A stretch of 64,000 bases of DNA, taken from an uncultured bacterium. Its GTDB lineage: Bacteria; Armatimonadota; UBA5829. Position numbers and translations under genes: made by a program. Under the pieces are notes generated by a model, which was not told the origin of the DNA, did not search any database, and saw only the letters and a program-made list of their open reading frames with translations. Positions 1 to 64,000 of the stretch are shown here, piece by piece (the first letter of the stretch is position 1; each line of letters starts with the position of its first letter). The DNA lies in the NCBI GenBank assembly GCA_938074205.1, contig CALJES010000003.1, forward strand, positions 124,001 to 188,000. The letters are read 5' to 3'.

Positions 1-1512
1 GACAACAGTGGCGGCTATCATAGCCCAGAACATCTTTTTCTGGCTGGATTGGGTTGCGGAAGCTAGCTTCATTGCTTCTAAACCAATCGGCATGGGGTGT
101 GCTCGATAGGCTCCGTGAACTGCATGCAAGTAACCCATTCCGAGTATATCGCCGTTGGACATACGGCCTACGCCAAGGGTAGAGGTAATTAAGTAATCCG
201 GCGTAAACGGCATGTCGTGTACAGGAGGACCTAGTTCTGCCCTTATTCGGGTTATAACTATCGCCAGCATGAAGTACAGGAAAAACGCTCCGAGCGCGAA
301 TGTCGGTGACATGCCTATAGCCTTCATAAAAGCGGACAATAAAACAATGCCTGCCAGCGCGCCGAAAGCAGCTCCACGGTAAGAAATTGGTTCCTGGGAA
401 TCGTTTGATGAGTGTGTACCAATCGCCCGCATCCACACATCCTTCAGATATCCGCGACTTGCCCAGATCAGCATTAAGAAGAGTGCAATGGCGCCGCCTG
501 CCTCCTGGTGTCTGATGTATGGATCGTCAAATCCGACCTCCATCCCCATAATACACGCGAAAAGCTTTTGCACCTTCCAAGTAAGGTAGAAGAACCAAAC
601 GGAGAAGCACAGGTCTGTTGGTAGCAGATAGCCGATGCCGATTACAAATGGATAGAAGGTATACGGCAGCCAGCCGATAGCGCTCCACGGCTTTGCAGTT
701 ACGTTTTGCATTAGGTTGTGGTCTCGTTCGGTCAAGTTTAACTGAGGAATCGCAGGCCAATAGACTGACAGACCGTTGATTAGCTCAATGCCGAAACAGA
801 CGCTGAAGCCTATCCAGAACAGCCTGTTTCGCCAAATCTGTGCGGTCGGTTCGGTCATCGCAAGTGGGAGTTGCACAATTGGAAAGGTTAACCGTTCATG
901 TTCCAGCCAATGCTTGCGGATCAGCGTGTTTAAGCACATCATGGTCCATACGAGGACTACAAAGAATCCGCACCAGGCTGTGCCCGGCACAATCCAGGCA
1001 GGCCAGTGTTGGTTGACGTAGAGGCTCGAATCCCCTTCATACAGCGGTTTGATCACTTCCGGATTGGATACGTGAAGCCATCTCGGCAGATGAGGAAGAA
1101 AGGTGTCGTTCCAAGCAGGATTGGTCGATACAGCGCGATATGGGTAGCTCATGAAAGCTATTACCGTGGGCATCATATCATGGCCTGCTAGTGCTGCTGC
1201 TATTGTGGTCATGCTGTAGACGACCAACATCTCAGCAGTTGTAAACACAATTCGACCTCGCACTCGCTTAAGCGCGGAGTTGATAAGCACCAGCAGGCTG
1301 AGGATGAACACAGTGTTGGCAAAAAGAGCGATTACTGTAGGATAAGGTCCATTATTCACCTTTTCCATTGTAATGACCCAGTAGTTATCCAGGGGGATCA
1401 GCAATAGGCCGATCAAAAACGCACGAGGCCTTATTTCGGATGGATTGGGGATGTTGGTGTTTCGCAGAGAAATTCTGTCGTCTTTACTCTGCTTTAGCAA
1501 ACCGCTGCTCAC
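1..1512 (-). CDS. Large multi-pass membrane protein, DUF6785/DUF6784-like, 3' end cut off by window
   Basis: An uninterrupted frame of 504 codons runs from a GTG at 1512 to the window edge without a stop, so the C-terminus is missing. AGGAG at 1519-1523 sits 6 bases before the GTG. After a polar N-terminus of about 30 residues the protein has many long hydrophobic segments and no cleavable signal peptide. Conserved-looking polar stretches near residues 415-460 include RAELGPPVHDMPF and GVGRMSNGDILG. This combination resembles the large uncharacterised DUF6785/DUF6784 membrane proteins common in Armatimonadota and Planctomycetota, which have an oligopeptide-transporter-like look. The family call is from memory of the pattern; the function is unknown. 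It is divergent from the HTH gene to its right. Confidence 0.7.
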   Translation of the reverse strand, partial: MSSGLLKQSKDDRISLRNTNIPNPSEIRPRAFLIGLLLIPLDNYWVITMEKVNNGPYPTVIALFANTVFILSLLVLINSALKRVRGRIVFTTAEMLVVYSMTTIAAALAGHDMMPTVIAFMSYPYRAVSTNPAWNDTFLPHLPRWLHVSNPEVIKPLYEGDSSLYVNQHWPAWIVPGTAWCGFFVVLVWTMMCLNTLIRKHWLEHERLTFPIVQLPLAMTEPTAQIWRNRLFWIGFSVCFGIELINGLSVYWPAIPQLNLTERDHNLMQNVTAKPWSAIGWLPYTFYPFVIGIGYLLPTDLCFSVWFFYLTWKVQKLFACIMGMEVGFDDPYIRHQEAGGAIALFLMLIWASRGYLKDVWMRAIGTHSSNDSQEPISYRGAAFGALAGIVLLSAFMKAIGMSPTFALGAFFLYFMLAIVITRIRAELGPPVHDMPFTPDYLITSTLGVGRMSNGDILGMGYLHAVHGAYRAHPMPIGLEAMKLASATQSSQKKMFWAMIAATVV

Positions 1513-1808
1513 TACTTACTCCTGCACTGAATAGCTCGTTGTCAAATGTGATATTCAAGTTGAAACCAATGATGTATTCTAACCGTTAGGCGTGTGCACA
1601 GGGGTTACCTTCTTCAGGTCTCCGGTAGCACTTGTAAAACACAGTTACTGCCGCAGTGCGCCTACGGAAAATGATATATAGTACCAGCATGGAAACTCCT
1701 GAGCGCCTTGCTTCGTTTTGCCGCCTTGAACTCGGAGTGCAGCCTAAGCCTCCCTGGTAAGCTAGCAGGTATTCGTTGTCGACATTTATAATAAAAGTTA
1801 ATGGCGCT

Positions 1809-2420
1809 ATGACATCTAAAAACAACAATGAGTCCGATCTGTACGAATCGCGGTCGGCAAAAGAAGAAGAGCTCCCGATCGGCATTGCGCGTCTGCGTGA
1901 GGAGTGGCGCGCTGCCGGTTTGATTCAGCCGCTGTCGGAGTCTGAGGACGAGGAACTGCCTGTCGTATTCTCGGAAGTAGAAGGAGGAATAGGCGTCGGC
2001 GACTACACTCTTACCCTGGACGAAGTTCACAACCGTCTTCCTCTGTCCGACGAAGCCATCGACCGTCTGATAGCCTCAGGAGAATTAGATTCCGTGCTTG
2101 TGAAGTCGGCGGATGGCACAGTGCATCGGATGGTAAGTGAATCATCTTTCAAGAGATTCCTTGAGGATTCATCAATAGATCCAGGCGCAATGGCGCGTGC
2201 TGCCAAAGCGTTAGCGGACAGGTCTTTAGTAGAAGCAATAGAAAGCCTGAGTGCGGCAGTTGAGGATTTGAGGAACAATCAGGCGAAAGTCCTCCAGCAG
2301 ATGAAGGATATTCTTCTACTGGAGGTACGCAATCTGAAGGAGCAGGATCGGGACCTGGCTTCTTTCGTTTATGAGTTGGCGGAGGAGATTCGCCGGATAC
2401 TTCCCAGGAAGCGCAAATAG
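1809..2420 (+). CDS. Putative DNA-binding protein with HTH-like domain and C-terminal coiled coil
   Basis: A 203-residue protein starting at ATG 1809; an in-frame TTG at 1776 would add 11 residues but has no ribosome site. Residues 1-60 are acidic and low in complexity. Residues about 67-120 (LTLDEVHNRLPLSDEAI, then a short wing-like beta part) look like a MerR/excisionase-type winged helix-turn-helix. Residues 125-203 form long charged helices typical of a coiled coil, ending in a basic tail. A TATAAT at 1787-1792 would place transcription start about 10 bases before the ATG, but no good -35 box is visible. Role unknown; it could be a dimeric regulator or a chromosome-associated protein. The domain assignment is inference. 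Confidence 0.75.
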   Translation: MTSKNNNESDLYESRSAKEEELPIGIARLREEWRAAGLIQPLSESEDEELPVVFSEVEGGIGVGDYTLTLDEVHNRLPLSDEAIDRLIASGELDSVLVKSADGTVHRMVSESSFKRFLEDSSIDPGAMARAAKALADRSLVEAIESLSAAVEDLRNNQAKVLQQMKDILLLEVRNLKEQDRDLASFVYELAEEIRRILPRKRK

Positions 2421-2524
2421 CCCCACTGGGAGCAACTTCCTAGGTGTGATAATCTTAGCTTTGTCACGCTAAGAAAGAGAGTGATCCGCATGGAGCAGTA
2501 TAGGAGTCACTTTGGAAGACTCCG

Positions 2525-2614
2525 TTGTTAACATTGTTAGTATTTGCAGGCATAGGGCCTGTTTTGCTTGTCACAAGTGCACTATTTGCGAGGGTCTGGA
2601 TCAAAAGCAAGTAG
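2525..2614 (+). CDS. Possible 29-residue single-span membrane peptide
   Basis: A TTG at 2525 opens 29 codons ending in TAG at 2612-2614, directly before the AAGGAG that serves the next gene. The peptide is almost entirely hydrophobic (LVFAGIGPVLLVTSALFA) with a basic C-terminal tail RVWIKSK, the layout of a small inner-membrane protein. The start codon is weak and only GGAAG is upstream as a ribosome site, so translation is uncertain. A second overlapping frame starting TTG 2513 has better AGGAG spacing and encodes a Cys-rich 38-mer; only one of the two, or neither, is likely real. Confidence 0.25.
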   Translation: MLTLLVFAGIGPVLLVTSALFARVWIKSK

Positions 2615-2629
2615 TAAGGAGTCGCTAAA

Positions 2630-3610
2630 GTGCTGAAGGTCGGTTTAATTGGATGTGGCGGGATGGGCACAAATCTCGCCCGACATTGTCACTCTTTGCC
2701 TAACTCGAAGATCACAGCTGTTCACGATATGAAAACCGAGGCACTTGAACGTGCAGCAGCCGAGTTTGACGCTCAAGCCTACACCTCTTTTAGGAAACTC
2801 ATAGGCTCAGACTTAGATGCAATGATAGTAGCTACCCCCAATGATTCCCATGCTCCTATAGCGATTGCTGCTGCAAATGCGGGCAAGCACGTTTTCTGCG
2901 AGAAACCTATGGCGCTGCGTGTTTCTGACTGCCGTGCAATGATCGAGGCGGCCGAGAAAGCTGGTGTGAAGCTTATGGTTGGACACGTGTTGCGCTTGAT
3001 ACCTGTATTTTGGAATACGAAGCACATCATAGATTCCGGCATTTTGGGCAAACCGTTCGCAATAACCGTCACGCGACTTGGCGGCCTAGACACTTTGGCA
3101 ACCGGTTGGCGCGCTACGATAAAACACTCCGGGGGCTATTTGTACGAAATAAACGTTCACGAACTTGACTACATGCGCTTTGTGATGGGGGAACCTGAGA
3201 CCGTTTTTGCAAGCATGGGGCATTTTACCGCGTCGCCTGTGGAGTTTGAAGATGTTGCCTTCGTGCAAATCAGATATGCCAATGGCAGCATCGGCACCTT
3301 GCACTGCGGCGGATCTTCCAGCATCAAGAAGTATGAAATGATGATCCAGTGTACCGAGGGCACAATTACTAATGGAGGCTTTGCGGGACCCATTCGGTAT
3401 GCTAGATTCGGCGAGGAGCCCACGGTAATCCAGGCTTCAGAGATAACAAAAGAGGATCCCTACCGCGAAGAGATAAGATGCTGGGTGGACGCAATAACAA
3501 ACAATGCCTCTCTACCGTTTGATGGCTACGATGGCATGGCAGCAGTTCAAACTGCTGCTGCAGCATACCGTTCTGCTCGTCTAAATAGAGTGGTCAGGTG
3601 CAAATCTTAA
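2630..3610 (+). CDS. Gfo/Idh/MocA family NAD(P)-dependent oxidoreductase
   Basis: A 326-residue cytoplasmic enzyme starting at GTG 2630, eight bases after AAGGAG (2616-2621). The N-terminal Rossmann fold shows GCGGMG at residues 9-14 and the family EKP motif at 91-93, where the Lys contacts cofactor and substrate. The C-terminal half is the alpha/beta substrate-binding domain, with HELDYMRFVMGEP near residue 175. Family members oxidise or reduce hydroxyls of sugars, inositols or their derivatives, often at C3. The substrate cannot be read from sequence. It is the first of four family members here and stands alone, convergent with the RRM gene. Confidence 0.93.
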   Translation: MLKVGLIGCGGMGTNLARHCHSLPNSKITAVHDMKTEALERAAAEFDAQAYTSFRKLIGSDLDAMIVATPNDSHAPIAIAAANAGKHVFCEKPMALRVSDCRAMIEAAEKAGVKLMVGHVLRLIPVFWNTKHIIDSGILGKPFAITVTRLGGLDTLATGWRATIKHSGGYLYEINVHELDYMRFVMGEPETVFASMGHFTASPVEFEDVAFVQIRYANGSIGTLHCGGSSSIKKYEMMIQCTEGTITNGGFAGPIRYARFGEEPTVIQASEITKEDPYREEIRCWVDAITNNASLPFDGYDGMAAVQTAAAAYRSARLNRVVRCKS

Positions 3611-3682
3611 CAGCGCTGAGCTTTCGCCTGTCCACCCAGGTTGGAGCTGCGGTGAATCGGTCTTGACGTTCTGGTACTGTCT

Positions 3683-3967
3683 TTACCAGCGTTCGCGGCG
3701 GCCGCCGAACCCACCTTTACCCTGGCTACGCCGCTCCGTTCGCTGCCGGGCTTCGTTTACGGTTATTGTTCGCCCGCCGACGTCCATACCGTTAGTCGCT
3801 TCTATAGCGGCAGCTACGTTCTCTTCGGGGATGTCCACGAATCCGAAGCCCTTGCTGTGAATCAGGCGGATATCTTCGATGGGCCCAAATGGCTCGAAGA
3901 TTATGCGGATTTCCTCCTCTGTGCTGTTGTACGGCAGATTCCCGACGTACAGTGATTTCACGGCCAT
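3683..3967 (-). CDS. RNA-binding protein with one RRM domain and Gly/Arg tail
   Basis: A 94-residue protein beginning at ATG 3967 (MAVKSLYVGNL), preceded by GAGAGG. RNP2 is LYVGNL at residues 6-11 and RNP1 is KGFGFVDI at 39-46, with the paired aromatics that stack on RNA. Residues 78-94 form a short Gly/Arg-rich tail (GKGGFGGRRERW). It matches the small bacterial RRM proteins, best known as cold-induced Rbp proteins of cyanobacteria, thought to act as RNA chaperones. A TTGCAG/TATACT promoter at 4124-4152 implies a leader of about 150 bases, as in cold-shock genes. The frame is open upstream to 4147, but homology starts only at the chosen Met. Confidence 0.93.
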   Translation of the reverse strand: MAVKSLYVGNLPYNSTEEEIRIIFEPFGPIEDIRLIHSKGFGFVDIPEENVAAAIEATNGMDVGGRTITVNEARQRTERRSQGKGGFGGRRERW

Positions 3968-4123
3968 TTCGCTCGCCTCTCTTTTGCAGGGATTCCTCTC
4001 CCTCGTAATGTTCACCAACGGGGGTCTCATCGAACGTAGCTCGATCACTGGCTGGAGAGGCTCTTGAAGCTCATGCCCAGAGATCCCGTACGTCGAGACA
4101 CCAACGTTGATTGATACGCCTGC

Positions 4124-4152
4124 AGTATATATCAAATCTGTGCTCACTGCAA
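4124..4152 (-). promoter_or_regulatory. Sigma-70-type promoter of the RRM gene
   Basis: On the minus strand TTGCAG (4147-4152) and TATACT (4124-4129) are separated by exactly 17 bases. Transcription would start near 4117, giving an untranslated leader of about 150 bases before the RRM start codon. Confidence 0.6.
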
Positions 4153-4173
4153 CAGCTTCGAGGCAACCGTCAG

Positions 4174-4899
4174 TTATAGCTTGCGTATCTTGATGTTCTT
4201 ATACCAAACCTTACCCCCGTGAGCCTGCAATCCTATGTGTCCTTCACGAGGCATGTCCTTGTAAGCAGTTGCAAACTTGTTCCGCGTACCATCTAGGTTC
4301 TTGTGGGGTTCTGTATACTTATCGAGGTTCATGGCGATTACTTGTTTGCCGTTCATTGTTATCTTTATATATGGTCCTCTACATCGAATCACGACTGTGT
4401 TCCACTGCAAAGCCGGTTTCATCGCATTCTCACTGGGTTCTAGAACGTCATAGATAGCGCCACAGTCGTGCTTGCCTGGCCGCTTCTTACCTGCGCTGTC
4501 CAGCACCTGCATCTCTATTCCTGTCTGAACAGGGTCCGAAAGTTTGTCCCATCTAAAAAAGATTCCGCTGTTCGTGCCGTGATCCACCATAAAATCAATT
4601 TTGAGCTCAAAATCGCCGAAACGTTCTTTTGTGTAGAGATATCCGCCACCTTGTTTGTTGTAATGTATGGCACCGTTATCGATAACCCAGCCCTTGGTGT
4701 TGGCTTCTGTGCAGCCCCAACCATTAAGCGTGCGACCGTCAAACAGGAGCTGCCAGCCGTCCGAGGCTTCTTTAGGTGTCAGCGCATTGTCGGATTGGCA
4801 CGCGCCGATGTCTTGCGACGCTGAGTATGCTCTCCATCCTGCAGCCGTGATTTCCAGAAGAATTACGCAAATCACAGTCAACATTCGAGCCGTTCTCAC
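4174..4899 (-). CDS. Secreted DUF1080 protein (3-keto-glycoside hydrolase/lyase-like)
   Basis: A 241-residue protein with GTG start at 4899, preceded by GGGAGG. Residues 1-27 are a signal peptide (basic MRTAR, hydrophobic core LTVICVILLEITAAG). The rest is a single concanavalin-like beta-jellyroll of the DUF1080 family: GWQLLFDGRTLNGWG near residue 48, FGDFELKIDF, GTNSGIFFRWD, GIEMQVLD and a C-terminal GHIGLQAHGGKVWYKNIKI. Family members act on 3-keto-glycosides made by Gfo/Idh/MocA oxidoreductases, so a role in extracytoplasmic sugar degradation is likely but inferred. It is divergent from hemB; the shared region carries a perfect inverted repeat. Confidence 0.92.
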   Translation of the reverse strand: MRTARMLTVICVILLEITAAGWRAYSASQDIGACQSDNALTPKEASDGWQLLFDGRTLNGWGCTEANTKGWVIDNGAIHYNKQGGGYLYTKERFGDFELKIDFMVDHGTNSGIFFRWDKLSDPVQTGIEMQVLDSAGKKRPGKHDCGAIYDVLEPSENAMKPALQWNTVVIRCRGPYIKITMNGKQVIAMNLDKYTEPHKNLDGTRNKFATAYKDMPREGHIGLQAHGGKVWYKNIKIRKL

Positions 4900-4932
4900 A
4901 AGTTCAACCTCCCTGCATAAATGAGAGTCCCT

Positions 4933-4969
4933 GTATCGACTGTGCCTTGAAATCGTCCACAGTCGATAC
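4933..4969. promoter_or_regulatory. Perfect 12-bp inverted repeat, probable operator over the hemB promoter
   Basis: GTATCGACTGTG (4933-4944) is followed after 13 bases by its exact reverse complement CACAGTCGATAC (4958-4969). The hemB -35 box lies inside the spacer and the -10 begins at the next base, 4970. This geometry suits a dimeric regulator that would block hemB transcription. It also lies 34 bases upstream of the divergent DUF1080 start, so it could act on both genes. Confidence 0.65.
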
Positions 4970-4975
4970 TAGTAT
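4947..4975 (+). promoter_or_regulatory. Sigma-70-type promoter of hemB
   Basis: TTGAAA (4947-4952) and TAGTAT (4970-4975) are 17 bases apart. Transcription would start near 4982, leaving a leader of about 75 bases before hemB. The -35 box is embedded in the 4933-4969 inverted repeat. Confidence 0.6.
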
Positions 4976-5056
4976 ATTGTATTGTTGCCAATATTTATGA
5001 TCCAGCTTCATTCCTAAGTAAACCGGAAAATTCCCCACTTTTGAAGAGGTGCGCAA

Positions 5057-6031
5057 ATGGCTTACCCAATGAACCGAATGAGGAGACTCCGCAGATCTGA
5101 CGCCCTTCGGCGTATGGTTCGGGAAAATGCTGTCAGCGTTGACAATTTGATATACCCGCTGTTTGTCGTTCACGGTATTGATGTCAAGGTGGAAATCCCC
5201 AGTATGCCGGGAGTGTATCACTTTTCCACAGATACTCTGTGCGTGGAAGCTAAGCAGATCGCGAAACTAGGCATACCTGCAGTTCTCCTTTTCGGGATAC
5301 CGGCTGCTAAGGACGAGAAGGGCTCGGAAGCTTACGATCCGGACGGCATTGTGCAGCGCGCGGTGCGGGCTTTAAAGAACACAGTGCCCGAACTTGTGAT
5401 CGTCACCGACGTGTGTCTGTGCGAATACACTTCGCACGGCCACTGTGGTATTGTCAAGAATGGAGAAGTGGTGAATGATGAGACGTTAGACCTTATTGCG
5501 CGAACCGCTCTTTCCCACGCGGAGGCAGGCGCAGATATTGTTGCCCCATCAGATATGATGGACGGCAGAGTCGGTGTGATCCGCGACGTCTTGGATGAAA
5601 ATGGATTCACTGATGTGGCAATAATGTCCTATGCTGCCAAGTTTGCTTCCGGCTTCTACGGACCATTTCGGGATGCAGCCAACTGCGCGCCCAAATTTGG
5701 CGACCGCTCGACGTATCAAATGGATCCAGCTAACCGCCGTGAGGCTGCCAGAGAAATTGCGCTCGACGTGGACGAAGGCGCTGACATAATAATGGTGAAA
5801 CCTGCGCTTGCCTACCTGGACATTATCAGTGATGCACGTGCTTCTGTCGACGTTCCAATTGCGGCGTACAACGTTTCTGGCGAGTACAGCATGGTGAAAT
5901 TAGCTGCCTTGCGAGGCCTTATGGAAGAAAAGCAAGTCGTAACTGAGATTCTCACCTCCATCCGCCGAGCTGGCGCCGACCTAATCATAACTTACCACGC
6001 TAAGGATTTCGCGTTGTGGCAGCGCAAATGA
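5057..6031 (+). CDS. hemB: Delta-aminolevulinic acid dehydratase (porphobilinogen synthase)
   Basis: A 324-residue cytoplasmic enzyme that condenses two 5-aminolevulinate molecules to porphobilinogen, an early step shared by heme and corrinoid synthesis. Length is normal for the family. The Schiff-base lysines are K195 (SYAAKFASGFYGPFRD) and K248 (IIMVKPALAYLD). Cys120, Cys122 and Cys130 in DVCLCEYTSHGHCG form the catalytic zinc site, so this is the zinc-dependent rather than the Asp-type Mg enzyme. ATG 5057 follows GAGG by 8 bases. No other tetrapyrrole gene is adjacent, but two distant UroD-family proteins occur in the window. Confidence 0.98.
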   Translation: MAYPMNRMRRLRRSDALRRMVRENAVSVDNLIYPLFVVHGIDVKVEIPSMPGVYHFSTDTLCVEAKQIAKLGIPAVLLFGIPAAKDEKGSEAYDPDGIVQRAVRALKNTVPELVIVTDVCLCEYTSHGHCGIVKNGEVVNDETLDLIARTALSHAEAGADIVAPSDMMDGRVGVIRDVLDENGFTDVAIMSYAAKFASGFYGPFRDAANCAPKFGDRSTYQMDPANRREAAREIALDVDEGADIIMVKPALAYLDIISDARASVDVPIAAYNVSGEYSMVKLAALRGLMEEKQVVTEILTSIRRAGADLIITYHAKDFALWQRK

Positions 6032-6072
6032 CCATTGTCACGTTGTCCTGACAGTATGGGGCGGCAGAGCCG

Positions 6073-7086
6073 TCAATAGGTGCCGAACTCACGCCAGGCT
6101 TCGAGCATAACTCGTACATTCTCGAGAGGTACGTCGGGACCAATCTCGCCGTGACCGATTAAACCTCCGCCATAACTGCCGAGACAGTCGACTACCTCCT
6201 TAACGTGGTTTCGGATTTCCTCCTTGGTTCCTCGAGGGAGAATACGCTGGCGATCCAGGTCACTACGAAAGGCTACTTTCCCTCCAAATTCTCTAGCGAT
6301 GGACCGTATGTCCATAACGGTGTGCTGCACGTTGAGCACGTCCACGCCGACCTCTACAAGGTCGTGAAGTATCTCCCAAGTGAATCCATCCGTGTGGAAA
6401 TGGATGTGCTTACCGGCGGCTTTTCCTGGTTCGAACATCTTTCGATACGCCGGTTTGAAGAATTTGCGCCAAGTGTTAGGGCTAATTATAAGTGCAACCT
6501 GCGTACCCCAATCGTCGCCGTAGCTCATTCCGTCTATATCAGTTTGTGCCGCAAGCTTAGCATTTTCAACTGCCCATTCCACGAGCGCGTCGCGGAGCGT
6601 ATAGGCTTCTGTGGCATCCATCGCGAGATCGTACATAAGAGTCTCGTATCCCCTCAGCCACTGCATGCGTTCGAATATGTTTGTTCCAAAACCCAACACA
6701 TAGTGTTCGTGCCCTTCAGGCGCCGAAAGTCTTCGCTGGATATTGTCTAAGTGCTGTTGAGCTAATATAGGAGGCAGCTTATAGCTGGGCCAGTTGCTCC
6801 AATCCTCAAGCGGGTGTCCGACACAGATGCCTAGAATGCCTTCGTGATCATTTTCCCAAACGCAGCCCCATTCATCCGTGTGCCTACCCTTACGATATGG
6901 ACCTGGCAGTGATTCCTTGTCAGGAATTGCGGGCCTTGTGCCAAAATCATCCGGAAACTCCTCCAGCAGTTTGACCAAGCGTTCACCATGCGCGTAGTAT
7001 GCGGCAGGCAACACGCCGTGAAATACGGGTACACGATCTGGGCCTGCAAATTCTATTGCTCTTTGCACCCTTTCTCTACTCGTCAT
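6073..7086 (-). CDS. Uroporphyrinogen decarboxylase family protein (UroD/MtaA-like, likely methyltransferase)
   Basis: A 337-residue protein starting at ATG 7086, 10 bases after GGAGG; a TTG nine bases upstream sits too close to that site. It opens with MTSRERVQRAIEFAGPDRVP, the hallmark N-terminus of the UroD superfamily, and keeps the TIM-barrel pattern with HIHFHTDG and GEIGPDVP in the C-terminal half. It is diverged from true HemE and resembles the uncharacterised UroD-like proteins that are abundant in Armatimonadota and related to corrinoid methyltransferases. Adjacent hemB is convergent, so there is no operon. A role in methyl-group transfer is a family-based guess. Confidence 0.88.
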   Translation of the reverse strand: MTSRERVQRAIEFAGPDRVPVFHGVLPAAYYAHGERLVKLLEEFPDDFGTRPAIPDKESLPGPYRKGRHTDEWGCVWENDHEGILGICVGHPLEDWSNWPSYKLPPILAQQHLDNIQRRLSAPEGHEHYVLGFGTNIFERMQWLRGYETLMYDLAMDATEAYTLRDALVEWAVENAKLAAQTDIDGMSYGDDWGTQVALIISPNTWRKFFKPAYRKMFEPGKAAGKHIHFHTDGFTWEILHDLVEVGVDVLNVQHTVMDIRSIAREFGGKVAFRSDLDRQRILPRGTKEEIRNHVKEVVDCLGSYGGGLIGHGEIGPDVPLENVRVMLEAWREFGTY

Positions 7087-7192
7087 CTGATGCAATCCTC
7101 CGGAAACAGATACACAGCTAGGCTGTTTTCAAGTGAGTTCCTCGCTTCACTATTTTATTCCTGCCTTGTGCAGGCTTGCACGGATCTCTTGT

Positions 7193-7220
7193 GATACTGC
7201 ACAGAAGATAATGCACAGAA
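7193..7220. repeat. Tandem 14-bp direct repeat upstream of UroD-like gene
   Basis: GATACTGCACAGAA (7193-7206) is followed at once by GATAATGCACAGAA (7207-7220), 13 of 14 bases identical. A related GTGCA/TGCAC dyad lies about 20 bases nearer the UroD-like gene. The arrangement fits adjacent binding sites for one regulator on the same face of the helix. Confidence 0.5.
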
Positions 7221-7234
7221 AGAGAAAATAAAAG

Positions 7235-7256
7235 CCCCAGCCCTCGCGGGCTGGGG
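7235..7256 (-). terminator. Intrinsic-terminator-like hairpin reading on the minus strand
   Basis: CCCCAGCCC and GGGCTGGGG form a perfect 9-bp stem around the loop TCGC. On the minus strand the stem is followed by CTTTTATTTTCT, the shape of a rho-independent terminator; on the plus strand what follows is purine-rich. No minus-strand gene lies directly upstream, so it would stop antisense transcription from kdsB or act as an attenuator in a long leader of the UroD-like gene. Confidence 0.55.
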
Positions 7257-7389
7257 AGGAGAAAAGAGGGTGGGAAGGTTTGCTACTTTTAATACGACTT
7301 TCGAAGCTCGAATGTTCCGGCTTTGCTGAAAAAACGGAAATAAAACTTGCTTTCAGTGCGCACTTCGAACCGGGTAAGAGCTACCACTG

Positions 7390-7419
7390 ATGACAGTGAT
7401 TTGCGTGATATGTTAGAAT
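7390..7419 (+). promoter_or_regulatory. Probable promoter of kdsB giving a leaderless transcript
   Basis: ATGACA (7390-7395) and TAGAAT (7414-7419) are spaced 18 bases apart. Transcription would start about 7 bases later, at 7426-7427, on the GTG that fits the KdsB family N-terminus. No ribosome site precedes that GTG. Confidence 0.45.
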
Positions 7420-7426
7420 CGTGAGC

Positions 7427-8152
7427 GTGAAAGTAGCTGTCGTAATCCCGGCAAGAATGGCGTCGACTCGTTTTCCTGGCAAGCCTTTGGTGGACATATG
7501 CGGCAAGCCGATGATTCAATGGGTCTACGAGAGGTCTTCTCAAGCCAAAGGCGTGTCCACAGTCGTGGTAGCTACGTGTGATACCGAAATAGCGGAGGTT
7601 GTTCGGCACTTTGGTGGCGAAGCGGTGATGACGTCAGATCGATGCCGGTCCGGAACTGACCGAGTGGCAGAAGCTGCCATAAGTCTCGATTCGGATATTG
7701 TTATAAACGTACAAGGGGATGAGCCCTTCATAGAACCGTCGTATATTGAGAAGTCGGTTGAGCCGCTCCTCACCGGCGAAGATATGATGACGAGCTTGAT
7801 GTTTCGGATCACCGAAGCGCAGGCTGAGGACCCAAACCTGGTAAAGGTCGTGGTTTCGCTCGACCGTCACGCTCTGTATTTTTCACGAGCACCGATTCCG
7901 CACATGCGCAACAAGGCTTCTGCAAAACTATACGGGCATATCGGACTGTATGCTTACAGGAAAGATTTCCTGTTGGAATTCGCCTCTTGGGAACCTACGC
8001 CTTTGGAGATTACCGAGTCCCTTGAGCAACTTCGTGTCCTGGAACACGGCGGCCGTATCAAAATGATTGAGGTCCACAGCAAGCCACTAGGAGTTGATAC
8101 TCCTTCAGATCTGGAACAAGCCAGAAGGCAGGCTGCAAAATTTTGCAGATAG
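7427..8152 (+). CDS. kdsB: 3-deoxy-manno-octulosonate cytidylyltransferase (CMP-Kdo synthetase)
   Basis: A 241-residue enzyme that activates Kdo with CTP for lipid A/LPS core assembly. The N-terminal nucleotide-binding loop IPARMASTRFPGKPL and the later INVQGDEPFI, SRAPIPH and GHIGLYAYRKDFL segments are diagnostic. Length is normal for the family. A GTG six bases earlier (7421) is also in frame, but neither start has a ribosome site, and promoter placement favours leaderless translation from 7427. It is followed by kdsA after 36 bases, so the pair makes Kdo-8-phosphate and CMP-Kdo. The organism therefore probably has an outer membrane with Kdo. Confidence 0.97.
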   Translation: MKVAVVIPARMASTRFPGKPLVDICGKPMIQWVYERSSQAKGVSTVVVATCDTEIAEVVRHFGGEAVMTSDRCRSGTDRVAEAAISLDSDIVINVQGDEPFIEPSYIEKSVEPLLTGEDMMTSLMFRITEAQAEDPNLVKVVVSLDRHALYFSRAPIPHMRNKASAKLYGHIGLYAYRKDFLLEFASWEPTPLEITESLEQLRVLEHGGRIKMIEVHSKPLGVDTPSDLEQARRQAAKFCR

Positions 8153-8188
8153 GCAAATCACGCTTTTGCTAAGGAGACATTAAAACCC

Positions 8189-9043
8189 ATGGCAATAGCT
8201 AGAGCAGGAAAAGTCGAGTTTGGCGAGGGCAAACCGCTGGCTCTGATAGCAGGTCCGTGCGTGATTGAGTCGCGGGATTTGTGCCTGGAGGTCGGTAGTG
8301 CAGTTTCGCAGATTGCTGAGCAGTATGGTATCCCTTACATATTTAAGTCTTCATTCGACAAGGCAAACAGAACGTCGGTGCAGTCCTTTCGAGGTCCTGG
8401 TCTCGATAAGGGGTTGGAAATCCTTGCTGAACTCAAGTCAAGGTTGCAGGTGCCTGTGCTAACAGATATTCACGAGGTGTGGCAAGTCAAACCCGCAAGT
8501 GAGGTGGTTGACATCCTTCAAATACCCGCCTTTCTTTGTCGTCAAACGGACCTGATCGTTGCGGCTGCTAAAACCGGTAGGTGCGTGAATATCAAGAAGG
8601 GTCAATTCCAGGCTCCTTGGGATATGAGAAACTCTGTTGAAAAGGCACGCAGTACCGGTAATGACAACGTGTGCGTGACGGAACGGGGAGTGTCGTTTGG
8701 TTATAACACATTAGTGGTCGATATGACTAGTTTGCCAATACTGCGCTCGTTGGGATGCGTAGTAGTTTTCGATGCAACGCATTCCGTCCAGAGGCCAGGA
8801 GGACTCGGACAATGTTCAGGCGGAGCCCGGGAGTTTATACCACATTTGGTACGGGCAGCGGTTGCAGTGGGAATTGATGCGTTGTTTATGGAAGTTCATC
8901 CGCAGCCTGATAAGGCTCTCTGCGACGCGGCAAGTATGCTCAGCCTGGCGGAATTGCCTAATGTATTGGCTGATGCGATTGCCATTCGCAAAGCGCTTGT
9001 GAGCAGTAGTGTAGGACAGAAGTCGTCGCTGCAAGAAGATTGA
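8189..9043 (+). CDS. kdsA: 3-deoxy-8-phosphooctulonate synthase (Kdo-8-P synthase), metal-dependent type
   Basis: A 284-residue TIM-barrel enzyme that condenses phosphoenolpyruvate with arabinose 5-phosphate. It starts at ATG 8189, 12 bases after AAGGAG. Recognisable segments are AGPCVIESRD, FKSSFDKANRTS, NIKKGQFQAPWDM and FDATHSVQRPGG. Cys24 in AGPC marks the metal-dependent subclass (as in Aquifex); the E. coli type has Asn there. The last 15 residues are polar and unconserved. It is co-directional with kdsB. The Kdo-8-P phosphatase and arabinose-5-P isomerase are not in the window. Confidence 0.97.
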   Translation: MAIARAGKVEFGEGKPLALIAGPCVIESRDLCLEVGSAVSQIAEQYGIPYIFKSSFDKANRTSVQSFRGPGLDKGLEILAELKSRLQVPVLTDIHEVWQVKPASEVVDILQIPAFLCRQTDLIVAAAKTGRCVNIKKGQFQAPWDMRNSVEKARSTGNDNVCVTERGVSFGYNTLVVDMTSLPILRSLGCVVVFDATHSVQRPGGLGQCSGGAREFIPHLVRAAVAVGIDALFMEVHPQPDKALCDAASMLSLAELPNVLADAIAIRKALVSSSVGQKSSLQED

Positions 9044-9117
9044 AGGCAATTGAAAGCTTGGCGGCTAATCACTATCAGGCAGATACAAAACTAAATAATT
9101 AGGTAAGGAGTATGGTA

Positions 9118-10110
9118 GTGGCTATGACCAAAATCATAGTGGGCATAATAGGAGTCGGCGGTATCTCGTACGGTCATATTAGGAATTTCCTAGCGTCACC
9201 TGATGCTGAGATCGTGGGTTTGGTCGACGTAGACCCCCAACGCCTTGAAAAAGCTGTTGAGAAAGTTCCTGAGTTACAGGGCGTACCCACTTACAGCGAC
9301 TACAAGGACATGATAAGCCGCGACGATATCGACGCCGTGCAAATCAACACTCCCCATACGCTACATTATCAACAGATAATGGACTCCCTGGATGCTGGTT
9401 TGCACGTGCTGACTGAGAAGCCAATGGTCTGCAGTACTAAGCACGCCCGCGACATCATCAAAAAACGCGACGAGAAAGGCAAGGTCGTAATGATTTCCTA
9501 CCAGCGCCATTTTCAGCCGCAGTACCGCTATATGAAGCGAGCTATCGAAAACGGCGAGATTGGTGATGTTACGTACTTATCTGCACTGCAGTGCCAGGGG
9601 TGGAAAAAGGGAACGGCAGGCACATGGCGCCAAATCCCGGAGCTTTCTGGTGGTGGACAACTCAATGACTCGGGAAGTCACTTGTTGGACATGGTTCTGT
9701 GGTTAACTGGTTTGACTGCCGAAAGCGTGTTTGCTTACATAGACAACTGCGGCACGCCGGTTGATATAAATTCAGCACTCTCTCTTAAGTTCACAAATGG
9801 TGCACAGGGAACCGTCAGCGTAGTCGGCGACTCGGCGTGCCGCTGGTACGAGGATTTTACCATATGGGGTACCAAAGGCGTGCTTTTCTACCGCAACGGT
9901 AAGCTTATTCACTGCAATGAAGCCGGGGAGATGATTGAACCGACTGATCTGCCTCCGGGAGGTAATCACGACCAAGGTTTTTGCGATGCTATTCTCGGTC
10001 GAGATAAGAACTGGGTGCCTGCAGAATGTGGCCTCAGGGTAATAGAACTTACAGAGGCTGCTTGGAAGTCGGCGCAGACAGGTAAACCGTGCGAAGTTGC
10101 CAACCTCTAG
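9118..10110 (+). CDS. Gfo/Idh/MocA family oxidoreductase
   Basis: A 330-residue enzyme of the sugar/inositol dehydrogenase family. The Rossmann loop GVGGIS lies near residue 12 and the EKP motif (TEKPMV) near 100. The C-terminal domain has QLNDSGSHLLDMVLWLTG, typical of members acting on glycosides. GTG 9118 is chosen because AAGGAG (9105-9110) is 7 bases away; the ATG at 9112 would leave only one base. It follows kdsA by 74 bases and is followed co-directionally by another family member, suggesting a two-step oxidation/reduction. The substrate is unknown. Confidence 0.92.
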   Translation: MAMTKIIVGIIGVGGISYGHIRNFLASPDAEIVGLVDVDPQRLEKAVEKVPELQGVPTYSDYKDMISRDDIDAVQINTPHTLHYQQIMDSLDAGLHVLTEKPMVCSTKHARDIIKKRDEKGKVVMISYQRHFQPQYRYMKRAIENGEIGDVTYLSALQCQGWKKGTAGTWRQIPELSGGGQLNDSGSHLLDMVLWLTGLTAESVFAYIDNCGTPVDINSALSLKFTNGAQGTVSVVGDSACRWYEDFTIWGTKGVLFYRNGKLIHCNEAGEMIEPTDLPPGGNHDQGFCDAILGRDKNWVPAECGLRVIELTEAAWKSAQTGKPCEVANL

Positions 10111-10211
10111 TTGATTTTGGACGGAAAAGGTTTCTTTGAATGTAACCAGTGTAACCTGCTGAATGGGTGTCGTATGTCTGCTGCGACAGGTTTCGTCTTA
10201 GGAGATCAGTG

Positions 10212-11180
10212 ATGCCAGTGAGAGTTGGATTCGTTGGGGCAGGTGGGATAGCAAATGCACATATGAATGCCCTCCAGGTCATCGAGGACGTGCAGATTAC
10301 TTGCGTATGCGATGTAAATAGGGAGAGAGCTGAATCAGCAGCAGCCCGATTCGTTGCAAAGGCGTATACAGACTATCGCGAAATGCTGGAATCTGAGAAA
10401 CTTGACGCCCTTTACGTTTGCGTGCCTCCATACGCTCACGAAGAGCAGGAATTGCTTGCTGCTCAGAAGGGTATTCACCTATTTGTCGAGAAGCCCGTGG
10501 CACTAACGTTGGAGAAAGCGCGACAGATAAACAAGGCAATTGACGAAAGCGGGATCGTGGCAGCTGTCGGATACCACTGGAGGTATCAGTCGAACACCGA
10601 TCGTGCGCGGGAGATCTTGGCGGCTCGGCAAATCGGCATGGTATTGGGTTATTGGATGGGCGGATTTCCGGGAGTTTATTGGTGGCGACGGATTGAACGA
10701 TCCGGCGGACAGATGGTTGAACAGACAACCCACATATTCGATTTGGCGCGGTATCTTTGCGGCGATATAGTTGAGGTCTACGCTGCTTACGCGAATAGGG
10801 ATTCGAATGACATCCCTGATTTCAACATTTATGACGTTGGGACAGCTACAGTGAAATTTGCTAGCGGAGCAGTTGGTTCGATGTCCAATACGTGTCTGCT
10901 CGGCGTTCCGTATACTGTCGGACTGCACGTTGTGGCACGAGATCTGGTTGTGGAGATTCACGGAGATCTCAAGGTTATTCAGCCCGGATATACTCAAGTA
11001 TTTACAGGCGGCGTAAACGCTATGCATGAGGAGAACCGTGCTTTCATTAGAGCCATAAAAACCGGCGACCGCAGCGGCATTAGGTCGACATACAAAGATG
11101 CTGTTAAGACCTTGGCAGTTACGCTCGCTTGCAACGAATCTGCCACTATTGGCAAACCAGTTGCGGTATCGGAGTGCTAA
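10212..11180 (+). CDS. Gfo/Idh/MocA family oxidoreductase
   Basis: A 322-residue family member with GAGGIA near residue 9 and VEKPVAL near 93. The C-terminal domain keeps GGQMVEQTTHIFDLARYL. ATG 10212 follows AGGAG with a spacing of 7 bases; the frame is open further upstream to 10167 but without homology. It is clearly diverged from the 9118 gene, so the two are not a recent duplication. Adjacent same-strand pairs of this family often act in sequence on one substrate, which is only inferred here. Confidence 0.92.
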   Translation: MPVRVGFVGAGGIANAHMNALQVIEDVQITCVCDVNRERAESAAARFVAKAYTDYREMLESEKLDALYVCVPPYAHEEQELLAAQKGIHLFVEKPVALTLEKARQINKAIDESGIVAAVGYHWRYQSNTDRAREILAARQIGMVLGYWMGGFPGVYWWRRIERSGGQMVEQTTHIFDLARYLCGDIVEVYAAYANRDSNDIPDFNIYDVGTATVKFASGAVGSMSNTCLLGVPYTVGLHVVARDLVVEIHGDLKVIQPGYTQVFTGGVNAMHEENRAFIRAIKTGDRSGIRSTYKDAVKTLAVTLACNESATIGKPVAVSEC

Positions 11181-11221
11181 GCACTGTACGTTCCGCCTAA
11201 ACGTAGTTGATTCCGGTTCCG

Positions 11222-11518
11222 ATGGGAATGGCTGAAAACGAAAAGCGACTGGTTGCCATTGTTCAAGGTAGAGTTCAGGGTGTCGGCTTCCGATACTTCG
11301 TGCTCGACAGGGCTCGAGAACTGCATCTAAAGGGGATAGTTCGCAACCTGCGTAACGGCGACGTGGAAGTGATTGCGGAGGGGCCACAGGGTAGTTTAGA
11401 AGCGCTGCTAGCAGTGCTCAAAGTTGGACCTCCTGCCGCACGCGTAGACAATGTTCACGCTGCTTGGCTTCCTGCTAGTGGGGAATACTCTACATTCTCC
11501 ATAGCTGCCACTCGGTAG
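11222..11518 (+). CDS. acyP: Acylphosphatase
   Basis: A small cytoplasmic enzyme of about 98 residues that hydrolyses acyl phosphates. The phosphate-binding loop GRVQGVGFRYF carries the catalytic Arg, and the KGIVRNLRNGDVEV segment carries the catalytic Asn and the typical GxVxNxxxGxVE pattern. Start choice is uncertain: ATG 11222 and ATG 11228 are in frame and neither has a clear ribosome site; an upstream TTG at 11207 is less likely. It follows the oxidoreductase by 41 bases and may be co-transcribed. Confidence 0.95.
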   Translation: MGMAENEKRLVAIVQGRVQGVGFRYFVLDRARELHLKGIVRNLRNGDVEVIAEGPQGSLEALLAVLKVGPPAARVDNVHAAWLPASGEYSTFSIAATR

Positions 11519-11679
11519 TCCAACTTCTTCAGCCTGGAGTCTTGCGGCTCAACTGCAAATCTTCAAAAATTTTAGCGCAACCCCGAAACAATTTACCGAG
11601 CTAAGTAGTCTATATGTTTGGCAACCGCACAAAGGCAGCTAATTGCTTAACTAGATAAACTATTGCTATTCGCAAACAA

Positions 11680-12183
11680 ATGCCACACAAAGCACAGCCA
11701 TCGTCCGAACATGTTCTTCAGTGTGCAGAGAATGTGATGGAGACTTTGCACCTTATGGTGCGCATAGTTGGCCGCGAGGTACGAAGGGAATATCCACCGT
11801 CTCTGCCAGAACACCAGTTCCGGACGCTCATAGTAATCAGACATCAAGATCGAGCCTCGCTGTCAAGCGTTGCGGAACACTTGGGTACAAGTCTTCCGGC
11901 AGTTTCCAAAGTTGTCGATCAGCTTGTGGATCTTGGATATGTCCGTCGCGAAACGGCACCTGAAGACCGCCGCAAGTCGATTCTGTCGCTGACTGATGCT
12001 GGTGAAGCAGTTGTTGAGATAGCCAAATCCCAGATGCACAGCAAGCTGGCGGAGAGGCTTTCACATCTCACCGGTTATGAGTGCGCAGTGTTAGACTTGG
12101 CAATGAATATTTTGCGATCGGCGTTGGTAAGCAAGTCACGTGTAGAACGTGTAGAACCGGACAGTCAAGAGGACGGAAAATGA
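11680..12183 (+). CDS. MarR family transcriptional regulator
   Basis: A 167-residue winged-helix repressor. The recognition helix region SSVAEHLGTSLPAVSKVVDQL and the wing VRRETAPEDRRKSILSLTDAG are characteristic (residues about 60-110). Its last codons overlap the TolC-like gene by 4 bases (ATGA), so it is the first gene of the efflux operon and probably its ligand-responsive regulator. There is no ribosome site before ATG 11680. A TTGCTT box and a CTATTC box 17 bases apart would put transcription start at the ATG itself, so translation may be leaderless. Confidence 0.93.
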   Translation: MPHKAQPSSEHVLQCAENVMETLHLMVRIVGREVRREYPPSLPEHQFRTLIVIRHQDRASLSSVAEHLGTSLPAVSKVVDQLVDLGYVRRETAPEDRRKSILSLTDAGEAVVEIAKSQMHSKLAERLSHLTGYECAVLDLAMNILRSALVSKSRVERVEPDSQEDGK

Positions 12184-13469
12184 CCAGAGAGATTAGAGTA
12201 GTTGTATTCCTGCTTTTAACTTTTTGCTTGGCTGCACAGTGCTCAGAAGTTGAGCAAAGCAAACCCCCCAAGCCGTGGTCACTTGACGACTGTATAAAGG
12301 CGGCTCTTGAGAACCAGGTTGATTTGCAGATTGCTCTAAACCAGGTTGTCCGCGCGCGGGCTCAATACTCGAAAGCACGCAGCAGTTATTTTCCGCAGGT
12401 AAGGGTGGAAAATATCGCATTCACCGGTGGAAACACGGAAGGTGTTCTCAATCAGACGACTACTGGTACCGCTGTGTCTGTCCAGCAAAACCTGTTCGAC
12501 GGAGGATTAAGGGAAGCTAGCATAGCAATTGCCAGCAACAATCTAAGAGCAAGCGAGGCTCAGCGAAAGCGCTTTGAGCAGACCGTGGTGTACAATGTCA
12601 CTCGTGCTTACTTTGAACTCTTGCGTGCGAAGCGTCTGGCTGAGGTGGCCCAGAAGAATGTCGAGTATAACAAGGCACTGTTTAACCAGGTGCAGGATAT
12701 GGTCGACAAGGGAGAGGCGGCGGCCGTCGACCTATTGCCAGTCAAGGCACAGTTGGCAAACGCTAAACTGAATCTGCTGTCGGCCAAGAATCAGGTGCGA
12801 ACGGCAGCTATCGAGCTCCAGAATCAAATTGGGTTTGCACCTCGAGCGGATTTCGAGGTGGCTGAGCCTGCGGAGCCCATTGATTTCCAGTTGCAGTCTC
12901 TGGATTCATACGTGTCGCTGGCCCTTCGAGCACGGACAGACATTCAGCAGAGCATCGCAGTTTTACACGCAGCGTGCGCTCAGCGTACTTCCGCAAGAAT
13001 TGTGCTATACCCCAGACCTTTTGTCACGGCCGAATACCAGCGTCGGGTGTCGGGCGGCTACACGAACAGTGCCTCGCAGATAATCGGGGGTTTTGTTTTA
13101 GATTTGTTCGACGGCGGTGCGAACCGGGCAGCTTACCGAGAAGCCGAGGCAGTGTTTAACAACGCGCAACTTGAGGCTGCACAGATCGAAAGAGATATTA
13201 GAGCTGAGGTAGAGGAGGCTTATCTCAACCTGACCAGCGCAAGGGAGCGGCTTACAGCAAGCGCTGTTAGTCTTGAGGCTGCTGTCGAAAACTATGAGGC
13301 GCAGAAAGAAAGATACGCGCAGGGTTCGGGTACTACGCTCGATATGTTGAATGCAGAGGTGCAACTTGTTACAGCTCAGGCCGGTCAGGTCGAGGCTCAA
13401 TACGATTACTATGTGGCGATAGCGCAGATAAAGTACGCGACAGGCACGATCTGGGGAGGGACAAAATGA
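12180..13469 (+). CDS. TolC-family outer membrane efflux protein
   Basis: A 429-residue outer-membrane channel subunit. Residues 1-20 are a signal peptide (REIRVVVFLLLTFCLAAQ); the Cys that follows does not sit in a proper lipobox. The mature part shows the duplicated OEP pattern of long amphipathic helices (SLDDCIKAALENQVDLQIALNQ and a second copy near residue 250, DSYVSLALRARTDIQQ). It overlaps marR and the adaptor gene by 4 bases each (ATGA), indicating translational coupling. It should form the exit duct for the pump encoded downstream. Confidence 0.94.
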   Translation: MTREIRVVVFLLLTFCLAAQCSEVEQSKPPKPWSLDDCIKAALENQVDLQIALNQVVRARAQYSKARSSYFPQVRVENIAFTGGNTEGVLNQTTTGTAVSVQQNLFDGGLREASIAIASNNLRASEAQRKRFEQTVVYNVTRAYFELLRAKRLAEVAQKNVEYNKALFNQVQDMVDKGEAAAVDLLPVKAQLANAKLNLLSAKNQVRTAAIELQNQIGFAPRADFEVAEPAEPIDFQLQSLDSYVSLALRARTDIQQSIAVLHAACAQRTSARIVLYPRPFVTAEYQRRVSGGYTNSASQIIGGFVLDLFDGGANRAAYREAEAVFNNAQLEAAQIERDIRAEVEEAYLNLTSARERLTASAVSLEAAVENYEAQKERYAQGSGTTLDMLNAEVQLVTAQAGQVEAQYDYYVAIAQIKYATGTIWGGTK

Positions 13470-15163
13470 GAACTGACAAGACGCGGTTGCGCAAATACGC
13501 GGCAATTGCGGTTGTCTTGGTGATAATAGCTGCGGCGGTTGGGTTAGCCAAGAGAAACGGAGGCGCAAAGCCTATCATCCGCACGGACGTCGTAAGACGC
13601 GGTACAGTGACGGTTAGCGTTTCTGCCAACGGCGTTCTGCAGCCTTTGACAACCGTTGAAGTAAGGTCGAACGTGGGAGGTCAGGTTGTAGAACTGACCG
13701 TGGAAGAAGGCGACTACGTGAGAGCTGGTCAGCTGATTGCTCGCATTGACCCTTCGGATTCAATAACGCAACTTAGGCAGGCTCAAGCAGATCTCGCAAG
13801 TGCGCGTGCCCAAGTTGAACAAGCAATGCAAGGCTCCAGCATGCAGGTACTTCAGACGTCAGCAAGCATTGAGAGTGCTGAGCACGCGCTTGCCGTAAGT
13901 AAACAGCGCCTTGCTCAAGCAGAGCAGGAGGCGAGGATACAGCCCAGACTTACTGCCGAGGCGATTAAACAGGCACGAAGCGTGCTTGAGGCAGCTAAAG
14001 CGAACTACGAGCAGGTGAAGGCCGCGTTAGTGCCGCAAAAAATAGCTGTTGCAAAAGCAGCTTATGATCAAGCTCGAGCTGCATTTGAACAAGCTGAAAA
14101 AGAGCTGAAACGTAAGAAGGCCCTTCTCGAACGAGGATTCGTTGCTCAGAGCCAGGTGGATGCGGCGGAGGAGCAGTTTGCTGTTGCCAAAGCGCAATTA
14201 GCCAGCACCCAAAGCAAACTCGACACCGTTAGGCAGGAAGCTGAGCAGGATGTCAGATCAGCCGAAGCAAAGGTTGATCAAGCGAAGGCTGCCTACGAGG
14301 CGGCACTCGCAAATCAGTTCCAAGATACCATAAAGCAGCAAGAGCTAGAGGCGGCACGGACAGCTGTCAGACAGGCAATGGCAGCGCTAAAGGCGGCGAA
14401 GGCTAACTCATATCAGAACAAGATCAAGAGGGAAGATATTCTCCGCGCACGGGCTCAACTGGCTCGAGCTGAGGCTGCTGTAAAGAATGCGAAGACCCAA
14501 CTTGGATACTGCACCATAACTGCGCCGCGCAGCGGAGTGATTGTCAAAAAATATGTTGAGGAAGGTTCCATCGTCACCGCAGGACGTTCGGCATTCGGCG
14601 GTGGTACAGGTGCAGGTATTACAATTGCGGAAATCGCTGATGTTAGTCGAATGCGGGTGCTTGTTGACGTTGATGAAACCGACATAGCTCGTATTCGACT
14701 GGGTCAAGACGTAGATGTTACGTGTGATGCATTCCCTGGGGAACGGTTTAAAGGGAAGGTGATCAAGATTGCTCCGCAGGCTGCGGTTGAGCAGAACGTT
14801 ACCACGATACCGGTCACAGTGGAGCTCGAACGTGCTGACCGCAGGCTGAAGCCAGAGATGAATGCAACCTGTGAATTCATTATTATGCGTAAGAGCAACG
14901 TATTGTATGTGCCGAATGAAGCGATCAAGGAGACCGATCGAGGTACATTTGTAACAGTCTTGAAGAATGGAGACCAGGTCGAGCGCCGAGTGCGAACCGG
15001 TGCGGTTGGCACCGACTACACGGAGATTCTAGGTGGATTAACTGAGGGTGAGAAAGTTGTTACAGCAGTTATTGAGCCGGTGACTCCTGCAACCGCTGGT
15101 CAGACGAGTCCAGTACCGGGTGGAGGTCGAGGCATGCGCGGCGGTCCTCTGAGGCCGTTCTAG
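13466..15163 (+). CDS. HlyD/MacA-family periplasmic adaptor with very long coiled coil
   Basis: A 565-residue membrane-fusion protein: a short N-terminal membrane anchor ([18 protein letters not shown], residues about 12-29), a split biotinyl-lipoyl domain ([21 protein letters not shown] and [18 protein letters not shown]), then a beta-barrel and proximal domain ending in a Gly-rich tail. Between the lipoyl halves, residues about 100-345 are an Ala/Gln/Glu-rich helical hairpin, well over twice the usual MacA length. It overlaps the TolC-like gene by 4 bases. It should bridge the MacB-type transporter and TolC across the periplasm. Confidence 0.95.
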
Positions 15164-15186
15164 CTTGCAGTGACGCTCGATTAGAA

Positions 15187-15927
15187 ATGAACAATGCAAT
15201 GATACAAGTGAAAAATGTTCACAAGGTGTATTATCTTGGAAGTGTGTCTGTCCACGCCCTCAAAGGGGTGTCACTCGAGGTCGAGCGAGGCGAGTTCGTC
15301 GCGATTATGGGACCTTCCGGTTCCGGCAAATCGACGTTTATGAACATCTTGGGATGCTTAGACAAGCCAACCGAGGGATCTTATGTGTTGGATGGCAAGG
15401 AAGTTGCCGGGTTGGATGACGACGAACTCGCTGCCATTCGAAATCGCAAGATTGGATTTGTGTTCCAAACATTCAACTTAATCCCGCGTCGACCGGCATT
15501 GCGCCAAGTTATGTTGCCGCTGATATATGATCCTGATGCGACGGATATAGAGCAGAGAGCAAGGACTGCATTACAGAGAGTCGGAATGACACACAGGATG
15601 TACCACCGGCCCAATGAGCTCTCCGGCGGTCAACAACAGCGCGTGGCGATCGCCCGCGCATTGATTAACAATCCCTCGCTTATACTCGGAGATGAGCCCA
15701 CGGGCAATCTTGACTCTCACTCCAGCGAAGAGATAATGGCCATCTTTCAGGATTTGCATGCGGAAGGCAAGACCATCGTAATTGTGACGCACGAGGAAGA
15801 CATTGCAAAACACGCGGAGCGGATAGTGCGCTTCCGCGACGGTCATATTGTATCCGATGAGCCGGTCAAAGATCGTCGGTTCGCGCGCGAGGTACTACCA
15901 ACCTTGCCGATGGAGGAAGACGAGTGA
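15187..15927 (+). CDS. MacB/LolD-type ABC transporter ATP-binding protein
   Basis: A 246-residue ATPase. Walker A is GPSGSGKST near residue 41, the Q-loop is [11 protein letters not shown], the signature is [15 protein letters not shown] near 144 and Walker B is [14 protein letters not shown]. The LNP-like FNLIPR and the [12 protein letters not shown] switch are typical of the MacB/LolD/FtsE branch. ATG 15187 is followed by a second Met at 15199. It overlaps the permease gene by 4 bases (GTGA). Together with the permease it powers the tripartite system; in many species these two are fused as MacB. Confidence 0.96.
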
Positions 15928-17138
15928 ATCTTCGAGAGAGCATAGCAGTAGCACTCGAGGGACTTGCTGCTAACAAGATGCGTTCGGCGCTTACTATGCT
16001 CGGCGTTATTATTGGCGTTGCGGCAGTCATAACGATGCTTGCAATAGCGCAAGGTGCCCGCGAGCGGATGATGGCTCAGATTCAGCAGATGGGAACAAAT
16101 CTGCTCACTGTTTTCTCAGGACAGACGCGGCGGGGCGCAGTATTGGGCGGTTTCGGCAGCCTCGAGTCTCTTACACTCGATGATGCAGAAGCGATCCTAG
16201 AAAAGTGTCTGTCAGCGGCCAAAGTTGCTGCAGAGACGCGCGGTATGGCCCAAGTCAAATATCGAAATCGCAACACGAATTGCACTATAACCGGCGTTAC
16301 AGAAGATTATGCGGACGTCCGCAATTTCAAAATCTGGCAGGGTGTCTTCATAAAGGAAAGCGACGTTAAGTCGGCTCGCAAGGTTGCAGTAATAGGACCA
16401 ACCACAGCTCAGAATCTGTTTGGAAGCATGTCTCCCGTCGGCAAGGATATAAGCATTCGCGGTATGAGGTTCAAGATAATCGGCGTTACGGTGCCTAAGG
16501 GAGCAACGGGATTTATGGATCCAGACGACCAGATCTTCGTCCCAATCACAACAGCGATGCGCCGGCTATTCGGCTTACAGTATGTGCGCAACATAAGCGT
16601 TCAAGCGAAGAGCATGGCTCTCATGAATCAGGCATATAATGAGGTGGCTGAACTTCTCCGGAAGCGCCACCGGATCCCTGAGGGTGGAGACGACGACTTC
16701 ATCATACGCAACCAGGCAGAGATCATTGGAATGGCTAGCGAAACATCTCGGGTGTTTACGCTGTTGCTGGCCAGCATAGCAAGCGTGTCGTTGCTCGTCG
16801 GCGGAATCGGTATCATGAACATCATGCTTGTTTCGGTCACCGAGAGAACTCGCGAGATTGGCATACGTATGGCCGTGGGCGCGCGTCGTCGAGATATTCA
16901 GTGGCAGTTTCTTGTGGAAGCACTGGTACTGTCGTTAACCGGCGGTTTTATCGGCATCGTGTTGGGCATTATTCTCTCAGAAGTGATAGGTAACGTATCC
17001 CAGTGGAACCCGACGGTTTCATTTGGTGCGATTGCCTTGTCTTTCGGATTTGCGGCAATAGTAGGTGCATTCTTCGGTTACTACCCGGCAAGGATGGCTT
17101 CACAGCTTAGCCCCATCGACGCGTTAAGGTACGAGTAA
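15924..17138 (+). CDS. MacB-type ABC transporter permease (MacB_PCD + FtsX domains)
   Basis: A 404-residue membrane protein starting at GTG 15924 with GGAGG about 9 bases upstream. One N-terminal membrane helix ([20 protein letters not shown]) is followed by a periplasmic MacB_PCD domain (residues about 45-245) and three C-terminal helices of the FtsX fold, including [20 protein letters not shown] with the conserved coupling segment. Four membrane spans is the MacB topology. Last gene of the marR-tolC-hlyD-ABC operon; it converges with the secreted VCBS protein. The substrate (antibiotic, peptide or lipid) is not predictable. Confidence 0.95.
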
Positions 17139-17285
17139 CGTGGTAGTTGCACTGCAGTTAGCACATTGTGTTGTCTGCTGTAATCTCGTTGTCGAATAGA
17201 ATGCGTGAGTTCTCCATATGTTTCGTTGGTGCGCCTGCTGTCTAAGTTCTGATAGGTTCGTCGTTAGCCTCGCGAGCTGGTACAC

Positions 17286-20000
17286 TCAATAGGATGGGTG
17301 CAACGTTATGGCGGTGGCCTCTATGTAGCGTTCTCCGTGTTCATTTGTTTTGAGCACGCCCCGCACGTCAATCCGATCTCCGACAGCTCTCCCGTGGTTC
17401 GACTGTTCAACTCGTATCCCGCCTGTGCGCTGTTCCGATTGGGCGTAAAAGAACTGATCGAAGCCTGCGGATACAACTACGTTCGGCAAAACAACAGTTG
17501 TTCCATCTGCCAGTTGCTTGACTTCGTGGAGTGGGAATGCACGTTCTCTCGATGAGATTGCAATAAGAGGAAAGGTGCCATTAATAGAGTCTTCAATATA
17601 ATCACGCTCGTAGAATCGTAGTCCGGTACCGCCGTGGCCCTGGCCGGTCAGTATGTCAATATCACCGTCCTTGTTCCAGTCTATAGCCTCAGCTCCGGAA
17701 ATCATTTGAACTGTGTACGGCCGAACAAGTACTACACCAGCCGTATCATTGAAGACGGGTTCTCCCGCACCAGCGCCTACGTTTCGGTAGAGTCTGATGC
17801 TGTTCTCGAATTCTGCAGCGATAAAGTCTTTCTTTCCGTCACCGTCCCAGTCGACAAAAGAACCACAGTTAGGCCTACTCGAGTAGGTGATCACATTACC
17901 GTTGCGATCCGTAATCCACTTGGGGTAGTCGAGAAGTGGCTGGGAATCTGTGCCAACGTTGCGGTAAAACAGAAATCCCGATTCCCAGGACCTATCGGTG
18001 CTTCTAGGGGGCCAGTTGTAGTTTTCCGAATAGTTGCCTTGTCCGCAAATGGCGTGAATGACATCCTTTCTTCCATCGCTGTCCCAATCACAGACCATCA
18101 CGCTTGACCTTGCGGTTCCATCGATAGGTAGTAGCGCTGTCCGACTTTGGTTCCACGCGTGCAGCCTGATTCCAGGAGATAGGATCGGGTTAGAGTCTGA
18201 ACCTACATTCAAATAGAGAAAAATCCAGCCTCTTCCGTCTGCAACTACTAAATCTTTCCGGCCGTCATTGTTCCAGTCGCATATGTCCGTGCGGGCATAG
18301 CCGTCACGAACTCGCCGCTCCTCCTCTCCCAAGGCCTTGATGTAATCGTCGCCGGCCTTCAATCGCACACCATCCTCAAAGAGCGGGAAAAGCTGATTCG
18401 TCGTGTTGCGATAGAACCACACAAAACCATCAGTATCGCTCGCGATAAGATCCGTTCGTCCGTCGTTGTCCCAGTCGACTGCCCTGACTCCGTTTTGCCT
18501 GTTAACATTAATTCTTTGAAATCCCTCAGTGTATGGGCAACCGGACCAGGCATCCGCAATCTGAAATTTTGGGGAAGTTGGCGTACCGACGTTCCTGTAT
18601 AGCCGGCCGTAAACTCTGGGATCCCAGCCCCAGTGAGAGCGCTCCCAATATCGCCCTACCGCAAAGTCCAACAATCCGTCACCGTCAAAGTCTGCAACTT
18701 TGATTCCAGCTCCTAGATCCATGTATCCACCTTCATAGAACGCAATTATGCGTCCTTCTGCAAGTAGTGGCGAGGTGCGAGTGCCGAGATTTTCGAAAAG
18801 ATAGATGCGCCCATCTTCCATTCCGACAAAAAGGTCCAGGTCTCCGTCGGAGTCAATATCTGCACAGTCCATTCGGGGTGACCACAGTTGGATTGGAGAT
18901 CCGTTTGCCCGAAGGTATTCCCCGTCGGCTAGATTAATATTCCGTAGGCTATTCGAACTCCCTACGTTGCGATAAAATGTCACTATGCCGTCCTGGCCCG
19001 CCAGGATATCTTTCCGTCCGTCGCCGTCCCAATCAACAATGGTGACAGTGCTGTTTATGTAGTGACCAGACTGGGTGACAATGGGACCTCTGTCGACAAA
19101 CGTCAGCGGACCGCCTTTGGTTGTTACGTTTTCATAGCGGACCACCTTTCCGGAGTAATTGTTGCTGGCGATGACGAAATGGATAAACAAATCCTGGTCG
19201 CCGTCTTCATCCCAATCATTCGCTTCTACTGACAACCAGCTTCTATTGTTCACGTTTTCCTTCGGCAGCTCCCACAAAGTTCCGCCGTTCGTCAAACGAC
19301 CTCGTTCTACGTATCGGTTCTGACCGATGTTTTCCCAAACGTAAATATAGGGTTCAGTACCTCCTTTGAGCAAATCGAGGTCGCCGTCGCCGTCGATGTC
19401 TGCAAAGGTATCGTATCTATTCGCTGCGATCTCTCGCCTTGAGTAGCGTAGACAGAACCAATCACCATCACCGACCAGTCCAGGATAGCGCATAGGTTTT
19501 CCCAGACCTGATTCAGTTGTGTCGAAGTATATTGCGTAAATGCTGTAGCTGTCGTTTGGTATTACGAAGCTTAAGGTCACTGTATCAATGGGGTAATACT
19601 TATCAATTCTCCACGGCAGCAAAAAGCGTTCGTAGCCATCGCGTGATGAATCGAAAACTCTTGGTTGGCCCTCACTCGAGTAAGCCACAACCTCGATAGT
19701 GGAGTCGTCAACTTGCCCTGGGATACCTAGCGAACGCAAAATGCCTTGAAGGTTCAAATCTACACGAGCAGGAGAGTTGACCCTGCCAGTCCTGATTGGA
19801 TCTACTTCCAGCAGGACGCGGCAGCGCATAGGAGAGACCCATGGAAGCAATACTCCTTCTTGCCCCAATGCGGGAAATGTGGGTAGGGCAGCAGTGAACA
19901 CCAGCGTAAGCGTGATTGCCGAGGTTGCAAAGCTACTCAATCTCAGTTTCACTAGCTTCCAGACTGCTTTCAGAAACGCACGCTCGACGCCAGGCTTCAT
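17286..20000 (-). CDS. Secreted VCBS/FG-GAP repeat protein with C-terminal OB-like domain
   Basis: A 904-residue exported protein. ATG 20000 overlaps the stop of the upstream propeller gene (ATGA) and has GGAGG 10 bases upstream. Residues 1-48 form a long signal peptide (basic stretch, then ATSAITLTLVFTAALPT). The body carries ten copies of a D-x-[DN]-x-D-G-x-x-D calcium loop (for example DIDGDGDLDL, DFDGDGLLDF, DWDNDGRTDL), each with a following FYRN or LFEN strand: the FG-GAP/VCBS beta-propeller of cell-surface proteins. The last about 80 residues (VVLPNVVVSAGF to YIEATAITL) look like an OB-fold domain. A role in surface adhesion or carbohydrate binding is inferred. Confidence 0.93.
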   Translation of the reverse strand: MKPGVERAFLKAVWKLVKLRLSSFATSAITLTLVFTAALPTFPALGQEGVLLPWVSPMRCRVLLEVDPIRTGRVNSPARVDLNLQGILRSLGIPGQVDDSTIEVVAYSSEGQPRVFDSSRDGYERFLLPWRIDKYYPIDTVTLSFVIPNDSYSIYAIYFDTTESGLGKPMRYPGLVGDGDWFCLRYSRREIAANRYDTFADIDGDGDLDLLKGGTEPYIYVWENIGQNRYVERGRLTNGGTLWELPKENVNNRSWLSVEANDWDEDGDQDLFIHFVIASNNYSGKVVRYENVTTKGGPLTFVDRGPIVTQSGHYINSTVTIVDWDGDGRKDILAGQDGIVTFYRNVGSSNSLRNINLADGEYLRANGSPIQLWSPRMDCADIDSDGDLDLFVGMEDGRIYLFENLGTRTSPLLAEGRIIAFYEGGYMDLGAGIKVADFDGDGLLDFAVGRYWERSHWGWDPRVYGRLYRNVGTPTSPKFQIADAWSGCPYTEGFQRINVNRQNGVRAVDWDNDGRTDLIASDTDGFVWFYRNTTNQLFPLFEDGVRLKAGDDYIKALGEEERRVRDGYARTDICDWNNDGRKDLVVADGRGWIFLYLNVGSDSNPILSPGIRLHAWNQSRTALLPIDGTARSSVMVCDWDSDGRKDVIHAICGQGNYSENYNWPPRSTDRSWESGFLFYRNVGTDSQPLLDYPKWITDRNGNVITYSSRPNCGSFVDWDGDGKKDFIAAEFENSIRLYRNVGAGAGEPVFNDTAGVVLVRPYTVQMISGAEAIDWNKDGDIDILTGQGHGGTGLRFYERDYIEDSINGTFPLIAISSRERAFPLHEVKQLADGTTVVLPNVVVSAGFDQFFYAQSEQRTGGIRVEQSNHGRAVGDRIDVRGVLKTNEHGERYIEATAITLHPSY

Positions 20001-21706
20001 GGATTTACTACCTCCGTATATATGTAGAACCGCCGCTGTTCCACTAAGCCATAGCGCATCTGCTGCGGCGCGACAAGCTGCTTGGCAAAGAACACTCTGC
20101 AACTGCCGTCCTCTCTCACGATCACGCTGTCAACGTGTACCTGCGCAGTTGGGTCATATGCGTTCCAGTTTAGATCACTTCCAGCAGGAGGGTACGGGTG
20201 AAGTTGCACCTCGCCAGGTTGTTTTGTCCACGTTGTGCAGTCTGTGCTAGTCGCTCTGAGAATGTGAAAGAAAGGAGGAGAGGAAGACTGTCCTTGATAC
20301 CAGAGTTCATATTTGCCATTCCTATAAATGACCACAGGATTTCTGGCGCTCAGCTCATCGAGCGAGCCGGGAGGTCCCGTGTCAATCGCGAGCCCCTGCT
20401 TTGTCCAATGAATCCCATCGGCGCTTGACGCGCTGAATATCCGCCAGGTTTGCCCATCGTAGCCTTCGTACCACATACGATAAGTATTGCCTATCTTGAT
20501 TACAAATGGCTGTGCCACACCCTTGCAGTCAAGCGAGTTCGATTCGCCTAGTCCGAGAACCGAACCCTCTCCTGCCGCGCCGCGAATTTTGGTCCACCTG
20601 ACCCCGTCATCTGAGGTTGCGTAACCTATCCTGAAGTTTATTTTGTTGCTTTTTCCGGAGGGCAGATACTCATTGTCTGAGTTCCATCCTGTGTACCACA
20701 TCTTGTAGGATTCCCCGTCTCGAATAACGCACCCTCCGAACACCCAGACGGAATCGAAAACTTGGGATAGCTCTTCTGGGTTCAAGACAGCACCTTCAGG
20801 GAATTGAGTGGAGTACAGAACAGGCTCGTAATCATCTTGTCGCCGTATCCACGTAACACCGTCATTGGATTCAGCGATCCCTATTTGCCAAAGATCCCAA
20901 ACGCTTTCGTTGCTCTGAGCTGCCGCAGAGCCAGTGTAGAACATTCGATATCGCCCGAGTGACGCGTCATATATGACGAAAGGATAAAAAACGTTGTATG
21001 CCTCCCAGCATGTCCAAGGAACCATAGGCGAGAGAACAAGTGACGCAACGCAGCTCTGTGTAGACTCGCCGTGCAAGTTATCTAAGTAGATATGACTCTT
21101 TGTGAACAGTGTTCCTTGGTTCCACTGGCCGATCGCGATAGTGCTGATTGACGCACCGGACTTGTACAAGCGTCCTTGAACTACATGCGAGCCATCAACC
21201 CACACATCTGCTGTCGATGACAGTAGGTCGATGCCAATCCGAATGTGATACCATCTGAGATTGATAACATCATCTACAATCACATACTGTGTGGCAGGAT
21301 AGACAAGAACTTTGAACTGCCGATGGGCAAAGTAGAATCGCGTCAATTCTTCTCCGTTTTCGTTGAAGAGTTTTATGTAGCCAAGGTTTGTACCTACTGG
21401 GGCGGCGCCGTCTGTATCGGCAGCAGCATCGAATTCAATAACGTGAATACCGCTTTCCGTTTGGACACTCCGTATTGCGTCTCCTGTGCCCCAGTTCTTA
21501 TAGTCAGCTTGGGCTGCTTTGCCTGATTTTGCAAAAGCACTCTGGACACGAACCGCGTTTTGCACACCGCTCCAGCCACCTTGGCCAGCTAGGCTTCCTT
21601 CGACATATGTGTCAAAGTCGTCGGACAACCAGACATCAGCGCTGGTTGGAAGTGGAAGCACAGCGAGGAATACGCAGGAGATGCAAATTGCCAGCCTAGA
21701 ATTCAT
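19997..21706 (-). CDS. Secreted LamG-like plus five-bladed beta-propeller protein (GH43/GH32-like fold)
   Basis: A 569-residue exported protein starting at ATG 21706 after GGGAGT; residues 1-23 are a signal peptide. Residues about 25-210 resemble a concanavalin/LamG domain (DDFDTYVEGSLAGQGGWSG, then a YHIRIGIDL strand). Residues about 230-569 repeat a propeller blade motif four times, YRMFYTGS, YKMWYTGW, YRMWYEGY and YELWYQGQ, each after a GVTW or GIHW strand; this is the pattern of GH43/GH32/GH117-type five-bladed propellers. Catalytic acids cannot be assigned. Its stop overlaps the VCBS gene start, so the two are co-translated and may act together at the cell surface. Confidence 0.88.
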   Translation of the reverse strand: MNSRLAICISCVFLAVLPLPTSADVWLSDDFDTYVEGSLAGQGGWSGVQNAVRVQSAFAKSGKAAQADYKNWGTGDAIRSVQTESGIHVIEFDAAADTDGAAPVGTNLGYIKLFNENGEELTRFYFAHRQFKVLVYPATQYVIVDDVINLRWYHIRIGIDLLSSTADVWVDGSHVVQGRLYKSGASISTIAIGQWNQGTLFTKSHIYLDNLHGESTQSCVASLVLSPMVPWTCWEAYNVFYPFVIYDASLGRYRMFYTGSAAAQSNESVWDLWQIGIAESNDGVTWIRRQDDYEPVLYSTQFPEGAVLNPEELSQVFDSVWVFGGCVIRDGESYKMWYTGWNSDNEYLPSGKSNKINFRIGYATSDDGVRWTKIRGAAGEGSVLGLGESNSLDCKGVAQPFVIKIGNTYRMWYEGYDGQTWRIFSASSADGIHWTKQGLAIDTGPPGSLDELSARNPVVIYRNGKYELWYQGQSSSPPFFHILRATSTDCTTWTKQPGEVQLHPYPPAGSDLNWNAYDPTAQVHVDSVIVREDGSCRVFFAKQLVAPQQMRYGLVEQRRFYIYTEVVNP

Positions 21707-21803
21707 TGGGTTATTACTCCCACAATGATGTGTGGCACAAATGATTATACCAAGCACAGCTTACCACACAAGAACCAAACCGACAACTGGTAATCCTGCC
21801 AGT

Positions 21804-23582
21804 CTATTGGCCGGCAAGCTGCTTGCGCACGCGGGCGTGGAAGCTGTCGAGAGTCTCTCCTTCGCTGATGTGGGTCATTCCATATCGCTTGCATTTATCA
21901 ACGAAAGCATCAAGCTTGGATGCGAGTTCAGCCTCTCGCCCTTTGAACTCATTTCGGAGAATGGGTTGCATGAGCTTCACGTAATCAAGGGATAGACGTG
22001 CTTGCTGTACCCTACCTAGAAAGTCCGGCGAATCAGCAGCAGCTTCTGCTTTATCGAAGAGCATGTCAGCTTTGGATAAGACTTCCGGAGAGAGAAATGC
22101 GTCGGTGGGCGCTGACCATATCTTGACATGGATGTTTTCCTTGGAGACTTTGTCGAGCAGCATCTGCACGTACTCCCAAATATATTTTCCAGCCGAGCCG
22201 TAGTAGTCATCGCAAAAACTCTTCATTATTGCGTCGGCGTCGACATCAGGATTCCACGAGAGCTTGCACAGCAAGTACGCTCGCAAGCACGCCAATTCTC
22301 CTCCTCCACCTGGTGGGTAACTGCCTTCCCAGAAAACACCTTTAACTCCCATTCTCTTGTAAAGCCGTGCAGACGCTGCTAGTTGTCGGAAGTCCGGGAA
22401 TGGGTTCAAATAGTGTGCGAAACTCGTATTATAGTGCCATATATAGAGTTGATCAGTAATCTTTGCCCAGCCTTGTAGGTTTTCCAGAAATGCTTTGTTC
22501 TCGGGAGCATCGCAGGATTCATATGGATGTGCTTCGCAACAGAAGATCGGACACAACCGAACTCGCACATTATGCCTCGGCTTAGTGATCCTGGGCGGTT
22601 TTTCCGTCCACTGGTATGCAAGAGTGTCTATTAGTTTGTCCGGATAATGCTTCTCGACTTCCTCAGCAATCGCGTTGCAGAACCTAAGCACTAGTCCTGC
22701 AGGGCTGCCTTCTTCCTCATCGATTGATCTGCAACGCTCACACTGACAGTTGTTGTACCAGTCGTTTTGGGAAACGGAATAGAGTTTTGCTTCCGGATGC
22801 TCGCTAATCCAATCGAGAACCGTTTGAGTTGCTATTTTCAGAACGTCTGGATTTGACAAACAAAGCTGAGTATGCTCACGTATGCGCTTCCCGTTGACCA
22901 TAGAGAAGTACTCCGGATGTGTGTCCCAGTACTTCTCCACTGGTACCAGGCTTGCAAACGTGTGAACGAATGGATAATAAGCAATCCCTCCTCCTCGAGC
23001 CGAATCCAGGCCTGCATTGGCACTGTTTATCTTTTGTTTCGCCGCGTACTCCTTGTTCATCGCCTCGCGGATGAAAACATCGCGATACTCGAAGGCAGGC
23101 TTTTGGGCTATGTCTGTGTCAGGGACAAGGATGTCTGGACTGCGCGGTACCTTTTCCACAGTCTGACTGAGCCACCGGCAGCCCAATACATCTTCCAGGA
23201 AAGTGTATACGCCGTACATAGTACCGCGCATGCGACCACCGACAATGACAAGCCGACTGCCGACAGTTCGGATAACAAATGCTTCATTTTGCACGAACTC
23301 GTCCGGTATGCTGATGCCCAGAGACCGAAATGCCTCGCTGTCGCCTACGATGATCGCTTTCGCGGGTGGGTTAGGGGAGTCCGGAGCGTACGGGATCACC
23401 GCACCTGAGATTTGCTGAATATAACGTTTAAGTTCTGCGGCCGCGAAGTGCTCGGATGGACTTGCACTATGCGAAAGGACTATGCAATAGTCGGTTTTGC
23501 CGTTTCGAACTAGCTGTATGCCAGCATATGCTGATTCGGCTGAGAGCAGACTGACCAATGATACTGCCAAGATTACCTTCAT
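21804..23582 (-). CDS. Secreted DUF4838 protein with alpha-glucuronidase-like N-terminal domain
   Basis: A 592-residue protein; ATG 23582 follows AGGAG by 6 bases (an in-frame TTG at 23588 is too close to that site). Residues 1-20 are a signal peptide. The N-terminal domain (FAAAELKRYIQQISGA, GMYGVYTFLEDVLGCRW-like YGVYTFLEDVLGCRW) is the GH67/GH20-type accessory fold. The central DUF4838 region has SQNDWYNNCQCERC, AYQWTEKPP and FWEGSYPPGGGGELACLRAYL, followed by a helical tail. DUF4838 proteins are putative glycoside hydrolases of uncharacterised specificity. It lies 48 bases after tRNA-Arg, co-directional, and belongs to the secreted-protein group. Confidence 0.93.
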   Translation of the reverse strand: MKVILAVSLVSLLSAESAYAGIQLVRNGKTDYCIVLSHSASPSEHFAAAELKRYIQQISGAVIPYAPDSPNPPAKAIIVGDSEAFRSLGISIPDEFVQNEAFVIRTVGSRLVIVGGRMRGTMYGVYTFLEDVLGCRWLSQTVEKVPRSPDILVPDTDIAQKPAFEYRDVFIREAMNKEYAAKQKINSANAGLDSARGGGIAYYPFVHTFASLVPVEKYWDTHPEYFSMVNGKRIREHTQLCLSNPDVLKIATQTVLDWISEHPEAKLYSVSQNDWYNNCQCERCRSIDEEEGSPAGLVLRFCNAIAEEVEKHYPDKLIDTLAYQWTEKPPRITKPRHNVRVRLCPIFCCEAHPYESCDAPENKAFLENLQGWAKITDQLYIWHYNTSFAHYLNPFPDFRQLAASARLYKRMGVKGVFWEGSYPPGGGGELACLRAYLLCKLSWNPDVDADAIMKSFCDDYYGSAGKYIWEYVQMLLDKVSKENIHVKIWSAPTDAFLSPEVLSKADMLFDKAEAAADSPDFLGRVQQARLSLDYVKLMQPILRNEFKGREAELASKLDAFVDKCKRYGMTHISEGETLDSFHARVRKQLAGQ

Positions 23583-23630
23583 TCCCAACTCCTCCTAAAA
23601 ACTGCTCAATGCGCAACTGGTACAAAGAAT

Positions 23631-23706
23631 TGGCGCACCCGGCGCGATTCGAACGCGCGGCCTTCTGCTCCGGAGGCAGACGCTCTATCCCCTGAGCTAC
23701 GGGTGC
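23631..23706 (-). tRNA. tRNA-Arg (anticodon CCG)
   Basis: A 76-base cloverleaf on the minus strand with encoded CCA (plus-strand TGG at 23631-23633). The acceptor stem is GCACCCG/CGGGTGC with discriminator G; D arm GCTC/GAGC; anticodon stem TCTGC/GCAGA with loop CTCCGGA, so anticodon CCG reads the CGG Arg codon; T arm GCGCG/CGCGC with TTCGAAT loop. A near-consensus promoter lies just upstream at 23717-23744. No integrase or duplicated 3' end suggests use as an attachment site. Confidence 0.97.
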
Positions 23707-23716
23707 GCACACTGCG

Positions 23717-23744
23717 ATTATATCACTCAACGTATCCTTGTCAA
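23717..23744 (-). promoter_or_regulatory. Consensus promoter of tRNA-Arg
   Basis: On the minus strand TTGACA (23739-23744) and TATAAT (23717-23722) are both exact consensus boxes 16 bases apart. Transcription would start within a few bases of the mature tRNA 5' end. The -35 box overlaps the stop codon of the upstream UroD-like gene. Confidence 0.8.
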
Positions 23745-24817
23745 GCGTCGGCTGCACGATAACGCTCCATCAGAACCTTAGCTGTCGACAAGTCTGGTGC
23801 GTTATCGATAACCGTGATGCCGGTCTTGATTGAGTTCGGCACTCGGTTCCGACCAATCCAGCCCAGCACGGCTACGCGCCTTGGTGCTGCAGCTTCATAA
23901 ACTTCCCCTAGGTCCTGAAGCTCGGGTTGTCCGAAGTTTATGCCAGTGATACCGTCCGTTGAAAGAACCTCAGACAGTATCTGGTGTCCTCTTCCACAGT
24001 AATGTATCCACCCACCTCCAAATTCCGAGAATATCCTCTCGTTGTAAGGCTTGCAGAATTCTTTGTAGAGATCGCTAGATAGGTTGATTCCGCTGTCGTC
24101 GCATATTCTCACTGCTCCGCGCACTATCATTTGCGAATGGTAACTAAAATCACCGCTCTCGCGAAGAAGTTCCTTTTGTGCTCTCGTATACCGGACATAG
24201 GTATTCGTTACTAAGTTTAGGAGTCGGTGAACTCGTTCCGGGTTGTCGTACAGCTCCGTGTAGATCTTATGACCCATAATAAGGTGCGCGTTGTCAAAAG
24301 GACCTTGTGTGTCGGAAAGGTATATATGCACCCATTTACTCAACTTTTCATACTGGGAGAGGGTTTCAATGTAGAATCGCTGCGTCTCGAACACTTTTTC
24401 GCCAAGTCCACTGTTAATGCTTACTGTCCCTGATTCCAGGACTTTGTCGAGCGCAGCGTCATCCAAGTGCTCAACCCACGGCATGGCATTCTCTTCCGTT
24501 AGATGAACTCGGCAGCCGAACATCGAAGCGATTGCACCCACCCCGTAGTTGGCTCGCACTGTGAACACTCGATCGTCGCGAACGTTGGCACCGACCCAAA
24601 CCGGCGCCAGCTCGGCGAGGAGCATCTTGGCTTTATCGTGAAAGATTTCTTTATAGGTAAATGACGGCCAATCGGATGCGGGACAGTTTATTGTCAGCGG
24701 CAGATGCTCAACAAGTTCATAAGCTACTGCTCGCCGCGTGAGATCCTCCGACGTCTTTTGGTGCTCGGGATCAATAGCTTTTTCCAGTTTTTCGAGATAC
24801 TCACTCAGCACGGCCAT
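23741..24817 (-). CDS. Uroporphyrinogen decarboxylase-like protein, strongly diverged
   Basis: A 358-residue protein starting at ATG 24817 (MAVLSEYLEKLEKAIDPEHQ) after an AGGTGG site. It lacks the classic UroD N-terminal signature but keeps the barrel pattern: YTELYDNPERVHRLLNLV, then HSQMIVRGAVRICDD, SSDLYKEFCKPYNERIFSEF, WIHYCGRGH and GINFGQPELQDLGE, as in UroD-like methyltransferase relatives. HYCG replaces the usual HxCG zinc-type segment of MtaA-like enzymes closely enough to suggest metal and methyl chemistry. It is a standalone gene before tRNA-Arg. Function is unproven; it is unlikely to be HemE. Confidence 0.8.
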   Translation of the reverse strand: MAVLSEYLEKLEKAIDPEHQKTSEDLTRRAVAYELVEHLPLTINCPASDWPSFTYKEIFHDKAKMLLAELAPVWVGANVRDDRVFTVRANYGVGAIASMFGCRVHLTEENAMPWVEHLDDAALDKVLESGTVSINSGLGEKVFETQRFYIETLSQYEKLSKWVHIYLSDTQGPFDNAHLIMGHKIYTELYDNPERVHRLLNLVTNTYVRYTRAQKELLRESGDFSYHSQMIVRGAVRICDDSGINLSSDLYKEFCKPYNERIFSEFGGGWIHYCGRGHQILSEVLSTDGITGINFGQPELQDLGEVYEAAAPRRVAVLGWIGRNRVPNSIKTGITVIDNAPDLSTAKVLMERYRAADA

Positions 24818-24898
24818 ACGTTCCACCTGGCGACAAACGCGTCGAGGCCACTGATACTAGGCAGAATCATGCGCTCACGGTGTTTATGACTCCGGCGC

Positions 24899-26416
24899 CT
24901 AAGAGCCCATTATGTATTCGATTAGCGTTCCCGTTGGCACACCAGTGGCACCTTTTCTGGCGATTTCGGTATCTTTGTCTATGGAAGCTGAGCTTAGATC
25001 AATGTGTGCCCAAGGAGTCTCGCCGACAAAGCTTTCTATGAAGAGAGCCCCAATTATCGCCCCACCGGCATGTCCGGCGCTGTTCTTCAAGTCAGCTATG
25101 TCACTCTTTAGACGTTTCTTATACCCCTTATACAGCGGCAGTTGCCACAACTTTTCCCCGCACAGTTCACCGGCTGCTATCAACCGGTTTGCCAACTCTT
25201 GGTTATTCGAGAAAACTCCCGATATTTCATCTCCCAATGCGGTTACGCACGCCCCGGTTAGAGTAGCGCAGTCTATGATTTCGTCAACCCCCTGCTTAAC
25301 AGCATAAGCTACCGCATCCGCAAGTATGAGGCGACCTTCCGCGTCCGTATTCGTTACTTCGACTGTCTTAGCAGACAGGGATTTGAACACGTCTCCCGGG
25401 TGAATCGCTTGGTTTCCTATAACGTTTTCTGTCGCTGGGATTATACCGAAGACGATCTTACGCGGTCTGAGCTTGCCAATAGCACGCATTACTGCCAGGA
25501 CCGCTGCTGCACCCGACATATCGTCTTTCATACAACTCATCGCAGAGTGGCTTTTGAGCGAGTAACCACCGGAATCGAACGTGATTCCCTTGCCTATGAG
25601 TGCGAGTTTTTTGAGCTTTTCCCGCCTGGGTCTATTTTCACTAACTTGATCTGTTGGTAAGTATCTAAGTTCGATAAAGTACGGGTCTCTAGCGGCGCCT
25701 CGCGCCACTGCGCTCAGCAAGCCCATCCCTGCGTTCTCTATACCCCGCCTGTCTAGTATGTTGCATTCAAGGCCTAGTTCCTCGGCGATCTGCCTTGCTG
25801 CTTCGGCCAAATACGATGGAGTGACAATGTTTGAAGGTTCATTGACTAGGTCGCGCGCATAACAAATCGCTTCACCAACGATCTCGCCGCGAGATATACC
25901 GATGCGAATATCATCCAACTTCTCGCTCGATACTTCAACTATACGAAAAACCTCGATTGGGTTCGGCTTAACATCTTCTGTTTTCAGTCGGTTGAACTCA
26001 TAGCACCCGAGAATCGTGCCCAGCGTCACACGTCGCGCGGACTCTGCTGCCGAGAGTCCGCCTGATCCGGCACCGTGAAGTATACTGGCTACAGTACGCG
26101 CACGGAGCTTGACGCATTCGCGAGCGGCTGCGCCGGCTGCCCGCATGACAGTTGAGGCGTCAAGATCCTTCTTTTCGCCTAATCCCACGACAATAACCCG
26201 AGAAGTAGGAATCTTACCAAATGTATGCAACACCAGTGTTTCCCCTAAGCGGCCCAGAAAACTTTCCTCGGCTATCGTTCTGGCTATTACTCCATCGAGG
26301 GCTTTGTCTACCACTTCTGTAGCGCCACCGGGTATCTTTGCGTCCTGGAAAAGATTCACGACTAGAGCGTCGCATTCTTGGTCAATAATAGACCCACAAA
26401 TCGCTTCGAACCGCAT
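24899..26416 (-). CDS. pepA: Leucyl aminopeptidase (M17 family)
   Basis: A 505-residue cytosolic di-zinc aminopeptidase that releases N-terminal residues from peptides. The N-terminal macro-like domain spans residues 1-165. The catalytic domain contains LIGKGITFDSGGYSLK, the zinc/bicarbonate region MKDDMSGAAAVL, the family signature NTDAEGRLIL and DCATLTGACVTALG. GGYSLK replaces the more common GGxxLK wording but keeps the metal-binding Asp and the catalytic Lys. ATG 26416 follows GAGG by 7 bases. It is downstream of the STN gene with an 86-base gap and may be co-transcribed. Confidence 0.97.
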   Translation of the reverse strand: MRFEAICGSIIDQECDALVVNLFQDAKIPGGATEVVDKALDGVIARTIAEESFLGRLGETLVLHTFGKIPTSRVIVVGLGEKKDLDASTVMRAAGAAARECVKLRARTVASILHGAGSGGLSAAESARRVTLGTILGCYEFNRLKTEDVKPNPIEVFRIVEVSSEKLDDIRIGISRGEIVGEAICYARDLVNEPSNIVTPSYLAEAARQIAEELGLECNILDRRGIENAGMGLLSAVARGAARDPYFIELRYLPTDQVSENRPRREKLKKLALIGKGITFDSGGYSLKSHSAMSCMKDDMSGAAAVLAVMRAIGKLRPRKIVFGIIPATENVIGNQAIHPGDVFKSLSAKTVEVTNTDAEGRLILADAVAYAVKQGVDEIIDCATLTGACVTALGDEISGVFSNNQELANRLIAAGELCGEKLWQLPLYKGYKKRLKSDIADLKNSAGHAGGAIIGALFIESFVGETPWAHIDLSSASIDKDTEIARKGATGVPTGTLIEYIMGS

Positions 26417-26502
26417 TTTTGTCCCTCAGATAACGATCTACAAAACTGCGCCAGCTCCTGGAGGATGCTGGCGCAGCGGGAAGACATGGTTTGGACGTGG
26501 TA

Positions 26503-27348
26503 CTAGCTTCTTTGACTGTCAGTCCTGTTTCCGTCACCACGCAGGCGACGATCCCTGCCCGGTCCTCTTCTTCCGAAGTTTGGGTTCTCTTCGCGCAGCT
26601 GGTGAAACACGGCGTGCATGTCCTCACGGTACTGATCGCGGAACTGCGGATCCAAACTGAACATAGCCCTCATTCGATCTGCTAGTAGCGCTCGTCGAAC
26701 CTCAGGTGCAAGGCTCATTTCTGCAGCTATTTCCGCCGCCAGTGCCCGCCGCCGCTCCTCCGGTGTCATTTTAGCTAACTGAAGTGCTCTTTCCTTCGCA
26801 TCCTTGCTGAGCGCCGAGACTGCCTCGGTGGCAGGGGCGGCACTTTGTTCTTGTGTAGGTTCAGAGGCGAGTACGACGTACACTGAAACCCAACTGTAGC
26901 CTTCAGGAAGCTTAACGGACGACGTGTCAGGAGCAGCGGGCAAGTCTTTAGCTAGCACAGCACAGGTTTTCGTTGCCGGATCTTCCACTGCAAGCCCAAC
27001 CAGCGGCAAAGATGCAATTGCAACCATTGCCGATTTAATCTGTTCGAGCTTTACGGGTTCATCCGAAGGCTTGGCAAATTGCAGTTTCTTCCACACTAGG
27101 TTCTTCAACTTAGCAATAGCGTCTAATACTTGGCTAAGTTCTGTGTCTTTCAGGCTGAGAGTTATAGAACCCTGCACCTTTGGGTCAAGGACGATGGGGA
27201 CACCTGTTTGCTTAGAAAGGTCTGATATGAAATCTTTGATAGACACGTCTTTGGCGTCAATCGTAACCTTCTGTTGTTCAGTAGCGGCTGCCACGGTAGC
27301 AATGAGAAATGTGCAAATTAAGCAGAAAAGTATTTTCGCGTTCTCCAT
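26503..27348 (-). CDS. Exported protein with N-terminal STN (secretin/TonB short) domain
   Basis: A 281-residue protein. ATG 27348 follows GGAGGAG. Residues 1-21 are a signal peptide (LFCLICTFLIATVAAA). Residues about 26-95 match the STN domain (VTIDAKDVSIKDFISDLSKQ, then LSLKDTELSQVLDAIAKL), normally the N-terminal plug-like part of secretins and TonB receptors. No secretin or barrel follows: the rest is a 90-residue spacer and a charged helical C-terminus (MTPEERRRALAAEIAAEM) ending in an Arg/Gly-rich tail. It has its own promoter at 27395-27423 although rpoN lies upstream. Possibly a periplasmic adaptor; the role is unknown. Confidence 0.85.
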   Translation of the reverse strand: MENAKILFCLICTFLIATVAAATEQQKVTIDAKDVSIKDFISDLSKQTGVPIVLDPKVQGSITLSLKDTELSQVLDAIAKLKNLVWKKLQFAKPSDEPVKLEQIKSAMVAIASLPLVGLAVEDPATKTCAVLAKDLPAAPDTSSVKLPEGYSWVSVYVVLASEPTQEQSAAPATEAVSALSKDAKERALQLAKMTPEERRRALAAEIAAEMSLAPEVRRALLADRMRAMFSLDPQFRDQYREDMHAVFHQLREENPNFGRRGPGRDRRLRGDGNRTDSQRS

Positions 27349-27394
27349 AGCTCCTCCCCGTTACATAACAGCAGTCTCCTTTGCTCTACTGGGA

Positions 27395-27423
27395 ATCATA
27401 TCCATATAGACGATTCCAGTCAA
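27395..27423 (-). promoter_or_regulatory. Promoter of the STN gene with embedded inverted repeat
   Basis: On the minus strand TTGACT (27418-27423) and TATGAT (27395-27400) are 17 bases apart. The plus strand shows GGAATC (27392-27397) and GATTCC (27412-27417), a 6-bp inverted repeat spanning the spacer and -10 box, a possible operator. Start would be near 27388, about 40 bases before the ATG. Confidence 0.6.
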
Positions 27424-27474
27424 CACTGGTTACGGTCTGCAGGACCTTCGGGAATTGCACAAAGCATATTTCCC

Positions 27475-28887
27475 TTATAGTCGACGCTGTCGGGAAGAAA
27501 GGATTTTCTCGGCTTCTCGATACTTTACCACGGTGCGCCGCGCAATGTTAAAACCCCGCTTGCGAAGGATGTCGGCTATCTGCTGATCGCTTAGTGGGTT
27601 GGAAGGGTCCTCGGATTTTATCAGTTCTATGATCATATCCTTCACCGAGGTCGAACTGTCGAAGAAAAAGTCGAACGAAACGACCTCTTCGCTTGGTAGC
27701 TGGACATACTTACCTACCGTTGCGCGGCTGACTGTCGACTCGTGTATACCCAAATACTTTGCCAACTTAGTTCGGGTGAGAGGTCTTAGGAATGCTCTCG
27801 AACCTGTTTCTATGTAGCCCTGCTGGTATTCCACTATTGCTTTGGTGATTTGTCGCAGGGTCCTTCGCCTCTCGTTAATATACTTGATGAAGAGTTCGGC
27901 CCGTTCTACAAATTCTGTGACATGTTTTCTATCTTCTTTGCTGTATCCGTTTGCCCTTCCATTTTTCAACTCTTCATACATGGCGCGATACTTCGGGCTT
28001 ATTCTGAGGAAGTACTGTTCATAACCCACAACCTCTATCTCATAACCGGCTTCCGTCTTTCGAACTATCACATCCGGTTTGATTGTTCCGCTCTGCCGAG
28101 CTGAATCACTGGTAAAAGGAGATCGGAACGCATTACCAGGGTAGGGATTGAGCTGCTTTCTTATGAAATCGATAGCTTCGAGTACTTGCTGAACTGGGAC
28201 TTTGAGCCTCCGCGCGATGCGGCCGGTTCTTCCTGTTAGCATATCTTGCCAAAAGTGGTCTACTATGGCTGATGCCACGTGGTTGCCCCGGTCCTCTTCA
28301 GAAAGTCGAGCTAGTTGGATCCTCAGGCATTCCTGCAGGTTGCGAGCTCCTACTCCGGGCGGATCAAAGGTTTGTATAACCGAAAGTACGGCTTCTGCCT
28401 CTTCAACTGAGCTATCGCACTCGAGCGCAATCTCTTCAACGGAACACTCCAGATAACCTGATTCACCAATGTTCGCGATGATATACTCTCCAATCGGCCA
28501 TTTGTCTTCGGGTAACGATGCACGCATCATCGAGTTCAGGTGTTCTCGGAGGGTTACCTGTTCACCTATGTTTGAGATGAAATCGGTTTCCTCGTCCGAG
28601 TCATAAGCGAACTCTGCCGGCTGTTCCAGTTCATAGATCGATAGGTCCACGTCGTCTGCGCTGACAAGTTGTTTGCGGAAGGGACAATCTATACAGAGTG
28701 TCTTGGGCTGTTCACAGTTGTCGCAGAGGTCTTCCTCCGGCACTTCCAATGCCGGATTCTCAGCCAATTCTTGTTCAATTGCTTGCTGCAACTCCATTGA
28801 GGTTAGTTGCAATATGCTGTTAGCCATTATCAGCTTGGGGTCAATTTTCTGACTTAGCGTCTGCTTTAGACCTTGCTCGAGTTGCAC
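27475..28887 (-). CDS. rpoN: RNA polymerase sigma-54 factor
   Basis: A 470-residue alternative sigma factor that needs enhancer-binding AAA+ activators and recognises -24/-12 promoters. Region I is Gln/Leu-rich (residues 1-48, LTSMELQQAIEQELAENP). The core-binding domain follows (residues about 110-290), then the HTH (LAKYLGIHESTVSRATVGKY) and the RpoN box ARRTVVKYRE near residue 450, which differs from the usual ARRTVAKYRE at one position. Residues 55-68 carry C-x2-C-x6-C-x2-C in the usually acidic region II, a possible zinc-binding insert. GTG 28887 has AGGTGAGG upstream. No activator gene is nearby. Confidence 0.97.
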   Translation of the reverse strand: MQLEQGLKQTLSQKIDPKLIMANSILQLTSMELQQAIEQELAENPALEVPEEDLCDNCEQPKTLCIDCPFRKQLVSADDVDLSIYELEQPAEFAYDSDEETDFISNIGEQVTLREHLNSMMRASLPEDKWPIGEYIIANIGESGYLECSVEEIALECDSSVEEAEAVLSVIQTFDPPGVGARNLQECLRIQLARLSEEDRGNHVASAIVDHFWQDMLTGRTGRIARRLKVPVQQVLEAIDFIRKQLNPYPGNAFRSPFTSDSARQSGTIKPDVIVRKTEAGYEIEVVGYEQYFLRISPKYRAMYEELKNGRANGYSKEDRKHVTEFVERAELFIKYINERRRTLRQITKAIVEYQQGYIETGSRAFLRPLTRTKLAKYLGIHESTVSRATVGKYVQLPSEEVVSFDFFFDSSTSVKDMIIELIKSEDPSNPLSDQQIADILRKRGFNIARRTVVKYREAEKILSSRQRRL

Positions 28888-29088
28888 TTCTCACCTCACC
28901 TGCCTCGACGAACGTAGCCTATTCTATTCAAAGAACGGTCCGCTTGGAGGGCTTCTCGGAAATTTACGGAGAGGGACGACTTGTTCATCGCGTCGCGTTT
29001 ACCCCCGTTCGATTTAGTAACCTCTTATATTCGCACGATGAGTCAGCCGCGCTGAGCACGCTTCACGCAGTCTTCAACCATCCAAGCC

Positions 29089-30492
29089 CTACGCTTTCTT
29101 GGTCGTGAAGTACTTGCGGCGTAAAAGCTCGGATGCCGTGTCTTTGTCTTCTGGTTTCAGTCGACCCTCGATTACTTCGCACTCCAAGAATGCCTTCAGT
29201 GCGCCGACCTCAGGACCAGGTCCTATTCCGAGTAAAGCCATAATCTCGTCACCGTTCAGAGGGCTTGCAAACTGCTTGCCCTGCATTTGTTCCTGGACCT
29301 TGGCGATGCGTTCCCTTAGCTCTCGGAGGTTAACAGTTACTGTATCCGGGTTTGCGGCGGCCTTGTCTGCCTCGGTCAATTTGATTGCTTCTTCCAAAAG
29401 ATCGCCAAGATCGCGTACCAGTCGACGGACAGCCGCGTCAGACCACTGATTGTGATATTCCCCAACTCGCAGATGCATTAATATGAGAAATGCAACATTG
29501 TTGATCAAAGAGTTGGGAAAACGCAGGCGCTGAAGAAGATTGCGAGCCATTTCAGCTCCCACAGTTTGGTGTCCGTAGAAGTGCACGTTGCCTTGTTCGT
29601 CCACCGTGCGAGTCTGCACTTTCCCGATGTCGTGGAGAAGGGCAGCAAGTCGCAGCAGAAGGCCATCTTTGGGAGGAATAGCTTCAACTGTTTTCAGCGT
29701 GTGGGTCCACACGTCGTGTACGTGATATACGTTCTGTGTTACACCGCGCGTCGCAGCAAGTTCTGGAGCGAACTGTTGAAGTAGACCGGATTCCAGCAGT
29801 GTTTCCAATCCCCATGCTGCGTTATTTGACATAAGTATTTTGACAAACTCATCCCGTACGCGTTCTGGACTTACAATTTCAAGGCGATGTGCCATCGACT
29901 GCATCGCGGCAAATGTCTCAGGGTGAATGGCAAATCTAAGCCTCGCTGCGAATCGGACTGCTCGCAGCATTCGCAACGGGTCTTCCTCGAAAGTTTTACG
30001 AGGATCGCGCGGCGTGCGAATTACGCGGTTTGCAATATCAGCAAAAGCCTTCCCAGTGAAGTCTATCACTTCCCCTGTGTGCAGATTCTCTAGTAAAGTA
30101 TTGATGGTAAAGTCTCTGCGCATAACGTCGTCAAGCAGGGTGCCTGGTTGGGTGTGGGGTTTTCGGCTTGTTGGTTCGTAGCGTTCTTTTCGGGCAGTCG
30201 CTAGTTCAACCTGCGTGTCGGCGATAGTGACCATAGCGGTTCCGAACCGAGGATACTTAACAGGTTTGTGACTGCATATGCCTTTGTCGAAGAGAAAATC
30301 AGCTAACCTGAGCGCGTTTCCCTCGACGACTATGTCCACGTCTTCGCCGTTTGGTTCCTGAAGTTCGGCGTGCTGGTTGTGCAAATTTCCTGCGAGGTAT
30401 TTGTCACGCACCACGCCGCCGACTAGGTATAATTTACCTTCGTAGGGCGTATTCCTGGTCGCTTCCCTAAGAATTTTCAGAGCGTGTTCCAT
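29089..30492 (-). CDS. cca: CCA tRNA nucleotidyltransferase with HD domain
   Basis: A 467-residue class II nucleotidyltransferase that builds or repairs the 3' CCA of tRNAs. LVGGVVRD (residues about 23-30) and GEDVDIVVEG supply the catalytic metal-binding acids. RRDFTINTL, the FEEDPLRMLRAVRFAARL segment (residues about 175-192) and the neck follow. An HD domain (LLRLAALLHDIGKVQTR) occupies the second half, as in the long CCA/poly(A) polymerase form; phosphohydrolase activity there is possible. Its ATG 30492 lies inside the end of the translin-like gene (26-base overlap), indicating coupled translation. Whether it makes full CCA or only part cannot be told. Confidence 0.95.
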   Translation of the reverse strand: MEHALKILREATRNTPYEGKLYLVGGVVRDKYLAGNLHNQHAELQEPNGEDVDIVVEGNALRLADFLFDKGICSHKPVKYPRFGTAMVTIADTQVELATARKERYEPTSRKPHTQPGTLLDDVMRRDFTINTLLENLHTGEVIDFTGKAFADIANRVIRTPRDPRKTFEEDPLRMLRAVRFAARLRFAIHPETFAAMQSMAHRLEIVSPERVRDEFVKILMSNNAAWGLETLLESGLLQQFAPELAATRGVTQNVYHVHDVWTHTLKTVEAIPPKDGLLLRLAALLHDIGKVQTRTVDEQGNVHFYGHQTVGAEMARNLLQRLRFPNSLINNVAFLILMHLRVGEYHNQWSDAAVRRLVRDLGDLLEEAIKLTEADKAAANPDTVTVNLRELRERIAKVQEQMQGKQFASPLNGDEIMALLGIGPGPEVGALKAFLECEVIEGRLKPEDKDTASELLRRKYFTTKKA

Positions 30493-31120
30493 TGCTAAGT
30501 TGCTCTATAGCGGAACGAATAGTGTTTTCTAGTTCCTGCTGCTGTTGAAGTAGTGTTATGTCTGCCCGAGTCCGCTCCAGAACAGCCCGCACCATATCCG
30601 TCTGCCTTCGCAGGCCTTGAGTCACTGCGTCGGGGTAATCGAAAGTAATCAGCGCGTAATACGCTTCGTCCATTATGTTCAAAATGCGCTCACTTCGATC
30701 GAGATTTCCATGCCGAAGCAAGTCAAGAACGCGGCGACGGCACTCGCCGATTGCCTCTGCTAAACCGTTAAGATATGCTGGGGGTTCGACGCCGAGTTCG
30801 TCATGCCGGGGCAACGACTGCTCACTGATGATTGCGTAGGTCAACTCGGCTTCTGCGTATTCCTTTTGCGCGTCTTGCACATACCCTGCGTAGTAGATTT
30901 CCGGGTGTGTCTTGAGCAGCTCTCGCATCTGATCGTTTCTGGTTCGGGCTTCTGCCATCAGTTGGCGAGCTGTGTCATACTCCTCACGATGACTAGCTCT
31001 AACGGAATTTGCTGAGAAACGAATCACTTCGCGCGCCAGGCGCAGCGCTTCTTCGCGAGCTTGGTTTGTGGCGTCGAGAAGAGTGCGAATCTGTTCTGCT
31101 ATTTCGGTTATGCTTGCCAA
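30467..31120 (-). CDS. Translin-family RNA-binding protein
   Basis: A 217-residue all-helical protein. TTG 31120 is chosen for its AGGAG site 10 bases upstream; the open frame extends to 31234 without homology. The pattern RASHREEYDTARQLMAEA, HPEIYYAGYVQDAQKEYAEA, LPRHDELGVEPPAYLNGLAEA, GECRRRVLDLLRHG, DYPDAVTQGLRRQTDMVRAV and ERTRADITL matches the prokaryotic translin family, sometimes mislabelled haloacid dehalogenase. Eukaryotic translin with TRAX forms the C3PO nuclease that degrades RNA, including tRNA leader fragments. The gene overlaps cca by 26 bases, supporting a tRNA-related job. Nuclease residues cannot be assigned. Confidence 0.88.
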   Translation of the reverse strand: MASITEIAEQIRTLLDATNQAREEALRLAREVIRFSANSVRASHREEYDTARQLMAEARTRNDQMRELLKTHPEIYYAGYVQDAQKEYAEAELTYAIISEQSLPRHDELGVEPPAYLNGLAEAIGECRRRVLDLLRHGNLDRSERILNIMDEAYYALITFDYPDAVTQGLRRQTDMVRAVLERTRADITLLQQQQELENTIRSAIEQLSNGTRSENS

Positions 31121-31193
31121 TGTGCCTATTCTCCTTTCAAAGCTGCATAGTGCCTTGAGACGGGTTAAATACCGTGCAGTTATTATCGCTGAG

Positions 31194-31221
31194 TTTATAC
31201 TAGTTGTGCCAGTTAGCACAA
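31194..31221 (-). promoter_or_regulatory. Possible promoter of translin-cca with a dyad over the -35
   Basis: On the minus strand TTGTGC (31216-31221) and TATAAA (31194-31199) are 16 bases apart. The -35 is one arm of the inverted repeat TTGTGC...GCACAA (31204-31221), which could be an operator. It lies just downstream of the hairpin at 31222-31245. Confidence 0.45.
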
Positions 31222-31245
31222 CGGCGGCCCGCACTGGGGCCGCCG
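31222..31245 (-). terminator. Strong GC hairpin after the zinc-ribbon gene
   Basis: CGGCGGCCC (31222-31230) and GGGCCGCCG (31237-31245) form a perfect 9-bp GC stem with a 6-base loop, 27 bases past the zinc-ribbon gene stop. No T-run follows on either strand, so it may stabilise a 3' end or act as a rho-assisted terminator rather than a classic intrinsic one. Confidence 0.45.
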
Positions 31246-31271
31246 CCGATATTTCGAAAGGTTGTATGCGG

Positions 31272-31613
31272 CTATCTTTTGGCCTCTTCTAAGCGGTTGA
31301 GAAGATCAGCCACCGTGTTAATCTTCTCCAGCTCAAAGTGAGCGTCAATGCACTCGTGAATATCGATTGCCTTCATTTTCTCAAACCGCTTCTTTTCCTC
31401 AGTTGAAAGCTCACAAGGTATATCATTGAGGATGCCTTCCTCCCACTCTTCTTGCTTGACAAACTGTTCGCCAAGCTTCTTACATCTGGAGCAACGGTAC
31501 TTGATGTAGACAAAACTGGGACCGACCAAGCGCAGGTAGTAACCGGTCTGAACTACATCCTTTGCATAGATGCGCTGGCCGCAGTTGCAGCGTATTATAG
31601 ACCTCGCGCTCAA
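31272..31613 (-). CDS. Small zinc-ribbon protein of unknown function
   Basis: A 113-residue protein starting at TTG 31613, with GGAGG 6 bases upstream. Two Cys pairs (RCNCGQRIYA near residue 9 and YRCSRCKKLG near 42) are spaced as in a zinc ribbon. The rest is charged and helical (WEEGILNDIPCELSTEEKK, then INTVADLLNRLEE). No enzyme motif is visible. It has a near-consensus promoter (31703-31731) and lies upstream of the translin and cca genes on the same strand, separated by a hairpin. A nucleic-acid-binding role is a guess from the ribbon. Confidence 0.85.
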   Translation of the reverse strand: MSARSIIRCNCGQRIYAKDVVQTGYYLRLVGPSFVYIKYRCSRCKKLGEQFVKQEEWEEGILNDIPCELSTEEKKRFEKMKAIDIHECIDAHFELEKINTVADLLNRLEEAKR

Positions 31614-31702
31614 TGTACACCTCCGTGCGCCGGATGGCTCACTCGCCTGTTTCCGTGGCGATTACTGCGAAGAGCAGAGGGTTGGGTTGTTTCCCTAATT
31701 GA

Positions 31703-31731
31703 ATTATATCACCACGAAGCACTCTTGCCAA
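31703..31731 (-). promoter_or_regulatory. Promoter of the zinc-ribbon gene
   Basis: On the minus strand TTGGCA (31726-31731) and TATAAT (31703-31708) are 17 bases apart, with TGA before the -10 adding an extended element. It sits at the 3' end of the upstream oxidoreductase gene and gives a leader of about 80 bases. Confidence 0.7.
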
Positions 31732-32755
31732 GTGAGGCAAGCTCAATCCGTTTCCCTGACTCAGCGCTCTTTATGGCTCCAAATACCATGGCCAAACTTC
31801 GTATGTTGTCTGTACACACAGTTTCGGGAATAGTACCCGACCTTACGCATTCCACAAAATCTTTGATCAGACCAGCGTGGCCGCCGGACTTTTCATCAGG
31901 CAGTATTGGCACTTCGATGGCTTCGAGCTGCGATGTGAATCCTCCAGATTCTGAGACTCTTTGCGCCTCAAATCGATCCGCTCCGTCCCATATTACGGAT
32001 CCACGTTCACAGATACAGCGCCAATAGCTTTCCCAAGTCGTAGACAACCCTTCTGCACACCAGCTGCCTCGGTAGGTGTAGACTATGCCATTGCTCATTT
32101 CGAAAATACAAACCGCGCTTGCATCGTGGTCATACCAGCTGCCTTTAGGGTTCCACTCCTTGCAATATACGGCTACGGGATCTGCCCCAGAAATCAGACG
32201 GGCTTGGTCGAATGTATGGATTGCCATATCCAGCAGCAGAACATGTTTCATCCTGTCTCGGAAGCCGCCGAAGTGAGCGCCAATGAAGAAATCGCTGTGG
32301 AGTGTCGTTAACTCTCCGATTTTGCCTGAGGCCAAAAATCGCCGAAGTGAACGAATTCTAGGATCATAGCGGCGGTTTTGCATTACTGCGTAGATCCTAT
32401 TCGCCCTGCGTGCCGCTTCGATCATCCTCCAAGCATTTTCTATGCTGTCAGCCATCGGCTTCTCACCTAGAACGTGGCAGCCGTGTTCAAGAGCGGTTAT
32501 GGTGACCTCGGCATGGGCGGACGGGGTCGTGCAGTCGAAAACGATATCAGGAGTTGTGCAATCAAGCACTCGCTGTAGGTCTGTATCAACCGTGGCAGAC
32601 AGTAGTGAGTATTGCTGCTGTCTGTTTCTTGCGGCCTCCTCGTTTATGTCCACCAAGCCGACAACCTCGAGATCGCTCATATCACTTATGGCGTTCAACC
32701 AGGTTCTACTAACGCTACCGCACCCAACGAGCACAGCCCTCAGCTTATCCTTCAT
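31709..32755 (-). CDS. Gfo/Idh/MocA family oxidoreductase
   Basis: A 348-residue family member starting at ATG 32755 with TAGGAGG upstream. GCGSVS at residues about 11-16 is the cofactor loop and GEKPMAD near 94 is the EKP motif. The C-terminal domain has LLDMAIHTFDQARLISGADP and the motif GIVYTYRGSWCAEG. It is divergent from trpB2 and has an extended -10 promoter at 32788-32796. It is unlike the other three copies in the window beyond the family signature. Substrate unknown. Confidence 0.92.
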   Translation of the reverse strand: MKDKLRAVLVGCGSVSRTWLNAISDMSDLEVVGLVDINEEAARNRQQQYSLLSATVDTDLQRVLDCTTPDIVFDCTTPSAHAEVTITALEHGCHVLGEKPMADSIENAWRMIEAARRANRIYAVMQNRRYDPRIRSLRRFLASGKIGELTTLHSDFFIGAHFGGFRDRMKHVLLLDMAIHTFDQARLISGADPVAVYCKEWNPKGSWYDHDASAVCIFEMSNGIVYTYRGSWCAEGLSTTWESYWRCICERGSVIWDGADRFEAQRVSESGGFTSQLEAIEVPILPDEKSGGHAGLIKDFVECVRSGTIPETVCTDNIRSLAMVFGAIKSAESGKRIELASLGKSASW

Positions 32756-32787
32756 AGCTTGCCTCCTAGGATTAGTTCTGAGAAAGA

Positions 32788-32796
32788 ATTATAGCA
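32788..32796 (-). promoter_or_regulatory. Extended -10 promoter of the oxidoreductase gene
   Basis: On the minus strand TGCTATAAT is an extended -10 element (TGn plus exact TATAAT). No good -35 box is present. The start site would be near 32781, 25 bases before the ATG. Confidence 0.55.
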
Positions 32797-32845
32797 CCGT
32801 TGCTTGCTTATGCGATTACGCTCTGCTGTTGAATACGGGGTTAAC

Positions 32846-32874
32846 TTGCCCTAAGCTCTATTTCAAACTACAAT
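32846..32874 (+). promoter_or_regulatory. Promoter of trpB2
   Basis: TTGCCC (32846-32851) and TACAAT (32869-32874) are 17 bases apart. The transcript would start near 32881 and carry a leader of about 87 bases that can fold (32892-32949). Confidence 0.6.
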
Positions 32875-32891
32875 ATACGCCGACAATAGAT

Positions 32892-32949
32892 TCTGGTTTT
32901 CACTTTTGTGTTGCTACTGGCTATGCCGGTACGAACTTACGAAACCAGA
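32892..32949 (+). ncRNA. Candidate structured leader RNA before trpB2
   Basis: TCTGGTTT (32892-32899) pairs perfectly with AAACCAGA (32942-32949), closing a 42-base interior. Inside it TACTGGC (32915-32921) pairs with GCCGGTA (32925-32931) over the loop TAT (one G-T pair), and CAC-TTTT-GTG (32901-32910) can form a small hairpin. The outer stem ends 5 bases before the AGGAGG ribosome site. The layout resembles a three-way junction switch, but it is not a T-box or any riboswitch class I recognise. Function is hypothetical. Confidence 0.4.
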
Positions 32950-32967
32950 TAACCAGAGGAGGCATTT

Positions 32968-34272
32968 ATGGAACAGAGGCAGTTTGCACTAAGTCAGAGA
33001 GATATACCTACTTCCTGGTATAACATTGTCGCGGACCTGGGGGAAGCTCCTCCTCCTCCACTTCACCCGGCTACTAGACAGCCGGCAGGTCCTGAGGATC
33101 TGGCACCCATTTTTCCAATGTCACTTATCGAGCAGGAGATGTGTACGGAGAAATGGGTCAAGATTCCTGACGAGGTGTTAGACGTTTTGAGCATTTGGCG
33201 ACCAACTCCGCTTTTTAGGGCCACGCGTTGGGAGAAAATGCTCGGAACTCCAGCAAAGATATTCTACAAATGGGAAGGAGTAAGCCCAGTTGGCAGCCAC
33301 AAGCCAAACACTGCTGTTGCCCAAGCCTATTACAACAAGCGTGAAGGCGTGAAACGCATCGCTACTGAGACGGGCGCAGGCCAGTGGGGAAGCGCTTTGT
33401 CGATGGCTTGCTGTTTCTTTGGTTTGGAAGCGACGGTTTATATGGTCCGGATCAGCTACGACCAAAAACCCTACCGCAAGTTCGTAATGCAGACATACGG
33501 GGCAACCATATATCCAAGTCCCAGCGAGCACACGAAGTTTGGCCGTAGCGTCCTGGAAAAGGATCCCAATTGTCCGGGCAGCCTTGGCATTGCAATAAGC
33601 GAGGCTCTGGAAGATGCTGTTTCTTCACCCGACGTCAAATATTCGCTGGGCAGCGTGCTCAATCACGTGCTTCTGCATCAGACGGTTATAGGCTTGGAGG
33701 CAGTGAAACAGATGGAAATGGCGGGCTGTCTTCCGGATGTGGTGATCGGTTGTGTCGGCGGCGGCAGCAATTACGCCGGTTTGGCTTTTCCATTCATGCC
33801 CTACAAGTTGGATGGCAAGAAGAATATTCGTTTCATAGCCGTAGAGCCCGCGGCCTGCCCGACTCTAACAAAGGGGCGCTACGAGTACGATTTCGGGGAT
33901 ACTGCGCAGATGACCCCACTGATCAAGATGCATACTTTGGGTTCTGATTTCATTCCTCCGCCAATACACGCGGGCGGCTTGAGGTACCACGGCATGGCAC
34001 CGCTTATCAGTCTCTTGGTCGATAAGGGACTGATGGAGGCCAAAGCCTATCAACAACTGGATATTTTTGAGGCTGCAGTAAGCTTTGCGCGAGCTGAGGG
34101 TATTATCTCTGCGCCTGAGTCGGCACACGCGATCAAAGCTGCAATGGACGAAGCCTTGGCGGCCAAAGAAGAAGGCAAGGAACGAGTGATCCTGTTCAAC
34201 CACAGCGGGCACGGACTTCTCGACTTGGCTGCCTACGACGCCTATCTCTCAGGCAGGCTTCAAAACGTGTAA
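32968..34272 (+). CDS. trpB2: Tryptophan synthase beta chain, TrpB2 type
   Basis: A 434-residue PLP enzyme joining indole and serine to tryptophan. The N-terminal extension with [20 protein letters not shown] and the [13 protein letters not shown] segment mark the TrpB2 subgroup, which does not pair tightly with TrpA. Lys112 in [11 protein letters not shown] binds [13 protein letters not shown] binds the phosphate; [16 protein letters not shown] closes the C-terminus. ATG 32968 follows AGAGGAGG by 8 bases. No trpA or other trp gene is adjacent, fitting a stand-alone or indole-salvage role. It has its own promoter, a folded leader and a strong hairpin terminator. Confidence 0.96.
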
Positions 34273-34314
34273 TACAAACGCTCTCGGTAGCTTTAGCTAT
34301 TTGGAGGATGATAC

Positions 34315-34353
34315 AAAAAGGCCCGTTCCAGCTCTACGGATACGGGCCTTTTT
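34315..34353 (+). terminator. Strong intrinsic terminator or attenuator after trpB2
   Basis: AAAAAGGCCCGT (34315-34326) and its exact complement ACGGGCCTTTTT (34342-34353) form a 12-bp stem, extended inside by TCC/GGA. The arm ends in TTTTT. GAGG, the ribosome site of the next gene, begins at the very next base, so the hairpin is also in position to control the permease gene. Confidence 0.85.
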
Positions 34354-34364
34354 GAGGTAGTTAG

Positions 34365-35309
34365 TTGGCATCTCGAAACAAATCTCTACACCAATTGACC
34401 GATAGCTACGCACCTCTCGTGTTTCTTATTGCTCTTGGAGTCGTGCTTGGAGTTTCGACGAATGGTTTTGCGACAACGAGCAATTTCCTCAACCTAGCGC
34501 GACAGCACTCGATCATAATAGTCCTCGCAGTTGGCCAGACGATGGTTATGATCTCAGGTGGTATCGACTTGTCGGTCGGGTCTGTGCTAGCGCTATCGGG
34601 GGTAGTGGCGGGGCTCGCAGCTGCTAATGGTACGCTGATTGTTGGCTGCATCATTCTTGGATTGGCAACAGGTTGTCTGTGTGGGTTTATTAACGGCCTG
34701 GTTACTGCGAAGGCAAGAGTGCCAGCGTTCATCGCCACGCTAGGGATGATGGGAATGGCGAGAGGTATAGCACTTGTCTTGTCGAGAGGAGTCAGTATAG
34801 ATCTACCACCTCAAGTATCAAGCTGGACCGCCGCGCACAGTTTTTCAATGGCCGTTGTTTTCGTGTGTCTGATGGTAATCATAGCCCTTATCTGGCACTT
34901 GATTTTGACTAAAACCGTCTTGGGCAGACAGTGTTATGCTATCGGAGGCAGTAAGGAAGCAGCACGGCTTTCGGGCATCGATATCGATCGGCACACAATA
35001 ATCATATTCACCTTAAACGGATTCATCGCCGGTCTTGCCGGGATGATGATGGTGGCATACATTACTGTAGCAGATCCCACGGCAGGTGAAGGTTATGAGC
35101 TGGATTCAATTGCTGCCGCTGTGATTGGTGGTACAAGTCTTTTCGGCGGCAGAGGTAGAATCGGCGGCACAGTTGTGGGCGCGTTTATACTCGCTGTTCT
35201 TAGGAACGGATGCGACTTACGTAATATCTCAGAGCACTGGCAAAGATTCGTAGTTGGACTTATGACTATCCTAGCAGTTTTCTACGACCGCATGCGCAGA
35301 CGAGACTAG
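34365..35309 (+). CDS. Ribose-type sugar ABC transporter permease (RbsC-like)
   Basis: A 314-residue inner-membrane protein with about ten hydrophobic segments. TTG 34365 follows GAGG (34354-34357) by 7 bases; no Met start lies near. Family marks are [20 protein letters not shown] (residues about 56-75), [16 protein letters not shown] and the cytoplasmic coupling region [11 protein letters not shown], then [19 protein letters not shown]. It belongs to the CUT2 group (ribose, xylose, inositol and similar). The gene is followed by the matching binding protein, but the usual two-domain ATPase gene is absent here. The upstream hairpin leaves no room for a separate promoter. Confidence 0.93.
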
Positions 35310-35364
35310 ACGTTGGCTGATCGTGCAAACCACCTGAAACCTCCGCATTTATCGTCACGCCGTG

Positions 35365-35373
35365 TGCTATAAT
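35365..35373 (+). promoter_or_regulatory. Extended -10 promoter of the sugar-binding protein gene
   Basis: TGCTATAAT is an extended -10 with an exact TATAAT at 35368-35373; the -35 region is poor. Start near 35380 leaves about 28 bases before ATG 35408, so the binding protein can be expressed separately from the permease. Confidence 0.55.
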
Positions 35374-35407
35374 CTACGTGATCGTGGACAGTCTTAGGGA
35401 GGCGTGG

Positions 35408-36406
35408 ATGCTTGGATTTGAATCGAAACGGTTTTGGGTCGTTATTATCGCCTTTGCTCTTGTTCTTCAGTTCGTAGGCTGTAGCAAGAGTCCTGAGAAC
35501 AGAGGGATGGTTAAGAAAAAAACACTTGTTATAGCAGTGGTTCCAAAAGGTACTACGCAATCGTTCTGGTTGGCTGTGAAAGCAGGAGCCGAAGATGCTG
35601 CTAAGGTCGAAGGTGCCAGAATCATCTGGAAGGGTCCTGCAAAGGAAACAGATGTTGCCAGCCAAAAACGCATTATAGAAAACTTCATTAACCAAAGAGT
35701 CGATGCCATAGTAATGGCTGCATGCAACGAGAAAGCTCTGGTTCCCACTGTCGAACAAGCGGACAAAACGGGGATCCCTGTAATTACGATCGACTCTGGA
35801 GTGAAATCCAATGTGCCGAAGTCGTTTATTGCTACGGACAACATCGAAGGGGCAAGGCAGGCTGCCAGAACCCTGGCAAAACTTATCGGCGAGAAGGGAG
35901 AAGTAGGGCTCATTCCGTTTGTAAAAGGTGCGGCGACATCAAATATGCGCGAGCAAGGTTTCAAAGAGGAAATTGCAAAGTACAAGGGTATCAAACTCGT
36001 CAGCGTGCTTTACTCGAACAGTGACATTATGCAAGGCATAAGGGCGACGGAGGATATGCTCACAGCACATCCCAAGCTCGCCGGCATATTTGCTGCCAAT
36101 GAAGGTGGAGCGGTAGGGGCTGCACGTGCTCTAGACATGCGGGGATTGGGCGGCAAGGTCAAGCTAGTGGCCTTCGATGCAGCGCAGGCGGAGATAGATG
36201 CCCTCATGAAGGGAACAATTCAGGCGTTGATTGTGCAAAACCCTTACAAAATGGGATACGAGGGCATCAAAGCGGCAGTTGCCGTTATTCGCGGCGAGAA
36301 GGTACCGCCCAGAATTGACACCGGCGTGAGCGTCGTTACTATGGAGAATTTCCACGACTCGGAAATTCAGCATCTGCTATATCCCACAAAGGGCTCCAAA
36401 AGCTAA
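35408..36406 (+). CDS. Sugar ABC transporter substrate-binding lipoprotein (RbsB/XylF-like)
   Basis: A 332-residue exported lipoprotein. ATG 35408 follows GGGAGG by 5 bases; the signal peptide (KRFWVVIIAFALVLQFVGC) ends at a Cys that could be lipidated. The mature part is a periplasmic-binding-protein type 1 fold: LVIAVVPKGTTQSFWLAVKAG, TDVASQKRIIENFINQRVDA, IPVITIDSG, GVKSNVPKSFIATDN and AAVAVIRGEKVPP, typical of pentose/hexose binding proteins. It partners with the permease upstream. The next genes encode a sugar isomerase-like enzyme and DUF6807, giving a transport-plus-catabolism cluster. Confidence 0.95.
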   Translation: MLGFESKRFWVVIIAFALVLQFVGCSKSPENRGMVKKKTLVIAVVPKGTTQSFWLAVKAGAEDAAKVEGARIIWKGPAKETDVASQKRIIENFINQRVDAIVMAACNEKALVPTVEQADKTGIPVITIDSGVKSNVPKSFIATDNIEGARQAARTLAKLIGEKGEVGLIPFVKGAATSNMREQGFKEEIAKYKGIKLVSVLYSNSDIMQGIRATEDMLTAHPKLAGIFAANEGGAVGAARALDMRGLGGKVKLVAFDAAQAEIDALMKGTIQALIVQNPYKMGYEGIKAAVAVIRGEKVPPRIDTGVSVVTMENFHDSEIQHLLYPTKGSKS

Positions 36407-36434
36407 GCGCGGCAAGTAGCGTTGTTAGGTGTTT

Positions 36435-37247
36435 ATGAAATTTGCAGTTTGCAATGAGCTTTTTGGTGAGTGTGGATTTGAACAGGCGTGTCGGATAGCA
36501 AGTGAGGCAGGCTATTCTGGGATTGAGATAGCACCCTTCACATTAGGACGCTGTCCAGCAGAGATTTCAAAAGCTACTCGGAAGCAGGTTAGCAAAACTG
36601 CGGAGCGTTTTGGGGTGCAGGTAGTAGGTCTACACTGGCTGCTTGCGAAGACTGAAGAACTGCACATTAACCATCCGAACGAACTAGTCCGCAGTCGAAC
36701 CGTGGAGTATCTTAAGGAACTAGCGGATCTTTGCGCCGAGTTGGGTGGGTCAATCATGGTTTTTGGCTCGCCCAGGCAAAGAAACATAGTTGAAGGGTTG
36801 AGTGCCGATGCTGCCTGGAACTACGCTCTTGACACGTTCTGCCAATTGGTGCCCACGCTCGAAAAGCTTGGTTTGGTACTTTGCCTCGAACCGCTTGCTC
36901 CTGAAGAAACAAACTTCATAAACACGGCCGACGAGGCGGCAGCAATGATAGAGCAGGTGGGATCTGAAAGTTTTCGACTTCTGCTGGACGTGAAAGCCAT
37001 GAGCTCTGAAAACGTTCCTATTCCAGACATTATTCGGAGACACGGTTCGCTGCTTAGACACTTTCACGCCAATGATGCGAATAAGGGTGGACCAGGCTTT
37101 GGTGAAACAGATTTTAGACCAATAGCGGCTGCTCTAAAGTCGATAGGCTATTCCGAATGGTTGTCGGTGGAGGTGTTTAACTTCTCTCCTGATCCTGTCA
37201 CCATTGCAAATCGATCGCTAGCATACCTGAAAGGAGTATTCGAATGA
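36435..37247 (+). CDS. Sugar phosphate isomerase/epimerase-like TIM-barrel enzyme
   Basis: A 270-residue AP-endonuclease-2-type barrel (xylose isomerase-like superfamily), ATG 36435. Metal-binding acids and histidines fall in GIEIAPF, VGLHWLLA, LCLEPLAPEETNF, LLLDVKAMSSEN, HFHANDANKGGPGFGETDF and WLSVEVFNFSPDP. Members include sugar epimerases and the recently described 3-keto-glycoside 1,2-lyases and 2-hydroxyglycal hydratases. It overlaps the DUF6807 gene by 4 bases (ATGA), so the two products are made together. The exact reaction cannot be read from sequence. Confidence 0.9.
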   Translation: MKFAVCNELFGECGFEQACRIASEAGYSGIEIAPFTLGRCPAEISKATRKQVSKTAERFGVQVVGLHWLLAKTEELHINHPNELVRSRTVEYLKELADLCAELGGSIMVFGSPRQRNIVEGLSADAAWNYALDTFCQLVPTLEKLGLVLCLEPLAPEETNFINTADEAAAMIEQVGSESFRLLLDVKAMSSENVPIPDIIRRHGSLLRHFHANDANKGGPGFGETDFRPIAAALKSIGYSEWLSVEVFNFSPDPVTIANRSLAYLKGVFE

Positions 37248-38380
37248 AGGTAAGAGTTACTGCTGGACCGCATACCTACCTCAATTGCCCGATGGTCGCA
37301 TTTGTTGATGACAAGGCAGAACTCGGCGACGTGTGCTCGCTCGTTGATCAGAGCGGCAACCGGATTCCCTGTCAAGTACGGCGTCGGGATGGTAAAGTGA
37401 AAGTGGCATGGATCGAATCGGTGATCAAACCCGGTGAAACCAAGGAATACCGTGTAGAAAAAGAGCCTGTGACCGATTCTTCTGCTGTCGAGATTGCAGA
37501 TCTTGCCGACGGTCGCCTTGAAGTCAGGATTGAAGGGAAGCTGTTTACGCGGTATCACTACGGACCAGAATGGCCGCGTCCGTTCTTGTATCCCTTCATT
37601 GGACCCAAAGATACGCCTGTAACTCGTCATTTCCCAATGAGGGATGATGTGCCAGGTGAGAAACATGATCATCCGCATCACAAATCAGTGTATGTCGCGT
37701 ACGGCGAAGTCAATGGTACGGATAATTGGTCTGAAGCTCCTGGGCATGGCTATATTAGGCATATCGAGTTTGAGGAGATTATAAGTGGTCCCGTTTGGGG
37801 AACGATACGTGCCCGCAACAAGTGGACAAGCAATGATGGTGCTCCGCAGATGGAAGATGTACGCGAGTTCACGATCTGGAATCTGCAGTCGGAGAGACTT
37901 GTTGATGTCGTCATCGACTTCTTTGCCGTATACGGTGATGTACACCTGGGCGATACAAAGGAAGGTGGTATTATTTCCATCAGAGTGGCAAGTTCGATGG
38001 ACGGAGATCGCGGAGGGATGATAGTAAACTCTTACGGAGCACGAACTGAAGCTGAAAACTGGGGCAGACCTGCTCACTGGGTGGATTATTATGGTCCGGT
38101 TCAGGGATCTGTCTTCGGCATCACAATTATGGATCATCCTTCGAGTTTCCGTTATCCCACTCGTTGGCACGTCCGGGACTACGGTTTATTTGCCGCGAAT
38201 CCTTTTGCCTTGAAATACTATGAGCCTGAGCGTGGGTGGAGTGGGGATCATACGATTAGGTCAGGTGATAAGTTGCACTTCAAGTATCGGATATACGTGC
38301 ACGAAGGGGACACTACACAGGGCAACTGCGCTGAGAAATATTTTGGGTTCATCGCCCCGCCCAAGGTGGAAATCGTGTAG
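37244..38380 (+). CDS. DUF6807 (PmoA-like family) protein
   Basis: A 378-residue protein with start overlapping the isomerase stop. N-terminal residues 1-85 are a beta domain (GPHTYLNCPMVAFV, KPGETKEYRVEK). The main domain has FLYPFIGPKDTPVTRHFPM, the His cluster EKHDHPHHKSVYVAYG and MDHPSSFRYPTRWHVRDYGLFAANPF, which define the DUF6807 family; it is often named PmoA but has no link to methane oxygenase. There is no signal peptide. In many genomes it sits with Gfo/Idh/MocA and isomerase genes, so a role in modified-sugar catabolism is likely. The reaction is unknown. Confidence 0.9.
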   Translation: MKVRVTAGPHTYLNCPMVAFVDDKAELGDVCSLVDQSGNRIPCQVRRRDGKVKVAWIESVIKPGETKEYRVEKEPVTDSSAVEIADLADGRLEVRIEGKLFTRYHYGPEWPRPFLYPFIGPKDTPVTRHFPMRDDVPGEKHDHPHHKSVYVAYGEVNGTDNWSEAPGHGYIRHIEFEEIISGPVWGTIRARNKWTSNDGAPQMEDVREFTIWNLQSERLVDVVIDFFAVYGDVHLGDTKEGGIISIRVASSMDGDRGGMIVNSYGARTEAENWGRPAHWVDYYGPVQGSVFGITIMDHPSSFRYPTRWHVRDYGLFAANPFALKYYEPERGWSGDHTIRSGDKLHFKYRIYVHEGDTTQGNCAEKYFGFIAPPKVEIV

Positions 38381-38442
38381 CAAAATTGTGTGATACCGCT
38401 TGAGGATTCGGAGTTTGCGGTCGAGTGTGGCACGATAAGTCT

Positions 38443-39681
38443 CTACAATGGCGCAAGTCGCACGATGGCGTCAGTCATTCGTGCCACACGCGCCATCTCC
38501 TTGACGTCGTGGACTCGAATAATGTCTGCTCCGTTCGCAATAGCAATTGCAACTGTGGCGGCTGTGCCTTCTAGTCGTTCTTCCACAGGCAGGTCGCCTA
38601 AAACTTTCCCAATTGTCGATTTGCGCGAGGTTCCAACTACTATTGGTCTACCGATGGATTTCAGTTCTCTCAGCCGTCGAAGTAGTTCGAGGTTGTGATC
38701 AACCGTTTTCCCGAATCCGAAACCTGGGTCCACCATAAGCAGCTTCTCGTTTGCGCCTGCATCTACCAGAGTTCTTATGCGTTGATAAAGGTATGAGCAA
38801 ATCTCGCCCATCATATCATCGTAGGTTGGGTTGTGTTGCATGTTCTTCGGCGTGCCTTTTATATGCATGAGAACCGCAGGGCATCCACGTTCTGCTATGA
38901 GGCCCACCATATTTGGATCGAATGATGCCGCGCTTATGTCGTTAACTATACACGCGCCTGCGTCGAGAGCCGCGCGTGCCACGTCGGCCTTGTACGTGTC
39001 GATTGAGATTGCAACGTCCAACCGGTTAGCCAGGGCTTCGATGACCGGCACGACTCTTCTGATTTCTTCTTCGGCTGGAATCGGGTCGGATCCAGGCCGC
39101 GTAGATTCCCCGCCGACGTCGATGATGTCCGCTCCGTCCTCCACCATCTTAATACCGTGCTCGAGTGCCGCGTTAGGATCTAGGAATTGTCCACCGTCGG
39201 AGAATGAATCCGGGGTGACGTTGAGTATTCCCATCACCAGGGTTTTCTTGCTAATGGCAGATAGAACTGCTCGCACGCGGTGGTCCTTGTGACTTGTTGT
39301 TATTGGGACACTGTTGTAATTCCGAATAGCGGTCTCAATTTGTTCCGCCAGTCTGTCGCAACCGAATCCTTGTTCCCGGAGGGAAGACAAAGCCTGATCA
39401 TATTGCTTTAGAGTGCCACAAAGAATAACGTCAGACTCGTCAACCGTGGCGACTATCAGTCCTCGGTTAACTACTGCGTCTCCTCCCTTGGAAAGGAATG
39501 TCTCCTTAAGAATATGTGCCACTGGTCGCCGGACCTTTTCGAGCTTGACGAGAAAATGCTGTGCCTTGGGAAGCATGTGGGCAATACCTTGTTCTTCGGG
39601 TCCGACTCGACTCATTTCGGCGCGTATTTCAGCCTCGTCGCTCAGAACGAGGACCCGGGGGTTATGAAATGAGCTTGCCAT
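38443..39681 (-). CDS. folP: Dihydropteroate synthase with N-terminal extension
   Basis: A 412-residue enzyme joining p-aminobenzoate to dihydropterin pyrophosphate in folate synthesis. The catalytic TIM barrel begins near residue 140: LVMGILNVTPDSFSDGG, IDVGGESTRPGSDPIPAEEE, SIDTYKADVARAALDAGA, VDPGFGFGKTVDHN and VGTSRKS are all standard. The first about 135 residues (GIAHMLPKAQHFLVKLEKV, GGDAVVNRGLIVAT, GTLKQYDQALSSL) form an extra domain found in the long FolP variant of several deep-branching bacteria. ATG 39681 overlaps the TPR gene stop by one base (TAATG). Confidence 0.96.
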   Translation of the reverse strand: MASSFHNPRVLVLSDEAEIRAEMSRVGPEEQGIAHMLPKAQHFLVKLEKVRRPVAHILKETFLSKGGDAVVNRGLIVATVDESDVILCGTLKQYDQALSSLREQGFGCDRLAEQIETAIRNYNSVPITTSHKDHRVRAVLSAISKKTLVMGILNVTPDSFSDGGQFLDPNAALEHGIKMVEDGADIIDVGGESTRPGSDPIPAEEEIRRVVPVIEALANRLDVAISIDTYKADVARAALDAGACIVNDISAASFDPNMVGLIAERGCPAVLMHIKGTPKNMQHNPTYDDMMGEICSYLYQRIRTLVDAGANEKLLMVDPGFGFGKTVDHNLELLRRLRELKSIGRPIVVGTSRKSTIGKVLGDLPVEERLEGTAATVAIAIANGADIIRVHDVKEMARVARMTDAIVRLAPL

Positions 39682-40424
39682 TATCGATCTCTTTCCTGTT
39701 GGTCATATGCTTGCAGCGCACGTTCAGCATAGGCGCGCTGTTGTTCCATTCCTAAGGTGGCTGTTTTTATGAACTCTCGAAACTGCTCTTCCGCGCGTTG
39801 TCGGTCTCCTTGCCTGTGCAGTGCACAGGCAAGGTTAAACCTCGCTTCGGCATCGTCCGGATTCATACTAAGAGCTCGTTCAAAAGCCTCGACTGATCTG
39901 GCCGCATTCCCAACTGCTAAGCAGGCGCATCCCAGCCCAAACCACGCGTCTGCATCCTCTGGCTTCAGTTCGATGGCCTTTTGAAACTGCTCGACAGCCA
40001 ACTCGTATTCACCTGTAGCGTAGAGCACACATCCAAGGTTAATGCGAGCATCTGCAAATCCTGGTTCGAGCTGCACAGCTTTGTTGTATGCCTCCAGAGC
40101 TAGCTGATGTTGCTTCACCTCATATAGAGCTAGCCCGAGATTGTAGTAGGCCGATCCATCACTCGGATTTATTTTTGTCGCTCTTGCTAATCGCTGCGCA
40201 GCGAGTTCTGGTTTGCCCAGTTGTCCTAGTTTTATTCCCCATTCGACTAGGTCGACTGCTGCGGAAGAGGTGCCTTGCGCGGATTGGGAATTCTCGGTTC
40301 CTTTTTGCTCGCGTCTTCGTGTGAACGGCCAGAGCACCAATGCTCCGACAAGTCCCGCAGATAGAGCGCAAGTCCAGATACCATTAGCATTTATACTTAC
40401 GTGCGGTTCAGCCACAGGCATCAT
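39681..40424 (-). CDS. Membrane-anchored TPR-repeat protein
   Basis: A protein of about 247 residues starting at ATG 40424 (a second Met is the next codon). Residues about 15-35 are one membrane span (GIWTCALSAGLVGALVLWPF) followed by a basic stretch, so the repeats probably face the cytoplasm. Residues 75-235 contain at least four 34-residue tetratricopeptide repeats (SAYYNLGLALYEVKQHQLAL, ADARINLGCVLYATGEYELA, ADAWFGLGCACLAVGNAARS, AEARFNLACALHRQGDRQRA). It probably scaffolds protein complexes. It lies between mtnP and folP, nearly abutting both. Confidence 0.9.
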   Translation of the reverse strand: MMPVAEPHVSINANGIWTCALSAGLVGALVLWPFTRRREQKGTENSQSAQGTSSAAVDLVEWGIKLGQLGKPELAAQRLARATKINPSDGSAYYNLGLALYEVKQHQLALEAYNKAVQLEPGFADARINLGCVLYATGEYELAVEQFQKAIELKPEDADAWFGLGCACLAVGNAARSVEAFERALSMNPDDAEARFNLACALHRQGDRQRAEEQFREFIKTATLGMEQQRAYAERALQAYDQQERDR

Positions 40425-40432
40425 ATAATAGT

Positions 40433-41212
40433 CTAAACCACCAGTGCTGCGTTTTCTCCGCAAGAACATTTAGCTTGAGTTGGAATGAGAACTATGGCTT
40501 CTTTGAGGACTGCCGCAACAGTTTTACCGGAAGCAGCAACAACTCCACGTACCTCATCGTGTGCCAGCCGGCATTCGGTGAGCCCGCTTGCAAGGTTCGC
40601 AACTATCGCCAGCCCGGCAAAGCATATACCAGCCTCTCTTGCAAGCACGACCTCCGGCACGTTAGTCATTCCTACAACATGTGCTCCCCAGGAAGCGAAC
40701 AACCTAACTTCCGCCGGAGTCTCGTACCGTGGACCTTCGACCGCAACGTATACGGCCTTCTCAATAAAATGGACGCCCTGCGTTCGGCAAGCTTCAACAA
40801 GTGCTCCTGTCAGTTCAGGACAGTAGGGTTGTGAAAAGTCTGTGTGCACTACCGGAGAGCCCGGCTCGTCGAAGAAAGTAGCTTGCCTTTGCTTTGTCAT
40901 ATCTATGAAGTCTCCAAGAACCGCGAAAGAACCTGCCTTTAGTTCGGGGGTCAGTGAACCTACCGCGGACAAGCTTATTATCCGCGTTACTCCGATCTTT
41001 TTCAAGCCAGCTATTTGTGCTCGGTAGTTGATCAGCGAAGGTGGGACACAGTGGCCGAAGCCATGGCGAGGAAGGAAAAACACATTACTGTTTCCAAAAA
41101 CACTCTCGACCAATTCCACTCGTCCGAATCGCGTTGATACTTCGAATCGCTTGCCAGAACTGAATTCACTCAATTCGTCAATGCCCGTGCCACCTATGAA
41201 CGCAGTACCCAC
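40433..41212 (-). CDS. mtnP: 5'-methylthioadenosine phosphorylase (MTAP/PNP family)
   Basis: A 259-residue enzyme that phosphorolyses methylthioadenosine in methionine salvage. GTG 41212 (GTAFIGGTGIDE) is chosen because AAGGGG lies upstream and the family starts here; the frame stays open to 41518 but that part is not conserved. Motifs are LPRHGFGHCVPPSLINYRAQ, ISLSAVGSLTPELKAGSF, GPRYETPAEVR and VVGMTNVPEVVLAREAG. Ser/Thr in the last motif would distinguish adenosine-type from guanosine-type; here the reading is not decisive, so a broad purine phosphorylase is possible. First gene of mtnP-TPR-folP. Confidence 0.93.
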   Translation of the reverse strand: MGTAFIGGTGIDELSEFSSGKRFEVSTRFGRVELVESVFGNSNVFFLPRHGFGHCVPPSLINYRAQIAGLKKIGVTRIISLSAVGSLTPELKAGSFAVLGDFIDMTKQRQATFFDEPGSPVVHTDFSQPYCPELTGALVEACRTQGVHFIEKAVYVAVEGPRYETPAEVRLFASWGAHVVGMTNVPEVVLAREAGICFAGLAIVANLASGLTECRLAHDEVRGVVAASGKTVAAVLKEAIVLIPTQAKCSCGENAALVV

Positions 41213-41468
41213 GAGAATCAACCCCTTGCTACTTAGTATTCTGGTTCTTCTTGCTCGAATTCCTTCGGTGCACCTTGATTTGCTGCTTGTTGATTGAGCC
41301 GCATTGTCCGTTTCAGTTGTGCTTGGAGGTGGAAATAAGTAAGAACGGTTCGCGATAACTAGTGGTTGGCAAAGAAGGGGTCGCGCACTTGTTTGGATAA
41401 GAAACATATACAGTATTCCATTCCTGTGCAAGTTTTTGGTAGCTCGCGAAGAAGGGAGCTTTTTCGGT

Positions 41469-41816
41469 ATGGAAATGGACCTAGATGTAGATGTTACAAT
41501 GGATGGTGACGTGGGCATTATCAGGCTGTCAGGCGAACTGGATGCCTACACATCTGGCCATTTTAGAGAAGTAATGATCAACACGATCGAAAAGGGTTGT
41601 AAGCATCTCGTAGTTAGTCTGGCAAATGTGGAGTATATCGATAGTTCCGGTTTGGGTGCTTTGGTGGGTGGATTGAAGCGTGTCAGTGAGCGCAACGGTC
41701 GATTAGTATTAGTTGGTGCGCGGCCGCAAGTGCGTAAAGTGTTCGAGATTACCGGTCTCGAAAGAGTTTTCCCAATCTACCGCACTGAATCCGAAGCAGC
41801 TGAGTCCTTGAAATAA
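41469..41816 (+). CDS. STAS-domain anti-sigma factor antagonist (SpoIIAA/RsbV-like)
   Basis: A 115-residue protein starting at ATG 41469. The STAS fold reads VGIIRLSGELDAYTSGHFRE, then VEYIDSSGLGALVGG with the conserved phosphorylatable Ser at about residue 59-60, then LVLVGARPQVRKVFEITGL. Such proteins bind an anti-sigma kinase when dephosphorylated and release the sigma factor. No kinase or sigma factor gene is near. Instead a glycosyltransferase gene follows after 54 bases on the same strand, suggesting the pair shares a transcript. Confidence 0.95.
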   Translation: MEMDLDVDVTMDGDVGIIRLSGELDAYTSGHFREVMINTIEKGCKHLVVSLANVEYIDSSGLGALVGGLKRVSERNGRLVLVGARPQVRKVFEITGLERVFPIYRTESEAAESLK

Positions 41817-41870
41817 ACCCAGTCATAATCGACACGTTTACCATCGAAAATCAGTAAGGACCAACGTACA

Positions 41871-43187
41871 ATGGCTAAGATCGAGAAGACCAAGGAACTG
41901 GACGTCAGCATTCCCGAAGAGTTTGCGCTTCGAGACGAAGTGCGATTTCTCAAGAGCGAAGACGTCAAGCTGTTCAGACTCCTCAGAGAGTCGATGAACA
42001 GGATAGAACCAGCATATGTGGCCACTTATCCGCCTAGCGAATGCGGAATTGCCACATTCACTAGGGATGTTGTGACTTCTGTTGCAAAATATATGCCTTT
42101 TTCCAAGCCAATTGTAGTTGCAGTGCGTCGAGAACACGAGATTGAACCTTATGAACGGATAGTACGCTTTCAGATATACAAGGAGCAGCGCGAATCCTAC
42201 TTGGAAGCCGCTAGATTTCTGAACAATTCGCATGCCGACATCGTAAGTGTTCAGCACGAGTATGGGATATACGGCGGTCCTGATGGAGAATACATTCTGG
42301 ATTTTCTAGAAGCCCTTGAGAAACCGGTAGTTGCAACTCTGCACACTGTGCTGCAGAACCCTAGTCCGAACCAGAAGCGTATAGTCCAGGAGATAGTGCG
42401 ATTGTGCGACGTATCTATAGTGATGGTCAGAGTGGGACGTAAAATACTACTCGACGTGTACGGTGTTGATTCGCAAAAGGTAACGGTGATACCGCACGGA
42501 GTTCCCAATGTGCATAGAGTGTCGGCAGCTCGTGTGAAGAGAGCCCTAGGTATGGCGGATAATTCGATCATATCCACGTTTGGCCTCATAAACAGGGGCA
42601 AGGGGATCGAATACGTGATACAGGCTATGCCCAAGATAATAAAGAAACATCCGAACGCTGTATACTTGGTTCTTGGAGAAACTCACCCGGGGGTGCGCAA
42701 GTACGAGGGTGAAGCGTATCGAAATATGTTGACCGAACTCGTAGCGCGGCTTGGAGTAGAGAAGCACGTCAGGTTCAATAACCGGTTTCTCTCACTCGAT
42801 GAGTTGGTCAGATACTTATGCGCTACCGATGTGTATGTTACCCCCTATCTTAACAAGGACCAGATTACGAGCGGCACGCTGGCTTACGCATTAGGATGCG
42901 GCAAAGCTATCGTTAGCACGCCGTATCTCTACGCAGAAGAAGTGTTGGCGGATGGCCGTGGTTTATTGGTCGACTTTGCATCTCCTGATTCTATAGCGGA
43001 TGCTATAATACGCATTCTTGATGATCCAGATCTTAAAGAAAGCTTGGAAGCCGCCGCATATAGATATGGTCGGCGAGCAGCTTGGTTTAACGTCGCGGTA
43101 GACTACCTGGGCTTGTTTCACAGAGTCTTAAATAGGCGTCGCCTTGCCAAAGAACTTGCGGAATCAGCGCAGTCAGCTAGTAAATAG
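41871..43187 (+). CDS. Glycosyltransferase family 4-like protein
   Basis: A 438-residue GT-B glycosyltransferase. The N-terminal half carries YPPSECGIATFTRDVV and VSVQHEYGIYGGPDGEYI; the C-terminal half carries STFGLINRGKGIEYVIQAM and the nucleotide-sugar/acceptor segment ITSGTLAYALGCGKAIVSTP with a following EEVLADGRGLLVDF. GT4 enzymes often use GDP-mannose or UDP-sugars. The gene is followed after 8 bases by the (alpha/alpha)6 protein, a pairing seen in other bacteria where the two are linked to mannan-type oligosaccharide metabolism. Specificity is inferred only weakly. Confidence 0.93.
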   Translation: MAKIEKTKELDVSIPEEFALRDEVRFLKSEDVKLFRLLRESMNRIEPAYVATYPPSECGIATFTRDVVTSVAKYMPFSKPIVVAVRREHEIEPYERIVRFQIYKEQRESYLEAARFLNNSHADIVSVQHEYGIYGGPDGEYILDFLEALEKPVVATLHTVLQNPSPNQKRIVQEIVRLCDVSIVMVRVGRKILLDVYGVDSQKVTVIPHGVPNVHRVSAARVKRALGMADNSIISTFGLINRGKGIEYVIQAMPKIIKKHPNAVYLVLGETHPGVRKYEGEAYRNMLTELVARLGVEKHVRFNNRFLSLDELVRYLCATDVYVTPYLNKDQITSGTLAYALGCGKAIVSTPYLYAEEVLADGRGLLVDFASPDSIADAIIRILDDPDLKESLEAAAYRYGRRAAWFNVAVDYLGLFHRVLNRRRLAKELAESAQSASK

Positions 43188-43195
43188 GAGTGTTG

Positions 43196-44272
43196 TTGAA
43201 AGGAGAGCAACGAAAGATTTACCCGCCGATAGTTTTCGAACACTTAGAAACGCTCACGGATTCCACAGGCGTGATCCAACATGCCATTTTCTCCATTCCA
43301 AATCGCCGAACAGGCTACACTACGGATGACAATGCTCGTGCGCTGATTACTGCCATAATGGAATTTGAACGCACGCAATCTCGTTCTATCCTACGACTCG
43401 CGAGCACGTATCTAAGCTTCATTCACTACGCACAGACTCCGAACGGTCGGTTTCACAATTTCATGGCATACGATCAGGTGTGGCTTGACGATCAAGGCAG
43501 TGAGGATTGTTTTGGCAGAGTCCTGTGGGCGTGCGGTTACGCTTTGGCTGCCGATTTGCACCCTAACATAAAAAAGGTGGCGAAAGAGCTGTTTGATCGT
43601 GCTGCGCCTTGGATTCCCGTAACGCTCAGTCTACGTGCGAGGGCTTACATGGCTTCGGGATGCTACTACTACCTCAAGTACATGCCTGAGAACGACAGAA
43701 TCAGGGAAATCCTGGCCGATCTGGCAGATTCTATGTGTGGTGATTTTGAGCGCACTGCAAGCCCTGATTGGGTGTGGTTCGAAGATTGGTTGACTTACTC
43801 AAACGGCATGATGCCTAGAGCCTTGTTCTTTGCCTATCAAACGCTACAGAAAGAAGAATACCTCCGTGTGGCGGAAGAAAGTCTTGGTTTTCTTACATCC
43901 GTTTGCATCATAGATGACGTTCTTCATCCTATAGGTTGCAATGGGTGGTACTTCAGAAACCGCGAGCGCGCGTGGTACGACCAGCAGCCGGTAGATCCTA
44001 TGTGTCATACTTTAGCATATCTTGCCGCGTACGATACCACGGGTAAAAAGGAGTATCTGCGTCTTGCCAAGATTAGCTTTGATTGGTTTTTTGGTCGCAA
44101 TTCGGTCGGCGAAGCACTATACGATCCGGTAACAGGCGGGTGTTCGGACGCGCTTTCGCCTCAGGGAAGAAACCTCAATGAGGGCGCAGAATCTACCATT
44201 TGTTGTTTGTTGGCGCAGTTGGCAATGCAGCCGTATCTTGACAAACTATCGGAGTTTAACATTGAGGGATAA
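43196..44272 (+). CDS. Six-hairpin (alpha/alpha)6-barrel protein, partner of the GT4 enzyme
   Basis: A 358-residue protein. TTG 43196 is chosen because AGGAG ends 5 bases before it; an in-frame GTG at 43190 overlaps that site. Repeated helix pairs each end in an aromatic/acidic turn: TGYTTDDNARALITAI (about residue 40), WLDDQGSEDCFGRVLWACGYAL, WVWFEDWLTYSNGMMPRALF, QPVDPMCHTLAYLAAY and NLNEGAESTICCLLAQLAM. This is the six-hairpin glycosidase fold of glycan-processing enzymes. The conserved acids could be catalytic, but the family has no assigned activity I can name. It overlaps the permease gene by 11 bases. Confidence 0.85.
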   Translation: MKGEQRKIYPPIVFEHLETLTDSTGVIQHAIFSIPNRRTGYTTDDNARALITAIMEFERTQSRSILRLASTYLSFIHYAQTPNGRFHNFMAYDQVWLDDQGSEDCFGRVLWACGYALAADLHPNIKKVAKELFDRAAPWIPVTLSLRARAYMASGCYYYLKYMPENDRIREILADLADSMCGDFERTASPDWVWFEDWLTYSNGMMPRALFFAYQTLQKEEYLRVAEESLGFLTSVCIIDDVLHPIGCNGWYFRNRERAWYDQQPVDPMCHTLAYLAAYDTTGKKEYLRLAKISFDWFFGRNSVGEALYDPVTGGCSDALSPQGRNLNEGAESTICCLLAQLAMQPYLDKLSEFNIEG

Positions 44273-45788
44273 ACTCTTTGCTCGAAAACCTCTAGAGTTA
44301 CTTCTACAAGAGATGGAAGGCGAGCACCGCCTCAGACGCGTGCTAGGTCCTGTGCAGCTGATGAGCCTGGGCATTGGCTGCATCATAGGGGCAGGTATAT
44401 TTGTTATTACGGGCAAAGTCGCGTTGGAAACTACCGGACCTGCGCTTATAGTCTCATTTGTAGTTGCTGGAACAGCATGTATATTCGCTGCGCTCTGCTA
44501 TGCGGAGTTTGCTGCTATGGTACCTGTCGCGGGATCAGCGTATACATACGCCTATGCCACTCTTGGCGAGCTTTTCGCGTGGATTATAGGTTGGGACCTT
44601 GTCTTGGAGTACACTGTTGCATCGGCTGCTGTAGCCCAAGGTTGGTCGAGTTATTTCCAGGAATTCATAGGGTTGTTTGGTTTTAAGATCCCGTCCTTAG
44701 TTTCGGCTGCCCCGCTCAGGGTTCAGCACGGACATCTGGTTGCCAGTGGGTCTGCCGTAAACCTTCCCGCGGTCATCATAGGAATAATTATCACTGCGAT
44801 ATTGGTCAAAGGAATACGCGAAAGCGCGACATCGAACGCTGCGATGGTTGTTCTCAAAGTGTCCGTCGTGCTGTTCGTCATCGTTGTTGGTGCATTTTAT
44901 GTTGATCCGAAGAACTGGAGTGCACACGGAGGCTTCGCTCCCTACGGATGGTCGGGACTTTCACTTTTGGGAAAACCGGTTCTAGGTAAGCTTGGGCCGA
45001 ATAACATGCCTGCTGGGGTTCTTGCCGGAGCCGCGATGGTTTTCTTTGCATACATCGGTTTCGACTCGGTCTCTACGCACGCTGAGGAAGCCCGTAATCC
45101 CCAGCACGATGTCCCTATCGGAATAGTTGGTTCGCTTGCTATATGCACTCTGCTCTACATAGCAGTGGCCGCAGTGCTGACCGGCATGGTCCCGTACAAC
45201 AAACTAGATCCTCACGCTGCTGTAGCAGTTGCCTTTAGCCAGGTAGGCCTGCCCTGGGCAAAATACTTGATATCCTTCGGAGCAGTTGTAGGGATCACTT
45301 CGGTCTTGCTAGTTCTGATGCTCAGTCAACCGAGAGTTCTTTTGGCTATGGCTCGAGACGGTCTGCTTCCCAAAAGCTTTTTCGGATCAGTTCACCCTAG
45401 GTTTCGAACCCCATGGAAATCCACAATACTTACGGGTTGCGTGGTGACCTCACTTGCGGCGCTTTTACCTTTGGACATACTAGCTGAGCTTGTAAACATA
45501 GGCACACTGCTTGCATTCGTAATGGTTTGTTTTGCAGTACTGGTCATGCGGCGTACGAATCCGGACGCAAACAGACCATTTCGGTGTCCCGGTGTGCCGT
45601 TTATTCCGGCGTTGGGTGTTGTGTTTTGCCTGCTACTTATGTTTTCGCTTCCGTGGCAGAACTGGTTGCGTCTGTTTGCTTGGTTGGCAATGGGGCTGAT
45701 CATATACTGGTGTTATGGTCGCCATCACAGTGTCATGGCGCAAATGAGGAGCGCCGATAATAATACCAGAGAACCTATAGGCGTCTAA
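44262..45788 (+). CDS. APC-family amino acid permease (cationic amino acid transporter-like)
   Basis: A 508-residue inner-membrane transporter. TTG 44262 follows GGAG by 7 bases and overlaps the previous gene's end by 11 bases. About 12-14 hydrophobic segments are present. The first helix has LGIGCIIGAGIFVITG, the broken TM1 substrate-binding motif of the APC fold; TM6 has FFAYIGFDSVSTHAEEARNP. These are typical of YfnA/CAT-type cationic amino acid or broad amino acid carriers. Translational overlap with a glycan-related gene is unusual, and a functional link is unclear. Confidence 0.94.
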   Translation: MRDKLFARKPLELLLQEMEGEHRLRRVLGPVQLMSLGIGCIIGAGIFVITGKVALETTGPALIVSFVVAGTACIFAALCYAEFAAMVPVAGSAYTYAYATLGELFAWIIGWDLVLEYTVASAAVAQGWSSYFQEFIGLFGFKIPSLVSAAPLRVQHGHLVASGSAVNLPAVIIGIIITAILVKGIRESATSNAAMVVLKVSVVLFVIVVGAFYVDPKNWSAHGGFAPYGWSGLSLLGKPVLGKLGPNNMPAGVLAGAAMVFFAYIGFDSVSTHAEEARNPQHDVPIGIVGSLAICTLLYIAVAAVLTGMVPYNKLDPHAAVAVAFSQVGLPWAKYLISFGAVVGITSVLLVLMLSQPRVLLAMARDGLLPKSFFGSVHPRFRTPWKSTILTGCVVTSLAALLPLDILAELVNIGTLLAFVMVCFAVLVMRRTNPDANRPFRCPGVPFIPALGVVFCLLLMFSLPWQNWLRLFAWLAMGLIIYWCYGRHHSVMAQMRSADNNTREPIGV

Positions 45789-45860
45789 AGCAAGTCGGCG
45801 CGGTCAGTAAGCAGTATACTTCTCTTGAAGATATTTTACTTCCTCAGCATCCCGCCAAAG

Positions 45861-45889
45861 TTGCGCACTAATGGGCAGGTTTGTATAAT
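45861..45889 (+). promoter_or_regulatory. Promoter of ftsE
   Basis: TTGCGC (45861-45866) and an exact TATAAT (45884-45889) are 17 bases apart. The start near 45896 leaves a leader of under 20 bases before ATG 45914. Confidence 0.65.
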
Positions 45890-45913
45890 GGCCTGTTGAG
45901 GTATGCGTTGGCG

Positions 45914-46627
45914 ATGATTCGGTTCGATAACGTGAGTGTCGAATATCCGAATGGAGTTCGGGCACTCAACGATGTCAGTATTCACATAGCCAAGGGCGAA
46001 TTTGCCTTCGTGGTAGGTCCGACCGGCAGCGGTAAATCGACACTACTCAAGCTCATCTACCGCGAGGTTACTCCCACTAGGGGTAGGGTTCTATTCGACG
46101 GTGAGGATATTGGGGCGCTGAAGGCCAATCAGGTTCCGTATCTGCGTCGTAAGCTCGGAATCGTTTTTCAGGACTTCAAGTTACTGCCGCAAAAGAATGT
46201 TTGGGAGAACCTGGCGTTTGCAATGCGCGTTATTGGTAGACATCCCCGTGACATACGCCGCCGGATATCTGAAGTGTTAAATTTGGTCGGGCTTACTAAA
46301 AGATGTGATGCCTTTCCGCATCAGATGTCTGGAGGTGAACAGCAGAGAGCAGCTATTGCACGCGCTCTAGTGAATCATCCGACCGTTCTTTTGGCTGACG
46401 AGCCTACAGGCAACCTTGATCCAGACACCTCTTGGGAAATAATGCAGTTATTGGAGCAAATAAACACCCACGGCACCACTGTGCTCGTAGCAACGCACGA
46501 TAGCCAAATAGTCGACCGAATGAGGAAGCGCGTAATTCAATTGGAGGCAGGATACGTTGTTCGAGATCAGGAGAAAGGTGCTTATCAGCATAGTACCTTG
46601 ACGGAGGATCTGTGCTGTGGGGCTTAG
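45914..46627 (+). CDS. ftsE: Cell division ATP-binding protein FtsE
   Basis: A 237-residue ABC ATPase. ATG 45914 (MIRFDNVSVEYPNG) is the family start; the open frame extends to 45881 but the promoter -10 lies there. Walker A GPTGSGKST, Q-loop GIVFQDFKLLP, signature MSGGEQQRAAIARAL and Walker [14 protein letters not shown] are present; the KLLP and NTHGTTVLVATHD segments are FtsE-typical. Its end overlaps ftsX by 11 bases. FtsEX converts ATP hydrolysis to activation of a periplasmic peptidoglycan hydrolase at the septum. Confidence 0.97.
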   Translation: MIRFDNVSVEYPNGVRALNDVSIHIAKGEFAFVVGPTGSGKSTLLKLIYREVTPTRGRVLFDGEDIGALKANQVPYLRRKLGIVFQDFKLLPQKNVWENLAFAMRVIGRHPRDIRRRISEVLNLVGLTKRCDAFPHQMSGGEQQRAAIARALVNHPTVLLADEPTGNLDPDTSWEIMQLLEQINTHGTTVLVATHDSQIVDRMRKRVIQLEAGYVVRDQEKGAYQHSTLTEDLCCGA

Positions 46628-47489
46628 GAACGTGGAGTACATGATTCAAGAGGCTTTTACCGGCATCCGCCGAAATGGGATAATGGCGTTTGCTTCAGTG
46701 ACCACTATTGCCCTTTCGCTTGGTGTTCTCGGCACTTTTGCCCTGCTGGCTCTTGCAGCAAACAGGTTTGTGCTTTCGAGGGTTAACCAGTTTGAGATAG
46801 CTGTTTTCATTGAAGGCAAGACTCTGGCGGACATAGAGCCTGTATTGAAACAGATTCGGAGCATTTCCGGTGTTGTTGAGATGAACGTTCGCGACCGGAA
46901 AAAGGAATGGGAAGCATTTAAACGTGACAGACCCGATTTTGAAAGCGCAGGAGTGCCTTTAGATGTCCTGCCTTTTGCAGTAGATGTTAAGGTCTCCGAC
47001 CCCGGTCGAATAGCCCAGATTGCATCAAAGATACGGCTCATAAAGGGTGTGGACCGAGTAAACGAAAGCAAGGAACTTGTTGATCGCATACTCGCCGTGC
47101 TGCGAGTTGTGAAGGTGTTAAGTATTGCGGGTGTACTTGTACTGCTGGGAACAACAGCACTGATCATAAGCAATGCTATTAGACTGACGCTGTACGCTAG
47201 GAGACTGGAGATCAAAATCATGCAGCTTGTTGGCGCGACCAACCAGTTTATCAGACTTCCGCTGGTCATCGAAGGGGTAGTTCTAGGCGCAGTAGGCGCG
47301 GTTTTGGCGTGGTTCTTCTTGACTTTAGGCGGCAGGTATGTTGCGTTGATGGCTGAAAAGATAGTTTTTCTGGGGCGCATAAGCAGTGGGGTTGGTCGCG
47401 CAGAGCTTGCTTGCGGATTGATCTTTGTCGGCGCGATGATTGGTGCTGCGGGTAGTTTTGTTTCGATACGCCGCTTCCTTCACGACTAA
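46617..47489 (+). CDS. ftsX: Cell division protein FtsX
   Basis: A 290-residue membrane protein starting at GTG 46617, 9 bases after GGAGG. One N-terminal membrane helix (MAFASVTTIALSLGVLGTFA) is followed by the periplasmic loop (residues about 55-165, FEIAVFIEGKTLADIE, containing the hydrolase-binding region) and three more helices with SNAIRLTLYARRLEIKIMQL, the FtsX coupling segment. Four spans and length match the family. It sits between ftsE and an EnvC-like gene, so its loop probably contacts that protein directly. Confidence 0.97.
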   Translation: MGLRNVEYMIQEAFTGIRRNGIMAFASVTTIALSLGVLGTFALLALAANRFVLSRVNQFEIAVFIEGKTLADIEPVLKQIRSISGVVEMNVRDRKKEWEAFKRDRPDFESAGVPLDVLPFAVDVKVSDPGRIAQIASKIRLIKGVDRVNESKELVDRILAVLRVVKVLSIAGVLVLLGTTALIISNAIRLTLYARRLEIKIMQLVGATNQFIRLPLVIEGVVLGAVGAVLAWFFLTLGGRYVALMAEKIVFLGRISSGVGRAELACGLIFVGAMIGAAGSFVSIRRFLHD

Positions 47490-47513
47490 TTCGCCTTTAC
47501 ATGCTACAGGACG

Positions 47514-48668
47514 ATGAAGCTAGTCCCCAACAAAAAGCATATTAGGTTGGCGACCGTTTTTATTGTGCTGCTATTTTTCAGTTGTCTTGCAGGCGGTGCC
47601 AGCAACCAGAAGTCGCCGCTTAAGTCAAGGATTGACAAGGCCAAAAAGATTCAAGCCCAGATAAAGGCTGTCAGGCACAAAATCCAGGTTAAGGAGAATG
47701 AGAAGAGGACTCTTATTGGTCAGTTGTCGTTGACTGAAGCTCAGTTGGAAGCAGCACAAGATAATCTGGCACGCAATAAGTTGAGGCTTTTGGATGCCCA
47801 AACAGACCTGCAAGCGACGATGAAACGCTTAGCTCGAACTCGCAAACAGCTCGCGCGCCGCAGAGCTTTACTTTCACGCCGCGTCGTGGACATTTACGAA
47901 GGCGAAGATCTTGGTTATCTAAATGTGTTGCTTGGCGCCACTGATATGTGGACATTTTTGACGCGGGCTTACTATATCAAGCGCATATTGGATTCGGACG
48001 CTCAACTCATTGCCGAAATTAAAGCTGATGAAGCTGCTATTGAAAGAGATAGACAGCGCCAAGCTCGTCGATTAGCTGAAATCCGCGGACTGCATGCGCA
48101 GTTGGTTACTCAGCGCAACCAGGTTGCAAACCTGCTTGCAAACAAGCGGAGGCAGTTGATAGCAATCGAGCACAGCAAGGAACTTTACGAGCGGGCGCTT
48201 GATGAACTCCTTGCTCAATCGCAGCGAATCGAGGAGGAAATAAGGCGTATCCAAAGCACGCCGGCTGGACGAGCGAGGTACTCCAAAGTATTCAGAGGCG
48301 GTCTTGGATTGCCCGTGCCGGGCAGAATAACATCAACATTCGGGTATCGGGTTCATCCAATAACAGGCGTTTACAAGCTTCATACTGGAGTGGATATAGC
48401 GTGTTCTACAGGAACGCCGATCCGGGCAGCTGCAGATGGAGAAGTAATTATTGCCGGCTGGCAGGGTGCTTACGGATACACTGTCGTAATAGATCACGGC
48501 GGTGGTGTTTCTACCCTATACGGTCACTGCTCACGTATTCTTGTGGGTGTGGGTGAAGAGGTTCAAAAGGGGCAAGTAATAGCTAGGGTTGGAAGCACTG
48601 GATTCTCGACCGGTCCTCATTGTCATTTTGAGAAGCGCGTTAACGGCAAACCTGTTAATCCGCTCTAG
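47514..48668 (+). CDS. envC: EnvC-like murein hydrolase activator, coiled coil plus LytM (M23) domain
   Basis: A 384-residue exported protein. Residues 1-29 are a signal sequence (ATVFIVLLFFSCLAGGA). Residues about 38-245 are a long coiled coil, the part that docks on the FtsX loop. The C-terminal LytM domain reads GRITSTFGYRVHPITGVYKL, HTGVDI and TGPHCHFEKRVNGKPVNPL. The metal ligands (His of HTGVD, Asp, and the last His of HCH) look complete, unlike true EnvC, whose site is degenerate, so it may itself be a peptidase. HCHFE replaces the usual HLHFE. It is 24 bases after ftsX. Confidence 0.93.
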   Translation: MKLVPNKKHIRLATVFIVLLFFSCLAGGASNQKSPLKSRIDKAKKIQAQIKAVRHKIQVKENEKRTLIGQLSLTEAQLEAAQDNLARNKLRLLDAQTDLQATMKRLARTRKQLARRRALLSRRVVDIYEGEDLGYLNVLLGATDMWTFLTRAYYIKRILDSDAQLIAEIKADEAAIERDRQRQARRLAEIRGLHAQLVTQRNQVANLLANKRRQLIAIEHSKELYERALDELLAQSQRIEEEIRRIQSTPAGRARYSKVFRGGLGLPVPGRITSTFGYRVHPITGVYKLHTGVDIACSTGTPIRAAADGEVIIAGWQGAYGYTVVIDHGGGVSTLYGHCSRILVGVGEEVQKGQVIARVGSTGFSTGPHCHFEKRVNGKPVNPL

Positions 48669-48723
48669 CAAACACAAATGTGCTGATACTTCTCAGCCTT
48701 AGCTTGGTGAATTGTTCTCGGGT

Positions 48724-50736
48724 ATGCGTTCAACCAGAATATTTAGATTATTCTGCATTTACTTTGTGTTGTCTTCCTCCTCCTTTGGGGAGACTGTGCA
48801 AGTTACTGGTTATATAGGATCTCACAAGATTTCATATGAGGTTCAAGCAATCGCAAAGGAAGCTGAGTTTAAGCTAAAGGGAGCTGGTGATTACTTAGCA
48901 ATTACCGAAGTCTACCCCGACACGCCTGAGCCAGTTGTTTATAGATACCGCATATCGGGCAGTGGGATTGGGAGCTACGAGCGGTGTCAAGCCAGTTTAG
49001 GATTCGGTCCTCTCACTTACTTTCTGCGCGTCAGAAATACACCACTCGACACCATAAGAATAACCAACCACTCTTCTAATGGGTCCAAATCAAGGCCAGT
49101 TTTGATTAAGGCGATAAGGGTGGTAAAGCAATCTGAGCTGGAGGATTTGCTCAATTGGGATAGATTTGCCATCTTGGGTCTTATTCCCGATGGAAGTGCT
49201 GCTCAGCGCGAACAGTGGTTGGGTTTACTCTCGAAGAACTTGATTGGAAAACCGGAATACCATATCGGCGTGGGCTTCAGTTCGGAAATCTATTATGCAA
49301 ATCGGGATAGCGCTGATGTTAAGCGCCAGATTCTGCAGTGTGCGGAGTGGTCAAAGGAGTACCGCCTGCCAGCTCTTTTGGGTTTGGTTTCTTGGTGGGC
49401 TGGGACGCCCGTATGGGTTGATGATGGACAGGGAGGCAAATTCGGTGACATAAAGTACCAACAAGTTTGCTACTCGCCAGATACTGAAGGTGAAGAGAAT
49501 AAACAGCTCGCTGCTCTTCTTGGAAATCGCTACAACAGGCACTATGGTCTTTCGGTTCCGAACCAATGGTCGAATTGTCCTTGGCTGACGATGAACAGCG
49601 AAGCGCTAAACAACTACCGGTACACTCGCTTGGATGAAGCAGTAGCCCATCTTAAGGCGATAACAGGCGACAGCTACACGTGGATAAAAGGTATCTATCT
49701 AGAGAACGAACCGAGATACTGGGATTCCGATTGCGAAGCAGGCAACCCCAAGTCGAATCGGAAAACCCTGTGGGCTGATTTCAATCCCTTGGTGGTAGAA
49801 GCGGCTGCGAAAGACGGCGTAGATTTGAACCCTGGCGATGGACTTTCTAACGAGGAACTTGCGTGGCTACATCGAAACGTGGGGCGGTATGTGCAGGAGA
49901 CGGTTGATATTGCTCGAGCAGCGTTAAAAAAGTATCAGTTTCGAGAACACTTGCCACTTTATACGCACACGCTGCAGCTTCGGAGCCTTTTCCCTGGAGC
50001 GTCTATCAACCATCCTGCTTCTGAGTGGGGCTACGCCAATGGTGCGCGGACTGGTTTGGAAGGTATGTGGTCCCAACCTTCCGATTTCTACCGCGTCCGC
50101 GAGTGGGGACCTTGGTGCAACCTGAACCGTGAGGAAAACGACGGTCGTGACATCGAGCTCCATCTATGGGATCTTCGTGTGGCCTATGCACTTGGGGCCG
50201 ATTTGTACAACAGCTACAATTGGCACACAATAGGCGCAGATCGGTTCTTCAATTATGTAAGAGAGTTCATAGAAAACTTTCCTGTGGTGACATTGCCGCC
50301 TGCTGAGTCTCGCTGGACTGATCGTTGCACTATTAGGCTCAGGGCTCCGATGAAGCTACAGGCGTTTAGTCGACTGGAATTGCTCGTCAGGGTGAACAGA
50401 AGAATTACGGGTTGCGTATTTCTGAGTATTGCTTTTGGTAATGGTCAGCGCATTTGTTCTCAGCAGCAGCCGGTCAAGCTTGATCCCGGACTTTGTACTT
50501 TGGCCATCGACTTTCCAACGCTGGCGGAGATTCCATATACAGAAGAAGCCACTGTGGTTTTATACGTTTTTGACTCAAGTGGGCGGAGCGCTCTAGATGC
50601 TGTTGAGTTTGTTCCCGAAACGGCAGAGAAAGTTAAGTTGTCGCTGGATATGCGGACACAACGCGCGCTCAGTTTGTGGGTGATCAAGTATTCGAGCAGA
50701 GGAGTAGAAGAAAGTACGCATTGCAAATCGAAATAG
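48724..50736 (+). CDS. Large secreted protein of unknown function, glycosidase-like barrel suspected
   Basis: A 670-residue protein with ATG 48724 (MRSTRIFRLFCIYFVLSSSS) as the likely start; residues 1-22 are a signal peptide. Residues about 25-140 form a beta domain. Residues about 150-530 look like a TIM-barrel glycosidase: VGFSSEIYYANRD, ALLGLVSWWAG, TWIKGIYLENEPRYWDSD (a Glu after strand four as in GH-A enzymes), YTHTLQLRSLFPG and SYNWHTIGADRFFNYV. A C-terminal beta-sandwich (residues about 540-660) follows. I do not recognise the family; the glycosidase idea is inference. The HAD gene starts within its last codons. Confidence 0.8.
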   Translation: MRSTRIFRLFCIYFVLSSSSFGETVQVTGYIGSHKISYEVQAIAKEAEFKLKGAGDYLAITEVYPDTPEPVVYRYRISGSGIGSYERCQASLGFGPLTYFLRVRNTPLDTIRITNHSSNGSKSRPVLIKAIRVVKQSELEDLLNWDRFAILGLIPDGSAAQREQWLGLLSKNLIGKPEYHIGVGFSSEIYYANRDSADVKRQILQCAEWSKEYRLPALLGLVSWWAGTPVWVDDGQGGKFGDIKYQQVCYSPDTEGEENKQLAALLGNRYNRHYGLSVPNQWSNCPWLTMNSEALNNYRYTRLDEAVAHLKAITGDSYTWIKGIYLENEPRYWDSDCEAGNPKSNRKTLWADFNPLVVEAAAKDGVDLNPGDGLSNEELAWLHRNVGRYVQETVDIARAALKKYQFREHLPLYTHTLQLRSLFPGASINHPASEWGYANGARTGLEGMWSQPSDFYRVREWGPWCNLNREENDGRDIELHLWDLRVAYALGADLYNSYNWHTIGADRFFNYVREFIENFPVVTLPPAESRWTDRCTIRLRAPMKLQAFSRLELLVRVNRRITGCVFLSIAFGNGQRICSQQQPVKLDPGLCTLAIDFPTLAEIPYTEEATVVLYVFDSSGRSALDAVEFVPETAEKVKLSLDMRTQRALSLWVIKYSSRGVEESTHCKSK

Positions 50737-51530
50737 TGAACCCTGGATTTCATATCGGAAATATTCATTCAGCACTGTTTGATTTCGACGGCACAATTTC
50801 AGTCATTCGCCAAGGTTGGCAGGACGTAATGGTGCCGATGATGGTCGAGGAGTTGCTTAGAACTCCGAATCACGAGTCAGAAGAAGAGCTGCGTTCATAC
50901 GTTCGGGAGTATGTGGACTTGCTTACGGGCAAGGACACGATTTATCAGATGATAAGATTGGCTGAGGAAGTTAGGGCCAGAGGCGGCGAACCCAGCAATC
51001 CCTTGGATTACAAACGAGAGTATCACGCCAGGTTGTGGAAACGAATCGAGTCTCGAGTAATGGGACTAAAGTCCGGCAAGATAAATCCCCGCGACATGGT
51101 GATTGAGGGAGCAATAGATTTTCTCGCTGAACTCCATCGCCGCGGAGTTGTTATGTACCTCGCCAGTGGAACAGACCACGACTATGTCGTGGACGAAGCA
51201 AGGGCGCTAGGAATAGACGTTTTCTTTGGCGATCGTATCTTCGGTGCTTTGGACAACTATTGGGAGCGGTCAAAAGCCACTGTCATAAAGCACATTCTAA
51301 GGTCGCGCAACCTTGGAGGCGAGAGCTTGGTTACGTTTGGTGACGGCTTTGTCGAAATCGAGAACTGCAAACAGGTTGGTGGTCTGGCAGTTGGAGTAGC
51401 ATCAGACGAAGTAAAGAGATGCGGCATAAACGCTTGGAAGCGAGAAAGGCTGATCCGTGCTGGTGCTGACCTTATCATACCTGACTACACGGATCCCGAA
51501 CCGCTCCTCGAGATGTTGTTTCCTAACTAA
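50721..51530 (+). CDS. HAD-superfamily hydrolase
   Basis: A protein of about 269 residues. The start is uncertain: TTG 50721 or GTG 50736, both overlapping the end of the previous gene. HAD motifs are complete: DFDGTIS (nucleophile Asp and acid Asp), LASGTDHDY (motif II), RSKATVIKHIL (Lys, motif III) and FGDGFVEIENC (motif IV, with only one clear Asp). A helical cap lies between motifs I and II (residues about 35-120). It is most likely a sugar-phosphate or nucleotide phosphatase. It begins the HAD/unknown/PfkB cluster. Confidence 0.92.
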   Translation: MQIEIVNPGFHIGNIHSALFDFDGTISVIRQGWQDVMVPMMVEELLRTPNHESEEELRSYVREYVDLLTGKDTIYQMIRLAEEVRARGGEPSNPLDYKREYHARLWKRIESRVMGLKSGKINPRDMVIEGAIDFLAELHRRGVVMYLASGTDHDYVVDEARALGIDVFFGDRIFGALDNYWERSKATVIKHILRSRNLGGESLVTFGDGFVEIENCKQVGGLAVGVASDEVKRCGINAWKRERLIRAGADLIIPDYTDPEPLLEMLFPN

Positions 51531-51609
51531 TATTTTCTCATCTCTCGTAGTCCTAGCAGAGATTCGAATTCATCGTTATTGCCTTAATCTGGTTGGTTTG
51601 GAGAAAAAC

Positions 51610-52584
51610 ATGCCCTATAAGAAGTTTGACAGAAGCAAGATAGTTCTCGAATCGCTAGCTGAGCGCAGGCACGATATGACGCTTGACTACGTGCTCCCAC
51701 TGGGCAAGATCGAACAGGAGCTCGACGAACCGAGGCTTGATGTTGTTGCGGACAGAATAGTAAGCGCACGGAAATCGGGTCGAGAAGTAATTATGATGAT
51801 GGGCGCGCATGTTATCAAACAGGGATGCTCCAGGTACGTCATCGATCTTATGGAGCGCGGATTCATAACGCACGTTGGTACAAACGGCGCGTGCGCAATA
51901 CACGATTTCGAATTGTCAATGATCGGGGCCACGACGGAGAGTGTGGCTCATTACATAAAGACTGGCCGCTTTGGAATGTGGCGCGAGACAGGATTTCTCA
52001 ACGAGATTGCCGTGGAAGCCGCACGGGACGATATTGGTTTCGGGGAGGCAGTGGGTCGCTGGATCGAGCGCGAGAAGTACCCCCATAGAGACGTCAGCAT
52101 ATTTGCTGCAGGATACAGGTTTCATGTTCCAGTCACCGTGCATGTAGGTATAGGACAAGATATTATTCACCAACATCCAAACTGCGATCCTGAAGCACTT
52201 GGGAAAGCTACGTACACTGACTTTCTCGTTTTTGCTGAGTCCGTATCTAGGCTTGAGGAAGGGGTATACCTAAACTACGGGACCGCGGTTATGGGACCTG
52301 AGGTCTATCTGAAAGCGCTTTCTATGGCAAGAAACGTTGCGAGGCAAAGCGGAAAAACTCTGTCGAAGTTCACCACGGTAGTTTTCGATATGCTTGATCT
52401 TGGTGATGATCTTTCGAAAGAAGCTCCAAAGTCTGACCCCAGGTACTATTACAGGCCGTTCAAAACTATATTAGTCCGAACGGTGGCTGATGGCGGTGAG
52501 AGCTTCTACATAAGGGGAGATCACCGGATAACTCTACCCAACCTTTGGAAACGAATTATGGATCGCAGTGGTCTAGGAGAATAG
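51610..52584 (+). CDS. Conserved protein of unknown function, middle gene of HAD/PfkB cluster
   Basis: A 324-residue cytoplasmic protein; ATG 51610 follows GGAG by 6 bases. Notable conserved-looking stretches are MMMGAHVIKQGCSRYVIDL, THVGTNGACAIHDFELSMIG, TGRFGMWRETGFLNEIA, VTVHVGIGQDIIHQHPNC, YLNYGTAVMGPEVYLKAL and FYIRGDHRITLPNL. Such proteins are sometimes annotated as deoxyhypusine-synthase-like, a NAD-dependent fold, but I cannot confirm this. It is linked to PfkB by 5 bases. The sandwich between a phosphatase and a sugar kinase suggests it acts on a sugar phosphate, which is inference. Confidence 0.85.
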   Translation: MPYKKFDRSKIVLESLAERRHDMTLDYVLPLGKIEQELDEPRLDVVADRIVSARKSGREVIMMMGAHVIKQGCSRYVIDLMERGFITHVGTNGACAIHDFELSMIGATTESVAHYIKTGRFGMWRETGFLNEIAVEAARDDIGFGEAVGRWIEREKYPHRDVSIFAAGYRFHVPVTVHVGIGQDIIHQHPNCDPEALGKATYTDFLVFAESVSRLEEGVYLNYGTAVMGPEVYLKALSMARNVARQSGKTLSKFTTVVFDMLDLGDDLSKEAPKSDPRYYYRPFKTILVRTVADGGESFYIRGDHRITLPNLWKRIMDRSGLGE

Positions 52585-52589
52585 GAGAA

Positions 52590-53642
52590 GTGGACAGAAA
52601 AACACTGGAACACATACTTGCAGAATTGTCCAGAATAAGTGTGGCAGTTGTCGGTGATTTCTTTCTTGATCGCTATTTCGTTATTGAATCTTCTTTGGCT
52701 GAGAAGTCGGTAGAGACCGGGCTAACTGCCCATCAGGTTGTTGATAGACGATTGGCTCCCGGCGCGGCGGGTACGGTTGTGTCCAACCTGAGAGCGCTGG
52801 GAGTCGGACACGTGCCCTGCATAAGCATTATCGGTGTCGACGGGGAAGGCTTTGAATTGAAACGAGCTCTTCGCCGAATTGGTGCTGACGAGAGCTATAT
52901 TATTGAGACTGAAGATCGCTTCACACCGTGTTACACAAAACCGATGCTGCGCGAGCATGGTAAGGAACGCGAGCTTGAGCGCATAGACATAAAAAATCGC
53001 GTGCCCTTGGAGCCTACGCTCGAAGAAAAGATTATTGAACGCCTCAGGTCAGTAGTTCCCAATGTCAACGGTGTGGTGATAGCCGACCAGGTTCAAGAGC
53101 GCAATGTGGGAGTGATAACTGATCGAGTTCGAAATGAAATCATTCGACTAGCTGAGGAGTACGACTCCAAGCCTTTTATAGCCGACTCCAGAGCGCGCAT
53201 TGGCGAATATCGTAGCGTAATAGTAAAGCCCAACAAATTTGAAGCGGTCGATGCTGTGCGGGGGAAAGCGAGGCTAGATCTCGGACTAGTGGATCCTTCC
53301 AATGTGACGACCTCCGAAGCCAAATCTTGTGCATTCGAACTGAACAAGCACACTGGAAAGCCTGTGTTCTTAACGGCTGAAGAGGAAGGGATCTTTATGA
53401 TCGATAGCGATGTGGTTCACGTGCCTGCGGTTCGAGTGGAAGGCGAAATTGATCCTGTTGGTGCCGGTGATAGCTGTACGGCTGCTATAATATGCGCATT
53501 ATGCGCGGGTTCAAGCCTGGTTGACGCTGCCCTATTTGGTAACATTGTGGCATCTATAACAATCCAGAAGATTGGGCAAACTGGTACTGCTACGCCTCAA
53601 GAAGTAATGAACCGTTTTGACTGGTGGACTAATGCCGAATAA
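52590..53642 (+). CDS. PfkB/RfaE1-like sugar kinase
   Basis: A 350-residue ribokinase-fold enzyme; GTG 52590 with AGGAG repeats upstream. The N-terminal VVGDFFLDRYFVIESSLAEK and LAPGAAGTVVSNLRALGVG are the substrate-binding pattern of the RfaE1 (HldE kinase domain) branch, which phosphorylates heptose 7-phosphate. The C-terminal DPVGAGDSCTAAIICAL carries the catalytic Asp and anion hole. A Rfa-type nucleotidyltransferase domain is missing. The organism makes Kdo, so heptose metabolism is plausible, but the substrate is not proven. Last gene of the HAD/unknown/PfkB group. Confidence 0.92.
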   Translation: MDRKTLEHILAELSRISVAVVGDFFLDRYFVIESSLAEKSVETGLTAHQVVDRRLAPGAAGTVVSNLRALGVGHVPCISIIGVDGEGFELKRALRRIGADESYIIETEDRFTPCYTKPMLREHGKERELERIDIKNRVPLEPTLEEKIIERLRSVVPNVNGVVIADQVQERNVGVITDRVRNEIIRLAEEYDSKPFIADSRARIGEYRSVIVKPNKFEAVDAVRGKARLDLGLVDPSNVTTSEAKSCAFELNKHTGKPVFLTAEEEGIFMIDSDVVHVPAVRVEGEIDPVGAGDSCTAAIICALCAGSSLVDAALFGNIVASITIQKIGQTGTATPQEVMNRFDWWTNAE

Positions 53643-53746
53643 GAAGCTTGTTTTTCTCTGTATCTATGCTACTTACTTTTGGGGTATAATAATTCGTGTA
53701 AGCAAAAGCCCGGGCATGCGCCGAAGCCCGAAAGGGGGCGATCGAA

Positions 53747-54046
53747 GTGTCTATTGTAGATGCTTCGATGACGCGCGAACTCCGACGCGAAATAGCGAAG
53801 CACCCGGTAGACTCAAGTCATCTTGAGGTGCACGTGACTCATGGTGTTGCCTACTTGAGAGGTCGGATCGATAAGCTGAGGGGGTATTACGAAGATCTGG
53901 ATCTTGAGCAGGAGCTGGCAAGGATTATCAAAGTCCTACGCAATAAGCCGGGCATACGTGACGTAGTCTGCGAAGTGGATTTGGGCGGTCCCACATTGAG
54001 AGAGCGGCTGGCAGCCGAATCAGGGTTGCGCAGACGTCGTATGTGA
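53747..54046 (+). CDS. Small BON-like domain protein
   Basis: A 99-residue protein starting at GTG 53747. Residues about 8-78 fit the BON pattern: REIAKHPVDSSHLEVHVTHG, then VAYLRGRIDKL and IRDVVCEVDL, a beta-alpha-beta fold binding phospholipids or other proteins. No signal peptide is present, so it is cytoplasmic as written. The C-terminus is Arg-rich (GLRRRRM). A TATAAT at 53686-53691 and a small hairpin (CGGGC/GCCCG, 53711-53730) precede it. It converges with rqcH, leaving 9 bases between stops. Confidence 0.85.
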   Translation: MSIVDASMTRELRREIAKHPVDSSHLEVHVTHGVAYLRGRIDKLRGYYEDLDLEQELARIIKVLRNKPGIRDVVCEVDLGGPTLRERLAAESGLRRRRM

Positions 54047-54055
54047 CATCAGTTG

Positions 54056-55783
54056 CTACACGCCTCGTGGACAGACGTCGAGCGTCTTTTCATTCCTGTA
54101 GACCACCAGTCCAGGTGGTGAGCCTCGTGGTTTACGAACATACTTTCTGAAAGTGTAGTCCACAGGCACCAGATTCGAGTGTTTCGCTTCGGAATTTAGT
54201 GCTGCAATAAGCGCTGCACGTTGGAGAACACTTCTTGGTACGACACCGGCTTTCCCTGATGCTCGAATTACAACGTGAGCTCCCTTGATCGATCGTGCAT
54301 GCATCCAAATGTCGTTTGGCTTCGCTACCCTCTGGGTCAAGTAGTCGTTTGCCTCTGCTGTTTCTCCGTAGAGTATTTCCCATCCGTCATTAGTGATTAG
54401 CCGCCGTATTGGGTGCCTGTCAAATTCAACCTCACGTTCCACAGTTTGTTTTTGGGTCCTTAATAACCCCTGTTCTCTGAGCGAATCGAGCATGCTCTGA
54501 AGTTCTTCCGTCGTGACCGCGTCGTCCGTTCTCTTCAACGCCTCTGCCAAATCAGCCAGCTCACGTAGTAGTTTTTCCCGTCGTTCTTGTGCACTGGCTG
54601 CAGCATCTCGCATCCTCTGGTACCGTTTAAAGTAGCGCTCAGCATTCTGCTGGGGTGTCAGCTTTTCGTCAAGCTCCACTTCGATCTCTGGCGTTGACGG
54701 GTCAAAGTAGTCAACGAGCTTTGCCGTCTTGCAGCCTTTTTCTAAACTATGCAGGCTAGCAAGTATCAGTTCGCCGATCTGCCGGTAGCGTCCGGCCTTA
54801 GCTGATTCGGACAGCGTCCGTTCAGCCGATTCCAACGACCTCTGTCGGAAATCAATTTCATAGCGCAGAAGTGTCGTTACTGCCTTCTTAAGATCCGCAA
54901 GTTCAGCTTGAGGAATCAAAGACCTGTATAAGGTATCTAGAGCCCAATTGATCGATGTCTTGCTGAGCTGTTGTTCTGCGGAAAACTGCACAGTTCGGAT
55001 GGGATAGGCCATTATCAGATGGCCCGTGTCGTTTGCGATAAGCACGGGATCGTAACGTTTCGCAAGCACGGTGTGCCTTAACATCAGTAGCTCGCTTTCC
55101 AAACGATCTATTGCGATAGTCCCCGCGTCCGAAGATCTCGCAATGATTTCGTTGGCCAGGAAAGGTCCGAAGCCGTTGAATGTCTTGATAAGCCAGTCTT
55201 GCGTTGTTTGGGAATCGATGCAGCCGGTACCAAGATGCTTTACAGCGGCCTGGATTCGGTTCTCCGCGTCGTCAGACGTGAGATTGACCTTCGCTGTGTG
55301 GGGAGGGGTAACGTAATCTCGGCCCGGCAAGATCTGTCGTTTGCGACTTAGTGATTTTCCAATGTGTTTTGCAGCAGATATAATGCGTCCGTGTTCGTCT
55401 GTGAGAATCAAATTGCTGTGTTTCCCCATGATCTCAACTATCAGTATGCGCTCAGACTGGTCGGCATGGGCAAAGTGCAAGTGTGCTACTCGGTCAAACC
55501 CCACTTGCTCAATCTGTCTTATAACTGATCCTCCCAGATGTTTTCTGAGGGTCATGCAAAAGGGTGGAGGTTGCTTGGGCACAGGTTTGACTGATGAGAC
55601 AAGGTGAATCCGCGGAAATCTTGCATCTGCTGACAGATAGAGCAGATGAGTGTATCCTGGAACCCGTACTTCGATCGTCAAGTCGGTGGCATTGTGTTGG
55701 CGAATTTGTTGCACACGGCCGCCGACCAACCACTTTTGAAGTTCATGTAGTACGGCAGCAAGGATCAACCCGTCGAAAGTCAT
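54056..55783 (-). CDS. rqcH: RqcH/NFACT-family ribosome quality control protein
   Basis: A 575-residue protein starting at ATG 55783 (MTFDGLILAAVLHELQKWL). The NFACT-N domain begins FDGLILAAVLHELQ and contains PPPFCMTLRKHLGG; a central helical hairpin (coiled coil, residues about 330-430) follows, then the C-terminal NFACT-R domain (NDIWMHARSIKGAHVVIRA). In Bacillus RqcH binds stalled 50S subunits with peptidyl-tRNA and recruits tRNA-Ala to add alanine tails. TGGTATACT at 55794-55802 on the minus strand is an extended -10 only 10 bases from the ATG, so the mRNA is nearly leaderless. Confidence 0.95.
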   Translation of the reverse strand: MTFDGLILAAVLHELQKWLVGGRVQQIRQHNATDLTIEVRVPGYTHLLYLSADARFPRIHLVSSVKPVPKQPPPFCMTLRKHLGGSVIRQIEQVGFDRVAHLHFAHADQSERILIVEIMGKHSNLILTDEHGRIISAAKHIGKSLSRKRQILPGRDYVTPPHTAKVNLTSDDAENRIQAAVKHLGTGCIDSQTTQDWLIKTFNGFGPFLANEIIARSSDAGTIAIDRLESELLMLRHTVLAKRYDPVLIANDTGHLIMAYPIRTVQFSAEQQLSKTSINWALDTLYRSLIPQAELADLKKAVTTLLRYEIDFRQRSLESAERTLSESAKAGRYRQIGELILASLHSLEKGCKTAKLVDYFDPSTPEIEVELDEKLTPQQNAERYFKRYQRMRDAAASAQERREKLLRELADLAEALKRTDDAVTTEELQSMLDSLREQGLLRTQKQTVEREVEFDRHPIRRLITNDGWEILYGETAEANDYLTQRVAKPNDIWMHARSIKGAHVVIRASGKAGVVPRSVLQRAALIAALNSEAKHSNLVPVDYTFRKYVRKPRGSPPGLVVYRNEKTLDVCPRGV

Positions 55784-55843
55784 CCCACTTGACAGTATAC
55801 CAAACACAGGATTTTCGTGTCTCTACTGCTAAGAAAATACCTG

Positions 55844-55871
55844 TTGATTCCCGGATGGGAAGCGATATTAG
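55844..55871 (+). promoter_or_regulatory. Probable promoter of the DUF4432 gene
   Basis: TTGATT (55844-55849) and TATTAG (55866-55871) are 16 bases apart, 42 bases before ATG 55914. A small GCTGC/GCAGC hairpin follows in the leader. Confidence 0.4.
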
Positions 55872-55913
55872 ACATCTGCTGCTCTGCAGGCAGCATCGGA
55901 GGGAGGTTTTAAA

Positions 55914-57035
55914 ATGCCGAAGCTATTCGGTAGAGATTATTCGAGGTCTGAACTGCTGGAACGCGTCGGGAATATACTGCAGTTGGGCGGAGTTAGAAAG
56001 TTTGTACTCTCTGATGGTCCGCACGCCGGAGTTGAGGCGGTTGAATTCAACACTGGCTCTGGTTTTCGGTTTCTGGCCGTACCTGGACGAGGGCTCGACG
56101 TCACCGTTGCAGAACATAATGGCAGATCGTTGGCGTGGCTGTCGGCAGCAGGTGAAATGAGCCCCATGTTTTACGAAGAGCCCGGTTTCGGTTGGCTGAG
56201 GAACTTTCCCGGCGGGCTTGTTACGACCTGCGGTCTCACGTATGCAGGTGCACCTTGCGAAGACAATGGAGAAAAGTTGGGGCTTCATGGCAGGTACTCC
56301 AATACGCCTGCTTCCAATGTATGGGTGGACGGAGAGTGGGAAGGCGAGGAGTACCGCATGTGGGTGCAAGGCAAGATAAGAGAGTCTCGACTTTTCGGAG
56401 AGAACATCTTGCTCAAACGCCGAATAACTGCGGTCCTCGGCGTAAACAAGTTCTGGATCGACGACGTCGTGACAAATGAGGGTCCGCGCCGAACTCCTCA
56501 CATGATTCTTTATCACATCAACGGAGGTTTTCCTGTAGTAGATGCTGGGTCACGCCTGATATCTCCTACTCTTAGCGCGACGCCTCGTGATGTAGATGCT
56601 GAAGTGGACAAGGAGCACTATTATCTCAATGATCCTCCCACGGTGGGTTTTCGCGAGCGCTGCTATTACCACGACATGGCTACCGACCCGCAAGGCTTTG
56701 TATATGCAGGGCTTGTGAACTATGAGTTGAACTTCGGTTTCTACGTGAAGTACAAGAAGTCTGAACTGCCTGAGTTTACTCAGTGGAAAATGAACGGTGC
56801 TCGAGAGTACGTAGTCGGTCTAGAGCCTGCGAACTGCAGAGTGGAAGGCCGCGACAAGGACAGAGCGGCAGGAAGGCTTCAGTTTCTTAAACCCGGAGAG
56901 ACACGCGAGTATCACCTCGAAATAGGCGTTCTAACTTCCGAAGAGGAGATACGCTGGTTGGAAACAACTGTTGAAGCCGCCAAGCAAAACTATCGCGCGC
57001 AAGATAATCGACCTTACGTCTTCGACAAGACTTGA
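55914..57035 (+). CDS. DUF4432 family protein (aldose 1-epimerase-like)
   Basis: A 373-residue cytoplasmic protein; ATG 55914 follows GGAGGGAGG. It shows the galactose-mutarotase-like beta-supersandwich: GFRFLAVPGRGLDVTVAEHNG, GGLVTTCGLTYAGAPCEDNG, GLHGRYSNTPASNVWVDGEW and HMILYHINGGFPVVDAGSR. The DUF4432 family is related to aldose 1-epimerases and is often found with sugar oxidoreductases. A substrate is unknown. No neighbour shares its function, and it is preceded by the divergent rqcH gene. Confidence 0.93.
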   Translation: MPKLFGRDYSRSELLERVGNILQLGGVRKFVLSDGPHAGVEAVEFNTGSGFRFLAVPGRGLDVTVAEHNGRSLAWLSAAGEMSPMFYEEPGFGWLRNFPGGLVTTCGLTYAGAPCEDNGEKLGLHGRYSNTPASNVWVDGEWEGEEYRMWVQGKIRESRLFGENILLKRRITAVLGVNKFWIDDVVTNEGPRRTPHMILYHINGGFPVVDAGSRLISPTLSATPRDVDAEVDKEHYYLNDPPTVGFRERCYYHDMATDPQGFVYAGLVNYELNFGFYVKYKKSELPEFTQWKMNGAREYVVGLEPANCRVEGRDKDRAAGRLQFLKPGETREYHLEIGVLTSEEEIRWLETTVEAAKQNYRAQDNRPYVFDKT

Positions 57036-57119
57036 GCAGTATGCAAGGACCACATCGCGGCTAGTTTATGGTGTCTATACCTGCAACCGGCCCAGTAGTA
57101 GCATGTCTTAAATTCAAGA

Positions 57120-57128
57120 TGCTATAAT
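57120..57128 (+). promoter_or_regulatory. Extended -10 promoter of pdxS
   Basis: TGCTATAAT at 57120-57128 is an extended -10 with exact TATAAT. No good -35 is present. Transcription would begin near 57135, about 68 bases before pdxS. Confidence 0.5.
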
Positions 57129-57202
57129 TAAAGGGATGCTAGTTTGCAATCGCGGCTGAAAAATTGGGAATCAAGCCTTTTTCTGGAAGAGGGTGATTTT
57201 TG

Positions 57203-58093
57203 ATGACTGAGGAGCAGAAATCGACGTGGCGTACAAAAGTTGGGCTTGCCGAAATGTTAAAAGGCGGCGTCATCATGGACGTCACTGATGCTGAACAGGC
57301 CAAGATAGCTGAAGATGCCGGCGCAGTTGCCGTTATGGCTTTAGAGAGGGTTCCCGCAGACATAAGACGTGAAGGCGGGGTCGCCCGAATGGCTGATCCG
57401 CTGAAGATACTTGAAATTATGAGTGCGGTTTCGATTCCCGTTATGGCAAAAGTGCGCATCGGTCATTTTGTTGAGGCGCAGGTACTGGAAGCCCTCGGAG
57501 TTGATTACATTGACGAAAGCGAGGTTCTAACTCCAGCAGACGAAGAGCATCACATAGACAAGCACAAATTCAATGTACCTTTTGTATGCGGATGTCGGGA
57601 TTTAGGCGAGGCGCTCAGGCGCATTGGTGAAGGTGCGGCAATGATTCGTACAAAAGGTGAGGCTGGTACTGGCAATATTGTGGAAGCGGTGCGTCACATG
57701 CGCACGGTTATGAGCGAGATTCGCAAGATTCAAAGTATGCGAGAGGACGAGCTGATGGCGGAAGCCAAGAGGCTTGGAGCTCCCTACGAGCTTGTTGTTG
57801 AAGTTCACCGAACGGGCAAGCTACCCGTGCCCAATTTCTCTGCCGGCGGCATTGCAACGCCGGCCGACGCCGCACTTATGATGCAGTTGGGCGCTGAAGC
57901 AGTTTTCGTGGGTTCCGGAATATTCAAGTCGGAGAATCCTGCCAAGCGCGCAAAGGCTATTGTGGATGCGGTTACGCACTACGATAAGCCCGAAATCATA
58001 GCTGAACTTTCTAAAGGCCTTGGGCGGGCCATGGACGGTATCGACGTTAGGCAACTCGAAGAGAGAGAACTTCTCTCGGTGCGTGGTTGGTAG
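57203..58093 (+). CDS. pdxS: Pyridoxal 5'-phosphate synthase subunit PdxS
   Basis: A 296-residue TIM-barrel synthase that makes PLP from ribose 5-phosphate, glyceraldehyde 3-phosphate and ammonia. Hallmarks are [51 protein letters not shown] (active Lys), [19 protein letters not shown] and [17 protein letters not shown]. The start is ATG 57203, with GAGGG upstream. It is followed after 86 bases, including a hairpin, by its glutaminase partner PdxT. PLP made here serves TrpB2 among others. Confidence 0.98.
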
Positions 58094-58131
58094 CTTAGTA
58101 GTTCCGGACTAGTTGACATCTTCCGAATGCC

Positions 58132-58159
58132 CGGCATCGTGCTATGAGGCACGATGCCG
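58132..58159 (+). terminator. Hairpin between pdxS and pdxT, possible attenuator
   Basis: CGGCATCGTGC (58132-58142) and GCACGATGCCG (58149-58159) form a perfect 11-bp stem with a TATGAG loop, followed by TCTGACTTTTG. The T-tract is weak, so partial termination that lowers pdxT relative to pdxS is more likely than full stop. Confidence 0.6.
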
Positions 58160-58179
58160 TCTGACTTTTGCAGGTTGTT

Positions 58180-58812
58180 ATGTTGATGTCGAATTCGCTG
58201 CATAACGTTGTTATTGGTGTTTTGGGACTGCAGGGAGATTTCGAGAAGCACGTTGAAATGCTGCGGCGGATAGATGGTGTCGCACCCTTGATAGCGCGTA
58301 CGCCTGAGGAAGTTCGAGTATGCGACGGTTTGATTATTCCTGGCGGAGAAAGCACGACGGTTGGGAAACTCATGGTGCGATACGGCGTCGACGAAGCCAT
58401 AAAGAGCCGGGTCCGGGAAGGCATGCCTATATTTGGAACGTGCACGGGGATGATCCTTCTTGCCCGAGAAATCGAGGGCAGTGAACAGTATCGTCTGGGC
58501 TTGATGGATATCACAGTTAGACGTAATGCTTTCGGTCGGCAGATAGACAGTTTTGAAACGGATCTGCAAATCCCAGCAATATGTGATAGTCGGCCGCTCC
58601 GAGCCGTATTCATACGTGCTCCGATTGTATCGGAAGTACGTGGTAGTGCTGAGGTACTGTCGCGCTTGGCAGATGGCAGAATCGTGATGGTGCGTCAAGG
58701 GCCTCATCTGGCGGCAGCATTTCACCCTGAATTGACGGACGATACTCGCATACATGAGTATTTCGTGAATGTAGTCAGACGCTTTACGCCGACTGCTTTA
58801 AACACCAAGTAG
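58180..58812 (+). CDS. pdxT: Pyridoxal 5'-phosphate synthase glutaminase subunit PdxT
   Basis: A protein of about 210 residues (ATG 58180 or 58186) that hydrolyses glutamine and channels ammonia to PdxS. The N-terminal VIGVLGLQGDFEKH, the PGGESTTVGKL oxyanion region, the nucleophile segment IFGTCTGMILLA (Cys) and the catalytic FHPELTDDTRIHEYF (His, Glu) are all intact. It follows pdxS with a hairpin in the gap. It converges with the left-handed beta-helix gene. Confidence 0.97.
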   Translation: MLMSNSLHNVVIGVLGLQGDFEKHVEMLRRIDGVAPLIARTPEEVRVCDGLIIPGGESTTVGKLMVRYGVDEAIKSRVREGMPIFGTCTGMILLAREIEGSEQYRLGLMDITVRRNAFGRQIDSFETDLQIPAICDSRPLRAVFIRAPIVSEVRGSAEVLSRLADGRIVMVRQGPHLAAAFHPELTDDTRIHEYFVNVVRRFTPTALNTK

Positions 58813-58889
58813 GGTGATGGCAAAACCGTCGAGTAGTTCCCAATAAAAAGCTACAGAGCAGGCTGACACATACTCTTGGGGCAACCCAG

Positions 58890-59615
58890 CTACTTTCGCT
58901 CGGCAGCTGTAATGTCCTGAGAGAGCTTTACAATGGTGTTCGGCGGATAGTAACCCTTTCGCAAGGAAACGCAGGGGTACACAAGGGTGTTCTTGCCAAT
59001 CAAGCAACCTGGATTTGTGACTACATTGCAGCCAAGCTGACATCCGTCCCCAATTATTGCTCCGAACTTTTGCAAACCGGTGTCGTATTCTACGTTGTCT
59101 ATGGTCACCTTTACTGATGGACGCTTACCAGTTGCCGGATCCTTTACGCTTACGACAGGAACATTCGACAACTTCGTGCCCGCACCAAGGTTTACGTTTC
59201 GCCCAAGTATGCTGTCCCCCACGTAGGCAAAATGAGGACACTGCGCCGTATCGAGCATAATACAGTTCTTCAGTTCAGATGCGTGTCCCACTATGCAGTT
59301 GTTGCCCACTATAACATCTCCGCGAATGTATGCGCCGTGCCTTATTTGACAGTTCCGCCCTATGATCGCCGGTCCCATTATGAATACTCCAGGCTCGACG
59401 ATTGTGCCTTCGCCGATGACGACCGCATCTCGGTCATCAATGTGTGCGCCAGGCATTATTTTGCCACGTATCATATCGTCTGGGTCGATACTGGTGATGT
59501 AATGAAGCACAAATCTACCAACGTTCAGGAGTGCTTCCCACACCTTATCGCAACCGTCGAATACGTCTCGAAACTCCAACCCTTCAAGGTCAAAAAAATC
59601 TTCCGGTTTCAACAT
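58890..59615 (-). CDS. Left-handed beta-helix protein, GlmU-like sugar nucleotide acyltransferase family
   Basis: A 241-residue protein. Hexapeptide repeats run through most of it, giving a left-handed beta-helix: VIGEGTIVEPGVFIMGPA, IIGRNCQIRHGAYIRGDVI, VGHASELKNCIMLDTA, GDSILGRNVNLGAGTKLSN, GAIIGDGCQLGCNVVTNPG and IGKNTLVYPCVSLRKGY. The segment order resembles the C-terminal half of GlmU and archaeal sugar-1-phosphate acetyltransferases, without the nucleotidyltransferase domain. It may acylate or position a nucleotide sugar. Its promoter is a perfect consensus at 59654-59682. Confidence 0.85.
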   Translation of the reverse strand: MLKPEDFFDLEGLEFRDVFDGCDKVWEALLNVGRFVLHYITSIDPDDMIRGKIMPGAHIDDRDAVVIGEGTIVEPGVFIMGPAIIGRNCQIRHGAYIRGDVIVGNNCIVGHASELKNCIMLDTAQCPHFAYVGDSILGRNVNLGAGTKLSNVPVVSVKDPATGKRPSVKVTIDNVEYDTGLQKFGAIIGDGCQLGCNVVTNPGCLIGKNTLVYPCVSLRKGYYPPNTIVKLSQDITAAERK

Positions 59616-59653
59616 AGCGAAGGCCCTTTCGTGCGCTCGATTCCGCCGTGTTG

Positions 59654-59682
59654 ATTATAGACACACTCCGACTCAGTGTCAA
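59654..59682 (-). promoter_or_regulatory. Consensus promoter of the beta-helix protein gene
   Basis: On the minus strand TTGACA (59677-59682) and TATAAT (59654-59659) are both exact consensus hexamers with a 17-base spacer, predicting strong constitutive transcription starting near 59647. Confidence 0.8.
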
Positions 59683-59700
59683 ACAAATGCAGACGAGTGC

Positions 59701-59729
59701 TCGACGCAAGTGCACTAATCTTGTAAACT
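59701..59729 (+). promoter_or_regulatory. Possible leaderless promoter of the DUF2500-like gene
   Basis: TCGACG (59701-59706) and TAAACT (59724-59729) are 17 bases apart. The -10 box ends 9 bases before ATG 59739, so transcription would start about 2 bases before the start codon, and no ribosome site is present. Confidence 0.35.
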
Positions 59730-59738
59730 GTACCTGCA

Positions 59739-60128
59739 ATGGGCAGATGGATTGTCATTCTTGTCATTGTCGCGTGGATCATGTGCATGTGGTGCATTGT
59801 GATCTACGCCTTGGTGAAGGGATGGGGACCCTATATACGCAGTAGACGCCAAAGACTGCGGAGAGTGCGAGCCCAAATCATTGACAAGCTCGGCACACAG
59901 GATATTGATCCATTAGAAATGCGTGCTGAGTACGTTCGTAAGGCGTTGTTGTTTGCATGCGAAGATGGAGAGCGCCGCGAATTCGATGTACATGATGATG
60001 TTTGGGACTGGGTTGAGATCGGTGACACAGGCGAACTGGTGTATCAGGGTCACATCTTCATAGGATGGGAAGCCGACAGACCGAGATGGGATCCTGACAA
60101 GATGCTTAAGCGTCTGATGAGGGGATAG
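59739..60128 (+). CDS. Membrane-anchored protein with DUF2500-like C-terminal domain
   Basis: A 129-residue protein. Residues 4-26 are one strongly hydrophobic segment (IVILVIVAWIMCMWCIVIYA), followed by a basic stretch (RSRRQRLRRVR) that would stay in the cytoplasm. Residues about 65-115 (LLFACEDGERREFDVHDDV, then GELVYQGHIFIGWE) match the beta-rich pattern of the DUF2500 family. Function unknown. There is no ribosome site before ATG 59739. It is followed after 36 bases by a DUF167 gene. Confidence 0.75.
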   Translation: MGRWIVILVIVAWIMCMWCIVIYALVKGWGPYIRSRRQRLRRVRAQIIDKLGTQDIDPLEMRAEYVRKALLFACEDGERREFDVHDDVWDWVEIGDTGELVYQGHIFIGWEADRPRWDPDKMLKRLMRG

Positions 60129-60164
60129 CCTCACTTTGGCGAAAACTCTGGAAGTTGCGCACAT

Positions 60165-60434
60165 ATGACTTCAGCTGCTATAAGGGTTCGCGTTATCCCG
60201 CGGGGATCAAAAAACGAGGTTGTAGGTTGGCGCGGGAATGCTTTGTGTGTAAAAGTCACATCGCCGCCTTTGGAAGGTGCTGCGAATGAGACGCTGGTCA
60301 GATTCCTTGCGGATGTTCTTGGTGTGCATAAGGGCGATGTCAAGATCATCTCGGGCGAGAAGAGCCGCGACAAGCTTGTCGCGGTAAGGGGATTGACCGT
60401 TGGGGAAATTTGGGCTAGAGTCGGCGCACCGTGA
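60165..60434 (+). CDS. DUF167 (YggU family) protein
   Basis: An 89-residue protein with the family pattern IRVRVIPRGSKNEVVGW, LCVKVTSPPLEGAANETLVRFLAD and VKIISGEKSRDKLVAVRGL, an alpha/beta fold conserved from bacteria to humans. Function is unknown; some members are found beside cell-division or RNA genes. ATG 60165 has only a weak upstream site. It probably shares a transcript with the preceding membrane protein gene. Confidence 0.95.
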   Translation: MTSAAIRVRVIPRGSKNEVVGWRGNALCVKVTSPPLEGAANETLVRFLADVLGVHKGDVKIISGEKSRDKLVAVRGLTVGEIWARVGAP

Positions 60435-60530
60435 CAGATAGTTAACGCGTAGTTACTGTTTGCCCGATCTGAAACTTTGTTAGCTGCACGACACGAGAGA
60501 AGATAGCTTTACTGACACAGAAGGTTGGAA

Positions 60531-60549
60531 AAGAGTCTTTTTGACTCTT
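60531..60549. repeat. 7-bp inverted repeat upstream of the response regulator promoter
   Basis: AAGAGTC (60531-60537) and GACTCTT (60543-60549) flank a TTTTT spacer, 23 bases before the -35 box of the two-component operon. It could be a regulator site or a terminator of the preceding DUF167 transcript. Confidence 0.4.
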
Positions 60550-60572
60550 AAGAGCAAACTATATGCGCGGAA

Positions 60573-60601
60573 TTGACTTGAGCTTTGTTTGGAGTTAAGA
60601 T
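60573..60601 (+). promoter_or_regulatory. Promoter of the two-component operon
   Basis: TTGACT (60573-60578) and TAAGAT (60596-60601) are 17 bases apart. Transcription would begin near 60608, downstream of the first open-frame GTG (60605), which favours the internal GTG 60665 as the translation start. Confidence 0.65.
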
Positions 60602-60664
60602 AGTGTGCGCGGCGGGGATTCTGGAGCACGTCCGCCAAATCTAGAACAGGAGTTAGCTGGCGCC

Positions 60665-61360
60665 GTGAAACACAGAATTTTGCTAATAGAAGATGAAGTT
60701 CCTATTGCGGACTCGGTGGCATACGCGCTTGAGCAGGAAGGCTTCGAGGTGCAATGCGCCTATGATGGACTTTCAGGGCTTTCCGCTGTCAGGTCGTTCT
60801 ACCCAGACTTGATAGTGCTGGACCTGATGTTGCCTAAGCTTGATGGCCTGGACCTATGTCGAACGGTGCGCAAAGAGTCGAACGTTCCAATTATAATTTT
60901 GACGGCTAAAACAGAGGAAATTGATCGGATTCTGGGACTTGAACTCGGGGCCGATGACTACATCTGCAAACCATTCAGCATCAAGGAATTGATCGCTCGC
61001 GTGCGTGCCGTCCTGCGGCGGGCAGAGAGTACGCGTGGCAAAGAGGAGATTTCCAGGTTCAAGTTTGGTGGGATCGAGCTCGATGTGGCGCGCCGACGTG
61101 TTACTGTAGACGGCAATCAGGTGCACCTACCTCTAAAACAGTTTGAGCTTCTTCGAATCCTGATGGCGAACAAAGATCGCGTGGTAACACGTGAGGAACT
61201 GTTCAAAAATGTTTGGAACACCGATGTTCCTATGGATACCGGTACCCTCGATGTTCATATCAGGTGGCTTCGAGAAAAGATCGAGCCGGATCCCAGCCGA
61301 CCGCGCTACATCAAAACTCTTCGCGGTGTAGGCTATAGGTTTGTGGATAGTGAGACGTAG
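60665..61360 (+). CDS. OmpR/PhoB-family response regulator
   Basis: A 231-residue regulator. GTG 60665 (MKHRILLIEDEVPIADSV) matches the family and has AGGAG 12 bases upstream; a GTG at 60605 is upstream of the inferred transcript start. The receiver has acidic EDE, phosphoacceptor in VLDLMLPKLDGLDL, Thr in ILTAKTEE and Lys in YICKPFSIKEL. The C-terminal winged helix has LPLKQFELLRILMANKDRVV and the wing GTLDVHIRWLREKIEPDPS, a PhoB-type DNA-binding domain. Its gene overlaps the histidine kinase gene by 11 bases. Confidence 0.96.
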   Translation: MKHRILLIEDEVPIADSVAYALEQEGFEVQCAYDGLSGLSAVRSFYPDLIVLDLMLPKLDGLDLCRTVRKESNVPIIILTAKTEEIDRILGLELGADDYICKPFSIKELIARVRAVLRRAESTRGKEEISRFKFGGIELDVARRRVTVDGNQVHLPLKQFELLRILMANKDRVVTREELFKNVWNTDVPMDTGTLDVHIRWLREKIEPDPSRPRYIKTLRGVGYRFVDSET

Positions 61361-62768
61361 CCCCCAAACCTCGTCGTCGCATGGAAATTCCGACGCAGAC
61401 TTAGTTCTTGTGCTTGTCGGGATATGCGCTTTGGCTGTTCTCCTCTGTCTTTCCTGCACGTTCGTTACACGGCTGCACTGCGTAGTCGTGGGCGTATTTC
61501 TCGCATTGACGGGCGTTGCGCATGTCTGCTTCGTTCGTCGCCGCAAACACGCTCTCCGGGACCTGGTGTATTCGTTGCGTCGCGTTCTTTCGGGCACGGA
61601 ACATCTCTATGCAGCAAATATTGCAATGCGCAGGTTGGGTTTGTTGAGTAGCGATTTAGCGTCTATCGTCGCAGAATTAGGATCCGCGGCTAAGTTGCTG
61701 TACGATGGAAAGCGGCAGGCGGACTTGATTATCTCTAACATGACCGACGGCATAATAGCTGTAGACGCAAAGGGTTTCATCTGCATGGTCAACCGTGCCG
61801 CTGCAGAGATGCTAGGCATTAAGGAGTCTGACATTCTAGGGATGAAGCCCGTTGAAACAGATTTGCACCCAGAGATAATCCGATTGCTGGAAGAATGTGT
61901 ATTACAAGATAGAGCTCTTGCTGCTGAGGTACGACTTCCGGGTCAGCCTCCGCGCGTTCTTGGACTGCGCGCGGTTTGCTCAGCACGTCGCCCGGATGCA
62001 GGGGTTCGATCGTTTGTTATTATTGATGACCTGACTGAGGTTCGGCGCCACCAGAGAGTTCAAGAAGAGTTCCTCTCCAACGTGAGTCACGAGTTACGCA
62101 CTCCGCTTACTGCAATCCGTACTACCGCGGAGGCTCTTATGTCAGGGGCAAAGAAAGATATCGTCTTATTGGATAGGTTTTTGACTACTATAGTCAGGGA
62201 AGTTGATAGGCTTTCTAATCTTGTAGGAGACCTTACTGAGATAGTACGTATCAGCTCCGGGATGACCTTGACTGAGAAAAGCTACTGCGACGCCGCAGAT
62301 ATAGTTTCGCAGGCGGTCGAAGTTGTGCGCCCCCTAGCAAAGCAGAAGAACATAGAAATCAGCGTCGACTTGCCTGAGCGGCTAGTTGTCTACTGTGACG
62401 GAACGCAGATGGTACACGCGGTTCGGAATCTAGTCGACAACGCAGTAAAGTATACTCCTGATGGTGGGAAAGTTAGCGTGGCGGCGGGTCTCAACGATGA
62501 TAAGTTTTACGTTCGCGTCTGTGACACTGGTATTGGCATACCGCAGGGCGAGGTTCGACGTATTTTTGAGCGTTTTTATCGGGTGGACAAAGCACGTTCG
62601 CGACAGTACGGGGGCACAGGACTAGGTTTGTCAATAGTGAAGGAAATCGTGGAGTCACACGGAGGCGAGGTGACTGTTGAGACGGAACTCGGCAAAGGCA
62701 GCACTTTCACTATTTTTCTACCGCTGAGAAGAGCCAACGGCGAGTGCAGCACCAACCGATCAGCTTGA
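61350..62768 (+). CDS. PhoR-type sensor histidine kinase with PAS domain
   Basis: A protein of about 472 residues; GTG 61350 overlaps the response regulator stop. Two membrane helices (residues about 18-60) with almost no periplasmic loop are followed by a linker and a PAS domain (LIISNMTDGIIAVDAKGFIC, about residues 128-235), then the HisKA site FLSNVSHELRTPLTAIRTTAEA and the HATPase with VRNLVDNAVKYTPDGGKVSV, DTGIGIPQGEV and GTGLGLSIVKEI. The lack of a sensory loop suggests that membrane or cytoplasmic PAS sensing is used. It signals to the adjacent PhoB-like regulator. Confidence 0.96.
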   Translation: MRRSPQTSSSHGNSDADLVLVLVGICALAVLLCLSCTFVTRLHCVVVGVFLALTGVAHVCFVRRRKHALRDLVYSLRRVLSGTEHLYAANIAMRRLGLLSSDLASIVAELGSAAKLLYDGKRQADLIISNMTDGIIAVDAKGFICMVNRAAAEMLGIKESDILGMKPVETDLHPEIIRLLEECVLQDRALAAEVRLPGQPPRVLGLRAVCSARRPDAGVRSFVIIDDLTEVRRHQRVQEEFLSNVSHELRTPLTAIRTTAEALMSGAKKDIVLLDRFLTTIVREVDRLSNLVGDLTEIVRISSGMTLTEKSYCDAADIVSQAVEVVRPLAKQKNIEISVDLPERLVVYCDGTQMVHAVRNLVDNAVKYTPDGGKVSVAAGLNDDKFYVRVCDTGIGIPQGEVRRIFERFYRVDKARSRQYGGTGLGLSIVKEIVESHGGEVTVETELGKGSTFTIFLPLRRANGECSTNRSA

Positions 62769-62924
62769 GTGAAGTTGGATAACTCCAGTTTGATAGGTCT
62801 TTGCCGAAAAAGCGCAGGTAATGCTGCGTCGCGGGCGGAAGCCGAATTATACGAGGTATACGGAACCTAAGCTGCGAAATACTCCTTGTGATGAAAGTTG
62901 TACTTGTGATCAACTTGAAGCTTG

Positions 62925-62953
62925 TTGGCAAGCCCATCGAGCTGTGCTATTAT
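62925..62953 (+). promoter_or_regulatory. Promoter of the RodZ-like gene
   Basis: TTGGCA (62925-62930) and TATTAT (62948-62953) are 17 bases apart, and TGC before the -10 makes it extended as well. The start near 62960 leaves about 26 bases before ATG 62986. Confidence 0.7.
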
Positions 62954-62985
62954 TGCAGTCCAGATAACAACTAGTTACTTGGCTC

Positions 62986-63777
62986 ATGGCAAAATCTCAA
63001 ATGGCAGACGATATATCTTCCATAGGACAGATATTGAGAGACAAGCGAGAGAGCAAAAATCTCAGTATCGAAGACGTCCACGAAGCAACGAAAATTACAG
63101 TCGACTACATCAACGCTTTAGAGGAAAACCGCTTCGATGTATTTCCTAACAAGGTATACGCTCGGGCATTCCTTCGTGACTATGCGAACTTTCTCGGTCT
63201 TGATAGCTCAATCTTGCTTGCCAGGTACGAAGAGGAGTATCAGACGTTGCCAGCATCCGAGCCGATTAAAATGGCAACGGGGCGAAGTGCTTGGAGAATT
63301 TTCGTATGGGCATTGATCATAATCGTCTTGGCAGCTGGGGGCATCGTTGGATATGATTGGTGGGTTAAGTCGTCCCTGAAATTCACTAGCGCCCGTGTTC
63401 AAGAGCGTTCGCCGGCTACTCTTTCGTACGAACCATTATTGCCTGCCAAGCCCCGCAAGATACAATCCAAACAACCCGCTTCCGATACACGACCGGCGCA
63501 TCCTCCGACCGAACCGTCGGTGTCCAACAAGGTCACGCTGCAAGTTACAGCACTGCGCGATGTCTGGGTAAGAGTTAAGTGCGACGGTGTGAGGGTATAC
63601 GAAAGCATAATGCCTAAGGGGACCACCAAGACTTTTACAGCGCGCGAGTTTATAAACATACGCACTGGGATGGCTGGGGCAGTTCAGCTTGTTCTGGATG
63701 GAGTGCCTCAACCGCCTATGGGTACACTTAAGATGCCCGGCGAGAAAACATTTCGTCGCTCCCAGACGGTTCCCTAA
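62986..63777 (+). CDS. RodZ-like HTH/membrane protein with DUF4115
   Basis: A 263-residue protein. Residues about 10-90 form the HTH_25 domain (IGQILRDKRESKNLSIEDVH, RAFLRDYANFLGLD); a single membrane helix lies at about 104-126 (IFVWALIIIVLAAGGIVGYD). The periplasmic part has a Pro/Ser-rich linker and a DUF4115 beta domain (VTLQVTALRDVWVRVKCDG, FTAREFINIRTG). RodZ links MreB to the envelope and sets rod shape. ATG 62986 or the Met at 63001 may be the true start; neither has a clear ribosome site. Confidence 0.92.
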   Translation: MAKSQMADDISSIGQILRDKRESKNLSIEDVHEATKITVDYINALEENRFDVFPNKVYARAFLRDYANFLGLDSSILLARYEEEYQTLPASEPIKMATGRSAWRIFVWALIIIVLAAGGIVGYDWWVKSSLKFTSARVQERSPATLSYEPLLPAKPRKIQSKQPASDTRPAHPPTEPSVSNKVTLQVTALRDVWVRVKCDGVRVYESIMPKGTTKTFTAREFINIRTGMAGAVQLVLDGVPQPPMGTLKMPGEKTFRRSQTVP

Positions 63778-63922
63778 TAAGATACAGCAGGTTTCTCATT
63801 TGCGGATGATGGGGGCGACAAAAGGAAAAATGTTGCGTCTTGTAGAAACAAGAGGAAGCAAAAGGATCTGACTGTCGTATCGAGCTGCGGAGTCAAATAA
63901 TTGGTTCAGGGAGGATAGTTGT

Positions 63923-64000
63923 ATGAGAATACTTCTTTTGGCGTTAGTGGCGATGCTGCTCGCAGTTTCAGCTGCAGGCAGCACGAGTGCAGGTGTCTGT
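63923..64000 (+). CDS. Start of an exported protein, cut by window end
   Basis: ATG 63923 follows GGGAGG by 8 bases. The first 26 residues are a clear signal peptide (MRILLLALVAMLLAVSAAG). The frame is open to the window edge, so the product is unknown. The 144 bases between the RodZ-like gene and this start hold only a short hairpin (TCTTGT/ACAAGA, 63838-63853). Confidence 0.85.
   Translation, partial: MRILLLALVAMLLAVSAAGSTSAGVC

Follow-up and report, generated by a model that had tools for sequence, protein, structure and literature searches.

A TRAX-type translin-family gene next to the CCA-enzyme gene in one Armatimonadota clade and its possible link to tRNA repair or turnover

The window analyzed here, a stretch of 64,000 nucleotides from an uncultured Armatimonadota bacterium, carries on its minus strand a TRAX-type translin-family gene (30467..31120, 217 aa, TTG start) that overlaps the gene for the CCA-adding enzyme. 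One branch of Armatimonadota has retained the pair, and it arose a second time elsewhere, which hints at a shared tRNA-care job. A role in tRNA repair or turnover, in which a TRAX-type RNase and a CCA repair enzyme would act on the same tRNA pool, is our best guess (probability about 0.45), with a general RNase being nearly as likely.

Family, fold and acidic site of the translin-family protein

The sequence-only reading had taken the open reading frame for a bacterial member of the translin family, and this was borne out by similarity searches and structure prediction. With the single sequence as the phmmer query against PDB sequences, AfTRAX (PDB 3zc1) was retrieved at E=4.2e-23 and NEQ131 at E=1.4e-11, and the NCBIfam model PRK14562 matched at E=9.6e-76, while a profile built on 66 bacterial copies reached AfTRAX at E=1.1e-39 and human TRAX at E=2.7e-5 (human and fly TRAX at about 3-5e-5). 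The AlphaFold2 model, computed from a 66-row alignment (pLDDT 96.9, pTM 0.89), is all-helical with no strands, which is the translin fold. The Foldseek comparison with translin, proposed earlier as a check, placed this predicted model closest to AfC3PO (rmsd 1.4-1.6 A; TM 0.80 for the query and 0.91 for the target), followed by NeC3PO and then by human C3PO and the translins of human and mouse. Judged from sequence and predicted structure, the protein is a true member of the translin/TRAX family and belongs to archaeal-type TRAX, the catalytic branch.

The Pfam Translin model (PF01997) scored the window protein at 18.2 bits against a cut-off of 25.9, which is a detection threshold and no biological feature. 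This model is insensitive to the bacterial branch, and since it finds just 20 of 66 diverse bacterial copies at E<0.001, it is too insensitive to serve as a membership test here. All 66 bacterial copies match NCBIfam models named "haloacid dehalogenase superfamily", and the PRK14562 name "haloacid dehalogenase superfamily protein" covers 30470-31120 as well as 65 homologues. Haloacid dehalogenase identity, with its Rossmann-like alpha/beta fold, was ruled out because the predicted model is all-helical without strands, so the product name is a misnomer. Residues 4-68 also gave a Pfam BMFP hit under the cut-off (E=1.2e-4), which a coiled coil probably produced by chance.

Residues E87, E90, E122 and E126 align with E83, E86, D117 and E121 of AfTRAX (PDB-chain numbering), and the acidic residues of NEQ131 align with the same four, so that all four catalytic acidic positions of TRAX are kept in the window protein. 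Over about 110 aligned bacterial copies, E87, E90 and E126 are invariant, as are R22, R30, H44, R128 and R129, while the position of E122 is 96% E and 4% D. A heteromeric C3PO, with translin and TRAX paralogues in one genome, was considered and rejected, as there was a single translin match in the host genome; bacterial genomes hold one copy each with few exceptions, as in archaea.

Among known systems, AfTRAX/AfC3PO of Archaeoglobus fulgidus (PDB 3zc0, 3zc1) shares the fold, the acidic cluster and a similar length with the window protein, at 31-33% identity over the structural alignment, but it has Asp at the third acid, whereas the bacterial protein has Glu and its gene is paired with cca in its clade. 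NEQ131/NeC3PO of Nanoarchaeum equitans (PDB 5jr9, 5jrc) is likewise a single-gene TRAX with aligned catalytic acids (23% identity, rmsd about 3 A). The fold and the TRAX active site of eukaryotic C3PO (translin plus TRAX) are also alike, although that complex needs two paralogues and the host genome has one copy.

The translin-cca junction and its distribution

The translin-family frame runs on the minus strand from a TTG at 31120 to a stop ending at 30467. This start agrees with the starting position of the homologues and with a ribosome-binding site read from the sequence, GAAAGGAG (31138..31131, minus strand), which sits 10 nt before the TTG. The cca gene (29089..30492, minus strand) encodes, by domain profiles, a class II CCA tRNA nucleotidyltransferase with an HD domain; the enzyme of 467 aa is full length, with the PolyA_pol head, RNA-binding and HD domains all present, and is the sole PF01743 protein in the host genome. 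Its ATG lies at 30492, so the overlap of 26 bases between the translin frame and the start of cca that had been claimed earlier is real: the 3′ end of the one gene and the 5′ end of the other share 30467..30492 on the minus strand in different frames. In families f1-f3, most genomes with the junction show an overlap of 26-44 nt; in the remaining junction genomes the spacing ranges from -1 to about +118 nt. The two genes of the junction clade are probably carried on a shared transcript. When a strong ribosome-binding site was looked for in the sequence before the cca ATG, none was seen, and translational coupling of the two genes is therefore no more than plausible.

A translin gene was found in 87 of the 101 Armatimonadota genomes sampled, and its position was compared with those of PF01743 matches genome by genome. 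A same-strand translin-cca pair was revealed in 17 genomes of four families (f1-f4), all within one Armatimonadota clade, and in a further genome the two genes are split by a contig end. The pair is absent from genus g5 of f1, from family f5 and from all other Armatimonadota families sampled. The earlier proposal to look for this neighbourhood beyond the present genome has thus been carried out, with 17 genomes in four families and one Chloroflexota genome as the outcome.

The Armatimonadota rows with the junction group together in the translin tree as a single clade (support 94), to which g5 and the contig-end case also belong. Explaining the cca junction across the complete tree takes at least three changes, in agreement with a gain in Armatimonadota, a loss in g5 and a further gain in Chloroflexota. 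In the CCA-enzyme tree, the junction-clade enzymes fall together with those from family f5, which is of the same class, while those of g5 are divergent and encoded away from translin. In g5, then, the ancestral cca neighbour has apparently been replaced and translin retained, as the two trees suggest, and the two genes are separable because g5 lost the ancestral cca yet kept translin. Across 15 junction loci, cca is the only neighbour cluster within about 5 kb that is common to all four families, whereas rpoN (sigma-54; 27475..28887, minus strand, downstream of cca), an STN gene and pepA are linked to the pair in f1 only. Since cca stays linked throughout f1-f4, pure synteny inertia is a less likely cause of the pairing.

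In Chloroflexota, where 111 of the 201 genomes sampled contain a translin gene, the pair was detected in one of the 111 translin-bearing genomes and in none of the rest. In this genome (G194; L158/L242), a complete CCA gene, in which every expected domain is present, starts 2 nt after translin. Its translin falls inside a chloroflexotal clade (support 95) and its CCA enzyme places among chloroflexotal ones in the CCA-enzyme tree; both genes are of chloroflexotal type, and the pair has an independent origin. With an assumed figure of about 4,000 genes per genome, roughly 0.03 such junctions would be expected by chance over 111 genomes, making the case suggestive of more than coincidence. A stand-alone AlaX gene, encoding a tRNA editing protein, lies directly upstream of translin at 11 Chloroflexota loci, some of them in the same genome. 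At L048, L055, L061, L063, L067 and L070, this arrangement is that of one chloroflexotal clade. The commonest neighbours of translin in Chloroflexota are UbiA (18 loci), H+-PPase (17) and thiamine synthesis genes (15), which have no obvious tie to tRNA. The tRNA theme among translin neighbours recurs without dominating.

Proposed role and rival explanations

All 33 host tRNA genes sampled encode their CCA end, so the CCA enzyme is expected to repair (or mark) ends rather than to complete primary transcripts. The sequence-only reading had suggested a tRNA-processing or quality module that is not generally described. This suggestion is partly supported. The two outcomes named beforehand as refuting it, a lack of structural match to translin and a cca adjacency seen in this genome alone, were both contradicted by the results; quality or turnover fits the CCA-encoding tRNA genes better than maturation does, and the link is confined to one clade. 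As for novelty, bacterial translins as such are already known: a 2012 paper by Gupta, Kale and Kumar (cited in PMC8762117) has members of the translin superfamily in eubacterial genomes as the subject of its title. A search of the accessible literature turned up no pairing of such a eubacterial member with cca and no other described translin-CCA link, and no assigned function was found for the TRAX-type RNases of Armatimonadota or Chloroflexota.

In the proposed mechanism, the TRAX of the window would be of the homomeric archaeal kind, an all-helical protein probably forming an oligomeric shell that would cut single-stranded RNA through a metal-binding acidic cluster (E87, E90, E122, E126). 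Probably placed on the same transcript as the CCA enzyme and plausibly co-translated with it, it would dispose of defective tRNA ends or of short tRNA fragments that are single-stranded, while the CCA enzyme would repair damaged 3′ ends and so restore tRNAs worth keeping. In archaea, TRAX forms an operon with SepRS and often with endonuclease V (PMC5424206, PMC8762117); this arrangement is alike in that a TRAX gene stands beside the gene of a tRNA enzyme, although the partner there is an aminoacyl-tRNA synthetase and not the CCA enzyme. Neurospora C3PO removes 5′ pre-tRNA fragments, as cited in PMC3834833 and PMC7586317. Hints of a tRNA role thus come from the clade-wide cca adjacency, the independent G194 pair, the AlaX loci and the archaeal SepRS operons; against it stand the rarity of the translin-cca pair outside the clade, the varied neighbours, the retention of translin by g5 without a cca neighbour, and the missing strong ribosome-binding site of cca. 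In a narrower form, which we consider rather unlikely, the two proteins would be a dedicated tRNA end-surveillance pair, with TRAX trimming or removing damaged tRNA pieces either ahead of CCA repair or in its place; the same type of link would then have evolved separately with cca (twice), with AlaX and with SepRS in bacteria and archaea.

Archaeal C3PO cuts generic single-stranded RNA in vitro, and the window protein might almost as well be a general endoribonuclease that clears short single-stranded fragments of any origin, with the proximity to cca being an old operon kept for expression and owing nothing to a common substrate. This is a credible alternative, if somewhat short of even odds, as translin is widespread in two phyla among mostly unrelated neighbours and persists in g5 apart from cca. 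Less easily accommodated are the restriction of common neighbours within about 5 kb of families f1-f4 to cca, the independent rise of a second translin-cca junction, and the recurrence around tRNA of the AlaX and archaeal SepRS links. It would be distinctly improbable, by comparison, that the protein is a non-catalytic nucleic-acid-binding translin, acting for instance as an RNA chaperone or in the regulation of cca translation. Non-catalytic translins lose the catalytic acidic residues, but the four positions stay acidic in nearly every bacterial copy and the closest structures are archaeal C3PO proteins that have this site. The Glu that replaces Asp at the third catalytic acid in 96% of bacterial copies would agree with a non-catalytic protein, as would the binding of nucleic acid by eukaryotic translin without TRAX catalysis (PMC3834833).

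Most of the Armatimonadota genomes sampled and roughly half of those from Chloroflexota carry TRAX-type genes, hidden under "haloacid dehalogenase superfamily" names, and the conserved pairing with a CCA repair enzyme offers a concrete and testable guess at their substrate. Should tRNA repair or turnover prove to be the role, the pre-tRNA fragment function of eukaryotic C3PO would be tied to an older tRNA role in prokaryotes.

Other genes around the pair

The zinc-ribbon gene upstream of translin (31272..31613, minus strand), which had been put forward as a possible member of the module, is a real gene, but its homologues, found in 46 of 61 genomes of the phylum, lie mostly elsewhere in the genome. 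It was rejected as a module member, since the window genome and one congener are the only ones in which it adjoins translin, and it is probably not part of the translin-cca module. An anti-phage defence role was also considered and dropped: PADLOC gave no match for translin or the zinc ribbon, and its matches of the CCA enzyme were weak and to the HD domain. Further along the window, a tRNA-Arg gene of the host (G000) was located at 23631-23706, and the STN gene at 26503-27348 encodes a protein of 281 aa with STN/GspD N0 domains and no secretin domain; in relatives within the family, this gene is linked to rpoN.

The place of the zinc-ribbon gene in the window's genus is held in genera g2-g5 of f1 by a small conserved ORF, directly upstream of translin with or without cca downstream (for example L036:9573-9938 and L078:4855-5037). 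The small ORF, with a conserved core of about 62 aa, is predicted by eye to be helical and had no Pfam match above cut-off. Genus g6 (G007, L250:979-1823) lacks translin; there, the small ORF shares an ATGA overlap with an ORF of 218 aa that is followed by pepA. In this 218-aa ORF the CCA domains are limited to the head and a part of the RNA-binding domain, and the ORF is the sole PF01743 match in that genome.
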